Shown here piece by piece: positions 1 to 64,000 of a stretch of DNA of 64,000 nucleotides (its first letter is position 1; the number at the start of each line of letters is the position of its first letter). Made by a program: the position numbers and the translations under genes. The DNA is taken from contig JAKOXL010000024.1 in NCBI GenBank assembly GCA_029781045.1, forward strand, positions 149,210 to 213,209, given 5' to 3'. The notes beneath the pieces are model-generated. The model worked only from the letters and a program-made list of their open reading frames with translations. It had not been told where the DNA came from and did not search any database. The DNA is from Bacillota bacterium. GTDB lineage: Bacteria; Bacillota; UBA994; UBA5500.

Positions 1-307
1 CAGTTTCATAGGGCGCCTGCAGCAGGTGGAGGCCGCGGGTTTACAGGCGGCAGAGCTAAGTGTTTGGCGTCGTTGGCATCCGGTATTGGTCGTCTTGGAG
101 GCGGAACGAGAGCAGGATACTCTGCAAGCCGAAGAAGCCGCCGATGAACAAAGGGAGCAGGTACTGCTGGCCCGTTTGGAGAGACGAACCTTGGAGCAAC
201 TGCAGAATAAGAAGAAAGAAGAATTCGTACGGACCCAAGAGCAGCTGCAGCAGGCGGCTCTAGATGAGTTGGCCGTGCACAGCTGGCCCAGTGGTGAACG
301 CCTATGA
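1..307 (+). CDS. fliJ: FliJ, flagellar export chaperone (3' part only)
   Basis: The reading frame is open from base 2 and ends in TGA at 305-307, so only the C-terminal ~101 residues of this normally ~147-aa protein are present. The sequence is almost entirely charged helix (Glu/Gln/Arg-rich coiled coil) and ends in the FliJ-like stretch LQNKKKEEFVRTQEQLQQ followed by LDELAV. FliJ escorts export substrates and engages the FliI ATPase and the FlhA ring of the flagellar type III export gate. Assignment rests on the tail plus its place directly before ylxF and fliK, as in B. subtilis. The stop overlaps the next start (ATGA), indicating translational coupling. Confidence 0.85.
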   Translation, partial: SFIGRLQQVEAAGLQAAELSVWRRWHPVLVVLEAEREQDTLQAEEAADEQREQVLLARLERRTLEQLQNKKKEEFVRTQEQLQQAALDELAVHSWPSGERL

Positions 308-864
308 CAGAGAAGAAGAAAGTATCGCTTGGTCTTGTTTTTCTGCTGGTTTTTCTGATGGTAGGTATTGCTTCTGTTAGCACCATATTGGTGGGGCGAG
401 CCCTCGGTTGGTGGGAGTACTCTGACTTGCCTCTGGTGGGGCGCTTTTTCCCCAGTCAAGAGTCGGGCGAGCAGGAGCCTGGAGAGGAAGAGGAACCCGA
501 TTACGCGGCCCAAATAGAGCTGTTGCAGCTAGAGATTCAGCAGCGGGAACAGCGCATTAGCGATCTGCAGGGTAGCTTGCGGCAACAGGAGAATCGTGTT
601 GCCGAACTGCTGCAGGAGATCGAGGCCTTAGAAGCTCAGATTCTAGCCGAACGCCATGCTAAGGCTGATGACGAACTGGTGCGGACGGCCAAGATTTATC
701 AGAATATGAGGGCGCAGGAGGCAGCACAGATTCTGGAACAGATGAGTGCCGAAGAAGTGAGGTCGATCTTGTATCTGATGCCGCCAGAAACGGCGGGAGC
801 CATCTTAGGTAAGATGCAGCCTGAGAAGGCGGCCCAAATTGCATCGATACAAGTAAATAAATAG
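304..864 (+). CDS. ylxF: YlxF/MotE-like membrane protein with MgtE N-type domain
   Basis: This 186-aa protein has a single N-terminal membrane anchor (about residues 8-31), an acidic linker (54-66), a coiled coil (about 68-118), and a C-terminal MgtE intracellular-N-like repeat region (about 128-182) with the tell-tale IYQNM, AAQILEQM, VRSILYLM and GAILGKM helices. The same architecture is found in B. subtilis YlxF and in MotE-type flagellar chaperones. Its position between fliJ and fliK supports a role in flagellar assembly or stator function, but the exact role of YlxF is not established. The ATG overlaps the fliJ stop. Confidence 0.82.
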   Translation: MTEKKKVSLGLVFLLVFLMVGIASVSTILVGRALGWWEYSDLPLVGRFFPSQESGEQEPGEEEEPDYAAQIELLQLEIQQREQRISDLQGSLRQQENRVAELLQEIEALEAQILAERHAKADDELVRTAKIYQNMRAQEAAQILEQMSAEEVRSILYLMPPETAGAILGKMQPEKAAQIASIQVNK

Positions 865-893
865 AAAGACTGGCTTGGGAAGGAGGTGATAGG

Positions 894-2219
894 ATGATGT
901 CGGTACAGGGAGCCATGACTGTGCTAGTGCAGGGCTCCTCCGCAAAACCTGGAAGCAGCCCAAATGCCTTAGCTGATTCTCCCGTATCCTTCGAGCAATT
1001 GCTGATGGAGTTAGTCGGTGGTACAGAAGCAAAGTCCCCCAGCGGAGAACTAGGCGACGAGGCACAACAACAGGTCCCTGCACAGGAAGAGCAGCAGGAC
1101 CACTGGGCTAGCTTGAGCATGGGGGCTTTGGCTGCTATGTTGGCCCATACTATGGGAACGGATATACCCATAGCCACGAAGCAGGAGCATGACGCCAGTT
1201 CCGTTGTTAATGTATTGCAGCCCAGGCTGGATACCAAATCGCAGGCTGTTGGGGGAAACTCAAGGGTTTTCAGTACAATGACTCCCAAAGATAAACCTCA
1301 GCCATTGTTTCAGGCAGGTGTGGCCGCTACCAGCAGCAGCGAACTGGGCGCTCAAGTGGCGGGTGCGAGACAAGGAGCTTTATCTTCTGAGTTAGAGGCG
1401 CTAACCCAACTCCTACAGGAGCTGCAGATAAATGCTAGTGTCGCCACCAAAGCTCCCACACAACCTAAGGGGTGGGGGCAACTGGAGAGGTTTTGGGTGT
1501 TCAGAGGTAAGGAAACTCCCGTTGTCGTGGACGAGATAGCCCTCGGTGACTCGCCATCTGGATCGCCCGCGGAACAGGTGGGGAGAGTGCCTTCGTTAAG
1601 AGCCCTCGTTGCCCAACGCTCTGAGAGTAGAGAGATCCCATTGCTAGGGGAACGGGACGTTATTGCAGAAGCTGATGACCAGAAAATGTCGGAGCATCTG
1701 ATCTTCCATTTGGGGTTAGATAGAGTAGTAGGCCAGGAGATGGAGCAAACTGGCACACCTGAGGTGATTTATCAGGCTCGGCCCGGCCAGCCATTACAAC
1801 AACAGCTGGAGCAAGGATTGGGTGTGGGAGTGCGTCAGTTACGGATCTTTCGTTCCGAGGAAGGTCTAACAGTACGCATGCACCTTTATCCGGAAAGTCT
1901 GGGCGAAGTGCGCGTGGAGTTGAAGCTGGAAGGTAACGTACTGACCGCCCAGTTACGGACATATCAGCCTCAGGCTGCCGAAGCCCTGCGGCAAGAGTTG
2001 CCGCTGCTACGGGAGAACCTGATTAATCAGGGCTTTACCCAAGTCTTTCTGGGAGCTGAAACAGCTCAACAGTTCGACCATTGGGCGGGGCAGAGACAAC
2101 AGCGTTTCCAAGAAGAGCACCAGCGTCGACCCCAGCGGGTAGGTATTGTTAGGAGCGAAGAGACAGAGGAGCCAATGTTGATGTCGATAATCAGCAGTCG
2201 CCTAGATTACAAACTATGA
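894..2219 (+). CDS. fliK: FliK, flagellar hook-length control protein
   Basis: This 441-aa protein has a poorly conserved, low-complexity Gln/Ala/Ser-rich N-terminal region and a conserved C-terminal hook-length-control domain (about residues 310-400). The domain contains the LRIF..EGLTVRMHLYPESLGEVRVEL core, in which the P-x-x-L-G-x-V-x-V signature is clear. FliK measures hook length and switches the export gate (through FlhB) from hook to filament substrates. A strong Shine-Dalgarno (AAGGAGGTGAT, 880-890) precedes the ATG at 894; ATG 897 is also possible. The last codons overlap an upstream in-frame ATG of flgD. Confidence 0.88.
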   Translation: MMSVQGAMTVLVQGSSAKPGSSPNALADSPVSFEQLLMELVGGTEAKSPSGELGDEAQQQVPAQEEQQDHWASLSMGALAAMLAHTMGTDIPIATKQEHDASSVVNVLQPRLDTKSQAVGGNSRVFSTMTPKDKPQPLFQAGVAATSSSELGAQVAGARQGALSSELEALTQLLQELQINASVATKAPTQPKGWGQLERFWVFRGKETPVVVDEIALGDSPSGSPAEQVGRVPSLRALVAQRSESREIPLLGERDVIAEADDQKMSEHLIFHLGLDRVVGQEMEQTGTPEVIYQARPGQPLQQQLEQGLGVGVRQLRIFRSEEGLTVRMHLYPESLGEVRVELKLEGNVLTAQLRTYQPQAAEALRQELPLLRENLINQGFTQVFLGAETAQQFDHWAGQRQQRFQEEHQRRPQRVGIVRSEETEEPMLMSIISSRLDYKL

Positions 2220-2236
2220 GCAAAGGAGGGATAGGA

Positions 2237-2671
2237 TTGACGCAAGTATCGGCAACGAACAGCCGTGCTACTGGCACTTTCGCCCAGTCTGCAGTGACAA
2301 GGACGGACAACGATATGCTGGGTAAAGATGCTTTCTTTCGCCTTTTGGTTACCCAACTACGGCATCAGGATCCACTTTCTCCCATGGATGATCGAGAGTT
2401 CGTGGCCCAGATGGCCCAGTTTTCAGCCTTAGAGCAAATGCAAAGCCTGAACAGGCAGATGTTGCAGCTAAATGCCATGGCCATGCTGGGACAAGAGGTG
2501 CTGGTGTTGCCCAATAACGGTGAGGTGCCGGCCGCTGGTATTGTGGAGAGAGTAGTAACCTTTAGTGGCAAGGTGCAGGTGGTTGTTAACGGTCAGCTTT
2601 ACCCGGTGGAGTGGGTTAATGCGGTTCAGCCGTTAACTGAGGAGGTACAGAATGGACCCCAGACTATCTAA
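2237..2671 (+). CDS. flgD: FlgD, hook capping / hook assembly scaffold
   Basis: This is a short FlgD (144 aa from the chosen start). The conserved N-terminal core is clear: LGKDAFFRLLVTQLRHQDPL, then the EFVAQMAQFSALEQ motif. The C-terminal region is brief (to NGPQTI) and lacks the Ig-like and FnIII-like insertions of enterobacterial FlgD, as is usual in Firmicutes. FlgD caps the growing hook while FlgE polymerises. I chose TTG 2237 because AAAGGAGGG (2222-2230) sits 6 nt upstream. The alternative ATG at 2216 overlaps the fliK stop but has no visible ribosome-binding site. The 3' end overlaps the next gene by 20 nt. Confidence 0.87.
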   Translation: MTQVSATNSRATGTFAQSAVTRTDNDMLGKDAFFRLLVTQLRHQDPLSPMDDREFVAQMAQFSALEQMQSLNRQMLQLNAMAMLGQEVLVLPNNGEVPAAGIVERVVTFSGKVQVVVNGQLYPVEWVNAVQPLTEEVQNGPQTI

Positions 2672-3056
2672 TCGGATCTATCCAACGCCGCGACCTATTG
2701 GAGCACCGGCGCCCGTTCAACGGCCAACAGGTAAGACTGGTAAGGCAAGTGCTCCCCAGGGATTCCAAAGTCTTCTGAATGCAGCACTGGCTGAGCAACA
2801 GCCATTACGGTTTTCCAAGCATGCTGCGGAGCGCATCCAGCAACGGCAGATTAGCCTTAGCCCTGAGGATTTAAGCCGTTTGCAGCAAGCGGTGGCAAGT
2901 GCGGCCAGCAAAGGGGCCCGTGATTCATTGATCCTTTTGAACCGCACCGCCTTCGTGGTCAACATTCCTAATCGCACTGTCATCACCGCGGTGGATGAGG
3001 AACACATGCGAGAGAATGTTTTCACCAACATCGACAGCGCAGTTATCTTAGACTAG
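2652..3056 (+). CDS. Flagellar operon protein (TIGR02530-type)
   Basis: This 134-aa protein starts at ATG 2652 behind GAGGAGGT. Its N-terminal half is Pro/Ala-rich and probably disordered. The conserved part begins around residue 36 (FQSLLNAAL) and contains LRFSKHAAERIQQRQI, then a compact beta segment (DSLILLNRTAFVVNIPNRTVITAV) ending in ENVFTNIDSAVIL. This is the pattern of the small family found between flgD and flgE in many Firmicutes and spirochaete-like operons. Its molecular role is not established; co-operonic placement suggests hook assembly. The overlap with flgD suggests coupling. Confidence 0.8.
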   Translation: MDPRLSNRIYPTPRPIGAPAPVQRPTGKTGKASAPQGFQSLLNAALAEQQPLRFSKHAAERIQQRQISLSPEDLSRLQQAVASAASKGARDSLILLNRTAFVVNIPNRTVITAVDEEHMRENVFTNIDSAVILD

Positions 3057-3107
3057 GGCTGGACCTCTGAGAGGAAGCCCTCGCTAGGCCAACCGACAGC
3101 GGCCTAG
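3055..3107 (+). other. Two tandem hairpins between the flg-operon protein and flgE
   Basis: Hairpin 1 pairs AGGGCT (3055-3060) with AGCCCT (3076-3081), with an inner CCTC/GAGG stem around TGA. Hairpin 2 pairs CTAGGCC (3084-3090) with GGCCTAG (3101-3107). There is no U-run after either, so this is not a standard terminator. It may be an mRNA-stabilising or processing element that favours high flgE expression; that role is inference. Confidence 0.5.
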
Positions 3108-3135
3108 ATATTTAGTAAGAGGAGGTCATTATCTC

Positions 3136-4359
3136 GTGTTACGATCAATGTATGCCGGCGTGTCCGGTTTGCGTAATCATCAGACCCGCTTAGATGTTAT
3201 CGGCAACAACATTGCTAACGTGAACACCATCGGCTTTAAGTCGAGCCGGGTTACCTTTAAGGACCTATTCAGTCAGACCCTACGAGCCGCCACCAGCGCC
3301 CACGGCGGGCGAGGCGGTTCCAACCCGGTCCAGGTTGGTTTGGGCATGACATTAGCTAGCATTGATACCGATCATGGTGACGGCAGTATTCAGTATACGG
3401 GCAAGGGGACCGATCTGGCCATTGAAGGTAGCGGATTCTTCATTATCCGGAATGGCAACACCCTGATGTACACTCGCGCAGGTAATTTCGACCTGGATGA
3501 AGAGGGCTACCTGGTGGTGCCGGGTACCGGTTATCGTGTGCAAGGGCTGGACCTGGCTTCGGGTGTAGAAGGTAAGCTAATCGACATCCGCGTTTCTACT
3601 GGAACAACCTTCAATCCGGTCGCTACTACTTACGTTGAGTTCGCTAATAACCTCAATGTGGAGACAGAACCTGGGGCAGAGATTTCAGCTCCTTTTGAAG
3701 TTTATGATTCTCTGGGCCGTATGCACACGGTTGTGATTACGTTTACAAGGGAGGCTGCACCCAACTCGTGGAGTTGGCAGATCTCCCCGCCAGCGGGTAG
3801 CTCAGGAGTATCGGGAGGATCTGGGGTACTTGTTTTTGATAGTAAAGGAGTGCTTTCAAGTCCTACAACAATGCCTACTATCACCATTGGGATGACGGGT
3901 ACAGGGGCTGATCCTATAGAAATAACTCTTGATTTTAGCGCTGTGACGGGAGCTGCTGGTGAGACTTCTATTGCTATCGCGTATCGAGATGGCGCTCCTC
4001 AGGGTTCTCTACAGAGCTACTCCATTGACGGAGCTGGCAATATTGTGGGCGAGTTCTCCAACGGCATGATTCGGACCGTGGGGCAAATAGCCTTGGCCCG
4101 TTTCGCCAACCCGGCCGGCTTGATGAAGGTGGGCAATACCGCCTTTGTAGAATCCAACAACTCGGGGCTTAAGCAGATTGGACAAGCTGGCACCGCCGGT
4201 TTTGGTTCCATCGCTTCCAGTTCGTTGGAGATGTCTAACGTAGACCTCTCGCTGGAGTTTACTGAGATGATTGTTACCCAACGGGGCCTGCAGGCCAACT
4301 CGCGTATTATAACCACTTCTGATGAGGTCTTGCAGGAAGTTGTCAACCTGAAGCGCTAG
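3136..4359 (+). CDS. flgE: FlgE, flagellar hook protein
   Basis: This 407-aa protein has the canonical rod/hook N-terminus MLRSMYAGVSGLRNHQTRLD, followed by VIGNNIANVNTIGFK. The C-terminal helix (QRGLQANSRIITTSDEVLQEVVNLKR) matches the matching hook/rod partner helix. FlgE polymerises into the hook joining basal body and filament. The start is GTG 3136, behind GAGGAGGT at 3119-3126; the conserved family N-terminus begins exactly here, although the first ATG is at 3148. The central D1/D2 region carries DGSIQYTGKGTDLAIEGSGFF, typical of FlgE/FlgF/FlgG proteins. Confidence 0.95.
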   Translation: MLRSMYAGVSGLRNHQTRLDVIGNNIANVNTIGFKSSRVTFKDLFSQTLRAATSAHGGRGGSNPVQVGLGMTLASIDTDHGDGSIQYTGKGTDLAIEGSGFFIIRNGNTLMYTRAGNFDLDEEGYLVVPGTGYRVQGLDLASGVEGKLIDIRVSTGTTFNPVATTYVEFANNLNVETEPGAEISAPFEVYDSLGRMHTVVITFTREAAPNSWSWQISPPAGSSGVSGGSGVLVFDSKGVLSSPTTMPTITIGMTGTGADPIEITLDFSAVTGAAGETSIAIAYRDGAPQGSLQSYSIDGAGNIVGEFSNGMIRTVGQIALARFANPAGLMKVGNTAFVESNNSGLKQIGQAGTAGFGSIASSSLEMSNVDLSLEFTEMIVTQRGLQANSRIITTSDEVLQEVVNLKR

Positions 4360-4373
4360 TAGAGTTTGACTGA

Positions 4374-4401
4374 GGTGGGGAGCCTCCCGGCTCCCCCCAC
4401 C
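4374..4401 (+). other. Strong GC-rich hairpin between flgE and flbD
   Basis: GGTGGGGAGCC (4374-4384) pairs with GGCTCCCC..CCACC (4389-4401) across a TCCC loop, with a 2-nt bulge on the 3' arm. There is no T-run, so it is unlikely to terminate the operon. A segmental mRNA-stability or partial-attenuation role at the end of the abundant flgE message is plausible inference. Confidence 0.55.
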
Positions 4402-4430
4402 GAACTAAAGGTAGTGGGAGGAGGGAGCCC

Positions 4431-4643
4431 ATGATCAGTTTAACGCGTCTCAACGGTAGTAAGTTTTGGCTGAACGCAGAACTGATTGAGACGGTGGAGG
4501 CCACACCCGATGTGATTATTACCTTAACCAACGGGCACAAGTACGTTGTGCGAGAAACGGCTGAACAGGTGGTGGAGGCCGTATGGGAGTATCGCAATCG
4601 GGCTTTGCTCAGGGCAAGGGAGGAAGAACCGCATGGATTCTAG
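4431..4643 (+). CDS. flbD: FlbD/SwrD-family small flagellar protein
   Basis: This 70-aa protein matches the FlbD (SwrD) family: MISLTRLNGSKFWLNAELIETVEATPD then ITLTNGHKYVV, with a helical tail. In B. subtilis the homologue SwrD sits in the same position and is needed for full flagellar torque and swarming. It is small, soluble and probably cytoplasmic. The start ATG follows GGGAGGAGGGAG. Its 3' end overlaps the motA start by 11 nt, so the two are probably translated together, consistent with a stator-linked role. Confidence 0.85.
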   Translation: MISLTRLNGSKFWLNAELIETVEATPDVIITLTNGHKYVVRETAEQVVEAVWEYRNRALLRAREEEPHGF

Positions 4644-5430
4644 TCTGGTTGGTTTGTTAATAGGCTTTTTCTTAGTCTTCTATGCCATATTCTCTGGAGG
4701 CGACCTCCTCAGTTTCTGGGATTTTGACTCAGTTCTGATTACCATTGGTGGTACCCTCGGTGCGACCATCGCCGCATACCCTTGGAGTACTTTGAAGAAT
4801 ATCCCCAAGGTGTTGCGTAGCCTGCGGCCTAAGAACACTTTGGAACCAGAGGCGATCATTGGAGTCTTGGTGGGCTACGCAGAAAAGGCTCGGCGAGAAG
4901 GTTTACTGGCTCTAGAAGATGACATTGAGTCTATGGGAGAGCCATTTCTGCAGAAGGGGATCCAGTTAATCGTGGATGGCACCGATCCGGAGTTGGTGCG
5001 CAGCATATTGGAAACCGAGCTGAGCTTCATAGAAGATCGCCACAGTGCCAATGCGGGCGTGTTCGACACCATGGCCGCTTTGGCGCCAGGTTTTGGTATG
5101 CTGGGTACACTCATTGGTCTCATTCAGATGCTGCGTAACATAGATGACCCCTCTAGCATCGGGCCTGGTATGGCCGTGGCTCTGGTGACCACATTCTATG
5201 GGTCATTGATCTCCAACTTGATCTGTCAGCCCATTGCTAGTAAACTGCGCAGCAATAGCCGGTCCGAAGTGTTGTTGAAAGAAGTCATGATCGAGGGTGT
5301 CTTGTCGATCCAAGCAGGAGAAAACCCTCGTATCGTGGAAGAGAAACTGAAGGCCTTCTTGGCTGCATCGCGGAAGGCGGTAAGTCGACCTCAAGCTGGC
5401 GAGGTTTTCACGGTGGAAGGCAATGAGTAG
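4633..5430 (+). CDS. motA: MotA, flagellar stator proton channel subunit
   Basis: This 265-aa membrane protein starts MDSSLVGLLIGFFLVFYAIFSGG (TM1), has TM2 around DSVLITIGGTLGATIAAYP, a large cytoplasmic loop, and TM3/TM4 around PGFGMLGTLIGLIQML and MAVALVTTFYGSLISNLI. These are the MotA/TolQ/ExbB hallmarks, including the conserved Pro before TM3. It forms the stator ring around MotB and transmits ion flow into torque through its loop contact with FliG. ATG 4633 was chosen because the family N-terminus begins there and GGGAGG lies upstream. The gene overlaps flbD and motB on either side. Confidence 0.93.
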   Translation: MDSSLVGLLIGFFLVFYAIFSGGDLLSFWDFDSVLITIGGTLGATIAAYPWSTLKNIPKVLRSLRPKNTLEPEAIIGVLVGYAEKARREGLLALEDDIESMGEPFLQKGIQLIVDGTDPELVRSILETELSFIEDRHSANAGVFDTMAALAPGFGMLGTLIGLIQMLRNIDDPSSIGPGMAVALVTTFYGSLISNLICQPIASKLRSNSRSEVLLKEVMIEGVLSIQAGENPRIVEEKLKAFLAASRKAVSRPQAGEVFTVEGNE

Positions 5431-6139
5431 ACGCCGTAGACGCAGCAGCAACGATGTCCCAGCCACCGGAACTTGGCTAACCACCTATGGCGATTTGGTC
5501 ACTTTGCTGTTGTGCTTCTTTGTACTGCTATTCGCCTTCTCTACCGTTGATGCGGTGAAGTTCAAGCAGGTGGCCATTTCACTGCAAGAAGCTTTGCGGG
5601 GTGTTCTTGTAGGAGGAACATCTATAGGTGAAATTGAGGAGCTGGATGATTACGAACTCGAGCAGTTATTGTTGCTAGATGCATATCGGGAGCTTGATAG
5701 CTATCTGGAGGAGGCCGGACTGAAGGGGGCAGTAGTAACCATATACGAAGAGAGGGGCCTAGTGGTGCGCTTTCTCGATACGGTTTTATTTGACCGGGCT
5801 AAAGCCGACTTGCGAACTGATGCCACAGGTGTCCTAGATAAGGTGGCAGAGGTGTTGAAAAAGGTGCCGAATCAGGTGGCTGTGGAGGGTCATACCGATA
5901 ATTTGCCTATTCAGACTTGGGAGTTTCCTTCCAACTGGTGGTTATCAACAGCGAGGGCCAATCGGGTGGTGGAGTACTTTATCCACAAGCACAACATTGC
6001 TCCTGAACGACTCTCGGCTGTAGGTTATGGTGAGTACCGACCGATAGAGCCTAACGATACAGAAGCTAATCGGGCCCAGAATCGGCGGGTTGAGATAGTT
6101 ATTAAGAAATCAACAGTGGGTGCGTTGGAGCCCCGCTAG
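5423..6139 (+). CDS. motB: MotB, flagellar stator peptidoglycan-anchored subunit
   Basis: This 238-aa protein has a basic N-terminus (RRRRR) and one membrane helix (about 22-42) carrying the ion-binding aspartate D24 in TTYGDLVTLLLCFFVLLFAFS. The C-terminal OmpA-like peptidoglycan-binding domain (about 115-230) contains VEGHTDNLPI, ANRVVEYFI, GYGEYRP and NRRVEIVI. MotB anchors the stator in the wall and carries the proton-accepting carboxylate. I cannot exclude sodium use from sequence alone. The start codon overlaps the motA stop (ATGAGTAG). Confidence 0.94.
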   Translation: MSRRRRRSSNDVPATGTWLTTYGDLVTLLLCFFVLLFAFSTVDAVKFKQVAISLQEALRGVLVGGTSIGEIEELDDYELEQLLLLDAYRELDSYLEEAGLKGAVVTIYEERGLVVRFLDTVLFDRAKADLRTDATGVLDKVAEVLKKVPNQVAVEGHTDNLPIQTWEFPSNWWLSTARANRVVEYFIHKHNIAPERLSAVGYGEYRPIEPNDTEANRAQNRRVEIVIKKSTVGALEPR

Positions 6140-6149
6140 GAGGTTTAGT

Positions 6150-6548
6150 ATGGGCAACCGTTTATTGACGATCGTGCTGGCTGTGATGCTTGTGATTGTG
6201 TTGGCAGGCGGAGCCGCTGTCTACTTCTTAGTACTGGCACCGCGGATGGAAAACCCCATCGCCTATCCCATTCCAGAGGTTTTTGTGACCGACCTGGCCG
6301 ATAGAGGACATATTCGAGTTGAAATCTACGTGGAACTGGCAGACAAACGTTATGTCAGTGATCTTGAGAAGAATCAGTTGGCTGTTGTAGACGCTGTCTA
6401 TCGTGTTCTGCGCAGTAATACGCGAGAGAAGCTGAATGGGGCCGATGGTCAAGATCAGCTGCGTGCCGATTTGCTTTCAGCTTTGCAGGAAGTGGTAGGC
6501 CAGAATAGCCTGCGCAACTTGTATTTTAAGCAGATTGTTATAAATTAG
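6150..6548 (+). CDS. fliL: FliL, flagellar basal-body-associated protein
   Basis: This 132-aa protein has an N-terminal membrane anchor (about residues 5-29, LLTIVLAVMLVIVLAGGAAVYF) and a periplasmic-side/extracytoplasmic FliL domain with VFVTDLADRGHIRVEIYVEL and NSLRNLYFKQIVIN at the C-terminus. FliL associates with the stator and basal body and supports motor function. The start ATG 6150 has TAGGAGGT at 6137-6144; an upstream in-frame ATG at 6120 lies inside motB and lacks a ribosome-binding site. It sits directly between motB and fliM, as in most Firmicutes. Confidence 0.88.
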   Translation: MGNRLLTIVLAVMLVIVLAGGAAVYFLVLAPRMENPIAYPIPEVFVTDLADRGHIRVEIYVELADKRYVSDLEKNQLAVVDAVYRVLRSNTREKLNGADGQDQLRADLLSALQEVVGQNSLRNLYFKQIVIN

Positions 6549-6587
6549 CAGAATAACTGGCAGCAATGAGAAAGCGAGGTGCGTCAA

Positions 6588-7583
6588 ATGGCGGAGATAC
6601 TTTCCCAGAGTGAAATAGATGCTCTATTGGCAGCCTTAGATTCTGGTGAGTTGGATCCGGGGGATATAGAATCGGAAAGCGAAAGTCAGCGCATAAAACC
6701 CTACGACTTTCGCCGGCCGGAGAAGTTCACTAAGGAGCAGTTGCGAACTTTACAAATGCTGCACGAGAACTTCGCTCGCAGCCTAAGTACATACTTGGCA
6801 ACCACCTTGCGCGCCTTGGTGGAAATCAAGGTGATGTCGGTGGAGCAGCTCACCTATTATGAGTTCACTCGTTCCTTGCCGCTTCTAACCATGTTAGCCA
6901 TTTTCAATATTCCCGAATGGGAGGGGCGAGGGCTGCTAGAGTGCAACTTGGCTTTGGTTTTCACTATGTTGGACCGGATGCTGGGAGGGCCGGGCACCGC
7001 AAGTAGCGAAAACCGGTCTTTGACCGACATTGAGGAGGGCCTAGTCAGCCAATTGATGCGACAAATTACATCTCTCTATAAAGACGCTTGGCAAACGGTG
7101 GCCAATGTCCACTTTGATCTAGATACATTGGAGACTAATCCACTATTTGCTCAGATTGTCGGCCAGAATGAAACGGTGGCGTTAATTAACTTTGCGGCAA
7201 AGATTGGCAATACCGAAGGCATGTTGAATATCTGTTTGCCGCATATGGTGTTGGAACAGGTGATGGACAAGCTGACAACGCGGTCCTGGTATGCTGGGCA
7301 GACACGGAGTCATGATCCCAGCGTTACGAGGCGCCTGCGTCGATCCGTAGACCAGCTAATGGTTCCGTTGCGGGTAAATTTGGGGGAAGCGGTTATCTCT
7401 TTTGGCGATCTGCTTAATCTGCAGGTCGGAGATTGTATTCAACTGGATGCCAAGACTGATAGCTTGATGAAAGTCAAGGTTGGCACCGGAACCAAGTTCT
7501 TGGGTTCGGTGGGAAGAATTGGTAAGCAACTGGCAGTTAGAGTGGAGGCCGTACTGCACGGAGGTGAAAAAGATGGGGAGTAA
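6588..7583 (+). CDS. fliM: FliM, flagellar motor switch protein
   Basis: This 331-aa protein has the N-terminal CheY-P-binding peptide LSQSEIDALLAAL (residues 5-17), then a linker, the CheC-like middle domain (about 45-235, with YDFRRPEKF at its start and MLDRMLGGPG inside), and a C-terminal SpoA/FliN-like domain (about 255-325). FliM forms the C-ring with FliG and FliY and receives the CheY-P signal, so its N-terminal peptide is the direct target of the intron-split CheY encoded downstream. ATG 6588 was chosen over GTG 6579 because the purine-rich GCGAGGTG precedes it and the family N-terminus starts MAEILSQ. Confidence 0.94.
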   Translation: MAEILSQSEIDALLAALDSGELDPGDIESESESQRIKPYDFRRPEKFTKEQLRTLQMLHENFARSLSTYLATTLRALVEIKVMSVEQLTYYEFTRSLPLLTMLAIFNIPEWEGRGLLECNLALVFTMLDRMLGGPGTASSENRSLTDIEEGLVSQLMRQITSLYKDAWQTVANVHFDLDTLETNPLFAQIVGQNETVALINFAAKIGNTEGMLNICLPHMVLEQVMDKLTTRSWYAGQTRSHDPSVTRRLRRSVDQLMVPLRVNLGEAVISFGDLLNLQVGDCIQLDAKTDSLMKVKVGTGTKFLGSVGRIGKQLAVRVEAVLHGGEKDGE

Positions 7584-8706
7584 TATGTTAACACAGGAAG
7601 AAATTGATGCTCTGCTGAACGTATCGTTAGAAGCAAGTGGTGACGAGCAGGAGCGGGAAGTGCCCACCCTATCAGTTACGGAGAAGGATACTCTGGGTGA
7701 GATTGGGAACATTTCCATGGGGACCGCCGCCACCACCATGTCTATGCTGCTCAATCGCCGGGTACAGATTACCATTCCGCGTGTATCCATTACTACGCCT
7801 AGGGAAATCAGTGAAAAGAGCCCTATGCCCTTTATTGTTGTGGAAGTGTCCTACACGGAAGGTTTACAGGGGCGCAATCTGTTGGTCATGCGCACCCACG
7901 ATGGGGCAGTGATTGCCGACTTGATGATGGGGCGGGACGGGATTAATCCGCAATCGGCCATTGACGATTTTGTACTAAGCGCCCTTTCTGAGGCCATGAA
8001 CCAGATGATGGGGTCGGCTGCCACGTCTCTCTCCAACATGTTCAACCGTACCATCGTTATTTCTCCTCCGACGGCACGGGTAATCGATTTAGGCAATGAG
8101 CCCCTCGATTCCCAGCTAGACAGTGATGAGTTTCTGGTGAAGATCGCTTTCAGCATGACAGTTGAAGAACTCATTGACTCAGAAATCATGCTGTTGTTGA
8201 GGGTTGATTTCGCCAGGGAGATGCTACAGTTGCTAGCGCCTCAAATAGAGAGGGGAGGATCAGAAGCTGTGCCAATTGAGGCGCCAACCCCTGCTGCTCA
8301 CTCTAAGCCTTCAGCTCCTGCTCCGGCTGCTGCAGCCAGTAGTGGGTCACACACTATCACTCGCCGGCCTACAAGCCAACCGGTAACGGTTCAAGCAGTA
8401 GAGTTTCAACCTATAGTGCCTGAATCAGCCACTGCCCAGACCGGGCCGGGAAACTTGCAATTGCTATTAGATGTTCCCCTGCAGTTGACGGTTGAACTGG
8501 GACGCACTGAAAAGACAGTAAAGGAAGTACTGGATTTAGTTCCTGGTTCCATTTTTGAGCTTGATCGAGTGGCAGGCGAGCCGGTAGATATCTATGTCAA
8601 TGGTAAGTTGATTGCCAAGGGTGAAGTGGTCGTCATTGATGAGAACTTTGGCGTGCGGATCACCGATATCATCAGTGTAGTGGATAGCGTCACTAATCTG
8701 CAGTAG
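7573..8706 (+). CDS. fliY: FliY, motor switch phosphatase (CheC-like + FliN domain)
   Basis: This 377-aa protein has an N-terminal EIDALL peptide (MLTQEEIDALL), a CheC/CheX-type phosphatase region with two motifs (DTLGEIGNISMGTAATTMSM and LSALSEAMNQMMGSAATSLS), a Pro/Ala/Ser-rich linker (about 230-285), and a C-terminal SpoA/FliN domain (about 294-368). In Firmicutes FliY replaces FliN in the C-ring and dephosphorylates CheY-P. The start at ATG 7573 follows CACGGAGGTG and overlaps fliM by 11 nt; ATG 7585 is an alternative. It directly precedes cheY, its presumed substrate. Confidence 0.92.
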   Translation: MGSNMLTQEEIDALLNVSLEASGDEQEREVPTLSVTEKDTLGEIGNISMGTAATTMSMLLNRRVQITIPRVSITTPREISEKSPMPFIVVEVSYTEGLQGRNLLVMRTHDGAVIADLMMGRDGINPQSAIDDFVLSALSEAMNQMMGSAATSLSNMFNRTIVISPPTARVIDLGNEPLDSQLDSDEFLVKIAFSMTVEELIDSEIMLLLRVDFAREMLQLLAPQIERGGSEAVPIEAPTPAAHSKPSAPAPAAAASSGSHTITRRPTSQPVTVQAVEFQPIVPESATAQTGPGNLQLLLDVPLQLTVELGRTEKTVKEVLDLVPGSIFELDRVAGEPVDIYVNGKLIAKGEVVVIDENFGVRITDIISVVDSVTNLQ

Positions 8707-8727
8707 GCAAGAAGGAGGAAGTAGCAC

Positions 8728-9252
8728 TTGAGTCACCGTGTTTTAGTAGTTGATGATGCGGCGTTTATGAGGATAAAGTGATCATTGTCCTCAATAAAAA
8801 TCGCTCCATATGCAAGAAGGTTTGGGGAGGGTGTTGAGAAATGCCCCCTGTATTCAGACTAACTTGCAGGTAAGGCTGTGAAGCCGCCTCAGAGGCCATA
8901 TGAGCGAGGCTGAAAGGCCATGACATGGTCCAATTGGATGATCAAAGATATTCTAAAAAAGAATGATTTTGAGGTCTGCGGAGAAGCGGAAGACGGACGC
9001 CAGGCCATCGAACGATATAAAGAGCTCAGGCCCGACTTGGTCACGATGGATATCACCATGCCCAAACTAGACGGGATCGCCGCTGTACGGGAAATAAAAA
9101 AGATTGATCCGGCAGCCAAGATTGTCATGTGCAGTGCCATGGGGCAGCAAGCAATGGTAGTAGAGGCAATTCAAGCGGGGGCCCTAGACTTTATCGTTAA
9201 GCCATTCCAGCATGACCGGGTGGTAGAGGCTTTACGTAAAGCTTTACGGTAG
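8728..9252 (+). CDS. cheY: CheY response regulator, frame split by a group I intron-like insert
   Basis: Exon 1 is 8728-8774: TTG start behind GAAGGAGGAA at 8711-8720, encoding MSHRVLVVDDAAFMR plus two bases of the next codon. Exon 2 is 8937-9252. Joined, they give 363 nt and a complete 120-aa CheY, the length of the B. subtilis protein, with the acidic pocket D9/D10, the phospho-acceptor D54 (TMDITMPKLDG) and the KPF lysine near residue 104. The junction reads MRMMIKDIL, the expected family sequence. Without splicing, translation stops at TGA 8779-8781 after 17 residues. An alternative ATG at 8920 would give a truncated product lacking the acidic pocket. Both exons are otherwise undecayed. 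CheY-P binds FliM/FliY to control rotation. Confidence 0.88.
8775..8936 (+). ncRNA. Group I intron-like element inside cheY (162 nt)
   Basis: The upstream exon ends in U (8774) and the insert ends in G (8936), as group I splicing requires. P1: exon TGAGGAT (8768-8774) pairs with guide GTCCTCA (8787-8793), closing with a U-G wobble at the splice site. P10: GATCATT (8780-8786), directly 5' of the guide, pairs with 3'-exon GATGATC (8937-8943), extended by T8779-A8944. P3: TGCAAG (8811-8816) pairs with CTTGCA (8863-8868). P7: GACTA (8857-8861) in the R-like TTCAGACTA pairs with TGGTC (8926-8930) in the S-like ACATGGTCC. A GGCT-GTGA-AGCC hairpin (8874-8885, GNRA loop) and a GCCTC/GAGGC stem (8886-8910) fill the P8 position. 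P4-P6 is reduced to one G/C hairpin (8824-8848) and P9 is absent. There is no homing-endonuclease ORF. Catalytic competence is unproven. Confidence 0.75.
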
Positions 9253-9261
9253 GAGAGAAAA

Positions 9262-9747
9262 ATGGTTGGACTCCTAGTTACTCAGCAGTTCGCTCAAGCG
9301 GAACGGTGGGATAGTATTGCCTGGCAGATCATCAAATCCTTGATTGCCTTTGGCATAGTTGTCTATCTCGCTGTAATTGTCACCCGTCTCTGGGTAAAGA
9401 AGGGGGCCGGTATTCTTACCGGCCCTAAGCGACATTTGCAGTTACTGGAGCATTTGCCTCTAGGAGCAGGGAAGGCTCTGTGCTTAGTGCGGGTTAAGGA
9501 TGAGGTTCTACTAGTATCCGTTACGGAAAAGGAAGTTGCGGTCTTGCAAGAGTTTGACATGTCGCCCGAGTTCGAAGCTCCAGCTGCTGTTTCAACTCCC
9601 AACTGGATAGAGGGATTATTATCTCAAGTTAAAGAGAAACTGCCTGCCGCCCGCAACCCTTCTGGTCAAGCTAATCCCTCGGTTGGCGAGAACTTCGCCC
9701 AGGAGTTGCGTCAGCGGCTAAATAAGCTGAAGGAACCCAGATCATGA
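9262..9747 (+). CDS. fliO: FliO/FliZ, flagellar export gate assembly protein
   Basis: This 161-aa protein has one membrane helix (about 25-46, IIKSLIAFGIVVYLAVIVTRLW) and then a short cytoplasmic domain typical of FliO: LTGPKRHLQLLEHLPLGAGKALCLVRV followed by VLLVSVTEKEVAVLQEF. FliO helps assemble the FliP-FliR export channel. An unusually long charged tail (about 95-161) follows. ATG 9262 follows GGAGAG. The 3' end overlaps the fliP start. Assignment relies on the core motif and on its place between cheY and fliP, as in B. subtilis (fliZ/fliO). Confidence 0.85.
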   Translation: MVGLLVTQQFAQAERWDSIAWQIIKSLIAFGIVVYLAVIVTRLWVKKGAGILTGPKRHLQLLEHLPLGAGKALCLVRVKDEVLLVSVTEKEVAVLQEFDMSPEFEAPAAVSTPNWIEGLLSQVKEKLPAARNPSGQANPSVGENFAQELRQRLNKLKEPRS

Positions 9748-10481
9748 GAAAAGGCCTTGTAGTATTGTTGATTATCATTCTTGGCTTCTTGCCGACAGAA
9801 ACAGCAAGCGCTTTCGAGCCGGCAGTCGATTTTCGCTTGACAACGCCAGAGACACCGCAAGACGTGGTTGGCATGCTCAACATCTTCTTGCTCCTGACCG
9901 TGCTTAGTCTGGCACCCGCTATTTTAGTTTTGCTAACCTCCTTTACCCGGACTGTGATCGTGCTTTCCTTCACCCGCAATGCCCTAGCGACCCAACAAGT
10001 TCCTCCTAATCAGGTAATCGTAGGGCTGAGTCTGTTCCTGACCCTATTTATCATGGCTCCAGTTTTTGCTCAGATAAATGAGCAGGCTTTGCAGCCCTAT
10101 TTGGCGGGTGAATTGACCTACGATGAAGCGCTTACGCTGGTACAAGGACCATTGCGGGAGTTTATGTTGGCTCATACCCGCGCCCATGATCTGGAACTCT
10201 TCATGGATATTAGTGGTGTGGAGGAAACGAACTTGGAGGAGGTACCAATACTAACCCTAATTCCAGCGTTCGTGATTAGCGAGTTGAAGACCGCGTTTCA
10301 AATGGGTTTTATAGTGTTTGTGCCCTTCTTGGTGATTGACATGATTATCGCTAGTACTCTGATGTCTATGGGCATGATGATGTTGCCCCCGGTGATGATT
10401 TCATTACCCTTTAAGATACTGCTGTTTGTATTAGTAGATGGCTGGCATTTGGTTGTGAAGTCCATATTACAGAGTTTCTAA
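9744..10481 (+). CDS. fliP: FliP, flagellar type III export gate protein
   Basis: This 245-aa protein has a cleavable-looking signal peptide (residues 1-23, ending ETASA), then the FliP core: LLTVLSLAPAILVLLTSFTRTVIVLSF, PPNQVIVGLSLFLTLFIMAPV, and the C-terminal IPAFVISELKTAFQMGFIVFVPFLVIDM and MGMMMLPPVMISLPFKI signatures. FliP forms the pentameric core of the export channel with FliQ and FliR in the basal body. It overlaps fliO by 4 nt. Confidence 0.96.
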   Translation: MRKGLVVLLIIILGFLPTETASAFEPAVDFRLTTPETPQDVVGMLNIFLLLTVLSLAPAILVLLTSFTRTVIVLSFTRNALATQQVPPNQVIVGLSLFLTLFIMAPVFAQINEQALQPYLAGELTYDEALTLVQGPLREFMLAHTRAHDLELFMDISGVEETNLEEVPILTLIPAFVISELKTAFQMGFIVFVPFLVIDMIIASTLMSMGMMMLPPVMISLPFKILLFVLVDGWHLVVKSILQSF

Positions 10482-10499
10482 GGGAGGTGCACTGGCAGT

Positions 10500-10769
10500 A
10501 TGACGCCTGAGTATGTAATTGACCTAGGGCGCGAGGCGATAATGACATGCCTTCTGGTAGCCGGACCGTTGTTACTTAGTGGCCTGGCTATTGGCCTTTT
10601 AATAAGCATCTTACAAGCAGCCACGCAAATACAGGAGGCAACCCTGAGCTTTGTGCCCAAGATTTTGGCTGTCATGTTAGCCGCCCTGCTTTTGGCTCCC
10701 TGGATGATGACAGTATTGACTGACTTTGCCAGCCGTCTGTTTAGCAATTTGGCATCGGCTATTCGATAA
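10500..10769 (+). CDS. fliQ: FliQ, flagellar export gate protein
   Basis: This 89-aa protein has two membrane helices (about 14-40 and 50-75) and the FliQ signature LLISILQAATQIQEATLSFVPK. It packs around the FliP/FliR core of the flagellar export gate. It starts 18 nt after fliP, behind GGGAGGTG. Length and motifs are typical for the family. Confidence 0.95.
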   Translation: MTPEYVIDLGREAIMTCLLVAGPLLLSGLAIGLLISILQAATQIQEATLSFVPKILAVMLAALLLAPWMMTVLTDFASRLFSNLASAIR

Positions 10770-10781
10770 GGATTCATCATA

Positions 10782-11558
10782 ATGGTGTCTATTGTTGATC
10801 CCTTTCAGATCTATATAGTTGCCCTGATTCTTACCCGAACCACTGCTCTCATGGTTACAGCCCCCGTTTTCCGTGGGCGAAATGTACCGACCATGGTTAA
10901 GGCAGCTTTCGCTCTGCTACTGGCCCTGTTACTCAGGCCACTGGTTTCCTCGCCTGGCGGCTTACCAGTCACCATTTGGGGGTTAACTGGATTACTGGTG
11001 CGGGAGTTCTTGATAGGCGCCAGTATGGGCTACATGGTTCAACTCTTCTTCCAGGCAGTGGGGGTAGCGGGGCAGTTGATTGATACGGAGATGGGGTTCC
11101 ATATGGCCAATGTGCTTGATCCCCTATCCGATAGCCAGCTACCCCTTGTTGGTAATCTCTTCTCCATGTTAAGCATTTTGCTTTACCTCAGTTTGCAGGG
11201 GCACTTACTGTTGTTAAGGGCTCTAGCGGAGAGCTACCAACTACTTCCTTTGGGTCGGTTTGGTCTCCCAGGGGACTTCTCCCTGCTGATAAATGCTTGT
11301 GCCCGTTTGCTTGCTCTTGCGGTACAGATAGCTTTGCCTGTGATAGGAGCCTCCATATTCACGAGCCTGATGTTTGGTATCATGGCCAAAGCGGTGCCCC
11401 AGATGAATGTGTTCATAGTGGGTATGCCCTTAAAGATAGTGCTTCTATCGATTGTGGTAGTTGTCGCTTTGCCGGGCCTGATCTATTTCATGGAACGAGG
11501 GCTAGGGGATGTTTTTCTGCAATTGGCGGATTGGTTAGCTAGTGGAGGGTTGCCATGA
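10782..11558 (+). CDS. fliR: FliR, flagellar export gate protein
   Basis: This 258-aa polytopic membrane protein (six or more hydrophobic segments) has the FliR features RTTALMVTAPVFRGRNVPTMVK near the N-terminus, VREFLIGASMGYMVQLFFQAV in the middle, and AVPQMNVFIVGMPLKI near the C-terminus. FliR joins FliP5 and FliQ4 in the export channel. Its stop overlaps the flhB start (ATGATGG), consistent with the frequent coupling or fusion of FliR and FlhB in Clostridia. Confidence 0.95.
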   Translation: MVSIVDPFQIYIVALILTRTTALMVTAPVFRGRNVPTMVKAAFALLLALLLRPLVSSPGGLPVTIWGLTGLLVREFLIGASMGYMVQLFFQAVGVAGQLIDTEMGFHMANVLDPLSDSQLPLVGNLFSMLSILLYLSLQGHLLLLRALAESYQLLPLGRFGLPGDFSLLINACARLLALAVQIALPVIGASIFTSLMFGIMAKAVPQMNVFIVGMPLKIVLLSIVVVVALPGLIYFMERGLGDVFLQLADWLASGGLP

Positions 11559-12655
11559 TGGAGCTACGCTTTAATCTACAGCTATTCTCCAGCGAGAAGA
11601 CTGAACCGGCCACCCCTCGACGACGACAAGAAGCCAGGCGTAAAGGTCAGGCTGCGCGGAGCAACGAGTTAAGCAGTGCATTTGTTCTGTTGGCGGCAGT
11701 GCTTTTCATCTTTCAGGTGATGCCCGCTTCCAGTGTGAACTTTCTGTCCTTTGCGCGTCATACGTGGCAGAATCTGTGGCACACGGATCTCAATCCGGCT
11801 ACCGCCAGTCAATGGCTATGGCAAGCGGCCCTACAGACGGGGCAAGTTGTATTACCGCTATTTGGGGTGGTCTTTCTTGTAGCTCTTGTCAGTAGTACCT
11901 TGCAGGTGGGTTTCCTGCTTTCGGCCACACCTCTAACTCCTTCCTTGCAAAAGCTCAATCCTCTGGAGGGTCTCAAGCGACTGTTCAGCAAGAAGGCGCT
12001 GATAGAGTTACTCAAGTCTCTGCTGAAACTGGGTGGTGTGGCTATTATTGTTTACCAATCGGCGGCTTCCGCCCTCGGCTGGTCCATAAACAATATTGGT
12101 GCCGAAATGGGTTCCTCCTTGAGCGGCCTCTCACGCCTGGTGTACAGTACCACAATGCGGATAATCGCCTTCTTGTTGGCCGTCGGTTTGGCCGATTACG
12201 TCTACCAGCGTTTTGAGTTCAACAAGAGTCTGCGTATGACGAAACAGGAGATCAAAGAAGAATACCGTCAGACGGAGGGCGACCCGCAACTTAGGGCTCG
12301 CATTCGGGAGAAGCAGCGTCTTTTGGCTAGACGTCGTATGATGCATGATGTGCCAAAAGCAGATGTGGTAATCGTAAACCCGGTCCACTTGGCCATTGCT
12401 CTGAAGTATGACCCGCAGGAAGCGGCAGCCCCAATGGTACTGGCCAAAGGGCAAGGCCATTTGGCACGCAAGATTAAGGAAATCGCCCGCGAACATCGGA
12501 TTGCAATCATAGAAAATAAGCCATTGGCCCAAACATTGTTTGCCGCCGTTGAAGTAGGGGACGAAATTCCACCCCAATTCTACCAGGCGGTGGCGGAGAT
12601 TCTTGCCTTTGTCTACAGTACGAGAAAGCATAGTGTTGGGCTGACAAGGAGATGA
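11555..12655 (+). CDS. flhB: FlhB, export gate substrate-specificity switch (NPVH site)
   Basis: This 366-aa protein has the FlhB N-terminus (SSEKTEPATPRRRQEARRKGQ), four membrane helices between about 40 and 215, and the conserved cytoplasmic domain with MTKQEIKEEYRQTEGDP. The autocleavage site reads N275-P276-V277-H278 where most homologues have NPTH. The following ALKYD and AKGQGHLARKIKEIA segments are standard. FlhB cleaves itself after the Asn and, with FliK, switches export from hook to filament proteins. Thr to Val at the third position should not remove the cleaved Asn-Pro bond, but it is a visible deviation. Confidence 0.95.
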   Translation: MMELRFNLQLFSSEKTEPATPRRRQEARRKGQAARSNELSSAFVLLAAVLFIFQVMPASSVNFLSFARHTWQNLWHTDLNPATASQWLWQAALQTGQVVLPLFGVVFLVALVSSTLQVGFLLSATPLTPSLQKLNPLEGLKRLFSKKALIELLKSLLKLGGVAIIVYQSAASALGWSINNIGAEMGSSLSGLSRLVYSTTMRIIAFLLAVGLADYVYQRFEFNKSLRMTKQEIKEEYRQTEGDPQLRARIREKQRLLARRRMMHDVPKADVVIVNPVHLAIALKYDPQEAAAPMVLAKGQGHLARKIKEIAREHRIAIIENKPLAQTLFAAVEVGDEIPPQFYQAVAEILAFVYSTRKHSVGLTRR

Positions 12656-12659
12656 CACG

Positions 12660-14693
12660 TTGAAAATAGCGGATATTTCAGTAGTTGTGATTGTAATTGT
12701 TGCCGTGCTGATGATGGTTATCCCGTTACCTGCATGGTTGTTGGACCTTCTCCTAGCACTGAATATCACCTTGTCACTGACTGTGTTGCTGGTAACCATG
12801 TTTACGCGGGGACCGTTGGAGTTTTCCATCTTTCCATCGTTGTTGTTATTGCTTACGCTTTTTCGTTTAGCACTAAACGTTTCTTCCACTCGCTTGATTT
12901 TGCTTCAGGGTAACGCAGGTGAGATAATTCACGCCTTCGGCGATTTCGTCGTCGGTGGCGACATGATCGTTGGTTTGATCGTGTTCTTGATCCTGGTTGT
13001 TATCCAGTTCGTAGTGATAACGAGAGGCGCCGAGCGCATAGCCGAGGTGGCGGCACGTTTTACCCTTGATGCCATGCCGGGCAAACAGATGAGCATCGAT
13101 GCGGACCTAAATGCGGGGTTGCTAACTGAAGACGAGGCTAGAAAGCGGCGACAGGATGTGCAGCGGGAGGCCGACTTTTTTGGAGCTATGGATGGTGCCA
13201 GTAAGTTTGTAAAGGGAGACGCTATTGCTGGCATTATCATCACCCTCCTGAACCTAATCGGCGGTTTCGCCATCGGTACCCTACGAATGGGTTTGCCAGC
13301 GGCGGAAGCCATCCAAGAGTTCGCTCTCTTGACAGTCGGTGATGGTTTGGTGGCACAAATACCCTCCCTGCTGATTTCTACAGCTACTGGTATTCTAGTT
13401 ACCCGTAGCGCCAGTGAGTCCAACTTAGGCTCTTCTGTGACCAGGCAGTTGTTTGCTACTCCCGAAGTCTTTACCATAGCCGGGGTGGTACTGCTGGGTT
13501 TGGCCCTGATGCCCGGGTTACCCCTGATACCTTTTGCCGCCTTGTCGGGCATATCCTTTTTTCTGGCTAACCGGAGTCGTCAACGTTTTCTTCCTGAGCT
13601 TACGGCTCAGCATGCAGCCGGTGAAGTGGCCGCTACCACGGTTCGCGCGGAAACTGAGAGTGTAGCAGGTCTCCTGGCCGTCGATCCATTAGAAATCGAG
13701 TTGGGTTTTGGGCTGATAGCTTTAGCCGACGCCGCACAAGGCAGCGAGTTATCGGAACGGATTAACATGATCCGGCGCCAGTTCGCCCTAGATTTGGGGT
13801 TTATCGTTCCTACCATACGTATTCGCGATAACATCCAACTCAAACCCACAACCTATTTGATAAAAGTTAAAGGTGTTCCTGTTGGCCAAGGAGATCTGCT
13901 TCTAGATCATTTGCTAGCCATGAATCCTGGGTCGGCTGTAGACAGCATTGAGGGATTGGCCACTACCGAGCCAGCCTTCGGTCTGCCTGCCTGGTGGATT
14001 CGCGAAAGTGAACGGGAAAGGGCGGAGTTGCTGGGTTATACCGTGGTGGATCCGGCCACCGTGTTGGCCACGCACCTAACTGAGCTTATTCGCCAGTATG
14101 CCCCCGAGCTATTGGGGCGGCAAGAAGTGCAACAACTCTTGGATGGGGTCAAAGAGTATGCTCCGGCGGTTGTGGAGGAGGTAGTACCCTCGATACTTAC
14201 TATAGGCCAGGTGCAGAAGGTGTTAGCCAATCTGCTACATGAGGGAGTGCCTATAAGGGATCTGGTAACGATTCTGGAGACCTTAGGTGATTACGGATTG
14301 ATAACCAAGGACGTGGACCTGTTAACCGAGTATGTAAGGCAAGCCTTAGGTCGAGTTATCGTGCGTCAGTATGTGGAGCCAGGTGAACCTCTACAAGTGA
14401 TCACTCTCCACCTAGAATTGGAACAGATGATTCTTGAATCGGTTCAGAAAACGGAGGGCGGTAATTACATCAATATGGATCCGGCTGTTCTGGAGCAACT
14501 AATTGCCAGTGTAAGTAAGGAAGCTATGCGACTGACCAACCAAGGTAAGACCCCTATTGTGTTGACCGCGCCTCTAGTGCGTCTATACTTCAAGCGCTTG
14601 ATGGAGCGGGCCTTCTCCCGGTTAGTGGTCCTATCTTATAACGAGTTGGAACCTTCGCAAGAAGTTCAGGCCGTCGGTGTGGTGAGGGTGTGA
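12660..14693 (+). CDS. flhA: FlhA, flagellar export gate protein
   Basis: This 677-aa protein has a membrane N-terminal half (about 1-310, around eight hydrophobic segments) and a large cytoplasmic half. The family signature is present: TLFRLALNVSSTRLIL, then ARFTLDAMPGKQMSIDADLNAG with EARKRR and FFGAMDGASKFVKGDAIAGI. The cytoplasmic domain forms the nonameric ring that docks export chaperones. The start is TTG 12660, with AAGGAGATGA just upstream; no ATG fits the conserved N-terminus. It lies 4 nt after flhB. Confidence 0.96.
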   Translation: MKIADISVVVIVIVAVLMMVIPLPAWLLDLLLALNITLSLTVLLVTMFTRGPLEFSIFPSLLLLLTLFRLALNVSSTRLILLQGNAGEIIHAFGDFVVGGDMIVGLIVFLILVVIQFVVITRGAERIAEVAARFTLDAMPGKQMSIDADLNAGLLTEDEARKRRQDVQREADFFGAMDGASKFVKGDAIAGIIITLLNLIGGFAIGTLRMGLPAAEAIQEFALLTVGDGLVAQIPSLLISTATGILVTRSASESNLGSSVTRQLFATPEVFTIAGVVLLGLALMPGLPLIPFAALSGISFFLANRSRQRFLPELTAQHAAGEVAATTVRAETESVAGLLAVDPLEIELGFGLIALADAAQGSELSERINMIRRQFALDLGFIVPTIRIRDNIQLKPTTYLIKVKGVPVGQGDLLLDHLLAMNPGSAVDSIEGLATTEPAFGLPAWWIRESERERAELLGYTVVDPATVLATHLTELIRQYAPELLGRQEVQQLLDGVKEYAPAVVEEVVPSILTIGQVQKVLANLLHEGVPIRDLVTILETLGDYGLITKDVDLLTEYVRQALGRVIVRQYVEPGEPLQVITLHLELEQMILESVQKTEGGNYINMDPAVLEQLIASVSKEAMRLTNQGKTPIVLTAPLVRLYFKRLMERAFSRLVVLSYNELEPSQEVQAVGVVRV

Positions 14694-14694
14694 G

Positions 14695-15804
14695 ATGAGA
14701 ATTAAACGTTTTTTGGCTGCTTCTCTACAGGAAGCGAAAGATCAGATTCTGCGTGAGTTGGGTGAAGATGCGGTTATATTAAGTTCTCGTCAGGTAAGGA
14801 GACCGGGAATATGGGGTTGGTTAGGCTTCTCTCAAGTGGAGGTTACGGCTGCTGCTGATACCCCAGTCGCAGCCGATCTTACCCCTGCCCCTCCCAGCCC
14901 CGAGAGTTCGACAACTAGCCTGCCTTGGCAGAGCCTGCAGCAAGATTTGGCTGAAACGAAACGCATGTTGGAAGTCGTGGCAAAACGATTGCAGAATTCT
15001 CAGGGACAGACCAGCTATCCGGAGGCCCTGTCCACTTATTACAGTCATCTGCAAGCCAGTGGGTTAGCCGAAGATCTGCTGATAGGTTTATGTGAAGACC
15101 TATTAGGACGCCTGTCGACAGAGGAACTGAGGGAGGAGCACGTTGTTGCCAAAGTGGGTTCACAGTTGTTGTCTTCGCGCATAGCGCGCTACACAGAGCC
15201 ATCGGCAGCTAAGCCGCGAGTTATCTGTTTGGTGGGCCCTACAGGTGTTGGCAAGACCACGACTATAGCGAAACTGGCCGCCAATGCGGTGCTACGTCAC
15301 AAACAACGGGCAGCCTTAGTCACTTTTGATACATACCGTATTGCTGCTGTGGATCAACTGCGTACCTACGGAGAAATACTGGGTGCTCCGGTGGAGGTGG
15401 TGCTTACTCCTGCAGACATGCGGCAGAAGATCGAGTCTTTACAGGCCTTTGATGTCATTTTTGTAGATAGCGTGGGCCGCAGTCAGCAGAATATGATGCA
15501 GCTTTCGGAAGTGAAGGCCTTCTTAGACGCGGTAAAAGCTGATGAAGTCTTCTTAACAATTAGTTCCACCACTCAGTACGAGGTAATGCAAGAGATAGTA
15601 GAAAGCTATCAGGCGGCCAAGCCTACGGCTTTGGTTTTTACCAAATTAGATGAGGCCCGGCGCCTCGGTCCCGTTATGAACTTGCTTCTGACAACCGGCC
15701 TACCGGTGGCCTATATGACCAATGGTCAGGATGTGCCAGACGATCTGATGCAACTGGGGCCAGAGCAATTAGTGCCGTTGCTCTTAGGGGATAGACAGGC
15801 ATGA
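14695..15804 (+). CDS. flhF: FlhF, SRP-type GTPase for flagellar placement
   Basis: This 369-aa protein has a basic N-terminal domain (MRIKRFLAASLQEAKDQI), a variable linker (about 50-105), and an SRP-family NG domain. The P-loop GPTGVGKTTT is at 181-190, DTYRIAAVDQLRTY at 212-225, and TKLDEARRLG near residue 320. The G3 motif reads D258-S-V-G-R262 instead of the common DTAGR. FlhF sets flagellar number and position with its activator FlhG, encoded next door. It starts one base after the flhA stop and overlaps flhG by 4 nt. Confidence 0.93.
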   Translation: MRIKRFLAASLQEAKDQILRELGEDAVILSSRQVRRPGIWGWLGFSQVEVTAAADTPVAADLTPAPPSPESSTTSLPWQSLQQDLAETKRMLEVVAKRLQNSQGQTSYPEALSTYYSHLQASGLAEDLLIGLCEDLLGRLSTEELREEHVVAKVGSQLLSSRIARYTEPSAAKPRVICLVGPTGVGKTTTIAKLAANAVLRHKQRAALVTFDTYRIAAVDQLRTYGEILGAPVEVVLTPADMRQKIESLQAFDVIFVDSVGRSQQNMMQLSEVKAFLDAVKADEVFLTISSTTQYEVMQEIVESYQAAKPTALVFTKLDEARRLGPVMNLLLTTGLPVAYMTNGQDVPDDLMQLGPEQLVPLLLGDRQA

Positions 15805-16691
15805 GAGACCAAGCGGAACGACTACGTACCCTGGTAAGCAATGCAGGAATTCAACAACGGTTGAGCGAAAGTACAAGCAAGACGCGAGTTATCAGCATTA
15901 CCAGCGGTAAGGGCGGTGTAGGCAAGACTACCTTGGCTGTCAACTTAGCGCTGGCAGCGCAGAAGTCTGGGTTGTCCACCGTTCTCTTTGATGCCGATCT
16001 TGGTCTAGCAAATGTCGATATTGTGCTGGGTATCTTCCCTCGCTACAATCTCATCCACGTTTTGAGGGGAGAAAAAACGCTTAAGGAAGTAGTGTGTGAG
16101 GGGCCAGAAGGTCTTCGGCTGGTGTCTGGTGGCTCTGGATGGGCAGAGCTAGCCAACTTAACAAAAGTACAGCTGGGACGTTTCATCGCGGGCTTGGCTG
16201 AGTTGGACAATACCAGTGACTTGATCCTTATCGACACTGGCGCGGGACTGTCAGAGAGTGTGCTCAGCTTCTTGCAGGCATCACAAGAAATTGTCGTGGT
16301 CACGACCCCGGAGCCCACAGCCATAACCGATGCCTATGCGGTGATCAAGCAGGTTGGTAAAGATAAGAGCAAGTGCGTGCACGTGGTGGTCAATCGAGCC
16401 AATAGCCAGTGGGAAGCAGAGGAAGTCTTTGGCAAGATCGCGACTACAGCCAATCGTTTTCTGCAGTTGGACCTGAACTTTGCTGGTTGGGTGCCGGACG
16501 ACAGTCTGGTTACCAAGACGATTATCCGCCAACAGCCCATCGTTTTACAGTATCCCAATAGCTCCGTGGCGTCAGCTGTATGGCGCCTCAGGGCCTCACT
16601 GTTCGCTAGTCTTCCTGATGCTATTCCTTTGCCCGCTGAAACCGGTTTACGGTCCTTCTTCTCGCGTCTAACCCGATTCTTAGGAGGTTAG
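15801..16691 (+). CDS. flhG: FlhG (YlxH), MinD-like ATPase
   Basis: This 296-aa ParA/MinD-type ATPase has a deviant Walker A at SGKGGVGKTT (35-44), the DADLGLANVDIVLG switch and ILIDTGAGLS. An N-terminal Gln/Arg-rich helix (DQAERLRTLVSNAG) is typical of FlhG and holds the FlhF-activating motif in characterised members. FlhG restrains flagellar number and stimulates FlhF. It follows flhF with a 4-nt overlap, as in Bacillus (flhF-ylxH). Confidence 0.92.
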   Translation: MRDQAERLRTLVSNAGIQQRLSESTSKTRVISITSGKGGVGKTTLAVNLALAAQKSGLSTVLFDADLGLANVDIVLGIFPRYNLIHVLRGEKTLKEVVCEGPEGLRLVSGGSGWAELANLTKVQLGRFIAGLAELDNTSDLILIDTGAGLSESVLSFLQASQEIVVVTTPEPTAITDAYAVIKQVGKDKSKCVHVVVNRANSQWEAEEVFGKIATTANRFLQLDLNFAGWVPDDSLVTKTIIRQQPIVLQYPNSSVASAVWRLRASLFASLPDAIPLPAETGLRSFFSRLTRFLGG

Positions 16692-16695
16692 GGGG

Positions 16696-17352
16696 GTGTC
16701 TGTGTCTCATTTCAACTTGCGTGAACGGCTAACCATTGGCCAGAGGCTACATGTTACTTGGAGAAACCGGGTCTATTCTAGTCTACTCCTCGACATCGGC
16801 AGCACCTATTTGGATATTGGTGTTATTCAGTCCTTGGGGGAGCAGATTCATCTTTCTCCAGGTGCTGAAGTGACCATTGGCTTTGGCATCCCTGAAAGCG
16901 GGTATTATCGTTTCCAGACCACCGTTTTGGCTGAAATAGCTCAACCAGGGCCGGCGGTTCGTATAGCTTATCCAACGCAGGTAGAGCGAGTACAACAGCG
17001 CCGCCATTATCGTCTTCCTGTGTTGCTGACGTTCAGTTTCCGTGTGCTAAACGATCTCAAGTCTCACCGCTCTTTTATAACTCATCAGGGTACCACAGTA
17101 GATATCAGCGGCGGAGGAATGCAGTTTGTCTCCCAGGAAGATCTGAGATTCGGTGATAAGCTGGAGATCGATTTGCCTGCAGTGTTAGGCCTCACTGCTG
17201 GCATTATAGCTACAGTGTTGCGAACTACTGACAACTTTGACGGTACCTATCAGGCCAGTGTTCAATTTGAGAATCTCGATAGGCAACAGGAGGAAGCCAT
17301 TATTCGCTTTATTTTTCAAGAACAGGTGCGCCGGCGCCGCATGCAACAGTGA
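16696..17352 (+). CDS. YcgR-type PilZ protein, c-di-GMP brake candidate
   Basis: This 218-aa two-domain protein has an N-terminal YcgR-like beta domain (about 1-95) and a C-terminal PilZ domain. Both c-di-GMP-binding motifs are intact: R102-R103-x-x-R106 (QRRHYRLPV) and D136-x-S138-x-x-G141 (DISGGGMQF). In E. coli and B. subtilis (YcgR/MotI), such proteins bind c-di-GMP and slow or disengage the motor. Its place between flhG and cheB supports motor control by c-di-GMP. GTG 16696 follows TTAGGAGGTTAGG. Confidence 0.88.
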   Translation: MSVSHFNLRERLTIGQRLHVTWRNRVYSSLLLDIGSTYLDIGVIQSLGEQIHLSPGAEVTIGFGIPESGYYRFQTTVLAEIAQPGPAVRIAYPTQVERVQQRRHYRLPVLLTFSFRVLNDLKSHRSFITHQGTTVDISGGGMQFVSQEDLRFGDKLEIDLPAVLGLTAGIIATVLRTTDNFDGTYQASVQFENLDRQQEEAIIRFIFQEQVRRRRMQQ

Positions 17353-17372
17353 CTTGTTAGGAGGGGACAGAT

Positions 17373-18467
17373 ATGGGCGAAAGAAGCGATTTGGTACGAG
17401 CGTTGATCGTTGATGACTCGGCCTTTATGCGACGTCTGGTAACAGACATTTTGGAGTCATCGGGTAAAATCAAAGTGGTCGGAATTGCTCGTAACGGTGT
17501 GGATGCGGTGACCAAGAACCAGCGCCTATTACCCGATGTAATCACTCTCGACGTGGAAATGCCGGAAATGGACGGCCTAAGGGCTTTGACTGAGATTATG
17601 CGCACCCGTCCGGTGCCGGTTGTAATGCTAAGCTCCCTCACGCAATCGGGGGCGCGGGAAACCATCGAGGCCCTGTCTCGGGGAGCTGTTGACTTCATTG
17701 GTAAGCCCAGCTCTCCACAAGAAGTCTTGGATAGTCATTTGCAGCAAGAGATAGTAGATAAAGTCCTTTATGCTGCTAGGGTTGAAGTTGCCAAGTTAAC
17801 CCCTTTCACTTTTCCTCCGACAGTAGCCCCAGATAGAAGGGAGCCTCCAGCAAGAAAGCAACCGCCAGCGATTTGCAGTGGAGAGGAGATAAATCTGGTG
17901 GCTATAGGCACCTCTACTGGTGGGCCACGGGCGCTTCACAAAGTGATGGAGCAACTAAAACCCGATGGCAAAACGGCCTATTTGGTGGTACAACACATGC
18001 CTAAAGGTTTCACCCGCTCATTGGCTGAGCGTTTGAACAGTATTTCAGAACTAGAAGTCAATGAAGCCACAGAGGGGCCAATCGAGCCCGACCATGTTTA
18101 TATTGCTCCCGGTGATTACCATTTAACTGCCCAGGTGGTTAACGGTAGACCCCATATATGCTTAACCCAGACAGAACCGGTCAATGGCCATCGACCGGCT
18201 GTGGACGTGCTCTTCCACTCTCTGGCGGTTCGACCTGGTTTGTGCCGGGTAGCTGTGGTTCTCACAGGCATGGGTTCGGATGGGGCTAAGGGGTTGGCTG
18301 CCCTTAAGGCTACCGGTGCCTATACCATAGCTGAAGATGCGTCAACGGCCGTTATCTTTGGTATGCCGAGGGCAGCGATTATGACCGGTGCCGTTGACCG
18401 GGTTGCTGCTTTACCACAAGTAGCGGAGGCCATTGCGTTTGGTCTAGCAGGAGGAAGGGAGTGCTGA
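17373..18467 (+). CDS. cheB: CheB, chemoreceptor methylesterase
   Basis: This 364-aa protein has an N-terminal receiver domain (D14/D15 acidic pocket, phospho-acceptor D60 in TLDVEMPEMDG) and a C-terminal methylesterase domain (about 172-360). The catalytic triad motifs are present: Ser in AIGTSTGGP, His in VVQHMPKGF, and Asp in LTGMGSDGAKG. CheB removes methyl groups from receptor glutamates for adaptation. The matching cheR is not in this window. ATG 17373 follows AGGAGGGGA. Confidence 0.95.
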   Translation: MGERSDLVRALIVDDSAFMRRLVTDILESSGKIKVVGIARNGVDAVTKNQRLLPDVITLDVEMPEMDGLRALTEIMRTRPVPVVMLSSLTQSGARETIEALSRGAVDFIGKPSSPQEVLDSHLQQEIVDKVLYAARVEVAKLTPFTFPPTVAPDRREPPARKQPPAICSGEEINLVAIGTSTGGPRALHKVMEQLKPDGKTAYLVVQHMPKGFTRSLAERLNSISELEVNEATEGPIEPDHVYIAPGDYHLTAQVVNGRPHICLTQTEPVNGHRPAVDVLFHSLAVRPGLCRVAVVLTGMGSDGAKGLAALKATGAYTIAEDASTAVIFGMPRAAIMTGAVDRVAALPQVAEAIAFGLAGGREC

Positions 18468-18471
18468 ACCG

Positions 18472-20415
18472 ATGGAAATGTCCCAATACCTAGAGATATT
18501 CATAGAGGAAGCGAGAGAGCATATTCAGGCTCTAAATGCCAGCCTCTTGCGGTTGGAACAGAACCCCACCGATAAGGACGTGGTCGGTGAGCTTTTCCGT
18601 TCCGCCCATACTTTGAAGGGTATGGCGGCCACAATGGGCTTCAGTAAGACCGCTGAACTGACCCATCGGATGGAGAGTTCGTTAGATTTGGTCCGGCAGG
18701 GTGTTCTTACTCCTAATAGCACCTTTATTACGGCTCTGTTGCATGCAGTGGATGCTCTCGAAGAGCTGGTGGAGAGCGCAGCCAGTGGGCAAGAGGATGC
18801 CGGTATTGCTATTGCGCATTTGGTTGCCGCCTTACCCACCGATGCTGAGCAAGGTGCGGCAGTAGGAGTTGCCGCGCAGGAAGTGGCAGCAACTGCTGTT
18901 AGCGAGCTGAATCCTTCCGCATTGGCGGTTCTGAAGGAAGCCGTTAGCCAGGGGATGGAAGGGTACCGTTTAGATGTGCGCCTGGCGTCCGATGCTCTGC
19001 TCAAATCAGCCCGTGCCTATATGGTTTTTCAACGATTAGAGCAACATGGGGAGATCATCCAATCGGAGCCAAGTGTTCCTGATCTAGAAGCGGAACGTTT
19101 TGGGGACCACTTCTCCGTCTGGTTGGTTTCTGCTGCCCCCAGTTCTCTTCTACAAGAGGAGATTGAAAATATAGCCGATGTTCGTTCAGTAGTGATTACT
19201 CCTCTAAATGAAGGTTCGGCTGCTTCCGGCTCTTCTGACCCCAGCTCCGATATGGTACCACGACTACGTACGGGGAAAAGCGTTCGTGTCGATATTAGTC
19301 GTTTAGATCGTCTGATGAACCTGGTTAGTGAGCTGGTGATTATACGTACACGTATGACCCAGATCAGTAGAGATCTGGATCACCGTGCCCTGGCGGATTC
19401 TACGGCCACCCTAAATAGGATCCTTCTAGAGTTGCAGGATGAGGTTATGCAAGTACGTATGGTGGCTGTGGAGCAGATTTTTAGTCGTTTCCCCCGTATG
19501 GTTCGCGATCTGAGCCAACAGTTGGGCAAAGATGTGGATTTCCAGATTTCCGGTCAGGAGACCGAGTTGGATCGCACTATAGTTGATGAGATAGGCGATC
19601 CCCTGGTCCATTTGTTACGTAATGCTTTGGATCATGGCATAGAACCGGTGGCTGAACGAGTTAGACTGGGCAAGCCAGCAAAAGCGAGAGTTCAGCTATC
19701 CGCCTATCATCGAGGTGATTCGGTTTTCATCGAAGTACAGGATGATGGCCGAGGTATTGATGTGGCCAAGATTAAGCAAAAAGCGGTGGAGCGGGGGTTA
19801 ATTAGTAGTGAAGAGGCCAATTCCATGGATGACGAGGCCGCTCTCAAACTGATTTTCCAACCGGGATTCAGTATGGCTAAGCAAGTAACCGATATATCGG
19901 GCCGAGGGGTAGGCCTTGACGTGGTTGCCAGCAAGATTGCCAGTCTGGGTGGCCGTACTTCGGTACACACCGAATTGGGAAAAGGTAGTGTGTTCACTAT
20001 CGTCTTGCCACTAACCCTGGCGATCATGGCAACGCTGCAAGTGAAAGTTGATGCTGAGCGTTACGCCATACCGTTGAGTGTAGTAGATCAGACTGCCCTG
20101 CTCAAGCGATCAGAATTGGATGTGATCGAGCATAGATTGGCCATGTCTTACCGGGGCCAGACCATCCCAGTGGTAGATTTACGTAAGGCCTTGGCCGTGC
20201 CTTATACCACCCCTCCGGCGGACGATGTTTACGTAGTAGTGGTCTATCGTGGTCGCAGGCTCTTGGGTCTAATGGTGGACGAATTGTTGGGACAGGAGGA
20301 AGTGGTAGTCAAACCACTCGGACGTTTTGTAGATAGAAGTCCAGGCATTAGTGGAGCTACCATTTTAGGTGACGGTAGTATTGCTCTAATTCTGGACGTT
20401 ATGTCCATAGTGTGA
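18472..20415 (+). CDS. cheA: CheA, chemotaxis histidine kinase
   Basis: This 647-aa kinase has the phospho-accepting Hpt domain (P1) with H46 in LFRSAHTLKGMAATMGF, a CheY-binding P2-like region (about 155-240), the P3 dimerisation helices (SVRVDISRLDRLMNLVSELV), and the P4 ATP-binding domain with LRNALDHGIE, VQDDGRGID, GRGVGLDVV and GKGSVF. It ends in a CheW-like P5 domain (about 515-647). It phosphorylates CheY and CheB in response to receptors. It starts 4 nt after cheB. ATG 18472 is followed by an in-frame ATG at 18478. Confidence 0.96.
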   Translation: MEMSQYLEIFIEEAREHIQALNASLLRLEQNPTDKDVVGELFRSAHTLKGMAATMGFSKTAELTHRMESSLDLVRQGVLTPNSTFITALLHAVDALEELVESAASGQEDAGIAIAHLVAALPTDAEQGAAVGVAAQEVAATAVSELNPSALAVLKEAVSQGMEGYRLDVRLASDALLKSARAYMVFQRLEQHGEIIQSEPSVPDLEAERFGDHFSVWLVSAAPSSLLQEEIENIADVRSVVITPLNEGSAASGSSDPSSDMVPRLRTGKSVRVDISRLDRLMNLVSELVIIRTRMTQISRDLDHRALADSTATLNRILLELQDEVMQVRMVAVEQIFSRFPRMVRDLSQQLGKDVDFQISGQETELDRTIVDEIGDPLVHLLRNALDHGIEPVAERVRLGKPAKARVQLSAYHRGDSVFIEVQDDGRGIDVAKIKQKAVERGLISSEEANSMDDEAALKLIFQPGFSMAKQVTDISGRGVGLDVVASKIASLGGRTSVHTELGKGSVFTIVLPLTLAIMATLQVKVDAERYAIPLSVVDQTALLKRSELDVIEHRLAMSYRGQTIPVVDLRKALAVPYTTPPADDVYVVVVYRGRRLLGLMVDELLGQEEVVVKPLGRFVDRSPGISGATILGDGSIALILDVMSIV

Positions 20416-20428
20416 GGAGGTAGTTAGG

Positions 20429-20881
20429 ATGAGCGTGGCAGCCCAAGTCCATTTGGAGGAAGAACGCTTTGTTGTGTTTCGGTTAGCTGGAGAAGACTAC
20501 GCGATACCTATTGCAGGTGTACATACGGTGGAGAAAATAATTCCCATTACCCGTGTACCTAGGGCTCCTGAGTTTGTTGATGGCGTAATCAACCTGCGAG
20601 GAGAAGTGGTTCCGGTCATCAATCTGCGGCGTCGTCTCGATTTACCGCCAGCAGAAGATACCAGCAATGCCCATATTGTGGTGGCTTTAGCAGGGGAGCA
20701 GTTGGTGGGGCTAATAGTTGATGAAATCAGTCATGTGCTGAGCCTACCCTCCAATGCGATTCAAGCAGCCGATCAGGTTGTAGGGGAGGCCAATCGCAGC
20801 TTTCTCTTAGGCGTGGGCAAATGGGAGCAAGGTTTGATAATCATTCTTGATCTCGACCGTGTGGTGGATCCGGAGAGGTAA
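20429..20881 (+). CDS. cheW: CheW, chemotaxis coupling protein
   Basis: This 150-aa single CheW domain contains VFRLAGEDYAIPIAGVHTVEKI, then VPRAPEFVDGVINLRGEVVPVINLRRRL and LVGLIVDEISHVL. CheW bridges receptors and CheA. ATG 20429 has GAGGAGGTAG upstream. Size and motifs are typical. Confidence 0.95.
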   Translation: MSVAAQVHLEEERFVVFRLAGEDYAIPIAGVHTVEKIIPITRVPRAPEFVDGVINLRGEVVPVINLRRRLDLPPAEDTSNAHIVVALAGEQLVGLIVDEISHVLSLPSNAIQAADQVVGEANRSFLLGVGKWEQGLIIILDLDRVVDPER

Positions 20882-20885
20882 ACAG

Positions 20886-21488
20886 ATGTTTTCAACTTTG
20901 CAGATCGATGTGTTAAAGGAAATTAGTAATATTGGCTGTGGTAATGCGGCCACTGCCCTATCGAGAATGCTTGATAAGCGAATAGATATGGAGATTCCCA
21001 GCGTCAACGTTCTGCCACTGGCTCAGGCCCCCGACTTATTGGGCGGTGCGGAGAAGCTGGTAACCGGGGTCTTCTTTCAGGCCCTTGATGGGATGCCTTG
21101 TTCCATCCTCTGGCTACTGGAACAGGAGTCGGTTGGGAGATTACTTAGCTTGCTGTTTGGCATGGATGTACATAGCGAACCGCCCTATTCCCCCCTTGAA
21201 CAATCGGCCCTGATGGAAGTTGGGAACATCTTAAGTAGCTCCTACCTGGGCGCCCTCAGCAGTTTTACCGGCCTAAATTTCCAACTGTCGGTACCCGCTT
21301 TGGCCAGCGATATGGCAGGTGCTATTCTCGACGTAGCTTTGATGCAGTTGGGCAGCTATTCCAATTACGTTCTGGTGATTAAGAACAGTCTACGTGAAGG
21401 CGATAAGTCGGTGGAGGCCAGTTTTCTTCTTATCCCCGATCTTGAGCTTATTCAGAAGATCTTCTCCGCGCTCGGGGTAGCTGAATGA
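20886..21488 (+). CDS. cheC: CheC, CheY-P phosphatase
   Basis: This 200-aa protein contains both CheC phosphatase motifs: DVLKEISNIGCGNAATALSRM (E12, N15) and SALMEVGNILSSSYLGALSSF. CheC hydrolyses CheY-P and partners with CheD in adaptation in the B. subtilis type of chemotaxis. The start ATG 20886 has GGAGAGG upstream; an in-frame ATG at 20847 inside cheW is not credible. It overlaps cheD by 4 nt, fitting the CheC-CheD complex. Confidence 0.94.
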   Translation: MFSTLQIDVLKEISNIGCGNAATALSRMLDKRIDMEIPSVNVLPLAQAPDLLGGAEKLVTGVFFQALDGMPCSILWLLEQESVGRLLSLLFGMDVHSEPPYSPLEQSALMEVGNILSSSYLGALSSFTGLNFQLSVPALASDMAGAILDVALMQLGSYSNYVLVIKNSLREGDKSVEASFLLIPDLELIQKIFSALGVAE

Positions 21489-21973
21489 AGAAGCGTGTAT
21501 TACAAGTAGGCATGGCCCAATTTGCGGTGGGACAAGGCGAGGATGTGCTTAAGACCCTAGGTTTGGGGTCGTGTGTGGGGATCTGCCTCTATGATCCTGC
21601 CATGCACTTAGGGGGGCTTGTACATATTATGTTGCCAGAGATGTCTCAGTATCAGGATAAGAGTACTGAGGCCAAATATGCCGATACCGGGGTACGTTTG
21701 CTTGTTCGCGAGATGCAACGTATAGGGGCCAACCCCAGCCGCTTGCGGGCCAAGTTGGCTGGCGGGGCTCAGATGTTTACCTTTTCAGGACAGAGTGAAA
21801 TCATGCGTATCGGTGAGAGGAATGTGGCCGCCTCCCATAAGGCTCTCCAGGAACTGCAAATCCCAGTTGTGGCGGAACACACTGGTGGTAACTACGGGCG
21901 TACCATAGAGTTTTACTGTAACGGAGGGGCTTTAGAAGTGCGAACCATTGGTCACGGGACCTTCACCATTTAG
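21485..21973 (+). CDS. cheD: CheD, receptor glutamine deamidase
   Basis: This 162-aa protein contains the catalytic Cys in TLGLGSCVGICLYD (C30) and His in GGLVHIMLPE (H47). A conserved C-terminal part (KLAGGAQMF, then GERNVAASHKAL) is also present. CheD deamidates receptor glutamines and is sequestered by CheC bound to CheY-P. The start overlaps the cheC stop. Confidence 0.95.
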   Translation: MKKRVLQVGMAQFAVGQGEDVLKTLGLGSCVGICLYDPAMHLGGLVHIMLPEMSQYQDKSTEAKYADTGVRLLVREMQRIGANPSRLRAKLAGGAQMFTFSGQSEIMRIGERNVAASHKALQELQIPVVAEHTGGNYGRTIEFYCNGGALEVRTIGHGTFTI

Positions 21974-21984
21974 GAGGTGCGAAA

Positions 21985-22728
21985 GTGGCAAGCTCGGCAG
22001 CCGAGTTGCTGTGGCAGGCTTACCGGCAAGCAGATGGGGCCGCTAGGCTTGCACTTATTGAACACTATCTGCCCTTAGTTAAGCGGGTATGTGGGCGTAT
22101 TAGTCTTAATCTGCCTCAATACGTGGATCCGGGTGATTTGGAGAGTGCTGGTGTGCTCGGTCTCATGGATGCCATTAACAACTATTGCCCCGAGCGGGGT
22201 GTTAAGTTTGAAACCTACGCGGTAACCCGCATTAAAGGGGCGATTATTGATAGTCTGCGCCAGATAGACTTCGTGCCCCGTACGGTCCGACAGAAGGCAA
22301 AGCGACTGCAGGAAACCATTCAAGCGTTGCAGTCCAAACTGGGAAGAAGTCCGGCGGAAGGGGAGTTGGCTACAGAACTTGGGATTAGCGTGGGAGAACT
22401 GCAAAAGTGGTTGCTGGATGTGCAGGCAATAACGGTTCTGTCGCTCAATGCTCCATTAGACAGTGAAGAGGAAGGAGGCGACTTGACAAGTCTGCTAGTA
22501 GCCGATTCCAGCAGTGATCCAGTCAATTTGTTACTGGAAGAAGAACGGGTTGGGGAGTTGGCGGACGCTATTGGTCATCTTAGCCAGCGGGAGCAGCTTT
22601 TGCTGAGCCTCTATTACAACGAAGGGCTTACCCTCAAAGAGATTGGGCAGGTATTGGGGATTAGTGAATCGCGAGTGAGCCAGATTCATACTGCTATTGT
22701 ATTGAAACTGCGAGCCAAATTGACGTAA
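21985..22728 (+). CDS. sigD: SigD/FliA, motility sigma factor (sigma-28)
   Basis: This 247-aa FliA-type sigma factor has region 2 (LPLVKRVCGRI, PGDLESAGVLGLMDAINNY, VKFETYAVTRIKGAIIDSLR), region 3 (VRQKAKRLQETIQALQSKLGRSPAEGELATELGI) and region 4 (LSQREQLLLSLYYNEGLTLKEIGQVLGISESRVSQIH). It directs late flagellar and chemotaxis genes. GTG 21985 follows TAGGAGGTG. Its place at the distal end of the fla/che operon is the B. subtilis arrangement, where distance from the promoter affects sigD levels. A weakly spliced cheY message would not itself block this gene. Confidence 0.95.
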   Translation: MASSAAELLWQAYRQADGAARLALIEHYLPLVKRVCGRISLNLPQYVDPGDLESAGVLGLMDAINNYCPERGVKFETYAVTRIKGAIIDSLRQIDFVPRTVRQKAKRLQETIQALQSKLGRSPAEGELATELGISVGELQKWLLDVQAITVLSLNAPLDSEEEGGDLTSLLVADSSSDPVNLLLEEERVGELADAIGHLSQREQLLLSLYYNEGLTLKEIGQVLGISESRVSQIHTAIVLKLRAKLT

Positions 22729-22740
22729 GGAGGCATGATT

Positions 22741-24360
22741 ATGGCGCTAGCGGAAAGAGAGTATCAAGGCCGTGGTTTTCGCATAGTTGTGGGAGAGCAG
22801 CGAGTAGCGATCGTAGTAGATCCAATGGTTAGCGCCTCCATACCGGTTACTCTGGAAGAAGTGCGGACCTTTTTCGCCCAACAGGGCTGGCCATGGCAAA
22901 CGGTGGATGTACGGGAAGTTGAGGCTGCCTTGACAGAAAGTAATGGGCAACCCCATGCTATAGTGGATAACCTGGCAGAGATTAGGACTGATGCCCGGCT
23001 GCAAACTAGAGTTAGTCAAGACGGTATGCGTGTGATAGCGCGGATTATCCCTGCCATCTGGGGGGAACCGGTTTCTAAGGCCACCGTTCTTCGGCAGCTT
23101 TCCGAACTAGGCGTGACCTATGGCGTGAAAGAGGAGACCATAGAACAGATGGTGCGGCAGCAATCGTTGGACCAGGAGTGGGTAATCGCGCAAGGGCGTC
23201 CCGCCGAAAAGGGGGCCAATGCCCGGTTAGTATATGAGCCGGCCCTGCAGAGAACTGGCGGTAAGCCAACTTTCTTACCAGACGGCCGCGTAGACTTTCG
23301 CGAGCTAAACAAAATTGTGGTTGTTTCCCAAGGTCAACTCTTGGCCACCCGTATCCCTCCGACAGCAGGAATGCCTGGCCGTAATGTCTTTGGAGAGGAA
23401 CTACCGGCTGTACCCGGACGGGACTTGATCTGGCCCTTGGGGAAAGGCGTAAAAGTGGAGAATGATAGACTGATAGCTACTGTGGATGGTCAAGTGGTGT
23501 TAAAATCGGGCCGGATAAACGTGCTGCCAGTCTATGAGATTCCGGGAGATGTGGATTATTCAGTAGGAAATGTCCGCTTCAATGGTAATGTGCAGATTAG
23601 AGGTTCAGTGAAGCCTGGCTTTACTATACAAGCGGAGGGAGACGTGAAGATCTCCGGTGGTGTTGATAGCGCAACCATTATCTGCGGAGGGACCTTGACG
23701 GTCGGAGGAGGGATTCAAGGGCAAGGTCGCGGAGAAGTAAAGGTTGAAGGGGACATCTACTGTCGATTCATCGAAAACTGTAAAGCTACAGCTGCTGGTT
23801 CTATTGTGGTGGGAGAAGATATTATGCACAGTCAGGTTTTTGCTGGCCGCTCCATACAAGTGGGTGGAAGGAAAGGATTGATTGTGGGTGGGGTGATACG
23901 AGCCACCGATAGCATTGAGTGTAAGGTATTGGGTGCTTCTTTAGGCACGCCCACCACTGTGGAAGTGGGTGTGAACCCGTCCCTTTTTGAACAGTATGGG
24001 CAACTGATGACGGCTATGAGCAAGATAGAAAGTGAGCTGTTGCGACTCAAGCAAGGAATCGACCGTCTGGAGCAGCTGCAGGCGACCGTGGGTTCTTTGC
24101 CACCTAGTCGACAAGAGTTGCTCGATCAACTGACTAGAGCCTATAACCAGCGCTCGCAGGAGCTGGGCAATATCGCTTGGCAGCTGGCGCAACAGGAGCA
24201 GGCCATGTCGGCTATTAAGAATGCTTATGTAAAAGTTGGTGACACCGTGTATTCCGGTGTTAAAGTTACTATCGGCAAATCTGTTTATCATGTCCGAGAA
24301 GAAAAACGGGGCGGTACCTTCAAGCTACACGAAGGAGATGTGGTTTTCAGATCCCACTAG
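22741..24360 (+). CDS. FapA/DUF342-family protein
   Basis: This 539-aa protein has an N-terminal mixed domain, a central region rich in Gly/Val beta-strand repeats (about 260-400: GDVDYSVGNVRFNGNVQIRGSV, GDVKISGGVDSATIICGG, GGIQGQG) typical of the FapA right-handed beta-helix, a coiled coil (about 415-475), and a short C-terminal strand region. Flagellar assembly protein A homologues commonly follow sigD in Clostridia, but their function is poorly known. ATG 22741 is preferred, 7 nt after TAAGGAGG; ATG 22735 sits too close to it. Confidence 0.82.
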   Translation: MALAEREYQGRGFRIVVGEQRVAIVVDPMVSASIPVTLEEVRTFFAQQGWPWQTVDVREVEAALTESNGQPHAIVDNLAEIRTDARLQTRVSQDGMRVIARIIPAIWGEPVSKATVLRQLSELGVTYGVKEETIEQMVRQQSLDQEWVIAQGRPAEKGANARLVYEPALQRTGGKPTFLPDGRVDFRELNKIVVVSQGQLLATRIPPTAGMPGRNVFGEELPAVPGRDLIWPLGKGVKVENDRLIATVDGQVVLKSGRINVLPVYEIPGDVDYSVGNVRFNGNVQIRGSVKPGFTIQAEGDVKISGGVDSATIICGGTLTVGGGIQGQGRGEVKVEGDIYCRFIENCKATAAGSIVVGEDIMHSQVFAGRSIQVGGRKGLIVGGVIRATDSIECKVLGASLGTPTTVEVGVNPSLFEQYGQLMTAMSKIESELLRLKQGIDRLEQLQATVGSLPPSRQELLDQLTRAYNQRSQELGNIAWQLAQQEQAMSAIKNAYVKVGDTVYSGVKVTIGKSVYHVREEKRGGTFKLHEGDVVFRSH

Positions 24361-24375
24361 TAAGGGGTGGTTCTT

Positions 24376-24690
24376 TTGTCCATTCGACCGATTGACCCCC
24401 AGTCTATTCTGCATAAGGCCAGCGAAGCCCAAAGGATTGCGGCCGCTGCCCGGGGACAGCCTAATCCGCAACAGCATCACTTTTTGCAAGAACTGCAACA
24501 GCAGAGTGTGCGAAGACAGCAAATGGTACGCCAGACCGATGAGTCAGAGGCCAACAAGATGGAAGCCGATGAGCGAGCCAAGCAGCAACAGCAGAGACAA
24601 GAGCAGCGACAAGACAGGAGACAGAAGAAGGGGCCTCTCCATGGTGAGTTGGATCGGGATCGTGGCACACGGATAGATATTAAGGTGTAG
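24376..24690 (+). CDS. Small Gln/Arg-rich hypothetical protein
   Basis: This 104-aa protein begins LSIRPIDPQSILHKASEAQRIA and then becomes a highly charged Gln/Arg/Glu-rich helix (about 35-85), ending HGELDRDRGTRIDIKV. Short proteins of this design, with a conserved IRPID start, are often found beside FapA-like genes in clostridial motility operons. I know of no function. TTG 24376 is preferred because AAGGGGTGG (24362-24370) precedes it; GTG 24367 is the alternative. Confidence 0.65.
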   Translation: MSIRPIDPQSILHKASEAQRIAAAARGQPNPQQHHFLQELQQQSVRRQQMVRQTDESEANKMEADERAKQQQQRQEQRQDRRQKKGPLHGELDRDRGTRIDIKV

Positions 24691-24702
24691 AGGTGACAGC
24701 AA

Positions 24703-25161
24703 ATGTGGTTGTGGGTTCTAGCAGCCGGCTTATTTGCGCTTGCCGCGCTGCTATTTTTCTTCCTATACCGCAGGGCTAAGCTGGCTCTAGAGTACTGGAG
24801 TAATCCGGCTAATGCGCTTACCGTTGATGGTGTGGCGGTTCTCATACAAGAACTGGAGTCGGCGGGAGATGCTATTGTAGAGCGTCTGGAGTCCAAACAG
24901 CGGGAAGTTGATCAAGTGTTGAAACTGCTAGATGCCAAGTTGGAGCTGTTGCAGGCAGCCATTGCCCTGAAGAATAGTCCTATGGTGGAGCAGCCAGAAG
25001 TTGGAGTTGCTGCCAGTGCTGAAACCGCAGATTTGGGCGAGAAGCAAAAGCTGGTTCTGCATTGGCGAGACCAGGGATTGAGTGCGGTGGAAATAGCACG
25101 TCAGACGGAGCTGAAGCTTGATGAAGTGCGTTTGATCCTGAGGCTTTTCGGCGAGCAGTAA
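24703..25161 (+). CDS. SwrB/YlxL-like membrane protein (DUF6115-type)
   Basis: This 152-aa protein has an N-terminal membrane helix (residues 2-22, WLWVLAAGLFALAALLFFFLY), a coiled coil (about 45-95), a linker, and a C-terminal helix-turn-helix-like segment (LHWRDQGLSAVEIARQTELKLDEVRLIL). This is the architecture of B. subtilis SwrB/YlxL, which lies in the same place, after sigD and before rpsB, and promotes flagellar export activation. The orthology is inferred from architecture and position rather than a strong motif. It is the last gene of the motility operon. Confidence 0.68.
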   Translation: MWLWVLAAGLFALAALLFFFLYRRAKLALEYWSNPANALTVDGVAVLIQELESAGDAIVERLESKQREVDQVLKLLDAKLELLQAAIALKNSPMVEQPEVGVAASAETADLGEKQKLVLHWRDQGLSAVEIARQTELKLDEVRLILRLFGEQ

Positions 25162-25216
25162 TTAAGGCGAGGGACTTAGGGGAATACTCCCCATTAAAAT
25201 GAGGAAATGGGAAGTC

Positions 25217-25246
25217 TTGCTTGCCGCTACTAGCTTGTGGTATACT
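25217..25246 (+). promoter_or_regulatory. Candidate promoter for rpsB-tsf
   Basis: A -35-like TTGCTT (25217-25222) and a -10 TATACT (25241-25246) are separated by 18 bp. They lie after the motility operon, about 120 bp before rpsB, leaving a ~115-nt leader. A weak 5-bp hairpin (GGGGA/TCCCC near 25179-25192) lies between the operons but has no T-run, so read-through from the motility operon is possible. Confidence 0.5.
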
Positions 25247-25368
25247 TCCAGATGGTGCTTAACACACACGCCCTAAGACCGTGGAAGGGGTGCCTACTGC
25301 TCAGCGGGTTCTTCCATGGGATGAAAGGTGCGGAGGCCATTAACCAAAGGGAGGAGGTGAACACAGCC

Positions 25369-26067
25369 ATGGCAGTCGTTTCAATGAAACAATTATTAGA
25401 GGCTGGCGTTCATTTTGGTCATCAGACGAGGCGTTGGAATCCAAAAATGGCGCCCTATATCTTTACGGAGCGCAACGGTATTTACATCATCGACTTGCAG
25501 AAGACCGTGCGCAAGATTGATGAAGCCTATAACTTTGTGAAAGAGCTAGTCGCTTCTGGCAAGACTATTCTTTTTGTCGGTACTAAGAAGCAAGCTCAGG
25601 AAGCAGTGCAAGAAGAAGCAGAACGTTGCGGCATGTTTTATGTCAATCAGCGCTGGCTAGGTGGTACTCTGACCAATTTCCAGACCATCCAGCGTCGTAT
25701 TGCTCGCTTGCACGAACTAGTACGGATGGAAGAAGAGGGCATGTTTGAGGTCTTGCCTAAGAAGGAAGTCATCGCCCTTCGCCATGAGATGGAGAAGTTG
25801 GAGAAGTTCCTGGGCGGCATCAAGAATATGCGCGAGCTTCCCGGTGCACTATTCATCGTTGATCCTCGTAAAGAGAGGATTGCAGTTGCTGAAGCCCGCA
25901 AACTGGGAATCCCCATTGTGGCCATCGTTGATACCAACTGTGATCCCGATGAGATCGACGTCATCATTCCTGGTAATGATGATGCTATTCGCGCCGTGAG
26001 ACTACTCTGTGCTACAATTGCCGATGCGGTAATTGAGGCTAATCAGGGAGAGCAAATGGCCGAATGA
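25369..26067 (+). CDS. rpsB: 30S ribosomal protein S2
   Basis: This 232-aa protein starts [19 protein letters not shown] and contains [29 protein letters not shown] and [12 protein letters not shown], all S2 signatures. It is a component of the small ribosomal subunit. ATG 25369 follows GGGAGGAGGTGAA. Upstream in-frame starts fall in the leader and lack family similarity. It is co-located with tsf, as in nearly all bacteria. Confidence 0.97.
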
Positions 26068-26077
26068 TCGCCGATAG

Positions 26078-26124
26078 AAGGGTAAGGGTGAAAGGGTAAT
26101 TGCCCTTGCATGCTTACCCTTTTT
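26078..26124 (+). terminator. Bipartite hairpin with T-run between rpsB and tsf
   Basis: AAGGGTAAG (26078-26086) pairs with CTTACCCTT (26113-26121), enclosing a second stem AAGGG (26092-26096)/CCCTT (26103-26107), followed by TTTT. This could be an intrinsic terminator or partial attenuator that lowers tsf relative to rpsB. A TATACT (26132-26137) just downstream may be a weak separate promoter for tsf, but no good -35 is seen at the right distance. Confidence 0.65.
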
Positions 26125-26159
26125 GCAACTGTATACTATAGATTATGAGGAGGGAAAAC

Positions 26160-26810
26160 ATGGCTGAGATCACTGCGGCGTTAGTGAAGGAGTTGCGCGA
26201 GCGTACCGGTGCTGGCATGATGGATTGCAAGCGGGCCCTAGTCGAGAAAAATGGTGATTTGGAAGCTGCAGTCGAGTATCTACGTGAAAAAGGTCTGGCA
26301 GCTGCTGCTAAGAAGGCGGGGCGTATTGCCTCGGAAGGTATAGTAGATGCCTACATTCACGCCGGCGGCAAGATCGGAGTACTTATTGAGGTCAATTGCG
26401 AAACCGACTTCGTGGCCAAGACTGATGAGTTTAAACAATTGGTGCGCGATCTGGCAATGCACATTGCCGCCAATAACCCTACTTATGTTTCCAAAGAACA
26501 GATTCCCGCGGAAGTGGTTGAAAAAGAGCGCGAGATCTTGCGGGCTCAGGCTTTGAATGAAGGCAAGCCTGAGAAGATTGTGGATAAAATGGTAGAAGGT
26601 CGCATGGAGAAGTTCTATGCGGATGTCTGCCTACTTAACCAGCCTTTCGTTCGTGATCCAGACATAACAGTAGGCGAGTTGATCACCAGCAAGATTGCTA
26701 CGATCGGTGAGAACATTAGTGTACGCCGCTTTGAGCGATATGTTCTCGGTGAAGGTTTGGAAAAGCGAGTACAAGATCTTGCTGCCGAAGTGGCTGCCTT
26801 ACAAAAATAG
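26160..26810 (+). CDS. tsf: Elongation factor Ts
   Basis: This 216-aa EF-Ts begins [24 protein letters not shown] and contains the conserved NCETDFVAK (nucleotide-exchange core region). The second core subdomain is short, as in many Firmicutes of the compact EF-Ts type, with [15 protein letters not shown] and [10 protein letters not shown]. It catalyses GDP/GTP exchange on EF-Tu. ATG 26160 follows GAGGAGGG. Confidence 0.97.
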
Positions 26811-26822
26811 TTTGTTGATGTT

Positions 26823-26856
26823 GCAAAAAAGGAGCACTACGGTGTTCCTTTTTTTG
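26823..26856 (+). terminator. Intrinsic terminator after tsf
   Basis: GGAGCAC (26831-26837), a TACG loop, and GTGTTCC (26842-26848) form a 7-bp stem, flanked by a 5' A-run (26825-26830) and a T-run (26849-26855). The A/T runs extend the stem and allow bidirectional function. Confidence 0.88.
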
Positions 26857-26913
26857 CGAGGATAACAGGAATTACATTAGTTGCAGGCGAAATAGTAGGA
26901 CGGAGGTATTGCT

Positions 26914-27639
26914 ATGGATAGGCCGAAGTATAGACGTATCGTGCTAAAGCTGAGTGGGGAGGCCCTGGCGGGGGAGAAGGGGTTTGGTATTGACGCCCTA
27001 GTGGTGCAGGACATCGCCAAGCAGGTGCAGGAAGTAGTTGAAATGGGGGTACAAGTTGCCATCGTGGTCGGCGGAGGCAATATTTGGCGCGGTGTCGCTG
27101 GCAGCGCTAGCGGTATTGACCGTACTACTGCTGACTACATGGGGATGTTGGCAACCGTGTTGAACGCCCTGGCCTTACAGGATGCTTTGGAAAAACTAGG
27201 CGTGCCTACTCGTGTGCAGACAGCCATAGAAATGCGGGAGGTGGCTGAACCCTACATTAGGCGTCGGGCAACAACCCATCTTGACCGCGGTCGGGTAGTT
27301 ATTTTCGCCGCTGGTACGGGAAATCCTTATTTTACAACTGATACAACAGCGGCTTTGCGCGCTGCCGAGATTGACGCCGATGTCATCTTATTGGCTAAAG
27401 GAACCGTTAATGGGGTCTATGAAGCCGACCCGAAGGAGTTCCCAGATGCCAAGATGTTTAAACGCTTAACCTATCTTGAAGTATTGCAGCGTGGCCTGAA
27501 AGTTATGGATGCTACCGCCACATCTCTTTGCATGGATAACGGGATTCCTTTAATCGTCTTTGGCTTGGCTACCCATGGCAATATTCGACGCGCTTTGCTT
27601 GGTGAAGATATTGGAACATATGTTGGGGGTGAAAGCTAA
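26914..27639 (+). CDS. pyrH: UMP kinase
   Basis: This 241-aa amino-acid-kinase-fold protein contains [45 protein letters not shown], and [20 protein letters not shown]. It phosphorylates UMP to UDP and is hexameric in characterised bacteria. ATG 26914 follows GGAGGTATT. It lies between tsf and frr, the conserved order. Confidence 0.97.
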
Positions 27640-27641
27640 CC

Positions 27642-28199
27642 ATGATGCAAGATTTATTGCAAGACGCAAGTGAGAAGATGAGCAAGAGTATAGCAGCCTT
27701 GCAAAAGGATTTGGCCGCTTTGCGCGCAGGCAGGGCGACGCCTGCATTACTAGATAAGGTCCTGGTGGAGTATTACGGTGTACCTACCCCTGTTGCGCAG
27801 ATGGCATCCATTAGCGTGCCTGAGCCACGTACCCTTGTGATTCAGCCTTGGGATAAGGGGACCGTAAAAGATATTGAAAAGGCAATATTAAAATCGGACC
27901 TAGGCTTGACACCCATTTCTGATGGAACAGTTATACGCCTGCCTATCCCACAAATGACCGAAGAGCGCCGTCTGGAGCTGGTTAAGACTGTGCGCAAGAA
28001 GGGCGAGGAATGTAAAGTGGCTATTCGCAATGTGCGGCGCGATGTCAATGATATGCTGAAAGAGTTAGAGAAGAACAAAGAAATCTCGGAAGATGATCTT
28101 AAACGTGGGCAGGATGAAGTACAGAAACTGACGGATAAGCATGTAAAGCAGGTTGACGATGTTATTGCTGCTAAAGAAAAGGAGATCTTGGAAGTATAG
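27642..28199 (+). CDS. frr: Ribosome recycling factor
   Basis: This 185-aa RRF contains LQKDLAALRAGRATPALLDKVLVEYYG and MTEERRLELVKTVRKKGEECKVAIRNVRRD. It splits post-termination ribosomes with EF-G. The first ATG (27642) and second ATG (27645) are both possible. It starts 2 nt after pyrH and ends directly before the next ORF. Confidence 0.97.
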   Translation: MMQDLLQDASEKMSKSIAALQKDLAALRAGRATPALLDKVLVEYYGVPTPVAQMASISVPEPRTLVIQPWDKGTVKDIEKAILKSDLGLTPISDGTVIRLPIPQMTEERRLELVKTVRKKGEECKVAIRNVRRDVNDMLKELEKNKEISEDDLKRGQDEVQKLTDKHVKQVDDVIAAKEKEILEV

Positions 28200-28400
28200 A
28201 TGAACTCTCACCATCTCCTGGGGTTGACTGTGCCGCAGGCCGCCACCTATTTGCGATCACAAGGTCTGGAGCTGCAGGTGGAAGTGACAGGTCAGAAGGG
28301 GGATAACCCGGAGCAGGCAAGGGTAGTGCGGGTTGCCCTAACGGGAGAGAAGTATAGGCTTACCGTTGTGTATCCGCCCTCATTACGGTTACAATCATGA
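28200..28400 (+). CDS. Small PASTA-like hypothetical protein
   Basis: This 66-aa ORF starts at the base after the frr stop. It has LLGLTVPQAATYLRSQGLELQVEVTG then ARVVRVALTGEKYRLTVVYPP, which resembles the alpha-beta pattern of a single PASTA-type repeat (VPxAxxxLxxxGL). There is no signal peptide or membrane segment, so a cell-wall role is doubtful. The assignment is only structural resemblance; I do not recognise a family. It is followed by a strong hairpin. Confidence 0.6.
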   Translation: MNSHHLLGLTVPQAATYLRSQGLELQVEVTGQKGDNPEQARVVRVALTGEKYRLTVVYPPSLRLQS

Positions 28401-28408
28401 TGTAGGGT

Positions 28409-28436
28409 GCCCCCTGCTTTCTCAGGGGGCCATTTG
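28409..28436 (+). terminator. GC-rich hairpin between the small ORF and uppS
   Basis: GCCCCCTG (28409-28416) pairs with CAGGGGGC (28423-28430) across CTTTCT, followed by CATTTGTT. The T-tract is imperfect, so this is a weak terminator or attenuator ahead of uppS. Confidence 0.6.
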
Positions 28437-28454
28437 TTATGGAAGGTGGTTGGT

Positions 28455-29174
28455 ATGGGCTCAAGGGCTGCGGCTAGACTCCCTAAACACATAGCAATAG
28501 TAATGGATGGCAATGGACGATGGGCTAAGGCCCGGGGTTTGCCCCGCCAAGTAGGGCATCGACAAGGTGCGGAAAACATGAGGACCATCATCCAAGCTTG
28601 TCTCGATTTGGGGATACGATATCTAACCCTATATGCATTCTCCACCGAAAACTGGAAGAGGCCCTCTGCGGAAGTGGATTATCTCATGAGCCTGCCTGGG
28701 CAGTTCTATGAACGGGAAAGGCACTTGCTGCACGAGCACCGGATAAGAGTTCTGATTATAGGCGATGTAGATGGATTGCCAGCTGCCACGCGAGAAGTGG
28801 TGTTGCGCATGCAGGAGGAAACCAAGGATTACAGTGCCCTTACTCTCTGCTTGGCCTTCAATTACGGAGGGAGGGCCGAACTGGCAAGGGCAGCCCAAAT
28901 CTTAGCCAGGAAGTGGCAAGCAGGGGAGCTGGCCAGTATAACGGAAGCCGATGTGGCTGATGCCCTGTATACGCGAGGGTTACCAGATCCCGATTTGGTG
29001 ATCCGTTGTGGAAACGAAATGCGCATCAGCAACTTCTTGCTTTGGCAATCTGCCTATGCCGAATTATACTTCTCACCAAAGCTGTGGCCCGATTTCAGCA
29101 AGCGTGACCTAGAATTAGCGATAGAAGACTTTGCTAAGCGGGATCGGCGATTTGGTGGGGTAGAAAATGTTTAG
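28455..29174 (+). CDS. uppS: Undecaprenyl diphosphate synthase
   Basis: This 239-aa cis-prenyltransferase has HIAIVMDGNGRWAKARGL (catalytic D18), TLYAFSTENWKRP, FNYGGRAEL, and the C-terminal DPDLVIRCGNEMRISNFLLWQSAYAELYF with the substrate-binding RxSNF-type motif. It makes the C55 lipid carrier for wall synthesis. ATG 28455 follows GGAAGGTGG; the in-frame ATG/GTG starts upstream overlap the hairpin. Confidence 0.96.
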   Translation: MGSRAAARLPKHIAIVMDGNGRWAKARGLPRQVGHRQGAENMRTIIQACLDLGIRYLTLYAFSTENWKRPSAEVDYLMSLPGQFYERERHLLHEHRIRVLIIGDVDGLPAATREVVLRMQEETKDYSALTLCLAFNYGGRAELARAAQILARKWQAGELASITEADVADALYTRGLPDPDLVIRCGNEMRISNFLLWQSAYAELYFSPKLWPDFSKRDLELAIEDFAKRDRRFGGVENV

Positions 29175-29195
29175 AAAGACTCGAGAGGAAGAGCG

Positions 29196-29996
29196 ATGAT
29201 GGTATGGCAGCGAATAGGAAGTGCTTTGATTGCTGCTCCGTTGGTACTGTGGGCTGTCTACGTGGGCGGCGTACCCTTTATGGTCTTGCTTATGGCTATG
29301 GCCCTCATAGCATGGTATGAAGTGCAAGCGATGCAACCCGAGGCTGATCAGTTAATTGCCTGTCTAGGCTATTTGTTATTGCTCCTGGTTATCTACACCG
29401 GTTGGCGTTGGCAGGATAACCTGGTGCCTATTTTTACTGCTGCCCTTTTCATATTGCTGGCGACACTGCTTTGGCGCTACGACGCAAATCGATGGCCGCT
29501 GGTAACCCATGCTGTTACGGCTTTCTGCTACCTCAGCTTCCCCTTAGTATACTTGCTCAAACTGGGCAGCCTATCTGCCGGGTGGCGCTGGATCGTGCTG
29601 TTGCTTGCCTGCGTTTGGTCTTATGATTCTTTTGCTTTTTTTATCGGTTGTGCTTTCGGAAAGCATCGTCCCTGGCCCCGTATCTCTCCTAAGAAGTCAC
29701 TGGAAGGAGTACTTGGTGGCCTTATTGGCTGCATGTTCGTAGCTGTACTTGCCTTTTGTGTTTTGTTTCCCCATTTGGGGATTCGTCAGCAATTGGGGCT
29801 TGGGTTACCCTTCGGCTTGATTGTGGGTGTGCTGGCTCAAACTGGCGACCTCTTTGAATCGGCCCTTAAGAGAACATTTGCCGTAAAAGACTCGGGACGT
29901 TTCTTACCTGGCCATGGTGGCTTGTTGGACCGAATCGACTCGGTTTTGTTTGCAACTCCTTTTGTCTATTATTTCCTAATGACATTCATGCTTTAG
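29196..29996 (+). CDS. cdsA: Phosphatidate cytidylyltransferase
   Basis: This 266-aa polytopic membrane protein carries the CDP-diglyceride synthetase signature near the C-terminus: ESALKRTFAVKDSGRFLPGHGGLLDRIDS. It forms CDP-diacylglycerol, the substrate of PgsA encoded further downstream. The ATG at 29196 (or 29199) follows GAGAGGAAG. Confidence 0.95.
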   Translation: MMVWQRIGSALIAAPLVLWAVYVGGVPFMVLLMAMALIAWYEVQAMQPEADQLIACLGYLLLLLVIYTGWRWQDNLVPIFTAALFILLATLLWRYDANRWPLVTHAVTAFCYLSFPLVYLLKLGSLSAGWRWIVLLLACVWSYDSFAFFIGCAFGKHRPWPRISPKKSLEGVLGGLIGCMFVAVLAFCVLFPHLGIRQQLGLGLPFGLIVGVLAQTGDLFESALKRTFAVKDSGRFLPGHGGLLDRIDSVLFATPFVYYFLMTFML

Positions 29997-30012
29997 TTGA
30001 AGGAGGCCTACT

Positions 30013-31143
30013 GTGAGTAAGCGCGTAGCAGTGCTCGGTAGCACCGGTTCGGTGGGCCGACAAGCTTTGGAAGTAGCAGAGCACCTGGGATTGTCGATAG
30101 TGGGGCTGGCGGCTGGTAGGAATGCCCATCTCTTGGCGGAACAGGTGGAAAAGTATCGCCCCCAGTGGGCTGTGTTAGCTGAGGGGGAATCCTTTACCGC
30201 CCCGGCCTGCACGGAGGTGGCTTACGGTCCAGAGGCCCTTGCCCATTTCTCCCGTTGGCATCAGGCGGATATAGTTATTGCGGCCATAGCGGGAGTAGCT
30301 GGTCTTGTACCTACATGGAATGCGATTCTCAGTGGTACTACGGTGGCTTTAGCCAATAAGGAATCGCTGGTGACGGCGGGAGAATTGATAATGCAAGCGA
30401 CCTCCACTGCTGGTGCTACCGTTATTCCTATTGATAGTGAGCACTCAGCTATCTGGCAGTGTCTGCAAGGCGTGGAGAGGCAGCATGTATATCGTCTCTT
30501 GCTCACTGCTTCGGGAGGACCATTCCGCTCATGGGATCGCTCTCGCCTAACTCAGGTGACCATTGGCGATGCTTTGGCCCACCCTACCTGGAAAATGGGC
30601 AGGAAGATTACCATTGATTCCGCAACCCTGATGAACAAGGGTTTGGAGGTAATAGAAGCCCACTGGTTGTTTGGGGTATCATATAATAATATAGAAGTGG
30701 TAATACATCCCGAGAGTATAGTCCATTCTATGGTAGAGCTAACTGATGGTTCGATTCTGGCCCAACTCTCCTTGCCGGATATGAGGCTGCCGATCCAATT
30801 AGCCCTTACCTACCCGACACGCGTGGAATCGTCTGTACCCAGGCTGAATTTGAGCCAGTTGAGGCAGCTGACCTTTGCCGACCCGAGGCTCGACGACTTT
30901 CCTTGTTTGAACCTGGCTATAGAGGCCGGACGGGCTGGCCGAAGTTATCCTATCGTGCTAAATGCTGCCAATGAGGTGGCGGTCGAGGCCTTTTTGTCAG
31001 CTCGTATAGGCTTCATGGATATTCCTCGTGTAGTGCGGCAGACCTTGGAGGCCCATAATCCCGTTCAAGTGACAGACATTGATACGGTACTGGAGATTGA
31101 TCTGGAGGCACGGGAGAGCGCTAAGGGGTATATTGGCAATTAA
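30013..31143 (+). CDS. dxr: 1-deoxy-D-xylulose 5-phosphate reductoisomerase
   Basis: This 376-aa enzyme has the NADPH-binding GSTGSVGRQALEV, ANKESLV, PIDSEHSAIWQCLQG and the catalytic-loop TASGGPFR, followed by HPTWKMGRKITIDSATLMNKGLEVIEAHWLFG. It makes MEP, the committed step of the MEP isoprenoid pathway. With ispG and uppS nearby it forms a small isoprenoid-to-undecaprenol block. GTG 30013 follows AAGGAGGCC. Confidence 0.97.
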   Translation: MSKRVAVLGSTGSVGRQALEVAEHLGLSIVGLAAGRNAHLLAEQVEKYRPQWAVLAEGESFTAPACTEVAYGPEALAHFSRWHQADIVIAAIAGVAGLVPTWNAILSGTTVALANKESLVTAGELIMQATSTAGATVIPIDSEHSAIWQCLQGVERQHVYRLLLTASGGPFRSWDRSRLTQVTIGDALAHPTWKMGRKITIDSATLMNKGLEVIEAHWLFGVSYNNIEVVIHPESIVHSMVELTDGSILAQLSLPDMRLPIQLALTYPTRVESSVPRLNLSQLRQLTFADPRLDDFPCLNLAIEAGRAGRSYPIVLNAANEVAVEAFLSARIGFMDIPRVVRQTLEAHNPVQVTDIDTVLEIDLEARESAKGYIGN

Positions 31144-31218
31144 GACCATCAACATGCATAGATTTAGTGCATAGAAGCGGGCAAAGTTGGCAAGAACCCA
31201 CATTAGGTAGGTGATTAA

Positions 31219-32244
31219 ATGACGGTTTTTGTAGCGCTCCTGATTATCGGTGTGCTGGTTATAGCCCATGAGTTGGGGCATTTTCTGGCAGCAAAGGCCA
31301 ACGGTATTTTGGTTCTGGAGTTTGCTGTGGGAATGGGGCCCGTCTTGTTTTCACGTCAATTCGGTGAGACGCGATATTCCTTGCGGTTACTACCTATTGG
31401 TGGGTTTGCTCGTATGGCTGGGGACGAAGGCGAAGGGGAAGATACTTATGTTCCAGAGCATCGACGTTTCGATAAGAAACCCATTCTTGCTCGCGCGTTG
31501 GTGAGCGCAGGTGGCCCGCTGGCTAATTTCTTGGTGGCGGTATTGCTCTTCGCCATTGTTTTCATGTTTGTGGGGGTTCCGTCTTCGGCTCCCTTGATAG
31601 GGTCGGTTAAGCCAGACTGGCCGGCCGCTGCTGCTGGCCTGATGGTTGGCGATCGGGTGCTCAGTATTAGTGGGGTCCCAGTGGAAGATTGGCAAGACGT
31701 GCAAACTGAGATTGTAGCTCGCCCCGAGCAACAGCTGACAATTGTGGTGGAGCGGAACGGGGAGACCCTTTCTGTGCAGGTAACTCCACGCATCGAAGAA
31801 ACCAGTGGTCGCGCCCAGATAGGCATAGGGCCCAGTATTCAACGTTTTAGTTTCTTAGGATCAATTAGCATGGGGTGGCAAGAGACCGTCTGGTTTACCC
31901 GCCAGATCGTGCAGTTGTTGGGAAGTATGATAACTGGTAAGATTCCCGCGGAAGGAGCTGGCCCCATCGGGCTGATTGTCATGGTAGGTCAAGTGGCCGC
32001 TACGGGTGTGGTGAACCTGTTGACTTTTGCAGCGATTATCAGTATCCAGTTTGGACTCTTTAACTTATTGCCAGTTCCCGCACTGGATGGTAGTCGTTTG
32101 GTCTTTCTGGCTATTGAAGCCATAAGAGGTAGGCCGATTGAGCCAGAGAAGGAGAACTTCGTCCATTTTGTGGGCTTTGTATTACTGATGACCTTCATGG
32201 TTTTCATCACCTTTAAAGATCTACAGAGACTTAACATCTTTTAG
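31219..32244 (+). CDS. rseP: RseP/RasP site-2 zinc metalloprotease
   Basis: This 341-aa intramembrane protease has H17-E18-x-x-H21 in IAHELGHFLAAKANGI, a PDZ domain (about 120-205), and the second zinc site in FNLLPVPALDGSRLVF. There are four membrane segments. It cleaves regulatory membrane proteins such as anti-sigma factors and FtsL in Bacillus. It is placed between dxr and ispG, as usual. The 75-nt gap after dxr has no clear promoter. Confidence 0.95.
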   Translation: MTVFVALLIIGVLVIAHELGHFLAAKANGILVLEFAVGMGPVLFSRQFGETRYSLRLLPIGGFARMAGDEGEGEDTYVPEHRRFDKKPILARALVSAGGPLANFLVAVLLFAIVFMFVGVPSSAPLIGSVKPDWPAAAAGLMVGDRVLSISGVPVEDWQDVQTEIVARPEQQLTIVVERNGETLSVQVTPRIEETSGRAQIGIGPSIQRFSFLGSISMGWQETVWFTRQIVQLLGSMITGKIPAEGAGPIGLIVMVGQVAATGVVNLLTFAAIISIQFGLFNLLPVPALDGSRLVFLAIEAIRGRPIEPEKENFVHFVGFVLLMTFMVFITFKDLQRLNIF

Positions 32245-32261
32245 AAATGAGGAAGATCTAC

Positions 32262-33329
32262 ATGGGGGAACGCCGAACCAAACCGGTGGCGATTGGGAGT
32301 GTGATTATCGGCGGTAGTAATCCGGTGGCCCTGCAATCCATGACCAACACTGATACCCGGGATGTGGAGGCTACGCTACGGCAGGTACAAGAGTTGGTTG
32401 AGGCCGGTTGCGACTTGGTACGGGTATCTGTACCGGATAAGGAAGCGGTGGAGGCTTTTGGCCGCTTGGTGCGCGCTGCCCCGTGTCCACTCATTGCCGA
32501 TGTGCATTTTGATTATCGCTTAGCCATTGGTGCCCTGCGGCAAGGTGCCAGCAAGGTGCGAATAAACCCAGGGAATATCGGTGACTGGGAGCGTGTGGAT
32601 GCCATCATTGCTGCCGCTAAAGAACGGGACGCGGCCATTCGTATAGGTGTGAACGGCGGCTCCCTACCGAAACACATTTTGGCCAAGTATGGCAAACCTA
32701 GTGCCGAGGCACTGGTTGCAGCCGGATTGGAATATCTAGACCGCTTCTTGGCCGCCGACTTTGACCGTCTAGTTTTCTCTTTTAAGTCCAGTAGTGTTCC
32801 TAACACTATTCAAGCCTATCGACTGGCCGCCAGTAAGTTAGAGTGGCCACTACATGTGGGGGTAACCGAGGCCGGAACCAAGTGGCGTGGTACTATTCAC
32901 TCCTGTGTCGGCATTGGCACACTGCTGGCGGAGAACATAGGTGATACCATTCGGGTATCGCTGACCAGCAATCCAGTGGAAGAGGTGAAGGTTGGATTAG
33001 AGATATTGCGAGCGCTGGACTTGCGAGCTTCTGGTATAAGTGTCACTTCCTGTCCTACCTGTGCCCGTACTCCGGAGGATCTGATTGGTCTGGCAGAACG
33101 TTTTGAGCAGATGGTATCTGGTATGGCGGGACAAGCTCGTGTGGCGATAATGGGCTGCGCTGTTAATGGCCCTGGTGAAGCCAGGGAGGCGGACCTGGGC
33201 TTGGCATTGGGACCCGGGAAAGCTTTGCTTTTTGTCGGCGGTGAAATAGTGGAAACGGTGCCGATTGAACAGGCACTTCAACGCCTTTATGATGAGGTAG
33301 TCCGTTTCCTCAACAGAAGAAGGGAATAG
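32262..33329 (+). CDS. ispG: HMBPP-forming synthase IspG (GcpE)
   Basis: This 355-aa enzyme has VIIGGSNPVALQSMTNTDT, the TIM-barrel core, and the C-terminal [4Fe-4S] ligands in SCPTCART plus the later IMGCAVNGPGEA. It converts MEcPP to HMBPP. ATG 32262 is preferred, preceded by TGAGGAAG. ATG 32247 lies 3 nt after rseP and lacks a ribosome-binding site. Confidence 0.95.
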   Translation: MGERRTKPVAIGSVIIGGSNPVALQSMTNTDTRDVEATLRQVQELVEAGCDLVRVSVPDKEAVEAFGRLVRAAPCPLIADVHFDYRLAIGALRQGASKVRINPGNIGDWERVDAIIAAAKERDAAIRIGVNGGSLPKHILAKYGKPSAEALVAAGLEYLDRFLAADFDRLVFSFKSSSVPNTIQAYRLAASKLEWPLHVGVTEAGTKWRGTIHSCVGIGTLLAENIGDTIRVSLTSNPVEEVKVGLEILRALDLRASGISVTSCPTCARTPEDLIGLAERFEQMVSGMAGQARVAIMGCAVNGPGEAREADLGLALGPGKALLFVGGEIVETVPIEQALQRLYDEVVRFLNRRRE

Positions 33330-33346
33330 TATAGGGGGTATTTTGG

Positions 33347-33973
33347 ATGCGTACAATCGCAATTATACCCGCGTATAACGAGGAGAAAACCGTTACCAGT
33401 ATTGTGGAGGCAGCTATTGGGTCCCGCTATGTCGACGAGGTTTATGTGGTTAATGATGGTTCGGAAGATAGGACAAGCCAGGTGGCAAGGGATGCTGGAG
33501 CCACGGTCATTGAAATGGGCCAAAATCGAGGTAAGGGTGCTGCCTTGCAAATGGGGCTACAGTCAACCGCCAGCGATATCATTGTGTTTCTCGATGCGGA
33601 TTTGATTGGGCTAAGAGCTGAGCATGTGGATTCCCTTGTAGTCCCTGTACTGCAGGGGGAAGTAGATATGACTCTAGGAGTGTTTGAAGGTGGGCGCCGC
33701 TCAACGGATCTGGCGCAAAAGATAACGCCCTTCCTCACGGGGCAGAGGGCAGTCAAACGCCATATACTGCAACAGATCCCCAATTTTGAGGAGTTAGGTT
33801 TCGGTGTGGAAGTGGCTTTAACTCGTTATGTTAAAGCCCATGCGATACCTTATCGCGAGATAGTATTGCACGAAGTCTCCCAGGTGATGAAAGAGGAGAA
33901 GTTTGGCCTCATAGATGGGTTTTCCCGTCGTCTGCGGATGTACTGGGATATTGTTCGTACTTTAGCACAATAA
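33347..33973 (+). CDS. Family-2 glycosyltransferase (small, soluble)
   Basis: This 208-aa GT-A fold protein has IAIIPAYNEEKTV, VVNDGSEDRT, NRGKGAALQMGL and the metal/nucleotide-binding FLDADLIGL. There is no membrane anchor. In Bacillus, proS usually lies between ispG/rseP and rimP; here the slot holds this transferase. Its donor and acceptor cannot be read from sequence. It resembles glucosyl-3-phosphoglycerate synthase-like and dolichyl-phosphate-mannose-like transferases in general organisation only. Confidence 0.85.
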   Translation: MRTIAIIPAYNEEKTVTSIVEAAIGSRYVDEVYVVNDGSEDRTSQVARDAGATVIEMGQNRGKGAALQMGLQSTASDIIVFLDADLIGLRAEHVDSLVVPVLQGEVDMTLGVFEGGRRSTDLAQKITPFLTGQRAVKRHILQQIPNFEELGFGVEVALTRYVKAHAIPYREIVLHEVSQVMKEEKFGLIDGFSRRLRMYWDIVRTLAQ

Positions 33974-33995
33974 GTACAGTTCAGTAGTTATTAAC

Positions 33996-34024
33996 TTGCA
34001 GCTGATTAGGTTGTGTGGTAGAAT
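33996..34024 (+). promoter_or_regulatory. Promoter of the rimP-nusA-infB operon
   Basis: TTGCAG (33996-34001) and TAGAAT (34019-34024) are separated by exactly 17 bp. The expected start is near 34031, just where the hairpin described next begins. Confidence 0.72.
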
Positions 34025-34031
34025 GTTGCTG

Positions 34032-34059
34032 GCAGAGAGTGGGGTTTCCCACTCTCTGC
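34032..34059 (+). other. Perfect 12-bp 5'-end hairpin in the rimP leader
   Basis: GCAGAGAGTGGG (34032-34043) pairs perfectly with CCCACTCTCTGC (34048-34059) across GTTT. It starts at the predicted transcript 5' end. The following ATTTAT is not a proper T-run, so a 5' mRNA-stabiliser is more likely than a terminator; leader attenuation is possible. Confidence 0.7.
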
Positions 34060-34104
34060 ATTTATCCAGTGAAAAATACTGTACCAAGCAAGGGGGCTTA
34101 TCTA

Positions 34105-34575
34105 ATGAAAAAGCCACAGAATCTGGATGCAATTGTTGCTGCCATTGAGCCAATCGTCACTGCCGGAGGTTACGACCTCATTGAAGTGGTTTGGGGAACA
34201 CCGTTTAACCGTCGTACGCTAACGGTGTTTGTAGATAAGCCAGGCGGTATCTTGGTAGATGAATGCCGATCTCTATCCCGCCAGATTGGGGACCTTTTGG
34301 AAGAAAGGGATCTCGTAAAGGGGAGTTATGTATTAGAAGTGTCTTCCCCGGGGGCTGAAAGACCGCTAAAGGACCTTAAAGACTATGAACGCTTTGCGGG
34401 ACGCTATGCGCTGATATGCACTCGAGAGCCTCTACCAGAAACCGGGCGCGATCAAGTGTATGGTTACTTGCGAGGCTTAACCGATAGTGCAGTCAAGTTG
34501 GAAATAGCTGAAGATCGAATCATACATATCCCATTGAACCAGATTAGCAAGGCTAGATTGGCAATAAAGTTTTAG
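34105..34575 (+). CDS. rimP: Ribosome maturation factor RimP
   Basis: This 156-aa protein has IEPIVTAGGYDLIEVVWG, VDKPGGILVDECRSLSRQI and LEVSSPGAERPLKDLKDY, the RimP core. It assists 30S maturation. ATG 34105 follows AAGGGGGC; earlier in-frame starts would fall inside the leader hairpin. It is first in the nusA operon, the conserved order. Confidence 0.95.
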   Translation: MKKPQNLDAIVAAIEPIVTAGGYDLIEVVWGTPFNRRTLTVFVDKPGGILVDECRSLSRQIGDLLEERDLVKGSYVLEVSSPGAERPLKDLKDYERFAGRYALICTREPLPETGRDQVYGYLRGLTDSAVKLEIAEDRIIHIPLNQISKARLAIKF

Positions 34576-34589
34576 GAGGACGGATTGGC

Positions 34590-35651
34590 ATGAATATGGA
34601 TTTCATCCAAGCAATCCATGACTTGGCGGAAGAGCGGGGAATAGAAGAAGATGTGCTCTTTGAGGCAATAGAAGCCGCCATTAGTTCTGCTTATAAGCGC
34701 AACTTCGGCACGGCACAGAATATCAAAATTGATCTTGATCGCATTACAGGCGAGCTACACGTTTATTCTCAGTTACGAGTCGTGGAGGAAGCACAGGACC
34801 CGCTGTTGGAAATAAGCTTAGCTGATGCTAAAGCCATCAATCCCAACTATGAGTTAAATGATATAGTTCTGCAGGAAGTTACGCCTCGAGATTTCGGACG
34901 TATTGCCGCCCAAACGGCAAAGCAGGTAGTGGTACAAAGAATTCGTGAGGCGGAAAGGGTGCAGATCTACGATGAGTATACCAATCGCGAATCGGATATT
35001 ATCACGGGTTTGATCTCGCACATAGAAGGACGGAATGTGTTTGTGGAGTTGAACAAGACAGAGGCCATTCTGTTACCAGCGGAGCAGGTGCCAGGAGAGG
35101 TTTATCGCCCGGGAGATCGTATCAAAGCCTACGTGTTGGAAGTGAAGCGAACGCCCAAGGGGCCCCAGATAATACTATCGCGAAGTCATCCTGGTCTCCT
35201 AAAGCGACTCTTAGAGTTAGAAGTGCCGGAGATTCATGACGGTATAGTTGAACTGAAAGGTCTAGCCCGTGAAGCCGGATCTCGTTCCAAGATTGCCGTT
35301 TATTCTCGTGACCCCAATATCGATGCCGTTGGTGCTTGTGTAGGCCCCCGGGGCTTGCGTATACAGGCAATAGTCAATGAGTTGAGGGGCGAAAAGATTG
35401 ATGTAATCTCATATGATCCGGAGCCCGACCGATTTGTTGCCAATGCCCTCAGCCCTGCAAAAGTCACTTCTGTGACCATTGATGAGGCCAATAAAGTGGC
35501 CCACGTGGTTGTCCCAGACTATCAGTTGTCACTTGCCATCGGAAAAGAAGGGCAGAATGCCCGCTTGGCTGCCAAGCTCACCGGGTGGAAAATCGACATC
35601 AAGAGTGAAAGCCAACACACGGACTTGGAGCTGGAGGCTGATAGCCAGTGA
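34590..35651 (+). CDS. nusA: Transcription termination/antitermination factor NusA
   Basis: This 353-aa protein has the NusA N-terminal domain (about 1-130, with RNFG and QVVVQRIREAER), an S1 domain (about 135-200), and KH1/KH2 domains containing GACVGPRGLRIQAIVNELRGEKIDVI and LAIGKEGQNARLAAKLTGWKIDI. There is no C-terminal acidic repeat, as in Firmicutes. It modulates pausing and termination. It overlaps rnpM (GTGA). Confidence 0.97.
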   Translation: MNMDFIQAIHDLAEERGIEEDVLFEAIEAAISSAYKRNFGTAQNIKIDLDRITGELHVYSQLRVVEEAQDPLLEISLADAKAINPNYELNDIVLQEVTPRDFGRIAAQTAKQVVVQRIREAERVQIYDEYTNRESDIITGLISHIEGRNVFVELNKTEAILLPAEQVPGEVYRPGDRIKAYVLEVKRTPKGPQIILSRSHPGLLKRLLELEVPEIHDGIVELKGLAREAGSRSKIAVYSRDPNIDAVGACVGPRGLRIQAIVNELRGEKIDVISYDPEPDRFVANALSPAKVTSVTIDEANKVAHVVVPDYQLSLAIGKEGQNARLAAKLTGWKIDIKSESQHTDLELEADSQ

Positions 35652-35923
35652 GACCGCGACGTGTACCTGAAAGAATGTGTGTGGGTTGCAAGACCATGCG
35701 TCCCAAGCGGGAACTGTTGCGTGTCGTTCGTAGCCCAGAGGGAGAGGTCTTCTTGGATCCGACGGGGAAAAAGTCGGGGCGTGGCGCCTATGTATGCCCC
35801 AGTTTGGCCTGTCTAGAGGAGGCCTTGAAGAAGGGCCGCCTGAAGCAGGCATTGGAAGTTAACATAGGCGATGAAGTTGCGGAAGAGTTGCGCCGGGCAA
35901 TTAGTAGACAAGATGGACGATAG
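35648..35923 (+). CDS. rnpM: RnpM (YlxR), RNase P modulator family
   Basis: This 91-aa protein has the YlxR-family motifs PERMCVGCKTMRPKRELLRVVR and GRGAYVCPSLACLEEALKKGRL. B. subtilis YlxR (renamed RnpM) binds the RNase P RNA. The start GTG 35648 overlaps the nusA stop. It overlaps ylxQ by 11 nt. Confidence 0.9.
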   Translation: MRPRRVPERMCVGCKTMRPKRELLRVVRSPEGEVFLDPTGKKSGRGAYVCPSLACLEEALKKGRLKQALEVNIGDEVAEELRRAISRQDGR

Positions 35924-36218
35924 GTTTCTACAATTCCTTGGTATTGCTTGGCGGGCCCGGGCCTTGGTGGCTGGCGAGTACCCGTGTTTAAGTGCAGTAC
36001 GTGCGGGGCGGGGGTTGTTGTTGCTTTTGGCAGAGGACGCGTCCACTAATACGGTTTCGCGGCTGCAGGCGGCAGCTACCAGCCGAGGAATCCCATGGAT
36101 CATAGTCAAGCGGAGCAAAGCCGCTTTAGGTCGAGCGATTGGGAGCAGTCAACGGGCTGCCCTAGTGGTAATCAACAAGAACTTTGCACAGAAACTGGAG
36201 GAGTTGGCGAGAGAGTAA
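35913..36218 (+). CDS. YlxQ, L7Ae-family ribosome-associated protein
   Basis: This 101-aa L7Ae/L30e/S12e-fold protein contains FLGIAWRARALVAGEYPCLSAVRAGRG, LLLLAEDASTNT and the C-terminal half of the fold. It is a probable RNA (kink-turn) binder, conserved between nusA and infB in Firmicutes. ATG 35913 overlaps rnpM; there is no strong Shine-Dalgarno, so coupling is likely. An earlier ATG at 35871 is in frame but inside the rnpM core. Confidence 0.85.
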   Translation: MDDRFLQFLGIAWRARALVAGEYPCLSAVRAGRGLLLLLAEDASTNTVSRLQAAATSRGIPWIIVKRSKAALGRAIGSSQRAALVVINKNFAQKLEELARE

Positions 36219-36234
36219 AATGGGAGGTGGCTAG

Positions 36235-38484
36235 ATGAGTAAAATCAGAATCTATGAGCTAGCTAAAGAACTAAATGTCCCAAGCAAGAAATTGGTTGAT
36301 GCCTTGGCCGATCTTGATTTGAATGTGAAGAACCACATGAGTACAGTTGACAAAGTGGTGGCAGATATTATACGAGATGTATTGGCACCAAAACAGGAGC
36401 CCAAGAAAAAGGAACAGCAAGAATCAAAAGCACAGGAACCTTCGGCAAGTTCCCAGCTTGTGAGCAAAAAGGAGTCGGACGCAGAACAGATGACAGCGAA
36501 ACTAGATGCAGGAGAACAACTTCATACCGATCATACCAAAACGCTAGAGCCTCTAGAGGAACTGCTGGAGATGGAAGAGGAGTACATTCACCCATCCCGT
36601 GGCAAAGACATAGAGCGCACTAAGCTACGCGGTCGTAGCAAGGAAGTCCGCGAGAAGCTAGGGGAGCGACGCCGACGCGAGCGGGGCAGTGATCAACAGG
36701 AATCCCGTACAAAACCAGTGCAACCAAGTAGAATCACCATTCCGCAAGAGGATATTGTCGTTTCTGAACTAGCCACATTACTCAAACGGCCGGCTACAGA
36801 GGTGATCCGTAAACTCATTGAGCTAGGTGTTATGGCAGCTGTCAATCAAAGCATCGATTCTGATACGGCTGCATTGGTAGCCAGTGAACTTGGATACGAA
36901 GTGGAGTTTGCGGCGCCGCCTGCACCCGAATATGACAGTCCCTTTGACATCCCGGTAGAACCCGATGATCCCAAAGACTTACAACCTAGGCCTCCAGTGG
37001 TTACTGTCATGGGCCATGTGGATCATGGTAAGACTAGCTTGCTAGATGCTATTCGTCATACTAAAGTTACGGCAGGTGAGGCCGGAGGCATCACCCAGCA
37101 CATAGGTGCTTATCAGGTGGAAGTGATGGGCGAGCAAATCACCTTCTTGGACACCCCTGGTCATGAGGCTTTTACCTCCATGCGTGCCAGAGGTGCCAAA
37201 GCCACTGATATCGCCATCTTAGTGGTAGCCGCTGATGACGGTGTTATGCCGCAGACAATCGAAGCTATCAACCATGCTAAGGCAGCGGAGGTTCCAATCA
37301 TAGTCGCTATTAATAAGATCGATCGCCCCCAAGCCAACCCCGATCGGGTAAAGCAACAGTTGACCGAGTATGGATTGATACCTGAAGAGTGGGGTGGCGA
37401 TACCATCTGTGTTAACGTATCGGCCAAACAGCTGATTGGAGTTGATGATCTGTTAACCTCTATCCTAACCCTAGCCGAGATGATGGAGCTCAAGGCTAAC
37501 CCTAATAAGCCGGCTCGTGGTCTAGTCATCGAGTCGAAGATTGATAAAGGGCGGGGGCCTGTAGCTACCGTACTTGTCCATGAGGGTACCTTACATGTGG
37601 GTGACGCCATTCTAGCCGGTATGGCCTATGGCCGCATTCGGGCTATGCATAATGACCAGGGTCGTAGGGTTAAGAAGGCAGGCCCTTCCGCCCCGGTGGA
37701 AGTGATTGGCCTATCCCAGGTGCCGGAAGCTGGGGAACCCTTCATGGTGCTTGAGGATGAAAAGGAAGCCCGGCGTTATGCGGAGTTGATGCAGAGTAAG
37801 AAGAGACAGAGTGAGCTGCAGACAGCGCCTCGGGCTTCACTGGACGAACTCTTCTCGCAGATCCAACAGGGTAGAGTAAAAGAGCTTCGCATTATTGTCA
37901 AGGCCGACGTCCAAGGTTCTATTGAGGCCCTTAGCCAATCCCTAGTCAAATTGAGTAATGAGGAAGTCGAAGTTAAGATTATCCATGCGGCTGTAGGAGC
38001 TGTTAACGAAAGCGACATCCTGTTGGCCACTGCTTCCGATGCCATTATAGTCGGCTTTAATGTGCGTCCCGATGCCAATGTGCGCAAGCTGGCGGAGCAG
38101 CAGAAGGTGGATATCCGCCTCTATCGCGTTATCTATGATGCCATCGAAGACGTGGAGAAAGCCATCAAGGGTCTACTGGCACCGGTCTATAAGGAAGTAG
38201 TCTTGGGTCAAGCAGAAGTGCGGCAGATCTTTAAGGTTAGCCGGGTTGGCACTATAGCAGGTAGCTATGTGACCGATGGAAAGATTGTGCGGGCTGTACG
38301 TGCTCGATTGATCCGCAATGGCATTATTGTACACGAGTCTCGTATTGAGTCACTGAAGCGATTTAAGGACGATGTGCGAGAAGTGGCTGCCGGTTACGAA
38401 TGTGGCATTGGTTTGGAAGGCTTTAATGACATCAAGGAAGGCGACATTATCGAAGTGTTTGCCATGGAGGAAGTGCCAAAATAG
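36235..38484 (+). CDS. infB: Translation initiation factor IF-2
   Basis: This 749-aa GTPase has an N-terminal IF2_N helix bundle ([24 protein letters not shown]), a charged linker rich in Glu/Lys/Gln, a second IF2_N (about 173-225), and the G domain with GHVDHGKT at 260-267, DTPGHEA and NKID. EF-Tu-like domain 2 and the C-terminal fMet-tRNA-binding domain follow. It places initiator tRNA on the 30S subunit. ATG 36235 follows GGGAGGTGG. Confidence 0.97.
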
Positions 38485-38508
38485 AATCGTCCGATTAGGA
38501 GGATGTTT

Positions 38509-38883
38509 ATGACTCAGTATCGTGCCGAAAGATTGCAGGGCCTTTTACAGAAGGAACTAAGCGATATTATCCATAGTTCCCTCAAAGACCCCCGGGTCGG
38601 TTTCGTTTCTGTGACCGCTGTCGAGGTTTCCAGAGACCTAAGACACGTGAAGGCTTTCGTTAGCGTTATGGGTAATCAGGGCGAGCAGGAAGAAACCGTG
38701 GCGGTCTTAAACAAAGCCGCCGATTATATACGTACTGAGATTGGAAAACGTGTTCGACTCCGACATACACCGGAAATCATTTTTCGTCTGGACAGATCAA
38801 TTGAACATGGCACCCATATCAACGCTTTGTTACGCAGGCTGGAAGAGGAAGAAGGCGCTAAGCGAGGTCCTCAGGATGGCTAA
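38509..38883 (+). CDS. rbfA: Ribosome-binding factor A
   Basis: This 124-aa KH-type protein has RAERLQGLLQKELSDIIHSSLKDPRVGFVSVTAVEVSRDLRHVKAFVSV, the RbfA core. It is a 30S maturation factor. ATG 38509 lies 6 nt after TAGGAGG; ATG 38503 is in frame but too close to it. It overlaps nrnA by 8 nt. The usual ylxP is absent between infB and rbfA. Confidence 0.95.
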   Translation: MTQYRAERLQGLLQKELSDIIHSSLKDPRVGFVSVTAVEVSRDLRHVKAFVSVMGNQGEQEETVAVLNKAADYIRTEIGKRVRLRHTPEIIFRLDRSIEHGTHINALLRRLEEEEGAKRGPQDG

Positions 38884-39865
38884 CCATAGTGATTTGCAGA
38901 AAGTTGCGGCTGCCTTGCAAGAGGCTGGCCGCCTGCTTTTGTTAGCCCATGTTTCCCCCGATGGCGACAGTCTTGGCTCTCTGCTGGCGCTTAGATATGT
39001 GTTGCTGCGCCACGGGAAACAGGTGGAGGTTTATGTGGAGGGCGGTGTCCCAGACCGCTATCGATTCTTGCCGGGCGCGGAGACGGTGATTGCCAGTCCC
39101 GGCCAGTTATCAGAGCTGCCTGCCACCGTGGTAGTGCTGGACTGTGGCGAATGGGAGCGGGTGGGGTTACAGGCTGAGCGTTTTGCTGGGCTACCGGTGG
39201 TGAACATTGACCACCACCGGACATCAAAGGGGCTGGGCATCGTCAACTATCTCGATAGCAGTGCCGCCGCCACCGGTCTTCTCCTTTTTCGTCTCTTTGC
39301 CTACTGGCAAGAGGATCTGGATCCTGCTCTAGCCACCTGTTTATACACGGCTATCGCGGGAGATACCGGATTCTTCCGCTATAGTAACACAACGGCTGAA
39401 GTGCATCAGGTGACGGCTAAGTTACTGGCCGCTGGCGCTGAACAAGCTTTGGTATATGAGAACTTGGAGGCCCGTTCCTGGTCCCATTTGAAAGCCTTGG
39501 GGCTTGTTCTAGAGCGTCTAGCTAGCTTCGCCCTGGGAAAAGGTGCCTACAGTTACTTGACGGCTGCCGACCTGGGTCGTTTTGGTATTTCTGTGGCCGA
39601 CGCCGACGGATTTGTCAATTATCCTCGTTTGCTGATGGGCGTTCAGGTGGCGGCCTTTCTTATAGAGGTAGAGGCTGACACCTATAAAGTCAGTCTACGG
39701 TCTCGGGAACCGGTAGACGTCAGCGCTGTGGCTGCCCTATTGGGCGGTGGTGGACACGCTAGGGCCGCTGGCTGCACCATAAAGGGAAACATCGAACAAT
39801 GTATGAGGCAACTGGAAGCGGCCATACATGAGGTGTCAAACGTAAAATGTTGCATGGGTTCATAA
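38876..39865 (+). CDS. nrnA: NrnA-type DHH phosphoesterase (oligoribonuclease / pAp phosphatase)
   Basis: This 329-aa DHH/DHHA1 protein has LLLAHVSPDGDSLGS, VVLDCGEW, VNIDHHRTSKG (metal-binding DHH) and the C-terminal GGGGHARAAG of DHHA1. NrnA degrades short oligoribonucleotides and pAp. ATG 38876 begins the conserved region; the earlier start at 38741 lies within rbfA. It overlaps truB by 19 nt. Confidence 0.93.
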   Translation: MANHSDLQKVAAALQEAGRLLLLAHVSPDGDSLGSLLALRYVLLRHGKQVEVYVEGGVPDRYRFLPGAETVIASPGQLSELPATVVVLDCGEWERVGLQAERFAGLPVVNIDHHRTSKGLGIVNYLDSSAAATGLLLFRLFAYWQEDLDPALATCLYTAIAGDTGFFRYSNTTAEVHQVTAKLLAAGAEQALVYENLEARSWSHLKALGLVLERLASFALGKGAYSYLTAADLGRFGISVADADGFVNYPRLLMGVQVAAFLIEVEADTYKVSLRSREPVDVSAVAALLGGGGHARAAGCTIKGNIEQCMRQLEAAIHEVSNVKCCMGS

Positions 39866-40773
39866 ACCTCTTGAAACCACCAGGAATGACTTCGCACGCG
39901 GCTGTCAGCAAAATGCGTAAAATGCTGGGAACTAAGGCCATAGGCCACGGGGGCACGCTGGATCCCGCCGCCACTGGGGTATTACCTTTGGCCGTAGGAC
40001 AAGCCACTCGTCTTCTGGAGTATCTGGTGGAGCAAGATAAGACATATGTCGGTGAAGTAACCTTCGGTATCGCTACAGATACCCTGGACCAGGAAGGGCA
40101 AGTAGTCTGGCGGGCTCCTGAGCCACCGAGTATCGACTTGGCTCAAATAGAGGCAGTTCTTGCATCTATGCTAGGCCCGAGAGAACAAGTCCCACCTACC
40201 TATTCGGCCATCAAGTATCAAGGGCGGCCCTTGTATGAGTACGCGAGGGCTGGTAGAATTGTTCAGGTGCCAGCAAGGCCAATAGTCATTTACTCCCTCT
40301 CAGTAAGAGATTTTAGGGCCGATCCATGGCCTAGGCTACTTTTCCATGTGCGTTGCTCGAAAGGGACCTATGTGCGTAGTTTGGCGCAAGCAATTGCGGA
40401 AGAATTGGGAACTCAAGGAACTCTAACCTTTCTGCTGCGGGAACAAGTGGGCGATTTTTCTGTACAAAATGCTGTAACGCTTGAGGAGATTCAAGAGGCG
40501 GCAGGTAGGGGTAATATCTACCAATATCTGCAGCCATTGGCCCTCGCTCTCAAGGGATGGCCCCAAGTTAGCTTGGAGCCGAGCATTGCCCGTCGTTTCT
40601 TGCAGGGGCAACGCATCAAACTGGCATCCGGAGTGGACGAGGGGCTGGTTGCTGTGTATCAAAGAGCCCACCTGCTCGGAGTGGGTTTGCTAAAGCAGGG
40701 CGTTCTGGCACCTCAGAAGGTATTAGCGAAGTGGGAGGAACTAGCGGAGCATGATCATCACACAAGACTTTGA
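39847..40773 (+). CDS. truB: tRNA pseudouridine-55 synthase TruB
   Basis: This 308-aa enzyme starts MLHGFINLLKPPGMTSHAAV and contains KAIGHGGTLDPAATGVLPLAVGQATRL, where the catalytic Asp is in GTLDP, plus PPTYSAIKYQGRPLYEYARAG and KGTYVRSLAQAI. The C-terminal PUA-like extension is present. It modifies U55 in tRNA. It overlaps both neighbours. Confidence 0.96.
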   Translation: MLHGFINLLKPPGMTSHAAVSKMRKMLGTKAIGHGGTLDPAATGVLPLAVGQATRLLEYLVEQDKTYVGEVTFGIATDTLDQEGQVVWRAPEPPSIDLAQIEAVLASMLGPREQVPPTYSAIKYQGRPLYEYARAGRIVQVPARPIVIYSLSVRDFRADPWPRLLFHVRCSKGTYVRSLAQAIAEELGTQGTLTFLLREQVGDFSVQNAVTLEEIQEAAGRGNIYQYLQPLALALKGWPQVSLEPSIARRFLQGQRIKLASGVDEGLVAVYQRAHLLGVGLLKQGVLAPQKVLAKWEELAEHDHHTRL

Positions 40774-41656
40774 CTCCTTACCCCAGAGGCCCAGGATTTT
40801 TGCTCTTGGCAATTTTGATGGTGTGCACCGGGGGCATCAAGCCCTCTTATCACTTGCGGTAGAATTGGCTCGCCAGCAGCAGGGTATGGCTGTAGCTATG
40901 GGCTTTTGCCCTCACCCTCTTACTGTATTTGGACAAAGGGTTGAGACGATTACCACGGAAAGAGTTAAACAGCGTCTCTTGGCCAGCCTAGGTTTGGATG
41001 CATATTTCGCCCTACCTTTTAACCGAGAGGTGGCCCAGATGTCGCCCGATGATTTTATTCAGCAAGTCTTAATAGAGCAGGCGAAGGTAGCAGCCGTAGT
41101 GGTTGGTTTTAACTATAGCTTTGGGCGCAGGGCTGCAGGTACTCCCGAGTATTTGCAACAGGTTCTAGGAGCGCAAGGTATTGCCGTGCACGTGATACCT
41201 CCTGTTATCTATGATGGAGCACCAGTTAGCAGTAGCCGCATTCGCCAAAGTTTGCGCGATGGAGATTTGGTTACGGTAGAGGCTCTGCTAGGACGTCCTT
41301 TCAGTATTACTGGGATTGTCCAAAAGGGAGATCAGCGAGGACGATTGTTGGGCTTCCCGACGGCCAACTTCTGTGACCTAGAAGGTCTAGCTCTACCTCC
41401 TTTCGGCGTCTATGCGGCAGAGGTTGTTGGCGTGGGATATGCCATGGCCAATCTGGGCGTACGGCCCACCTTCCCCCAAGCGGGTGCCACACTAGAAGTC
41501 CATATCTTTGACTTCACTGGCGATCTTTATGGGCAAGAGTTAGAAGTGAAGTTGTTGAAGTACATTAGGCCAGAGCAGCAGTTTGCTGGTCAAGCAGTCC
41601 TCCAACAGCAGTTGGCAAGAGATAGGCAGCAGATTAGGGCTTTGCTAAGTATCTAG
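40751..41656 (+). CDS. ribF: Bifunctional riboflavin kinase / FAD synthetase RibF
   Basis: This 301-aa enzyme has the nucleotidyltransferase N-domain (ALGNFDGVHRGHQALL, VVVGFNYSFGRRAAGT, SSSRIRQSLRDGDL) and the C-terminal riboflavin-kinase domain (GDQRGRLLGFPTANF, LGVRPTF, LEVHIFDFTGDLYGQELEV). It makes FMN and FAD. It overlaps truB by 23 nt, the conserved truB-ribF pair. Confidence 0.96.
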   Translation: MIITQDFDSLPQRPRIFALGNFDGVHRGHQALLSLAVELARQQQGMAVAMGFCPHPLTVFGQRVETITTERVKQRLLASLGLDAYFALPFNREVAQMSPDDFIQQVLIEQAKVAAVVVGFNYSFGRRAAGTPEYLQQVLGAQGIAVHVIPPVIYDGAPVSSSRIRQSLRDGDLVTVEALLGRPFSITGIVQKGDQRGRLLGFPTANFCDLEGLALPPFGVYAAEVVGVGYAMANLGVRPTFPQAGATLEVHIFDFTGDLYGQELEVKLLKYIRPEQQFAGQAVLQQQLARDRQQIRALLSI

Positions 41657-41708
41657 CTACAACTGGGCGGCATGCCCCTATTCTTTTACGCATAGGGTTT
41701 AATAGCGC

Positions 41709-41737
41709 TTGTGACTTAGATGCTTGCGTGGTAGAAT
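41709..41737 (+). promoter_or_regulatory. Promoter before the two small genes
   Basis: TTGTGA (41709-41714) and TAGAAT (41732-41737) are separated by 17 bp, a good sigma-A promoter. It serves the 68-aa and 73-aa genes, giving them expression independent of ribF. Confidence 0.72.
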
Positions 41738-41752
41738 AGGGGGAGTGTTGCG

Positions 41753-41959
41753 ATGGCTGAAGTACAGTTATGGGTGCTCCTAGGCCTTATCTACGATTTG
41801 GAACAGACGCGTTCGTTTCGCCAGTTGAGGCGCGAACTGGAACGTTACTATCGGCGGCAAAACGCGAAAGGTTATAGGCGGGATGCCTATATCGATAGTA
41901 TGTTGACCCTACTGTTTGAGCAGGATTATGGCCTAGAGCGATTGACAGCTGGGCAGTAA
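41753..41959 (+). CDS. Small helical protein of unknown function
   Basis: This 68-aa protein is predicted largely helical, with a basic middle (RQLRRELERYYRRQNAKGYRRDAY). There is no signal peptide or membrane helix. It is expressed from its own promoter with AGGGGGA upstream and stops 2 nt before the next gene. I do not recognise a family. Its size, helicity and tight pairing with the following RelE/DUF4258-like ORF would suit an antitoxin-like or RNA-binding partner, but this is inference. Confidence 0.6.
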   Translation: MAEVQLWVLLGLIYDLEQTRSFRQLRRELERYYRRQNAKGYRRDAYIDSMLTLLFEQDYGLERLTAGQ

Positions 41960-41961
41960 CC

Positions 41962-42183
41962 ATGCAAATTATAATTAGTGGTCATGCTGTGCGTCGCTTA
42001 CGCAGTCCCCGCCAGGCAGATATCACAATTCATGATTTGCGTGTTGCTGCCAGTAGCCTACCGGGTAAAATCACGGTGGCCACCCGCTTTCGTAATTTTA
42101 GAGGGCAAAAGGGCCGCAGGTTTGATCTGGTAGTCAAAGATACTGCCAAGGGGCGGTTGATTATTACCGTCATTGGCAGGTAA
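41962..42183 (+). CDS. Small DUF4258/RelE-like basic protein
   Basis: This 73-aa basic protein has IIISGHAVRRLRSPRQADITIHDLRVAASSLPG and a beta-rich C-terminus ending GRRFDLVVKDTAKGRLIITVIGR. The pattern H-A-x-x-R near the N-terminus followed by a closing strand (LIITVIG) resembles DUF4258/RelE-fold toxins. There is no membrane segment. It follows the previous gene by 2 nt and is followed at 88 nt by rpsO. Function unknown. Confidence 0.6.
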   Translation: MQIIISGHAVRRLRSPRQADITIHDLRVAASSLPGKITVATRFRNFRGQKGRRFDLVVKDTAKGRLIITVIGR

Positions 42184-42270
42184 AAAGGAACCATGGGCTA
42201 GGATTAACGTTTTCTCCTTACCGTTTTTCTTGGCTGATGGCGATTAGTTATTAGAAGGAGGTGAACTTAC

Positions 42271-42528
42271 GTGGCCAATAAGACCGAGATTATCAACAAG
42301 TATAGACTGCACGAAAACGATACCGGGTCTCCCGAAGTTCAAGTGGCGTTGCTTACAGAGCGCATTAACAGCTTAAGCGCCCATTTGCAGCAGCATCATA
42401 AAGATCATCATTCTCGTCGTGGTTTGTACATGATGATTGGACAGCGGCGCAAACTGTTGAACTATCTGAGGCAAAAAGATGTTGAGCGCTATCGCACACT
42501 TATTGAACAGCTGGGTATTCGCAGATAA
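42271..42528 (+). CDS. rpsO: 30S ribosomal protein S15
   Basis: This 85-aa protein contains [52 protein letters not shown] and [12 protein letters not shown], the complete S15 fold. GTG 42271 follows AGAAGGAGGTGA. It precedes pnp, the conserved order, but has its own terminator. Confidence 0.97.
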
Positions 42529-42532
42529 GAAC

Positions 42533-42555
42533 AAAGCGGGACTCTCCCGCTTTTT
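42533..42555 (+). terminator. Intrinsic terminator after rpsO
   Basis: GCGGGA (42536-42541), loop CTC, TCCCGC (42545-42550), then TTTTT, with AAA/TTT extending the stem. Confidence 0.88.
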
Positions 42556-42571
42556 CTCTTTATGTGCTTGC

Positions 42572-42601
42572 TTGTATGGCGACTATCCGCTGTGCAATAA
42601 T
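42572..42601 (+). promoter_or_regulatory. Weak candidate promoter for pnp
   Basis: TTGTAT (42572-42577) and AATAAT (42596-42601) with an 18-bp spacer, directly after the rpsO terminator and 35 nt before pnp. Confidence 0.4.
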
Positions 42602-42636
42602 AAAGACAACTGTAATTTGAATAGGATGGTGAATCT

Positions 42637-44721
42637 ATGCATAGCTTCTCTATGCAGCTGGCAGGCCGTGAGCTGACCTTAGAAGTGGGGCGACTGGCGA
42701 AACAGGCTCATGGCTCTGTATTGGCAAAGTACGGTGATACATACGTTCTTGTAACGGCAACCGTTTCCAAACAGCCACGCGAGGGCATTGATTTCTTCCC
42801 TCTGTTGGTGGACTACGAGGAGCGGCTGTATTCGGTGGGCAAAATCCCGGGTGGTTTTATTAAGCGAGAAACCCGGCCTGGTGAAAAGGCCATATTGGCT
42901 GCCAGGCTCATTGACCGCCCATTGCGGCCACTGTTCCCTAAGGGTTTCCGCAATGACGTGCAAGTAGTTGCTACCGTGTTATCGGTGGATCAAGACAATA
43001 GCCCTGAGATTACGGCCATGATAGGTGCCTCAGCCGCACTTACCATCTCTAAGATTCCTTTTGCTGGCCCCATTGCTGGAGTTGCTGTGGGTAAGGTCAA
43101 TGGCCAACTGGTGATTAACCCGACACAAGCCCAGACAGATGAGAGCGAACTCTATTTGGTGGTGGCTGGCACTAAGGATGCCATAATGATGGTTGAAGCA
43201 AGGGCCAACGAGGTTCCCGAAGAAGAAATGATTGAGGCCATACTCTTCGGCCACGAGACCATCAAGGAGATTGTGGCCCTACAGGAAGAGATGCGTGCCG
43301 CCATTGGCGAAGAAAAGATGGAGTATCAGGTCTTTATGCCCGATGCCGAATTGCAGCAGGCGGTGGAGGCCTTTGCTAGGGACAAGCTGGAGCAGGCAGT
43401 CCGTCACCCTGTAAAACAAGAACGGGAAGCCAACATGGCCTTAGCTGTGGCGGAGATAGTGGAACACTTCCAAGAGATCTTCCCGGAAAAGGAAAAGGAA
43501 GTGAGGGAAGTAATTCATTCTACGCTGAAACAGGTCGTCCGGGATATGATTGTGAATCATAACGAACGACCTGATGGACGCCGTGCCGATGAAATCCGTC
43601 CCGTTAGCTGTGAGGTCGGAGTTCTACCTCGCGTTCACGGTTCAGGTCTCTTCACCCGTGGCCAAACACAGGTGCTCAGCATAGTTACCCTTGGAGCCAT
43701 GAGTGAGGTCCAGATCTTAGATGATCTAACCGATGATGAAAACAAACGCTACATGCATCATTACAACTTCCCGCCTTACAGCGTAGGTGAGACTAGACCC
43801 ATACGTGGGCCCAGCCGCCGCGATATTGGACATGGTGCCCTAGGAGAAAAGGCACTCCTGCCCATGATTCCCAGCGAGGAAGAGTTCCCCTATGCCATAC
43901 GAGTGGTTTCTGAGGTCTTGGAATCCAACGGGTCCTCTTCGCAAGCCAGCATCTGCGGCAGTACTCTGGCCTTAATGGATGCCGGTGTGCCGATTAAACG
44001 ACCTGTGGCCGGAATTGCCATGGGATTGGTGTGTGAAGGGTCCAATGTTGCCATTCTCTCTGATATTCAGGGCATTGAGGATGCCCTAGGTGATATGGAC
44101 TTCAAGGTTGCAGGTACAGTTAAGGGTGTCACTGCACTGCAGATGGACATCAAGATTTCAGGCGTTGATGCGGACATAATGCGCAGAGCTATGGAGCAGG
44201 CTCGCCAGGGCAGACTCTTCATCTTAGATAAGATGTTGGCAGTTCTACCGGCGCCTAGGCCAGAACTATCGCCCTATGCACCTCGCATGTTGACGCTCAC
44301 TATACCAGTAGAGAAGATCAAAGATGTCATCGGGCCGGGAGGTAAAGTAATCAACAAGATTATTGCAGAAACCGGTGTGAAGATTGACATCGAGGAAGAC
44401 GGCCGCATCTTCATAGCCGCCGTGGATACAGAAGCGGGGCAAAGAGCTAAGCAGATGATAGAAGAGATCACCGCTGAGGTGGAAGTAGGGCGCATCTATC
44501 AAGGTCGGGTAACTCGCGTAGAGAAGTACGGTGTCTTTGTGGAAGTGTTGCCTGGCAAAGAAGGATTAGTCCATATTTCCCAGTTGGATAACGGCCATGT
44601 GGCGAAGACAGAGGATGTATGCCAGTTAGGTGACATTATCCCTGTCAAGGTTACGGAAATTGATCGTATGGGTCGCATTAACCTCTCCCGCAAGGAAGCG
44701 CTGAAGGAGGGCGCCAAGTAA
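42637..44721 (+). CDS. pnp: Polyribonucleotide nucleotidyltransferase (PNPase)
   Basis: This 694-aa protein has two RNase PH domains (the first with [26 protein letters not shown], the second with [28 protein letters not shown] and [19 protein letters not shown]), a KH domain ([30 protein letters not shown]) and an S1 domain ([33 protein letters not shown]). It degrades RNA phosphorolytically. Full length. Confidence 0.97.
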
Positions 44722-44727
44722 CCGAGT

Positions 44728-44754
44728 GCGTTGGTTACCAACGCCTCTTTTTTT
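44728..44754 (+). terminator. Intrinsic terminator after pnp
   Basis: GCGTTGG (44728-44734), loop TTA, CCAACGC (44738-44744), then CTCTTTTTTT. Confidence 0.9.
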
Positions 44755-44814
44755 ATGCATATAGAGAAGGCCTATCCCATAGTTTCCTAGCAGGAAGACA
44801 AAGGGGGAAGGCTA

Positions 44815-45825
44815 ATGCGCAAGATACGATTGCTGTTATTAATGCTTGTTGTTGGTGCATTACTTGGTGGACTGGCTTGCTGGCGGTGCAATAGTGAAAG
44901 GGAGCCACGAGTAGCAACGGATGTGGTTCTGGTGACCTCTCCCGACGGCAGCATAGACATTTCTGGCTGGACTGCTAGTGAGTTGAGGGAGCATCTGCAG
45001 CAGCTGGCGGAAAAGCTAGCCATGCCTGCCATTGAGCCAGTGGTTGACCGCGTAACTAAAGGTGTCATTCCGGGGCTTTGCGGGCGTACCTTGGATGTGG
45101 AAGGCACAATTGAGGAGGCACTGGTGGCACTGCCGGGAGCGGCGGTACAAGCCGCATATACTCCAGTTTATCCCACTTCACTGTGGGAGTTTAGTCAATA
45201 TCCGATATATCAAGGTAATCCGGCTAAGAGAGAGATGGCTCTGGTAATCAATGTGGCTTGGGGAAATGAGAATTTACTTCCCATGTTGGCAACGCTAGAA
45301 GAGGAGAAGGTGCATGCCACCTTTTTCTTAGTTGGTCGCTGGGCCACCAAGTATCCCGACCTAGTACGGGCGATAGCGGCGGGCGGCCACGAGTTTGGTA
45401 ACCATGCCTACTCGGATCCCCATCTTCCCATGTTAGACCGAGGGGCCATTGCTGAGGAGATTGAACGCACTAGCGCTGTTATCAAGGAGATTACCGGCCA
45501 AGATGTTATGTTTTTCAGCCCACCATACAACGATTTTGATCAAAAGGTACTGGATGTGGCCAGTGAACTAGGCTATTTGACCGTGTTATGCAGTTTGGAT
45601 ACGGCAGACTGGATGCGGCCCGGAGTAGAACGTATTGTAAGACGAGTAGTTCCGCGTGCCCATAATGGGGGAATTGTCTTGATGCACCCAACGGAACAGA
45701 CTCCCAAGGCTTTAGTTCAGATCATCAAAGGCCTGAAAGAACAGGGATACAAATTGGTAACTATCAGTCAGTTGTTAGCCCCTAATCCGGAGAAAGCAGA
45801 AATACCCCGTTCTACTCTAGAATAG
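44815..45825 (+). CDS. YlxY-like polysaccharide deacetylase homologue, catalytically degenerate
   Basis: This 336-aa protein has an N-terminal signal/anchor (residues 4-23; a lipobox-like Cys follows but is not ideal), a small N-domain, and a NodB-type domain (about 140-320). The first motif reads LVINVAWGNE where active enzymes have TFDDG, so both motif-1 aspartates are lost. The histidine motif HEFGNHAYSDPH is kept. The arginine motif is replaced (FFSPPYND). This is the pattern of B. subtilis YlxY, encoded in the same pnp-mlpA neighbourhood. A binding or structural role is likely. Confidence 0.82.
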   Translation: MRKIRLLLLMLVVGALLGGLACWRCNSEREPRVATDVVLVTSPDGSIDISGWTASELREHLQQLAEKLAMPAIEPVVDRVTKGVIPGLCGRTLDVEGTIEEALVALPGAAVQAAYTPVYPTSLWEFSQYPIYQGNPAKREMALVINVAWGNENLLPMLATLEEEKVHATFFLVGRWATKYPDLVRAIAAGGHEFGNHAYSDPHLPMLDRGAIAEEIERTSAVIKEITGQDVMFFSPPYNDFDQKVLDVASELGYLTVLCSLDTADWMRPGVERIVRRVVPRAHNGGIVLMHPTEQTPKALVQIIKGLKEQGYKLVTISQLLAPNPEKAEIPRSTLE

Positions 45826-45856
45826 AATCCGGAGATGTGGTAAACTGGCAGCACTA

Positions 45857-45865
45857 TGGTATACT
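45857..45865 (+). promoter_or_regulatory. Extended -10 promoter for the M16 peptidase
   Basis: TGG TATACT (45857-45865) is an extended -10 (TG-N-TATACT) 24 nt before the gene. No clear -35 was seen. Confidence 0.5.
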
Positions 45866-45889
45866 CTCCCACAGCATCGAGGAGGCAAC

Positions 45890-47149
45890 ATGATGCACTT
45901 AACAGAGATCAAACCAGGTATCTTACTAGCCAGCAAACAACTACCCCATGTACGTTCAGTTTCATTAGGGTTTTGGGTGCGTTCGGGAGTAGCCTACGAG
46001 AAACCTGAGCAATTAGGGACTTCTCACCTCTTAGAGCATTTGCTGTTCAAGGGAACCAGCAATCGCTCTGCTAAGGAGATTTCCGAAAGTTTTGATAATA
46101 TCGGCGGTGAGGTTAATGCCTACACGTCTAAAGAGTACACTTGTTTTTACTGTAAAGTGGTCGACCAACATCTGGAAACGGCAGTAGATGTGCTCACGGA
46201 TATGCTATGCCACTCCCGCCTGGATCCTTCCGATTTAGAGAAGGAACGCAATGTGGTGCTGGAGGAGATCGGGATGTATGAAGATACTCCCGATGAGTAT
46301 GTGCACGATCTGCTGGCTGCCGCCGTTTTGCCAGGGCATCCCTTGGGGCGACCAATCCTAGGAACCCGTGAGTCCTTGGCCGGTATCGGCGCCGTCAAAC
46401 TACGCTCCTTTTATGAACAGTGTTATCGGGCTGGTAACATAATCATTGCTGCTGCCGGAAGCCTCGACCATGAGCAGTTGGCCAACTGGTTGGCCGACCG
46501 TTTGCAGCTGCCAGCCGCTGGCCCCCTTCTTCCTCTGGCAGAAAGGCCAGAGACCTCTCGTCCTGAGCAGCTATATGTGGAAAGGCCTACTGAGCAGTTG
46601 CATTTGGCTTTGGGATTCCCCGGGCTCCCGCTAGACCATGAAAGGGTTTATACGTGGAACTTGCTGAACAACTTGCTGGGTTCGGGGATGAGTTCCCGGC
46701 TGTTTCAACGGTTGCGGGAGGAACACGCTTTAGTATATAGCGTCTATACATATACAGCCAGCTTCCAACAAACTGGATACACCGCTCTCTATCTGGGGTT
46801 AGCCCCACATAATACGGCTTTGGCTCTTGATCTTATTACCAGGGAACTGTCTATCCTTTGTCAAGAGGGTGTAACTGAGGATGAACTGCGGCGTGCTAAG
46901 GAGCAGGTGAAAGGGGCCCTGATTATGGGAATGGAAAGCACAGCCAACCATATGGGGCGTTTAGGTCGTGGTTTGTTGTTGTTAAATCGGGTACAAGAGG
47001 TTGAAGATGTGATTAGCCGAGTAGAGGCAGTTACGACAGCAGAGATTGTAGACCTGGCCTCTACCATCTTTAAAAGGGAACAGATGGCTGTGGCTGCCGT
47101 TGGGAGAGTGCAAACACTGCCTGGAATCTTGGCTAATGCGGCCTGGTAG
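45890..47149 (+). CDS. M16-family zinc metalloprotease (MlpA/YmxG-like)
   Basis: This 419-aa insulinase-family peptidase has the inverted zinc motif H46-L-L-E49-H50 in GTSHLLEHLLFKGT, followed by ERNVVLEEIGMYEDTPDEYVHDLL carrying the third ligand Glu. The second, inactive M16 half (about 165-350) contains LLNNLLGSGMSSRLFQRLREEHALVYSVY. It corresponds to B. subtilis MlpA/YmxG, located downstream of pnp-ylxY. The start is ATG 45890 or 45893, behind GAGGAGG. Confidence 0.9.
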   Translation: MMHLTEIKPGILLASKQLPHVRSVSLGFWVRSGVAYEKPEQLGTSHLLEHLLFKGTSNRSAKEISESFDNIGGEVNAYTSKEYTCFYCKVVDQHLETAVDVLTDMLCHSRLDPSDLEKERNVVLEEIGMYEDTPDEYVHDLLAAAVLPGHPLGRPILGTRESLAGIGAVKLRSFYEQCYRAGNIIIAAAGSLDHEQLANWLADRLQLPAAGPLLPLAERPETSRPEQLYVERPTEQLHLALGFPGLPLDHERVYTWNLLNNLLGSGMSSRLFQRLREEHALVYSVYTYTASFQQTGYTALYLGLAPHNTALALDLITRELSILCQEGVTEDELRRAKEQVKGALIMGMESTANHMGRLGRGLLLLNRVQEVEDVISRVEAVTTAEIVDLASTIFKREQMAVAAVGRVQTLPGILANAAW

Positions 47150-47159
47150 CAAAACAGAG

Positions 47160-47188
47160 TTGCCAAACTCACCAACCTATGCTATCTT
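47160..47188 (+). promoter_or_regulatory. Promoter of the Spo0E-like gene
   Basis: TTGCCA (47160-47165) and TATCTT (47183-47188) with a 17-bp spacer. The predicted start (~47195) lies only a few nt before the TTG start codon at 47200, so the message may be nearly leaderless or use a later start (GTG 47212). Confidence 0.5.
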
Positions 47189-47199
47189 GAGAGAGCATC

Positions 47200-47400
47200 T
47201 TGGCCAAGGGGGTGCCCAAACTGACTGGTCGGTGTGAGCAAGAACTGCTTCAGCAAGTGGAGGCCTTACGGCAAGAACTTGATCGTATATTGCGAGAACA
47301 TCCAGAGCTCTTGGGCTCCCAGCAAGTGTATGAGTTGAGCTCTCGCTTAGATGCCTTGATAAACCGCTATATGCAGACCAAAGCTCAACGGGGTAGCTGA
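47200..47400 (+). CDS. Spo0E-like phosphatase family protein
   Basis: This 66-aa helical-hairpin protein matches the Spo0E-like pattern: a first helix (LLQQVEALRQELDRIL) and a second with the signature ELSSRLDALINRYM (S-x-x-L-D-x-x-I). Spo0E proteins dephosphorylate Spo0A-P and restrain sporulation. The start codon is uncertain: TTG 47200 or GTG 47212. It is monocistronic between a promoter and a strong terminator. Confidence 0.72.
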   Translation: MAKGVPKLTGRCEQELLQQVEALRQELDRILREHPELLGSQQVYELSSRLDALINRYMQTKAQRGS

Positions 47401-47415
47401 CCCAGTATTATGATG

Positions 47416-47445
47416 AAAAACCGTACCAAAGGTACGGTTTTTTTT
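47416..47445 (+). terminator. Intrinsic terminator after the Spo0E-like gene
   Basis: CCGTACC (47421-47427), loop AAA, GGTACGG (47431-47437), flanked by a 5' A-run and TTTTTTTT. Confidence 0.92.
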
Positions 47446-47505
47446 GTCTATAAGGTGGTCTTGCGGCATCTATTAGAAATAGAAGAAGACCGATGAGGTG
47501 GTTAA

Positions 47506-47745
47506 ATGTACTATAGTGATTTGGCGGCGAAAGAACTGGTTAACTACCGTGATGGTAGAAAGCTGGGTTGGGCTGGAAGTTATGACATAGTCTTTGACGC
47601 CGAAACAGGTCAGCTACTCTCTTTAGTCATTGAAAAGCGCTCTTGGCTGGGGACCCGGTCAGGCGACGAAACTGTAATACCCTGGTCTGCTATCAAGCGC
47701 ATAGGAGAAGACGTGATAATTCTGGACTTACCTGGTGGCATTTGA
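47506..47745 (+). CDS. PRC-barrel protein, YlmC/YmxH family
   Basis: This 79-aa PRC-barrel domain protein contains LAAKELVNYRDGRKLGWAGSYDIVFDAETGQLLSLVIE and VIPWSAIKRIGEDVIILDL. Short YlmC/YmxH proteins are widespread in sporulating Firmicutes; ymxH lies beside mlpA and spoVFA in B. subtilis. ATG 47506 follows GATGAGGTGG. Function not established. Confidence 0.88.
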   Translation: MYYSDLAAKELVNYRDGRKLGWAGSYDIVFDAETGQLLSLVIEKRSWLGTRSGDETVIPWSAIKRIGEDVIILDLPGGI

Positions 47746-47751
47746 CAAAGA

Positions 47752-47785
47752 GAAGAGGGCTGTCGCAAGACAGCCCTCTTCTTTA
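47752..47785 (+). terminator. Strong intrinsic terminator after the PRC-barrel gene
   Basis: GAAGAGGGCTGTC (47752-47764), loop GCAA, GACAGCCCTCTTC (47769-47781): a perfect 13-bp stem, then TTTATG. Confidence 0.85.
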
Positions 47786-48065
47786 TGTTCTGGCAGTTGA
47801 GCTAGGTTAGCTAAGAGCAGCCACGGCCTCGCTCTGCTTCGGCTAGCGTAGCCTACAAACCAGTTTATACTGGCCTATTGTCTTGCGCATCTCACTAGGA
47901 TTCCTGCCCCTTGTCGCTGCAGGCTCTTTTAACATCGAGTCCAATGCGCTGCGGTTATGACCAACGGCCCCATGGCAGCCAGCCATTCTAGTGCAACTAC
48001 CCCTTTTCACACCTCCCGATACCCCCTCATATATTGTAGGGAACATGAGGGGGGAGGGATGGAAG
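47786..48065. other. Intergenic region before dpaA, no supported gene
   Basis: About 280 nt separate the terminator from the dpaA start. The only long frame is an 81-codon minus-strand ORF (47843-48088) that overlaps dpaA's start and resembles no family I know. I see no clear sigma-A promoter. dpaA/dpaB homologues are mother-cell (sigma-K) genes, and the AT-rich CATATATTGTA at 48029-48039 may belong to such a promoter, but it does not match the consensus well. Confidence 0.4.
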
Positions 48066-48962
48066 ATGGCACCTGCTTTAGCTGGCAAGCGTATTGCGGT
48101 CCTCGGGGGCGATGCTCGTAGTTTCTTTTACATCCCCACCCTAATAGAAAAGGGTGCTGCCGTTAAAGCTGTAGGATTTGACAAAGCGGTAGCATTAGTG
48201 CCCTGTGAGGTAGTTAGCTTGACGGAGGCCTTAATATGGGCAAACGTTGTAATCCTGCCAATGTCAGGGGTGGCAAGCGATAGCAGCATAGTAGCTCCTT
48301 ATAGCGAGAATGGCCTGATTCTAACTGCAGAAAACTGCGCTCTAACTCAGGCTGGTTTGCTGGTTTTGACCGGTGTAGCCAATGCTCACCTGAAGGAACT
48401 GGCCGCCATCTACGGCTGGCGCTTGGTGGAAATAGTGGACTTCGACGAACTGGCTATTCTCAACTCCATACCTTCGGCAGAAGGCGCCATTCAAATGGCT
48501 ATGGAAGCCTCCGACATCACTATTCATAGTAGCACCAGTCTAGTGCTTGGTTTTGGCCGTTGCGGAACCACAATAGCCAAATGCCTCCATGGATTGGGAG
48601 CAAATGTGGTAGTAGCTGCTCGCGCCCCGGAAGACCTGGCGCGTGCCAAAGTCTGTGGCTATCAGACCGTTGAGTTCCCATCGCTGGCCAACGTTATCGG
48701 TACTGCCGACTTCATATTCAATACGGCTCCTGCTCTGGTCTTACCGCGCTCATTGCTGTTGCTTACGAAGCCGGAAGTAGTAATAATCGATATCGCCTCC
48801 GGCCTAGGAGGGGTCGACTATGCGGCTGCCCGCAGGCTAGGCCGCAAAGCGCTCTTAGCTCCTAGTCTACCCGGGAAAGTGGCACCGCGTACCGCAGGGC
48901 GGATTTTAGGCGAGTTGTTGCCTAAGATTATCGAGAAAAACTGCGAGGGGAGGGATTATTAG
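48066..48962 (+). CDS. dpaA: Dipicolinate synthase subunit A
   Basis: This 298-aa protein matches SpoVFA/DpaA in length and layout. The N-terminal half has GKRIAVLGGDARSFFYIPTLIEKGAAVKAVGF, and a central Rossmann domain has TSLVLGFGRCGTTIAKCLHGLGANVVVAARAPEDLARA. With DpaB it oxidises the DapA product to dipicolinic acid for the spore core. ATG 48066 lies 7 nt after GGGGAGGG; ATG 48045 is a less likely start. It lies 2 nt before dpaB. Confidence 0.93.
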   Translation: MAPALAGKRIAVLGGDARSFFYIPTLIEKGAAVKAVGFDKAVALVPCEVVSLTEALIWANVVILPMSGVASDSSIVAPYSENGLILTAENCALTQAGLLVLTGVANAHLKELAAIYGWRLVEIVDFDELAILNSIPSAEGAIQMAMEASDITIHSSTSLVLGFGRCGTTIAKCLHGLGANVVVAARAPEDLARAKVCGYQTVEFPSLANVIGTADFIFNTAPALVLPRSLLLLTKPEVVIIDIASGLGGVDYAAARRLGRKALLAPSLPGKVAPRTAGRILGELLPKIIEKNCEGRDY

Positions 48963-48964
48963 TC

Positions 48965-49552
48965 ATGGAACTAGCAGGTAAGCGAATTGGATTTGCCTTG
49001 ACTGGCTCATTCTGTACCTTTGAGGACATCATGAACCCCCTGCAAGAACTGGTGGCAGCCGATGCTCACGTTTATCCAATCATGTCCGATATGGCTTTCC
49101 GCTTGGACAGCCGCTTTGGCAGTGCCAACAGCTGGCGAGAGCGAATCTGTGCTATTACTGGTAGAAACATAATCCACAGCATCGACCAGGCCGAGCCTAT
49201 TGGCCCCAATAAACTCTTTGATTTGCTCATTATTGCTCCTTGTACGGGCAATACTCTGGCCAAGTTGGCCAACGCCATCACAGATACTCCGGTGACAATG
49301 GCTGCTAAGGCCCACCTGCGCAATGGGCGGCCGATCTTGATCCACATCTCCACCAACGATGGTCTTGGCCTCAATGCCAAGAACCTAGGTATGCTTCTAG
49401 CAGCCCACCATATCTACTTTGTTCCTTTCGGCCAAGATGATCCAGTGAATAAACCGACCTCGCTCGTTGCCGACCCCACCAAACTAGTGGCTGCTGCCCA
49501 GCATGCTTTAGCTGGTAAGCAATTACAACCCTTGTTAATCCAACGAAAGTAA
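48965..49552 (+). CDS. dpaB: Dipicolinate synthase subunit B
   Basis: This 195-aa flavoprotein-fold protein (SpoVFB/DpaB) has GKRIGFALTGSFCTFEDIM, LDLLIIAPCTGNTLAKLANAITDTPVTMAAKAHLRNGRPILIHISTNDGLG-type motifs across about 85-140, and NLGMLLAAHHIYFVPFGQDDP. It is the partner of DpaA. Length and order are as in B. subtilis. Its presence is a strong sign of endospore formation. Confidence 0.94.
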   Translation: MELAGKRIGFALTGSFCTFEDIMNPLQELVAADAHVYPIMSDMAFRLDSRFGSANSWRERICAITGRNIIHSIDQAEPIGPNKLFDLLIIAPCTGNTLAKLANAITDTPVTMAAKAHLRNGRPILIHISTNDGLGLNAKNLGMLLAAHHIYFVPFGQDDPVNKPTSLVADPTKLVAAAQHALAGKQLQPLLIQRK

Positions 49553-49598
49553 GTCAAGAGTTGCATCAGATGCAGCTTTGGTGGAGGAGGGAGCAGGC

Positions 49599-50804
49599 AT
49601 GCCCGTATTAGTACAGAAGTTTGGGGGCTCCTCGGTCAGTACTCGTGAAAGTCGTCAAACTGCCATCAGGCGGGTTCTTGAGGCTCGGGCCCAGGGGTAT
49701 GCTGTTGTTGTGGTGGTTTCAGCGATGGGGCGCCGTGGCGCCCCTTATGCAACTGACACCCTGTTGGACCTGATAAGTGCCTCTGGGCAACTGGCAGAGA
49801 GAGACGTAGATCTGGTTCTGGCTTGTGGCGAGATCATTTCAGCAGGGGTGTTCTTAGCTGAGCTACAGCAACAGTGTCCAGCTGCGATGCTGACCGGACC
49901 GCAGGCCGGTATTCTAACCGACACCGTTCATGGGGATGCCCGCATAGTGCATGTAGACCCGAGAAGAGTAAAAGAGTTGCTTGCAGCCGGGCAGGTGGTT
50001 ATAGTTGCTGGTTTTCAGGGTGTCAGTCCCAATGGAGAGATAACCACCTTAGGTCGGGGCGGAAGCGATACTAGCGCTGTGGCCCTTGGTATTGCGCTCC
50101 AAGCCTCTGCTGTTGAGATTTACACCGACGTGCCCGGGATTATGACGGCAGATCCCAAACTGGTACCAGAAGCCCAGGTTTTGGAAGCCGTCGATTATCA
50201 AGAAATGCTACAGATGGCCTATGAGGGAGCAAAAGTGTTGCACTCTCGGGCTGTAGAGATGGCAATGCACAATAACCTGCCACTGATAGTTCGTTCCCCG
50301 GAAGGAAAAGGACCCGGGACGCTTATTACGTCGGCCAGCAGCTATGAGGCTCGCCGGTCCCACCCGGTGGTGGGAGTGGCCCATAAAGTGGGGCTGGCTC
50401 AGGTCGGTCTGCAGGTCGATACTAAAGACCCGAACCTCGATTGTCGACTCTTTGCTGGGTTAGCGGAGCAGAAGGTAAGTGTGGATTTGATCAATGTTAG
50501 TCCCAAGAGCAAGATGTTCGTGGTAGATGCTAAACATATTGGGCGCGTCCAAGATGTATTACAACGTCACAGTGTAACATACGAGATTCGGGCCGGTTGT
50601 TGTAAGGTTTCGGTGGTGGGTGTAGGCATGAGGGGCGTTCCGGGAGTGATGGCCACTCTCTGTCGCGCCCTACACGAGGCTGAGGTGGAAATTCTGCAGA
50701 CCAGCGATTCCCATATGACCATTTCCTGCTTGATCGATGAACAGCAGTTAGGTGCAGCGGTTAGGAGTTTACATCGTCATTTCCGGCTGTCAAAGTTAGG
50801 TTAG
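49599..50804 (+). CDS. Aspartokinase (DapG/LysC type)
   Basis: This 401-aa enzyme has VQKFGGSSVSTRESRQ, LACGEIISAGVFLAELQ, GFQGVSPNGEITTLGRGGSDTSAVAL and two C-terminal ACT domains (about 265-400). It makes aspartyl phosphate for diaminopimelate and lysine. It lies between dpaB and dapA, the place of dapG in Bacillus, where it supplies spore DPA/DAP. ATG 49599 follows GGAGGAGGGA. asd, usually between, is absent here. Confidence 0.94.
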   Translation: MPVLVQKFGGSSVSTRESRQTAIRRVLEARAQGYAVVVVVSAMGRRGAPYATDTLLDLISASGQLAERDVDLVLACGEIISAGVFLAELQQQCPAAMLTGPQAGILTDTVHGDARIVHVDPRRVKELLAAGQVVIVAGFQGVSPNGEITTLGRGGSDTSAVALGIALQASAVEIYTDVPGIMTADPKLVPEAQVLEAVDYQEMLQMAYEGAKVLHSRAVEMAMHNNLPLIVRSPEGKGPGTLITSASSYEARRSHPVVGVAHKVGLAQVGLQVDTKDPNLDCRLFAGLAEQKVSVDLINVSPKSKMFVVDAKHIGRVQDVLQRHSVTYEIRAGCCKVSVVGVGMRGVPGVMATLCRALHEAEVEILQTSDSHMTISCLIDEQQLGAAVRSLHRHFRLSKLG

Positions 50805-50830
50805 GGTCGAGCACAGAGAGGAGGGGTGGT

Positions 50831-51724
50831 ATGTACAAGGAGTATTTTGGTGAAGTCTTGACGGCCATGGTTACACCCTTCGATGGCAATGGGCATATTG
50901 ACTGGGCTGCCTTAGACACTCTTGTGGAACACCTGCTGACCACCGGTACTGATAGCCTGGTGGTGACAGGTTCCACGGGCGAGGCGGCCACGTTATCCAT
51001 GGCGGAAAAGATTCAGATATACGCCTATGTGGCCAATAAAGTGGGCGATCGCGCTAAAGTAATAGCCGGCACTGGAACCAATAATACCAGAGAAACCATA
51101 GAGCTTTCGCAAAGGGCTCAGACCGTGGGCGTTCATGGTCTAATGTTGGTTGCGCCCTACTATAACAAACCCCCGCAGGAGGCACTTTACGCCCATTTTT
51201 CCACGGTTGCTGCAGCCTGTGACCTGCCGATAATGATCTATAATGTGCCTGGGCGGACTGCCTGCAATGTCTTGCCCGCGACTATATTACGCTTGGCCGA
51301 AATAGAGAACATCTTTGCGGTGAAGGAAGCCAGTGGAAACTTGGATCAGGTTACCGAAATCGCGGCAGGGGCTCCCGATGACTTTGTGATCTACAGCGGC
51401 GACGATAGCTTGACATTGCCTATCTTGGCTGTTGGTGGCCACGGAGTTGTCAGTGTGGCTTCTCATTTGATCGGGCGGCAGTTAAAGGAAATGGTGCAGG
51501 CTTACAAACGGGGTTGCGTAAAACAAGCGCAGCAAATACATGCGGCCATCTATCCCATCTGTAAGTCTATGTTTGTGACCAGTAACCCGGTGCCATTGAA
51601 GGCAGCTCTTAATATGATGGGCATCAATGTAGGTCAGCCGCGACTGCCTCTGCTACCTTGCCCAGAGCGCGAGACAGAGATGATACGGCAAGCTTTGAAA
51701 AACTTCGGGCTTCTAAGACAGTAA
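50831..51724 (+). CDS. dapA: 4-hydroxy-tetrahydrodipicolinate synthase
   Basis: This 297-aa TIM-barrel aldolase has VVTGSTGEAATLS, the Tyr in MIYNVPGRTACN, and the Schiff-base Lys in IFAVKEASGNL. It condenses pyruvate with aspartate semialdehyde; its product is the substrate of DpaAB as well as of lysine synthesis. ATG 50831 follows GAGGAGGGGTGG. Confidence 0.96.
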   Translation: MYKEYFGEVLTAMVTPFDGNGHIDWAALDTLVEHLLTTGTDSLVVTGSTGEAATLSMAEKIQIYAYVANKVGDRAKVIAGTGTNNTRETIELSQRAQTVGVHGLMLVAPYYNKPPQEALYAHFSTVAAACDLPIMIYNVPGRTACNVLPATILRLAEIENIFAVKEASGNLDQVTEIAAGAPDDFVIYSGDDSLTLPILAVGGHGVVSVASHLIGRQLKEMVQAYKRGCVKQAQQIHAAIYPICKSMFVTSNPVPLKAALNMMGINVGQPRLPLLPCPERETEMIRQALKNFGLLRQ

Positions 51725-51754
51725 TCTGGATATGTTCATCAAACAGAACTACAG

Positions 51755-51778
51755 AGGGGCTGAGCGGCCCCTTTTTTT
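51755..51778 (+). terminator. Intrinsic terminator after dapA
   Basis: AGGGGC (51755-51760), loop TGAGCG, GCCCCT (51767-51772), then TTTTTT. Confidence 0.88.
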
Positions 51779-51810
51779 GCTGGCTTTCATAGGCGACTGT
51801 GGAAAGGCGA

Positions 51811-51830
51811 ATACTAGACAAGACTAGTAT
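51811..51830 (+). repeat. Perfect inverted repeat before tepA
   Basis: ATACTAG (51811-51817) and CTAGTAT (51824-51830) are a perfect 7-bp inverted repeat around ACAAGA, 46 nt before tepA and not followed by T's. It could be an operator or a leader hairpin; no -10/-35 pair stands out beside it. Confidence 0.45.
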
Positions 51831-51876
51831 CATCTGATGCAGACTATTGCAGGTGAGCGGCAGAGGAGTGTGAAAT

Positions 51877-52599
51877 ATGCAGTATAACCATCATCAGCCA
51901 ATAGAAGGACCCATTTCGCAGGAAGAATCACAGGAACAGGACAACTCCTTAGCGAATCTGGAAGAAACCGGTCAGCTTCAACTACCTTCAACAACGGAAA
52001 GTGAATTACACTGCATGACCATAATCGGGCAAATAGAAGGGCATATGGTCTTACCGCCTCAGAACAAGACTACCAAGTATGAGCATATCTTGCCCCAGTT
52101 GGTGGCCATAGAACAGAATCCCAAAATCCATGGACTGCTTTTGCTTCTGAACACGGTGGGAGGCGATGTGGAAGCTGGCCTAGCCATAGCCGAGATGATA
52201 GCCAGCATGACCAAACCAACTGTGTCGCTGGTACTGGGAGGTGGCCATTCCATTGGGGGCCCCATTGCAGTAGCAACCGACTATAGTTTTATAGCCGAGA
52301 CGGCAACCATGACCATCCACCCAATTCGGCTCACTGGTATGGTAATAGGCGTGCCCCAGACCTATGAGTACTTGGACAAAATGCAGGAGCGGGTTGTGCG
52401 GTTTGTGGTAAACCATTCTTCTATCAGTGCCGAGCGTTTTCGTGAGTTGATGTTTCGCACTGGTGAGCTGGCTCGTGATATTGGCACTATTCTTTCCGGC
52501 CCAGAAGCGGTGAAGGAAGGTCTAATAAATGAAATAGGGGGAATCGGACAGGCTCTAAGCAAGCTACGAGAATTGGTGAATCAGGGAAGGAAGAGGTAA
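51877..52599 (+). CDS. tepA: TepA-like ClpP-family serine protease (YmfB)
   Basis: This 240-aa ClpP-fold protein has a disordered N-terminus (about 1-42), [24 protein letters not shown] and the active Ser S125 in [12 protein letters not shown], followed by [10 protein letters not shown] with the likely catalytic His. It matches the B. subtilis YmfB/TepA family, lying just before ylzJ and spoIIIE. ATG 51877 follows GAGGAGTGTG. Confidence 0.88.
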
Positions 52600-52600
52600 G

Positions 52601-52828
52601 ATGCTTTATACAATCGTTCCACCAGAATTTGTCTGGCAGAATAGCGATAGAATTAGTGCCCCTAAGGAACTAACCTATCGCGGCCAGAAGGTACTGGCTG
52701 AGCCCCTTTCTCGTCCCGGTGAGTACAGATTAGTGCAACTGATCAGCAGCGACCCCGCCCTTTTTCTCAGCCCAGACTTTCAACCGGGCACCATTATACG
52801 CTTTCCTGCCCAACAAAAGGATAGTTAG
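52601..52828 (+). CDS. ylzJ: YlzJ-like protein
   Basis: This 75-aa protein begins MLYTIVPPEFVWQNSD and contains YRLVQLISSDPALFLSPDFQPGTIIRFP. The start MLYTIVPPE with a downstream RLxSTDPxxYL-type motif is the YlzJ family pattern, encoded after tepA in sporulating Firmicutes. It starts 1 nt after tepA. Function unknown. Confidence 0.82.
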   Translation: MLYTIVPPEFVWQNSDRISAPKELTYRGQKVLAEPLSRPGEYRLVQLISSDPALFLSPDFQPGTIIRFPAQQKDS

Positions 52829-52835
52829 CGTATGT

Positions 52836-52868
52836 CGCCCTTGCGCCTCTCTGCAAGGGCGAAGTTTT
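52836..52868 (+). terminator. Intrinsic terminator after ylzJ
   Basis: CGCCCTTGC (52836-52844), loop GCCTCTCT, GCAAGGGCG (52853-52861), then AAGTTTTG. The stem is strong but the T-tract is short. Confidence 0.78.
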
Positions 52869-52902
52869 GTCCCCACTTTCGACAGACTGGCCGATGCTCA
52901 TG

Positions 52903-52911
52903 TGTTATAAT
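52903..52911 (+). promoter_or_regulatory. Extended -10 promoter for uppP
   Basis: TGT TATAAT (52903-52911) is a perfect -10 with TG extension, 66 nt before the chosen uppP start. No convincing -35 is seen. Confidence 0.6.
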
Positions 52912-52976
52912 CTGTAAGGGAAGAATAAGGCCTAAACATGCCTAAGAACTGTGAAGTCTGGAGGGAGGGGTTTAAA

Positions 52977-53804
52977 GTGCGGGTGTGTGAAGTTATCATA
53001 TTGGGACTCCTACAAGGTTTTACCGAGTTCTTGCCGGTATCTAGCTCGGGGCATTTGGTTATTGCTCAGGACTTTCTCGGTGTTGGTAACCCTGGGATAG
53101 TGCTAGAGCTAGTGCTTCATCTGGGTACCCTGATTTCAGTATTTGTGGTGTTCTGGTCCGATATTGTCGGTTTGATACGCGGTTTCCTTTCCCTCTTGCT
53201 TTCTCCTACAGGGAAAAGGCCCATGTCTCCCCAGTTGCGCACATATAGACGCCTGGTGGGCCTTCTGTTGCTAGGCCTTGTTCCAACGGCAGTGTTTGGC
53301 ATTGCCTTAGAGCCCTTCTTTGAGAACCTGTTTGATTCGGTTAGGGCTGTGGGAATTGCCTTGTTATTGACTGGGATTGTGCTGTTCTTCATCTCACGTC
53401 AGGGTCCAGGACGCCGTGACTTAGAAAGTATGAGTGGATTAGATGCCCTCATAGTTGGAATAGCGCAGGGTTGTGCGATAGTTCCCGGTTTGTCGCGTTC
53501 CGGTATGACCATTAGTTCGGCGTTAGCTCGTGGCCTCAACCGAGACGCGGCCACAAGGTTTTCTTTTCTGATTTCCATACCTACCATAGCAGGTGCTGCT
53601 CTGTTTGAGTTGGATGATATTCTCAGTTTCGGTGCGGGGCAGGACGGAATTCTGTTACTGGTAGGGTTTGTGGTGGCTGCTCTGGCAGGGATAGTCGCTA
53701 TTAAGCTCTTAGTAAGTCTGTTACAGCGAGGTAAGCTGCAGTGGTTTGCCTATTACGTTTGGATACTCGGCGCCCTTGTCATCTGGCGCTCTTGGGGTGT
53801 ATAG
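52977..53804 (+). CDS. uppP: Undecaprenyl-diphosphate phosphatase UppP/BacA
   Basis: This 275-aa polytopic protein has the BacA motifs [21 protein letters not shown] and [20 protein letters not shown]. It recycles undecaprenyl diphosphate for wall synthesis and confers bacitracin tolerance. GTG 52977 follows GGAGGGAGGGG and begins the conserved sequence; ATG 52938 would add 13 unconserved residues. It sits between ylzJ and spoIIIE, which are neighbours in Bacillus. Confidence 0.93.
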
Positions 53805-53805
53805 A

Positions 53806-56028
53806 ATGGCTAAAAAGCGGAGGAAGAAACGGAGAGAAAGTTTTCCCCTGTTGTTTGAGATTATTGCCATCGGATTGTTGGCTTTAGCAGCCATTCTGGC
53901 CTTCAGCCTTTGGCGTGGTCCCCAGGAAATGGGGCTCTTTGGTCTTGGTCTGCGTCGGGTCTATTTGGCGGTGCTAGGAACTGGTGGTAGCAGTCTGTTC
54001 ATTCTGGTTCTTGCTTGGTGGGGGTTGCGCTTGTTGTTTAGTGATCATAAGCTTACCCTCACGAAATGGGAAATGCCCAGCAGTCTGTTACTGTTCTTGA
54101 CGATCTTGACTGGTCTACAGTTAAGTAGTGGTCTGCTGCCCATACAGGCATGGATTAACGGTACCGTGGGGGGATTTGTCGGCAATGCTTTGGTTTGGGC
54201 CCTAGCTTCCCTCTTCGGAACCTTAGGCACTTGGGTAGTACTGACCTTTACCGGTTTGATTGGCGTGATTGGGGTGACCAGGGTTTCCTTGGCCAGACTC
54301 CTGCAAGGCTTTTGGGGCTGGCTGAAGGGGTTGCCCGTTAGAAGGGAGGCTTCCAATAGCTCTAAGGTCCAACTGAGTGGCTTAGAAGAAAGTAGAGTTG
54401 AAAGTCAGTTAACCATTGCGGACTACCAAACCGAGCCGGACAGCTCTCCAAGCCTCTTGCTAGATAATACTCCTGAGCCGACGGCGCCACCGGAAATGCC
54501 TGAGTTCCCCGATAATCTGGAGGAATGGCAGGTAGAGCAGCTTCCTATCCCCGAGCCGGAGGGTGAGAAGACTTTGGCTGTAGAAGAGTATAAACTGCCA
54601 CCCTTAAGGCTGCTTAACCGTTCTCTACGAGCCAGAGGCAGTTTGCAGCAAAAGCGGGATATCTATGAAAACAGCCAAATTCTTGAGAAGACCCTAGAAA
54701 ACTTTGGTATTAAGGCGCGAGTTATCCATGCCACCAAAGGTCCGGCGGTAACCCGCTATGAGATTCAACCAGCTCCTGGTACGAAGATCAGTAAGGTAAC
54801 CAGCTTGGCCGACGACATCGCCCTCAATTTAGCTTGTTCGGAAGTGCGCATTGAAGCTCCCATTCCGGGTAAAGCGGCCATTGGTGTGGAAGTGCCGAAC
54901 CAGACGGTTGCGACCGTAGGTTTGCGGGAAGTATTAGATAGTCCAGAGTTCAAACAGGCAGCTTCGGTTTTGACTGTTGCTTTAGGAAAAGATATAACAG
55001 GGAGCCCTATTGTGGCCGACTTGGCGGACATGCCCCACTTGTTAATCGCTGGAGCCACCGGTTCTGGTAAGAGTGTATGTATTAACAGCATGATAGTCAG
55101 TATTCTTTTTAAGGCTAGACCCGATGAAGTTCGTTTTCTGATGATCGACCCTAAAGTGGTGGAACTGGCTTGCTACAATGGCATTCCTCACTTGTTGGCG
55201 CCGGTGATAAATCATCCGAAAAAGGCAGCGGCTGCACTGAAATGGGCTACCGGAGAAATGGAAAAACGTTATGGTATTTTCGCCAAGGCTGGTGTGCGTG
55301 ACATTACTCGCTACAACGAATGGGCGGTCAGCGCCGGCAAAGACAGGTTGCCGTTTATCGTCATCATTATAGATGAGTTGGCCGACCTCATGATGGTTGC
55401 TCGCGCCGATGTGGAGGATGCCATATGTCGTCTCGCCCAGATGGCTCGTGCTGCTGGCATGCACCTTGTGATAGGCACCCAAAGGCCGTCCACGGACGTG
55501 ATCACTGGCCTAATCAAAGCCAATATCCCTTCCCGCATTTCTTTTGCCGTTTCGTCGGCCGTTGATTCGCGGGTAATCCTTGATATGGGCGGGGCAGAGA
55601 AACTCTTGGGAAAAGGTGACATGCTGTTTGCTCCGGTAGGTCTAGGCAAGCCCTTGCGCATTCAGGGGGCTTTCGTATCCAATAAAGAGATTGAGGGATT
55701 GGTCGAGTTTGTTGGGGGGCAAATGGAAGCTCAATACGTGGAGAGCCTATGTCGCTTGGAAGAGGTGGCACAATCCTCTGGTGGGGAAGAGCGGGATGAA
55801 CTGTTTGACGAGGCTGTCCGCATAGTTGTGGAAGCAGGACAGGCCTCAGTGTCCCTTTTGCAGCGGAGGTTGCGGGTAGGTTATACTAGAGCGGCTCGTA
55901 TGATCGATCAGTTGGAAGAAGCCGGGGTCGTAGGTCCCTATGAAGGAAGCAAACCCCGTCTAGTGTATAAGAATCGAGATGTTGTTAGAAACCTATTGGA
56001 TGCTAACAAAAGGCAGCAATCTATGTAG
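53806..56028 (+). CDS. spoIIIE: FtsK/SpoIIIE DNA translocase
   Basis: This 740-aa protein has a basic start (AKKRRKKRR), four or five membrane helices (about 15-180), an acidic/Pro-rich linker (about 195-285), and the RecA-like motor with Walker [10 protein letters not shown] (about 416-424), [12 protein letters not shown] and [23 protein letters not shown]. The C-terminal gamma winged helix is present ([24 protein letters not shown]). It pumps chromosomal DNA at division or sporulation septa. ATG 53806 is next to the uppP stop. Confidence 0.95.
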
Positions 56029-56090
56029 GAACAAGGGAAGTACATGTCGAAAGATGTAACTAGCGGATTAACTTGCTAGGAGGTGTCGAG

Positions 56091-57014
56091 GTGAGTCAAC
56101 TGGGCACGTTCCTCCGTGAAAAGCGGGAGGCTCAAGGAATAACCCTTGAGGAACTGCAAGCTCGGACCAAAATTCGCATAAGGTACTTGGAAGCCATTGA
56201 AGCGGGCGATTTTGCCGCTATCCCTGGCGAAGTTTATCTGCGCGGCTTTATTCGCAGCATAGCGAGGGAGCTGGACATCGATCCACAAGAGGCAATGGAT
56301 TTGTACTTTCAAGACAACCATCCAGCCACGGAAACTGTTGACCAACCGGGGGCCATGCCGCAAACGCCAGCTGTAACTGAAGAGAAATCGAAAGAAGTTA
56401 ATGTGGGCAAGCCAAAGGAGGTAGCTGCGGAGCCCGCACCTGTAATGCTTGAGCGGCAACCTGCCAGTCCACCGCCTCGACCGGCCAATCGTAGCCGTTC
56501 TCGAAAAAAGAAGAAGAAGGCGGCAACTGTGATCCGTCTCTTCTGGTTATTAGTCCTAGCAGGGTTGATCGTGGGGGGAATCTTTTTCTGGGATCGATTC
56601 TTTGGACCAGGCCCTATCGCAAATGAACCCAACGTTCCAACTCCCAACAACGAACAGGAAGAACCGACGCCTGATCCTGAACCGGAAGAGCCACAGGTAG
56701 TGGTTGAACTGCAGAATCCAGGAGAACGCAATCCCATATTCCATGTGACTCCCGGCCCCATTGAGATCGTAATGACGGCGGAGGGCGGGGCTTGCTGGAT
56801 AGGGGCCAGCGCCGACGGAGGCGCCCAGCAACAGATGACGCTTACTCCCGGAGGGCAAAATGCTACCTTAACTGTGCAGGCGGAAAGAGAGATTGTGGTT
56901 CGGGTGGGTAACCCGTCAGCCCTGCGTTTGATCATTAACGGCATTGATCAGGGGATAATTGGTGGGGAACCCAGGGGCATCGATCTTACGGTGAGACTAA
57001 CGCCTGGTTCCTAG
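56091..57014 (+). CDS. RodZ-like HTH membrane protein (YmfM family)
   Basis: This 307-aa protein has an N-terminal Xre-type HTH (GTFLREKREAQGITLEELQARTKIRIRYLEAIEAGDF), a Pro/Glu-rich linker, a basic cluster (RSRKKKKKA), one membrane helix (about 150-170) and a C-terminal DUF4115 beta domain (about 215-305). RodZ homologues tie MreB to the membrane. GTG 56091 follows TAGGAGGTGT. In B. subtilis the RodZ-like ymfM also lies just before pgsA. Confidence 0.88.
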   Translation: MSQLGTFLREKREAQGITLEELQARTKIRIRYLEAIEAGDFAAIPGEVYLRGFIRSIARELDIDPQEAMDLYFQDNHPATETVDQPGAMPQTPAVTEEKSKEVNVGKPKEVAAEPAPVMLERQPASPPPRPANRSRSRKKKKKAATVIRLFWLLVLAGLIVGGIFFWDRFFGPGPIANEPNVPTPNNEQEEPTPDPEPEEPQVVVELQNPGERNPIFHVTPGPIEIVMTAEGGACWIGASADGGAQQQMTLTPGGQNATLTVQAEREIVVRVGNPSALRLIINGIDQGIIGGEPRGIDLTVRLTPGS

Positions 57015-57031
57015 AACAGGTTGATAAAATA

Positions 57032-57069
57032 GTGGCTCTGGTTGCCGCTGGCACGCTGGAGCCACTTTC
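57032..57069 (+). terminator. Possible terminator between the RodZ-like gene and rimO
   Basis: GTGGCTC (57032-57038) pairs with GAGCCAC (57059-57065) around a 20-nt loop, then TTTCT. The loop is long, so this is uncertain. Confidence 0.45.
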
Positions 57070-57125
57070 TGCATGCCCAAAAATGTGTTATTCTCTATTA
57101 GCATTATCTTTAGGGGGACTTGTCG

Positions 57126-58448
57126 TTGAAAGTTGGAGTGTTAACCCTTGGCTGTGCCAAGAATACTGTGGATACGGAGATCATGTTGGCCAATCTGCAG
57201 GCCCGCGGATATGAGTTCACGGCCGATCCGGCCGAAGCCGACGTTCTGGTAGTCAACACTTGCGGCTTTATCCAAGCGGCTAAAGAGGAGTCCATTGATA
57301 CCATTTTGGAGATGGCCAACTGGAAAGAAGAGGGCTGCTGCCGTTTGCTGGTGGTAACCGGTTGTCTTACTCAGCGTTACGGGGACGAGATTCTGGCTGA
57401 GATGCCGGAGGTGGATGCGGTTTTGGGAACGGGTCTGTTGGATCAGCTGCCCGATGTGATAGAGCGAGCTCTGGCAGGTGAGCGGGTTTGTGCCGTTTCC
57501 CAAACTGCCTTCGATTACGATAAGGCAAGCGAACGTTTGCGAGTTACGCCCCGTTATAGTGCCTATCTGAAAATAGCCGAGGGTTGTGACCACCGTTGTG
57601 CCTACTGTGCAATCCCTATCATCCGTGGTAACTATCGAAGCCGTAGCCAGGAGAGTATCGTAAGAGAAGTTGAGCGTCTGGCGCGGGAAGGCGTGCGTGA
57701 GATTAACATCATCGCTCAAGATGTAACTCGTTATGGGTTGGATAGATATGGACGTCGTACTCTTACCGATTTGCTGCGTCAGGTTTTACAGGTAGAAGGG
57801 CCGACTTGGTTCCGACTTCTATATGCCTACCCTACCAACTTTACTTCAGAACTCACTGATTTGATGGCCAGCGAACCGCGGTTGCTTGAGTACGTGGATT
57901 TGCCCTTGCAGCACATCAGTTCACGCATTCTTAGGGCCATGCGGCGACCAGACGATCCAGAACAAGTTCGACGATTGCTGGCTAGGCTGCGGGAAGCAAT
58001 GCCCGACATTACTTTGCGTACCACATTCATTGTTGGTTTTCCGGGGGAAACGGAGCGCGATGTGGAGTTGCTGGCTAAGTTTATGCAGGAAACGCAATTT
58101 GACCATGTAGGTGTGTTCACCTATTCGCGAGAAGAAGGGACGGAAGCCGCCGATTTGCCCGACCAGATTCCAGAGGCTATTAGTCAGGAGCGGCGAGATT
58201 ATCTCATGTCGTTGCAAGCCCCCATTTCGTTGGCGCGCAACCAGCGCTATGTGGGGCGTAGTATTGAAGTTCTGGTGGAGGAGCATTGGCCCGCTGGAAA
58301 GGGGATAATTGGCCGAGGGCGCAAAGACGCCCCCGATGTGGACGGCCGAGTGTTTGTCCGCAACGCCCAGTTCAGTCCAGGACAGATTATTACGGCCATC
58401 ATTGAAGAGGCTCATGAGTATGATTTGGTGGGGGTGGCCCGGGCATGA
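57126..58448 (+). CDS. rimO: Ribosomal protein S12 methylthiotransferase RimO
   Basis: This 440-aa radical-SAM protein has the N-terminal MTTase domain (VGVLTLGCAKNTVDTE, VNTCGFIQAAKEES), the radical-SAM cluster Cys in EGCDHRCAYCAIP, and a C-terminal TRAM-like domain. The CAKNxVD and NTCGFI forms are those of RimO rather than MiaB. It methylthiolates Asp in ribosomal protein S12. TTG 57126 is preferred, following TAGGGGGAC; TTG 57120 is also possible. Confidence 0.93.
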   Translation: MKVGVLTLGCAKNTVDTEIMLANLQARGYEFTADPAEADVLVVNTCGFIQAAKEESIDTILEMANWKEEGCCRLLVVTGCLTQRYGDEILAEMPEVDAVLGTGLLDQLPDVIERALAGERVCAVSQTAFDYDKASERLRVTPRYSAYLKIAEGCDHRCAYCAIPIIRGNYRSRSQESIVREVERLAREGVREINIIAQDVTRYGLDRYGRRTLTDLLRQVLQVEGPTWFRLLYAYPTNFTSELTDLMASEPRLLEYVDLPLQHISSRILRAMRRPDDPEQVRRLLARLREAMPDITLRTTFIVGFPGETERDVELLAKFMQETQFDHVGVFTYSREEGTEAADLPDQIPEAISQERRDYLMSLQAPISLARNQRYVGRSIEVLVEEHWPAGKGIIGRGRKDAPDVDGRVFVRNAQFSPGQIITAIIEEAHEYDLVGVARA

Positions 58449-58984
58449 ACTTGGCAAATAAGATCACGGTGGCCCGCATTCTACTGGTGCCAGTGTTCCT
58501 TTATTTTGTTCTGGAAAATATTCCTTATGGTACCTATATAGCCGCTGCCATATTTGTAGTTGCTGCCAGTACCGATGGTCTAGATGGTTATCTGGCCCGC
58601 AAACGTAAAGAAGTTACAAACTTGGGCAAGCTTCTGGATCCCTTGGCCGATAAGTTGCTGATCACGGCGGCCCTCGTTTCACTGGTTGAGTCGGGGGTCC
58701 TGCCAGCATGGGTTGCCATTATCATCATCTCTCGCGAGCTGGCGGTCACGGGGCTCAGGGCATTGGTGGCTGCAGAAGGAGTGGTGATTCATGCTAGCCC
58801 TGTGGCTAAGCTGAAGACCATCTCTCAAATAGTGGCCATTGTGGGCCTTTTAATTGACAACTATCCCTTTTCTTTAATCGGTTTTCCCTTTACCGATATT
58901 GCCGTGTGGGTGGCCATAGTGCTTACTGTATGGTCAGGTGTAGAGTATTTTTTGGGTGCAAGTAGATATTTGCGCTGGCAGTAG
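58445..58984 (+). CDS. pgsA: CDP-diacylglycerol-glycerol-3-phosphate 3-phosphatidyltransferase
   Basis: This 179-aa membrane protein has the CDP-alcohol phosphotransferase motif DGLDGYLARKRKEVTNLGKLLDPLADK, with the metal-binding Asp residues, starting from MNLANKITVARILLVPVFLYF. It makes phosphatidylglycerol phosphate. It overlaps rimO by 4 nt. Confidence 0.96.
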   Translation: MNLANKITVARILLVPVFLYFVLENIPYGTYIAAAIFVVAASTDGLDGYLARKRKEVTNLGKLLDPLADKLLITAALVSLVESGVLPAWVAIIIISRELAVTGLRALVAAEGVVIHASPVAKLKTISQIVAIVGLLIDNYPFSLIGFPFTDIAVWVAIVLTVWSGVEYFLGASRYLRWQ

Positions 58985-58997
58985 AAGGAAAGCACAT

Positions 58998-59038
58998 GGG
59001 GCTATCGCAAGAGCATTAGCGATAGCTCCTTGTTTTTT
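58998..59038 (+). terminator. Intrinsic terminator after pgsA
   Basis: GGGGCTATCGC (58998-59008) pairs with GCGATAGCTCC (59019-59029) across AAGAGCATTA, followed by TTGTTTTTT. Confidence 0.9.
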
Positions 59039-59076
59039 GTTCGGGAATACCTTCCACCCCAAAACTCCTATGAATA

Positions 59077-59099
59077 TGCTATAATCATTCTATGATTAT
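59077..59099 (+). promoter_or_regulatory. Extended -10 promoter overlapped by a perfect inverted repeat
   Basis: TGC TATAAT (59077-59085) is an extended -10. The perfect inverted repeat ATAATCAT (59081-59088), TCT, ATGATTAT (59092-59099) starts inside it and spans the expected start site. The position fits a repressor operator. No -35 is visible. Confidence 0.6.
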
Positions 59100-59131
59100 G
59101 TAAACTAGAGAGAGGGGTGTGGAGGTTGAGA

Positions 59132-59644
59132 GTGCCTAATGTGAACTGGCTAGTGGTAGTCGTTGTCTTGTGTACAACGGCGGGCTTGCTCTACCTTGGC
59201 TATAGTGAGTGGCAACTGCGGGTTGTCCAGAACCCCCTCCGAGAAGAACTAGCAAACATGGCGGGTATCATTTCCTTCGACTTACAGCCAACAAAGCAGG
59301 CCCACGTATTGGTGCTGACCGTAGACCCAAAAGCGGAGTTCCCTCAGGTAGCTCGACAGGTCAACCGCTTGGTTAGCCTGGGGGCCTATCAAATAGTGTG
59401 GGAAGATAATCCCAATGCGCTGCTGTTAGAAGTGCGGAACCAGCTGGATTTGGCTTTACAGGAGGCCAGATGGCATCGCCAATTTGTGCTTCTAGAAGAG
59501 CGTGTTGCAGAGTCAACTCTTTCTCGTGCTGTGGAGTATCAGCTAGGAGTGGATGAGGGGTACATTTACCTGGCTTTGTATGATGAAACCTACTCCTTAC
59601 GAGAGGCTATTCCGCTTCTGCCAGTAGGGGGTGGAACAAAGTGA
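59132..59644 (+). CDS. Membrane protein of unknown function upstream of an FtsH-like protease
   Basis: This ~170-aa protein has an N-terminal membrane helix (NWLVVVVVLCTTAGLLYLGYSEW) and an extracytoplasmic domain of about 145 residues with mixed alpha/beta character (ISFDLQPTKQAHVLVLTVDP, FPQVARQVNRLVSLGAYQIVWEDNPN). I do not recognise a family. It overlaps the FtsH-like gene by 4 nt, so it could be a partner or substrate adaptor. The start is uncertain: GTG 59132 (GGAGG, 6 nt upstream), TTG 59126 or GTG 59117. Confidence 0.72.
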   Translation: MPNVNWLVVVVVLCTTAGLLYLGYSEWQLRVVQNPLREELANMAGIISFDLQPTKQAHVLVLTVDPKAEFPQVARQVNRLVSLGAYQIVWEDNPNALLLEVRNQLDLALQEARWHRQFVLLEERVAESTLSRAVEYQLGVDEGYIYLALYDETYSLREAIPLLPVGGGTK

Positions 59645-61125
59645 AGTATCAGAAAGAACTGGTCTTTGGTCTAGTCTCCGGGGTGCTGGTCTTTGCCATG
59701 CTGATCGGAATCAACGTAATGCCCTTCGTACTATTCCTCGCCTTAGTCTATTTTGCTAGCAATTATCTAGGGGTAAGCAATCAAAGGGGAAAGACAGGGA
59801 CTCTGATCACCGCTGTCAGGAAGGAACAGTTGGCTAGTTTTGATGACATCGGCGGCCAGACCGTGGCCAAACAGGAGCTGCTGGAAGCCTTGGATTTCGT
59901 TAACCAGCACCGAGAGGCGAAACGTTTGGGTATCCGTCCCCTAAAGGGGATACTGTTAAGCGGTCCACCAGGTACGGGTAAAACCCTTTTGGCAAAAGCC
60001 GCAGCCGCCTACACTGATTCTGTGTTTGTAAGTGCGGGCGGTAGTGAGTTCGTGGAAATGTATGCTGGCGTAGGGGCGCAACGGGTGCGTCAACTGTTTG
60101 AACAAGCCAGGTCGGCAGCTCGTAAACAGAAGAAGTCTAAGGCTATTATCTTTATTGACGAGATCGATGTTCTTGGTGGCCAGCGAGGAAAGCATAGTAG
60201 CCACCTGGAATATGATCAGACTCTTAATCAGCTGCTGGTTGAAATGGATGGTATTTCCAATAGTGAGGATATTCAGGTTCTAGTGATTGGGGCCACCAAC
60301 CGTCCCGATTTGCTGGACGGAGCCTTGTTGCGTCCTGGCAGATTTGATCGGTTGGTGAAAGTTGACTTACCGGAAAAGGAAGCGCGCCTTCAGATTCTGC
60401 AAGTCCACACTCGCAACAAACCATTGGCCTCCGACGTGGACTTGGCTCAGTTGGCTCAGGAGACCTATGGTTTCTCTGGTGCCCATCTAGAAAGCTTGGC
60501 CAATGAGGCGGCGATTCTGGCTTTGCGTGAAGGAGCGGCACTCATTGAGCAGCGGCATTTTCTCCAGAGCATAGATAAGGTTATGCTGGGAGAACAACAA
60601 GAACGTCGGCCTCCACTGGAGGAGCAGCAGCGTATTAGCCTTCATGAGGCTGGACACGCTCTAGTGGCCGAACACGTGCGTCCTGGGTCAGTAGCTACTG
60701 TGACAATTCTGTCGCGCGGCGAGACTCTGGGCTATGTGCGGCAGACAGTTGACGATGCAGCCGTCTACCTGCAGACAGAAGAGCAAATCCGGCAACAGCT
60801 CTGGGTGCTTCTGGCAGGCGCTATAGCTGAAGAACTCACACTAGGTTGTCGCAGCACTGGGGCCAGGGGTGATTTTCAGCAGGCTATTGAGCTGGCTCGC
60901 CGTTATGTACTGGCGGGTATGTCACCTTTGGGAATCGTGGATGAGTCAGTATTGGGCAAGGGGGAGTTTCATTGCGCCCAGCAGGAGCTGTTGCGAGAGG
61001 TGGAACAAGCAGTACGCGCCTACCTGAGGGAGCATCTAGCTACCCTCAAGTGTGTTGCCATGCGGTTGCAGCAAGAGGAGCGTTTGACTGGTGAGCGCTT
61101 GCGGGAAATGCTGACAACTGAGTAG
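59641..61125 (+). CDS. FtsH-like AAA+ zinc metalloprotease
   Basis: This 494-aa protein has two N-terminal membrane segments (about 8-25 and 27-44), an AAA+ domain with Walker A GPPGTGKT (108-115), IIFIDEID and the RPGRFDR second-region motif, and an M41 protease domain with H335-E336-x-x-H339 (SLHEAGHALVAEH) and the third zinc ligand D411 in STGARGDFQQA. It is shorter than canonical FtsH (about 600 aa or more) because the large extracytoplasmic loop is missing. It is a paralogue, not the main FtsH. Confidence 0.92.
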   Translation: MKYQKELVFGLVSGVLVFAMLIGINVMPFVLFLALVYFASNYLGVSNQRGKTGTLITAVRKEQLASFDDIGGQTVAKQELLEALDFVNQHREAKRLGIRPLKGILLSGPPGTGKTLLAKAAAAYTDSVFVSAGGSEFVEMYAGVGAQRVRQLFEQARSAARKQKKSKAIIFIDEIDVLGGQRGKHSSHLEYDQTLNQLLVEMDGISNSEDIQVLVIGATNRPDLLDGALLRPGRFDRLVKVDLPEKEARLQILQVHTRNKPLASDVDLAQLAQETYGFSGAHLESLANEAAILALREGAALIEQRHFLQSIDKVMLGEQQERRPPLEEQQRISLHEAGHALVAEHVRPGSVATVTILSRGETLGYVRQTVDDAAVYLQTEEQIRQQLWVLLAGAIAEELTLGCRSTGARGDFQQAIELARRYVLAGMSPLGIVDESVLGKGEFHCAQQELLREVEQAVRAYLREHLATLKCVAMRLQQEERLTGERLREMLTTE

Positions 61126-61157
61126 AAGCGGGCGCCAAGTGTTCTTGGCTCCTGTTG

Positions 61158-61181
61158 GCTGCCCTTTGGGGCAGCTTTTTT
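61158..61181 (+). terminator. Intrinsic terminator after the FtsH-like gene
   Basis: GCTGCCC (61158-61164), loop TTTG, GGGCAGC (61169-61175), then TTTTTT. Confidence 0.9.
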
Positions 61182-61286
61182 CTCCCGATATGGGTAGCAG
61201 GTAAGCCTACCGGCTATGTGGAATACTGAAGGGGGGCTGTTATATGTCCCAAGCTTTAGCATATGCCCGAGTAGGAGGCGTGACAG

Positions 61287-62534
61287 ATGATTGCAGAAAT
61301 TGTTGCAGTGGGAACCGAACTATTACTAGGACAGATTCTGAATACCAATGCTCAGTTCCTAGCCCAGGAACTGGCCTCATTAGGCATAGAGGTGTACTAT
61401 CAGACAGTGGTGGGCGATAACCTTAAGCGCTTAGTACAGGCCTTTCAACAGGCTTGGCGACGTTCCCAAGTTGTGATTCTCACTGGTGGTTTGGGGCCAA
61501 CCACCGATGATCTAACTCGCGAAGCCGTTGCCGAGGCTCTCCAATGTCCCCTAAGTTTTCGGGAGGATGTCTGGCAGGAGATCTGTTCCTACATGCAACG
61601 CAGCAACCATCCCATACCTGAGAACAACCGACGGCAGGCTATGGTTCCTGCGGGAGCCACTGTCTTACCTAATCCACGGGGTACTGCTCCTGGGCTAATT
61701 ATTGAAAAAGAAGGCCGCTTAGCCGTTCTACTGCCCGGGCCCCCTCGAGAAATGCAACCCATGTTCTCAGACCATGTACGCCCTCGTCTAGTCCAGCGTA
61801 CTGGCCACGGAGTTATCCTTTCCCGTAGCTTGCGGGTTGTGGGCATCGGTGAATCGGCTTTGGAGGAGAAGATTTCTGATCTGATCGCTGCTCAAGCAAA
61901 CCCCACCATTGCCCTTTATGCCAGTCTCGGAGAGGTGCAAATACGTGTTACGGCTAAGGCACCGACGGAAGATAGGGCTAGAGAGTTGATCGCCCCCGTG
62001 GAGACATCTATTCGGAAGCGGATAGGTAGCCTGATCTACGGCTGTGGTCAAGATACTCTAGCCAGTGTATTAGGCCAGTTGTTGCGAGAGCGAGGCTACA
62101 AACTGGCCTTGGCCGAATCCTGTACCGGTGGGCTATTGGGTAGTATGATAACCGATGTCCCCGGGAGTTCCGACTATTTCATAGCTGGTTACATCACCTA
62201 TAGTAACGAGGTTAAGCAAACGCTTTTGGGTGTACCGGAAGAGATTATTGCCCGAGATGGTGCCGTAAGTGCTGCCTGCGCTCAGGCCATGGCAGCTGGT
62301 GCCCGCAAGGTGAGCGGAGCGGATGTTGCTATTGCCATTACCGGTATTGCTGGACCTGCGGGTGGTACACCCGATAAACCAGTGGGTACTGTTTACGTGG
62401 CGGTAGATGCTCCAGAAGGACAGTTGGTAGAGCGGCTCTCTTTGCGGGGTGAACGGGCTGCAATCCGCGCCCGGTCGGCCAAAGTGGCTCTCAACCTGGC
62501 TCGACTTCTATTGTTGCAAGAAACGAAGAGATAA
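61287..62534 (+). CDS. cinA: CinA-like protein
   Basis: This 415-aa protein has the N-terminal MoaB/COG1058 domain (AEIVAVGTELLLGQILNTNAQFLAQEL, VILTGGLGPTTDD, LLPGPPREM) and the C-terminal CinA domain (LALAESCTGGLLGSMITDVPGSSDYF, GITGIAGPAGGTPDKPVG). Members hydrolyse ADP-ribose and deamidate NMN. It is placed before recA, as in many Firmicutes. ATG 61287 follows GGAGGCG. Confidence 0.94.
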   Translation: MIAEIVAVGTELLLGQILNTNAQFLAQELASLGIEVYYQTVVGDNLKRLVQAFQQAWRRSQVVILTGGLGPTTDDLTREAVAEALQCPLSFREDVWQEICSYMQRSNHPIPENNRRQAMVPAGATVLPNPRGTAPGLIIEKEGRLAVLLPGPPREMQPMFSDHVRPRLVQRTGHGVILSRSLRVVGIGESALEEKISDLIAAQANPTIALYASLGEVQIRVTAKAPTEDRARELIAPVETSIRKRIGSLIYGCGQDTLASVLGQLLRERGYKLALAESCTGGLLGSMITDVPGSSDYFIAGYITYSNEVKQTLLGVPEEIIARDGAVSAACAQAMAAGARKVSGADVAIAITGIAGPAGGTPDKPVGTVYVAVDAPEGQLVERLSLRGERAAIRARSAKVALNLARLLLLQETKR

Positions 62535-62583
62535 GGCGAAAAAGATAGTGTGAGAGAAGAAAGGGGCAGATAACAGCCTTTGG

Positions 62584-62597
62584 CGAACATATGTGCG
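62584..62597 (+). promoter_or_regulatory. LexA (SOS) box upstream of recA
   Basis: CGAACATATGTGCG is one mismatch from the Firmicutes LexA/DinR palindrome CGAACATATGTTCG. It lies 69 nt before the recA start and about 25 nt before an extended -10 (TGCTATGCT, 62620-62628). This supports standard SOS control of recA (and recX). Confidence 0.82.
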
Positions 62598-62619
62598 ATT
62601 AGATGGCAATGCATTAACA

Positions 62620-62628
62620 TGCTATGCT
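62620..62628 (+). promoter_or_regulatory. Extended -10 of the recA promoter
   Basis: TGC TATGCT, an extended -10; the -35 region would be TTAGAT (62599-62604, 18-bp spacing), directly next to the LexA box. Confidence 0.5.
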
Positions 62629-62665
62629 ACCATTAGGTAATTTAGGTTTATGGGGGGAAAGACAG

Positions 62666-63697
62666 GTGAACAAAGTCAGTGCATTGGAAATAGCTCTTAA
62701 TCAGATTGAGAAGCAATTTGGCAAAGGTGCGGTCATGCGTTTGGGGGAGGAATCGACACGCTTAGTCCATGATGTTATTCCTACTGGTGCCTTAGCCCTT
62801 GATATCGCCTTAGGAGTGGGGGGGATTCCCCGTGGCCGCATAATCGAAGTCTTTGGTCCGGAATCATCTGGTAAAACAACTGTAACCTTACACATGATTG
62901 CAGAAGCGCAGAAGATGGGTGGAATTGCCGCTTTCATTGATGCAGAGCACGCTCTAGATCCCACCTATGCCCGTAACCTAGGGGTTTGTATCGAAGACCT
63001 GTTGGTTTCGCAACCCGATACGGGTGAGCAGGCATTAGAGATTACGGAGGCCCTGGTCAGAAGTGGTGCTGTGGATATCATTGTCGTTGACTCGGTGGCT
63101 GCTTTGGTGCCACGAGCCGAAATCGAAGGAGAGATGGGCGATTCTCATGTGGGTTTACAGGCTCGCTTGATGTCACAGGCCTTACGGAAACTGGCTGGCG
63201 CTATTAATCGTTCCCGGGCCGTGGTAGTCTTTATTAATCAGTTAAGAGAAAAAGTAGGAGTTATGTTTGGCAATCCGGAAGTCACCCCTGGTGGCCGTGC
63301 TCTTAAGTTCTATTCCTCGGTTCGCTTGGAGGTACGCCGAGTGGAAACCCTCAAGCAGGGGACAGAAATGGTGGGCAACCGCACTCGTGTCAAAGTAGTC
63401 AAGAATAAGGTGGCACCTCCCTTTAAACAGGCCGAGTTTGATCTCATGTACGGCGAAGGCATTTCCCGAGAAGGCAACATATTGGATATCGGCGTGGAAA
63501 CCGATATCATTGTCAAGAGTGGAGCTTGGTATTCTTATAACGGCGAACGCCTGGGGCAGGGCCGTGAGAATGCAAAGGCTGCTCTGAAAGCCAACCCGGA
63601 ACTGGCACAAGAAATAGAACAACGTATCCGGGAGAAGTTCCAATTGGGGCAGGCTATGGCCAAATCGGTGAGCGAGGATGAAGGAGACGCGGAGTAA
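62666..63697 (+). CDS. recA: RecA recombinase
   Basis: This 343-aa protein starts [27 protein letters not shown] and contains Walker [18 protein letters not shown] and [19 protein letters not shown] 62666 follows GGGGGGAAAG and begins the conserved sequence; the TTG/ATG frames from 62624 are upstream and overlap the promoter. It drives homologous recombination and LexA cleavage. The coding sequence is uninterrupted, unlike the intron-bearing recA genes of some Bacillus. Confidence 0.97.
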
Positions 63698-64000
63698 ACC
63701 CAAGAGTAGTGCCCGTTCCTATGCTTTATGGCTTTTAGGGAGGCAATCCTATACTGCGCAAAAACTGAAAGAACGCTTGCTCCGCCGTGGTTATGATGAA
63801 CTAGAGGCCAGTGACGCCATCAGTTATCTGTTGGAGATAGGGTATTTAGACGATGCTGCCTTTGCGGCTAACTTTGTGGCTAATCGTGTTTTAGCTGGAC
63901 ATGGTCCCCGGAAACTACGTTGGGAACTAAAGAGCCGTGGGGTTGCGACCGATTTAATAGATGAAGCTGTTGCTCTTGTGCCGCAGGAAACCCTGTTGGA
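63678..64000 (+). CDS. recX: RecX, RecA regulator (5' part, runs off the window)
   Basis: From ATG 63678 (overlapping the end of recA) the frame is open to base 64000. It encodes about 107 residues of a RecX-type three-helix-repeat protein: [47 protein letters not shown] and [14 protein letters not shown]. RecX modulates RecA filaments. The 3' end lies outside the window. Confidence 0.92.

Follow-up and report, generated by a model that had tools for sequence, protein, structure and literature searches.

Two small genes, orfA and orfB, lie between ribF and rpsO in a window of 64,000 nucleotides from a Bacillota bacterium, and the question that they raise is whether they form a toxin-antitoxin module or have a ribosome-linked role, two options that the initial annotation, based on the DNA alone, had regarded as equally possible. 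The gene order at the locus is a gene for an nrnA-like DHH protein, truB, ribF, orfA, orfB, rpsO, pnp and a polysaccharide deacetylase-like gene; the names come from reading the translations and are backed by a matching gene order in relatives (Table 1). No account of this locus was found in the literature.

Table 1. Positions of the features discussed, in window coordinates except for the phage homologue.
Feature	Position	Strand	Description
ribF	40751-41656		upstream of orfA
Promoter-like site	41709-41737	+	TTGTGA, 17-nt spacer, TAGAAT, TG before the -10; consensus match
orfA Shine-Dalgarno	41738-41743	+	AGGGGG, read directly in the sequence
orfA	41753-41959	+	68-aa helical protein of a family that has no database name
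orfB	41962-42183	+	73-aa basic protein; divergent DUF4258 (RelE/BECR-type fold)
rpsO leader hairpin	42191-42240	+	conserved, with compensatory changes among relatives
rpsO	42271-42528		downstream of orfB
pnp	42637-44721		downstream of rpsO
Phage OrfB homologue	OR602862.1 122353-122580 (= L125 5995-6222)

The description of the locus as a two-gene unit holds in its coordinates and sizes, in the 2-nt gap between the genes and in the ribF and rpsO flanks. The window's own genome (2.0 Mb in 57 contigs) contains one match each for OrfA and OrfB, and in the two nearest genomes with the site the identity is 84% and 72% for OrfA, and 68% and 67% for OrfB. Substitutions between close relatives are mostly silent, with dN of about 0.11-0.13 and dS of about 0.94 for orfA, and dN of about 0.20-0.22 and dS of about 1.2-1.5 for orfB. 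Since homologues are found in many genomes and are under purifying selection, orfA and orfB are not chance reading frames; they are real genes, and old ones. A third genome of the genus (G001) has neither gene; this absence is uninformative, because rpsO is missing as well from the assembly, which is probably broken there.

Searched alone, the OrfA and OrfB of the window matched no family in Pfam or NCBIfam. When 70 OrfB members were compared with Pfam at E values up to 10, DUF4258 matched 53 of them (best E 4e-4) and was the sole family matching most, the second-best reaching 5 of the 70. Alignment of the OrfB profile by hhalign with one built on 31 true DUF4258 sequences of this phylum gave a probability of 94% and a score of 39.3 over 66 columns, that is, nearly the full length of OrfB, while 100 column-shuffled OrfB profiles scored at most 19.6. 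Moreover, a histidine, an arginine and a threonine that are invariant in all 31 DUF4258 sequences have invariant counterparts in 70/70 OrfB sequences, namely H8, R17 or R12, and T69, the correspondence of the arginine to R17 passing a short insertion in OrfB. The OrfB loci were not among the results when whole genomes were searched with PF14076 at E 0.001 and 1e-5, and OrfB is for this reason a divergent relative of the family and not a listed member. Thus, the profile comparisons support the assignment of OrfB as a divergent DUF4258 (PF14076) protein, and the early call of an HAxxR/DUF4258-like protein proved right in this sense. OrfB departs from DUF4258 in an additional RQ segment that follows the first helix and in an invariant core of its own, ATRFR...GR.FD.V.KD; overall, 17 positions are invariant across the 70 OrfB sequences.

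DUF4258 figures among the 13 families with a BECR fold in the RelE/ParE superfamily. Of these 13, 11 are regarded as confirmed mRNases; DUF4258 has hardly been characterised and is listed with no known target (PMC11980606). The AlphaFold2 model of OrfB, built on a three-row alignment (pLDDT 74, pTM 0.58), has the arrangement H-H-E-E-E (H7-12, H23-31, E41-47, E53-61, E65-71); a single-sequence model with a pLDDT of 44 was discarded. The best PDB match of the model is the RelE-type mRNase toxin HigB2 (E 0.17, TM 0.55), and HigB2/HigBA2 structures occupy ranks 1, 3 and 5, none of them being significant; HigB2-type toxins differ from OrfB, which is often found without a partner gene. Because these fold matches are not significant, the RelE/BECR assignment rests mainly on profile homology. 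No significant match was obtained in a viral fold library, no meaningful one for the OrfB sequence among PDB chains, and no consistent one in PADLOC and PHROGs.

OrfA belongs to a family of proteins of about 65-80 aa, helical as judged from sequence, with conserved positions F22, L25, E28, L29, Y33 and AF.DA. Comparison of its members and profile with Pfam, NCBIfam and PDB returned scattered weak matches and no consistent family, so that the profile searches proposed initially for both proteins lead from OrfB to DUF4258 and from OrfA to no consistent family. A relation to YlbF-type helical proteins was considered and dropped, as YlbF does not appear in the list of 25 Pfam families obtained for OrfA. 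The median pI of OrfA is 4.7 and 89% of its members are acidic, an exception being the OrfA of the window, which is basic (pI 8.1); OrfB is basic in every member, with a median pI of 11.1.

The distribution of the two genes was determined in 398 genomes evenly drawn from the phylum. OrfB is present in 94 of them, as a single copy in each, and OrfA, sought with a 53-row profile at E 0.01 and counted after exclusion of two weak, partial matches that fell within other reading frames, in 76. Both genes occur together in 69 genomes, OrfB only in 25, OrfA only in 7 and neither in 297; the claim that the slot between ribF and rpsO is normally empty is therefore true for about three quarters of the sample. 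The 69 genomes with both genes compare with 18 expected (Fisher p 2e-47, a value inflated by shared descent). Neither OrfA nor OrfB was found in the other families of the window's class (f2 and f3), and direct reading of six f2/f3 genomes showed rpsO next after ribF and nothing that matched either protein. Within two carrier families, OrfB is present in 9/9 and 17/18 genomes, the lone exception being 58% complete. One of the 94 OrfB genomes (G082), which is without OrfA, has an internal stop codon in orfB (L084 1313-1501), probably a dying gene in recent decay.

The site is as regular as the copy number. In all 77 loci that were read, ribF lies upstream of OrfB on the same strand, and in 75 of them rpsO comes after it, usually with pnp next; one of the two exceptions is at a contig end. 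An OrfA homologue adjoins orfB in 54/77 loci, always in the same order, with a spacing that ranges from an overlap to a gap of about 40 nt. Where OrfA occurs without OrfB, in seven genomes, it occupies this slot between ribF and rpsO (for example, L156 1378-1737, L160 2072-2275 and L161 1977-2204), and OrfA may therefore have a function of its own.

OrfB is thus a single-copy gene at a fixed site, for which OrfA is dispensable, and it evolves slowly. Indeed, its median pairwise identity is 64%, to be compared with 74% for rpsO, 67% for pnp and 44% for ribF; the mean column identity is 72% for OrfB and 31% for OrfA, which evolves much faster. Pairwise OrfB distances track those of ribF (r 0.58), pnp (0.48) and rpsO (0.47), each with p 0.001 by permutation, and the distances of these three neighbours track one another about as well (r 0.44-0.62). 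Such tracking is the pattern expected of vertical inheritance.

The signals around the genes complicate the view of the pair as a unit with a good promoter of its own. The promoter-like site is there, and promoter function has some support from the fact that its hexamers and the TG preceding the -10 are for the most part shared by the window and two related species, the -35 varying. However, the scan found one such site where 2.1 were expected, that is, at the chance level, and with the -10 ending at 41737 transcription would be expected to start at about 41744, just past the Shine-Dalgarno of orfA. Either the promoter serves orfB and the downstream genes, with orfA read from ribF transcripts, or the site is something else. 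An inverted repeat, CCCTAT...ATAGGG (41676-41697), with a core conserved in two relatives, is also located between ribF and orfA, and is possibly a weak terminator or a processing site.

Rfam returned nothing useful on the region and did not recognise the hairpin of the rpsO leader. In other families, too, rpsO is preceded by similar hairpins whose loop resembles CUCCGACG, whether orfB is present or absent; since it is found with and without OrfB, the hairpin is probably rpsO's own regulatory leader, outside the OrfA-OrfB unit, and may mediate autoregulation by S15. A role for OrfB in serving this hairpin was rejected on the same ground.

On balance, OrfB is probably a DUF4258 protein with the RelE/BECR fold, now inherited vertically and turned to housekeeping work on RNA or the ribosome, usually in the company of OrfA. 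The targets of RelE-fold proteins are mRNA, mostly within the ribosome, or gyrase (PMC11980606); from these targets, the conserved histidine, arginine and threonine, the many basic residues and the neighbouring rpsO and pnp we infer an RNA- or ribosome-directed activity, an adjacent ribosomal gene being no proof of a ribosomal role. OrfB would bind RNA and, like other proteins of this fold, would probably act on the ribosome or on mRNA under translation. It might be a mild endoribonuclease in which the three residues of the family persist, or else an RNA-binding relic; its endonucleolytic action, if any, might feed PNPase, or it might be limited to binding. OrfA, small, helical and usually acidic, may bind the basic OrfB and modulate it, and could be a former antitoxin, dispensable where a lineage keeps OrfB alone. 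Given the fixed site and the pnp-like conservation, such a role appears the better of the two options offered initially, and not merely an equal one.

A related explanation is that OrfB binds RNA without being catalytic, the RelE fold serving as a mere scaffold; it would then be an accessory factor of the ribosome or of its assembly, or would regulate the rpsO-pnp transcript. Its constant place beside rpsO and pnp, its strongly basic character and its invariant R, G and D residues beyond those of DUF4258 would agree with this; however, the retention of the H, R and T of DUF4258 hints at catalysis, and the rpsO leader hairpin does not depend on OrfB, so that we regard this explanation as rather unlikely.

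Less probable still is an ordinary type II toxin-antitoxin module, with OrfB as a DUF4258/RelE mRNase toxin and OrfA as its antitoxin. The toxin fold, as suggested by the DUF4258 profile homology and the non-significant HigB2 match, would suit such a module, as would two small genes 2 nt apart with the acidic partner first in most genomes, antitoxin-first being the listed gene order of DUF4258 modules. A toxin, however, would be kept only with its antitoxin gene, and more than a quarter of the OrfB genomes (25/94) have no OrfA at the profile threshold of E 0.01, while in seven genomes OrfA occurs alone, the genes lying at the usual site in the loci that were read; in the genomes with OrfB alone, an unrelated antitoxin may be encoded elsewhere. 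Furthermore, toxin-antitoxin genes are expected to be mobile, patchy and often multi-copy, and the true DUF4258 genes of the phylum are patchy (42/299 genomes) and number up to seven per genome, unlike OrfB, which never exceeds one copy, is not mobile and is uniform within the two families. A patchy distribution of the pair had been proposed as a pointer to a toxin-antitoxin module, and a pair at this exact site in all relatives, without a RelE-like or DUF4258 fold, as its opposite; what was found lies between the two, the site being fixed wherever the genes occur, whereas not every relative has the genes and the predicted fold is of the DUF4258/RelE type. Thus, the occurrence of lone OrfB in many lineages, the strict synteny and an evolution nearly as slow as that of pnp make a toxin-antitoxin module improbable.

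The search for mobile relatives points the same way, with a single exception. No OrfB relatives were found in plasmids, nor in IMG/VR contigs by pattern and tblastn searches; a 75-aa homologue, 49% identical, is encoded by the Moorella phage MTATph1 (176.6-kb record OR602862.1), where its neighbours are small genes and a ribonucleotide reductase gene lies downstream. The gene upstream of this homologue was considered as an OrfA and rejected, as it encodes a hydrophobic membrane-like protein. A parallel is offered by RegB of phage T4, which has a RelE/YoeB-like structure and no known antitoxin, acts on mRNA and is stimulated by S1 (PMC3014915). The parallel concerns the way of working and not homology, and it extends to the Moorella phage, whose OrfB homologue is also alone; unlike RegB, which is phage-encoded, OrfB is chromosomal and fixed at one site.

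That OrfA and OrfB are functionally independent small genes sharing an insertion-tolerant slot, as their separate occurrence and variable spacing might suggest, is very improbable in view of their constant order and strong co-occurrence, even allowing for the inflation of the latter by shared descent.

Returning to OrfB as a housekeeping factor, a more specific scenario, possible but put forward tentatively, is that this RelE-fold endoribonuclease or ribosome-binding relic would have served a large group of Bacillota as a core factor of translation or RNA decay since their early radiation, working alongside S15 and PNPase and regulated by OrfA, and a large Moorella phage would have acquired a copy that it uses itself. 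To our knowledge, almost every known RelE-fold protein is a toxin or a part of an immunity or defence system. Judged by sequence comparison, OrfB looks like a new, housekeeping-like branch of this toxin fold family, carried by about a quarter of the related species sampled (94/398) and almost as conserved as rpsO and pnp. If this is true, a RelE-fold toxin would have been domesticated into basic RNA metabolism, at the rpsO-pnp locus, where it would evolve nearly as slowly as PNPase.
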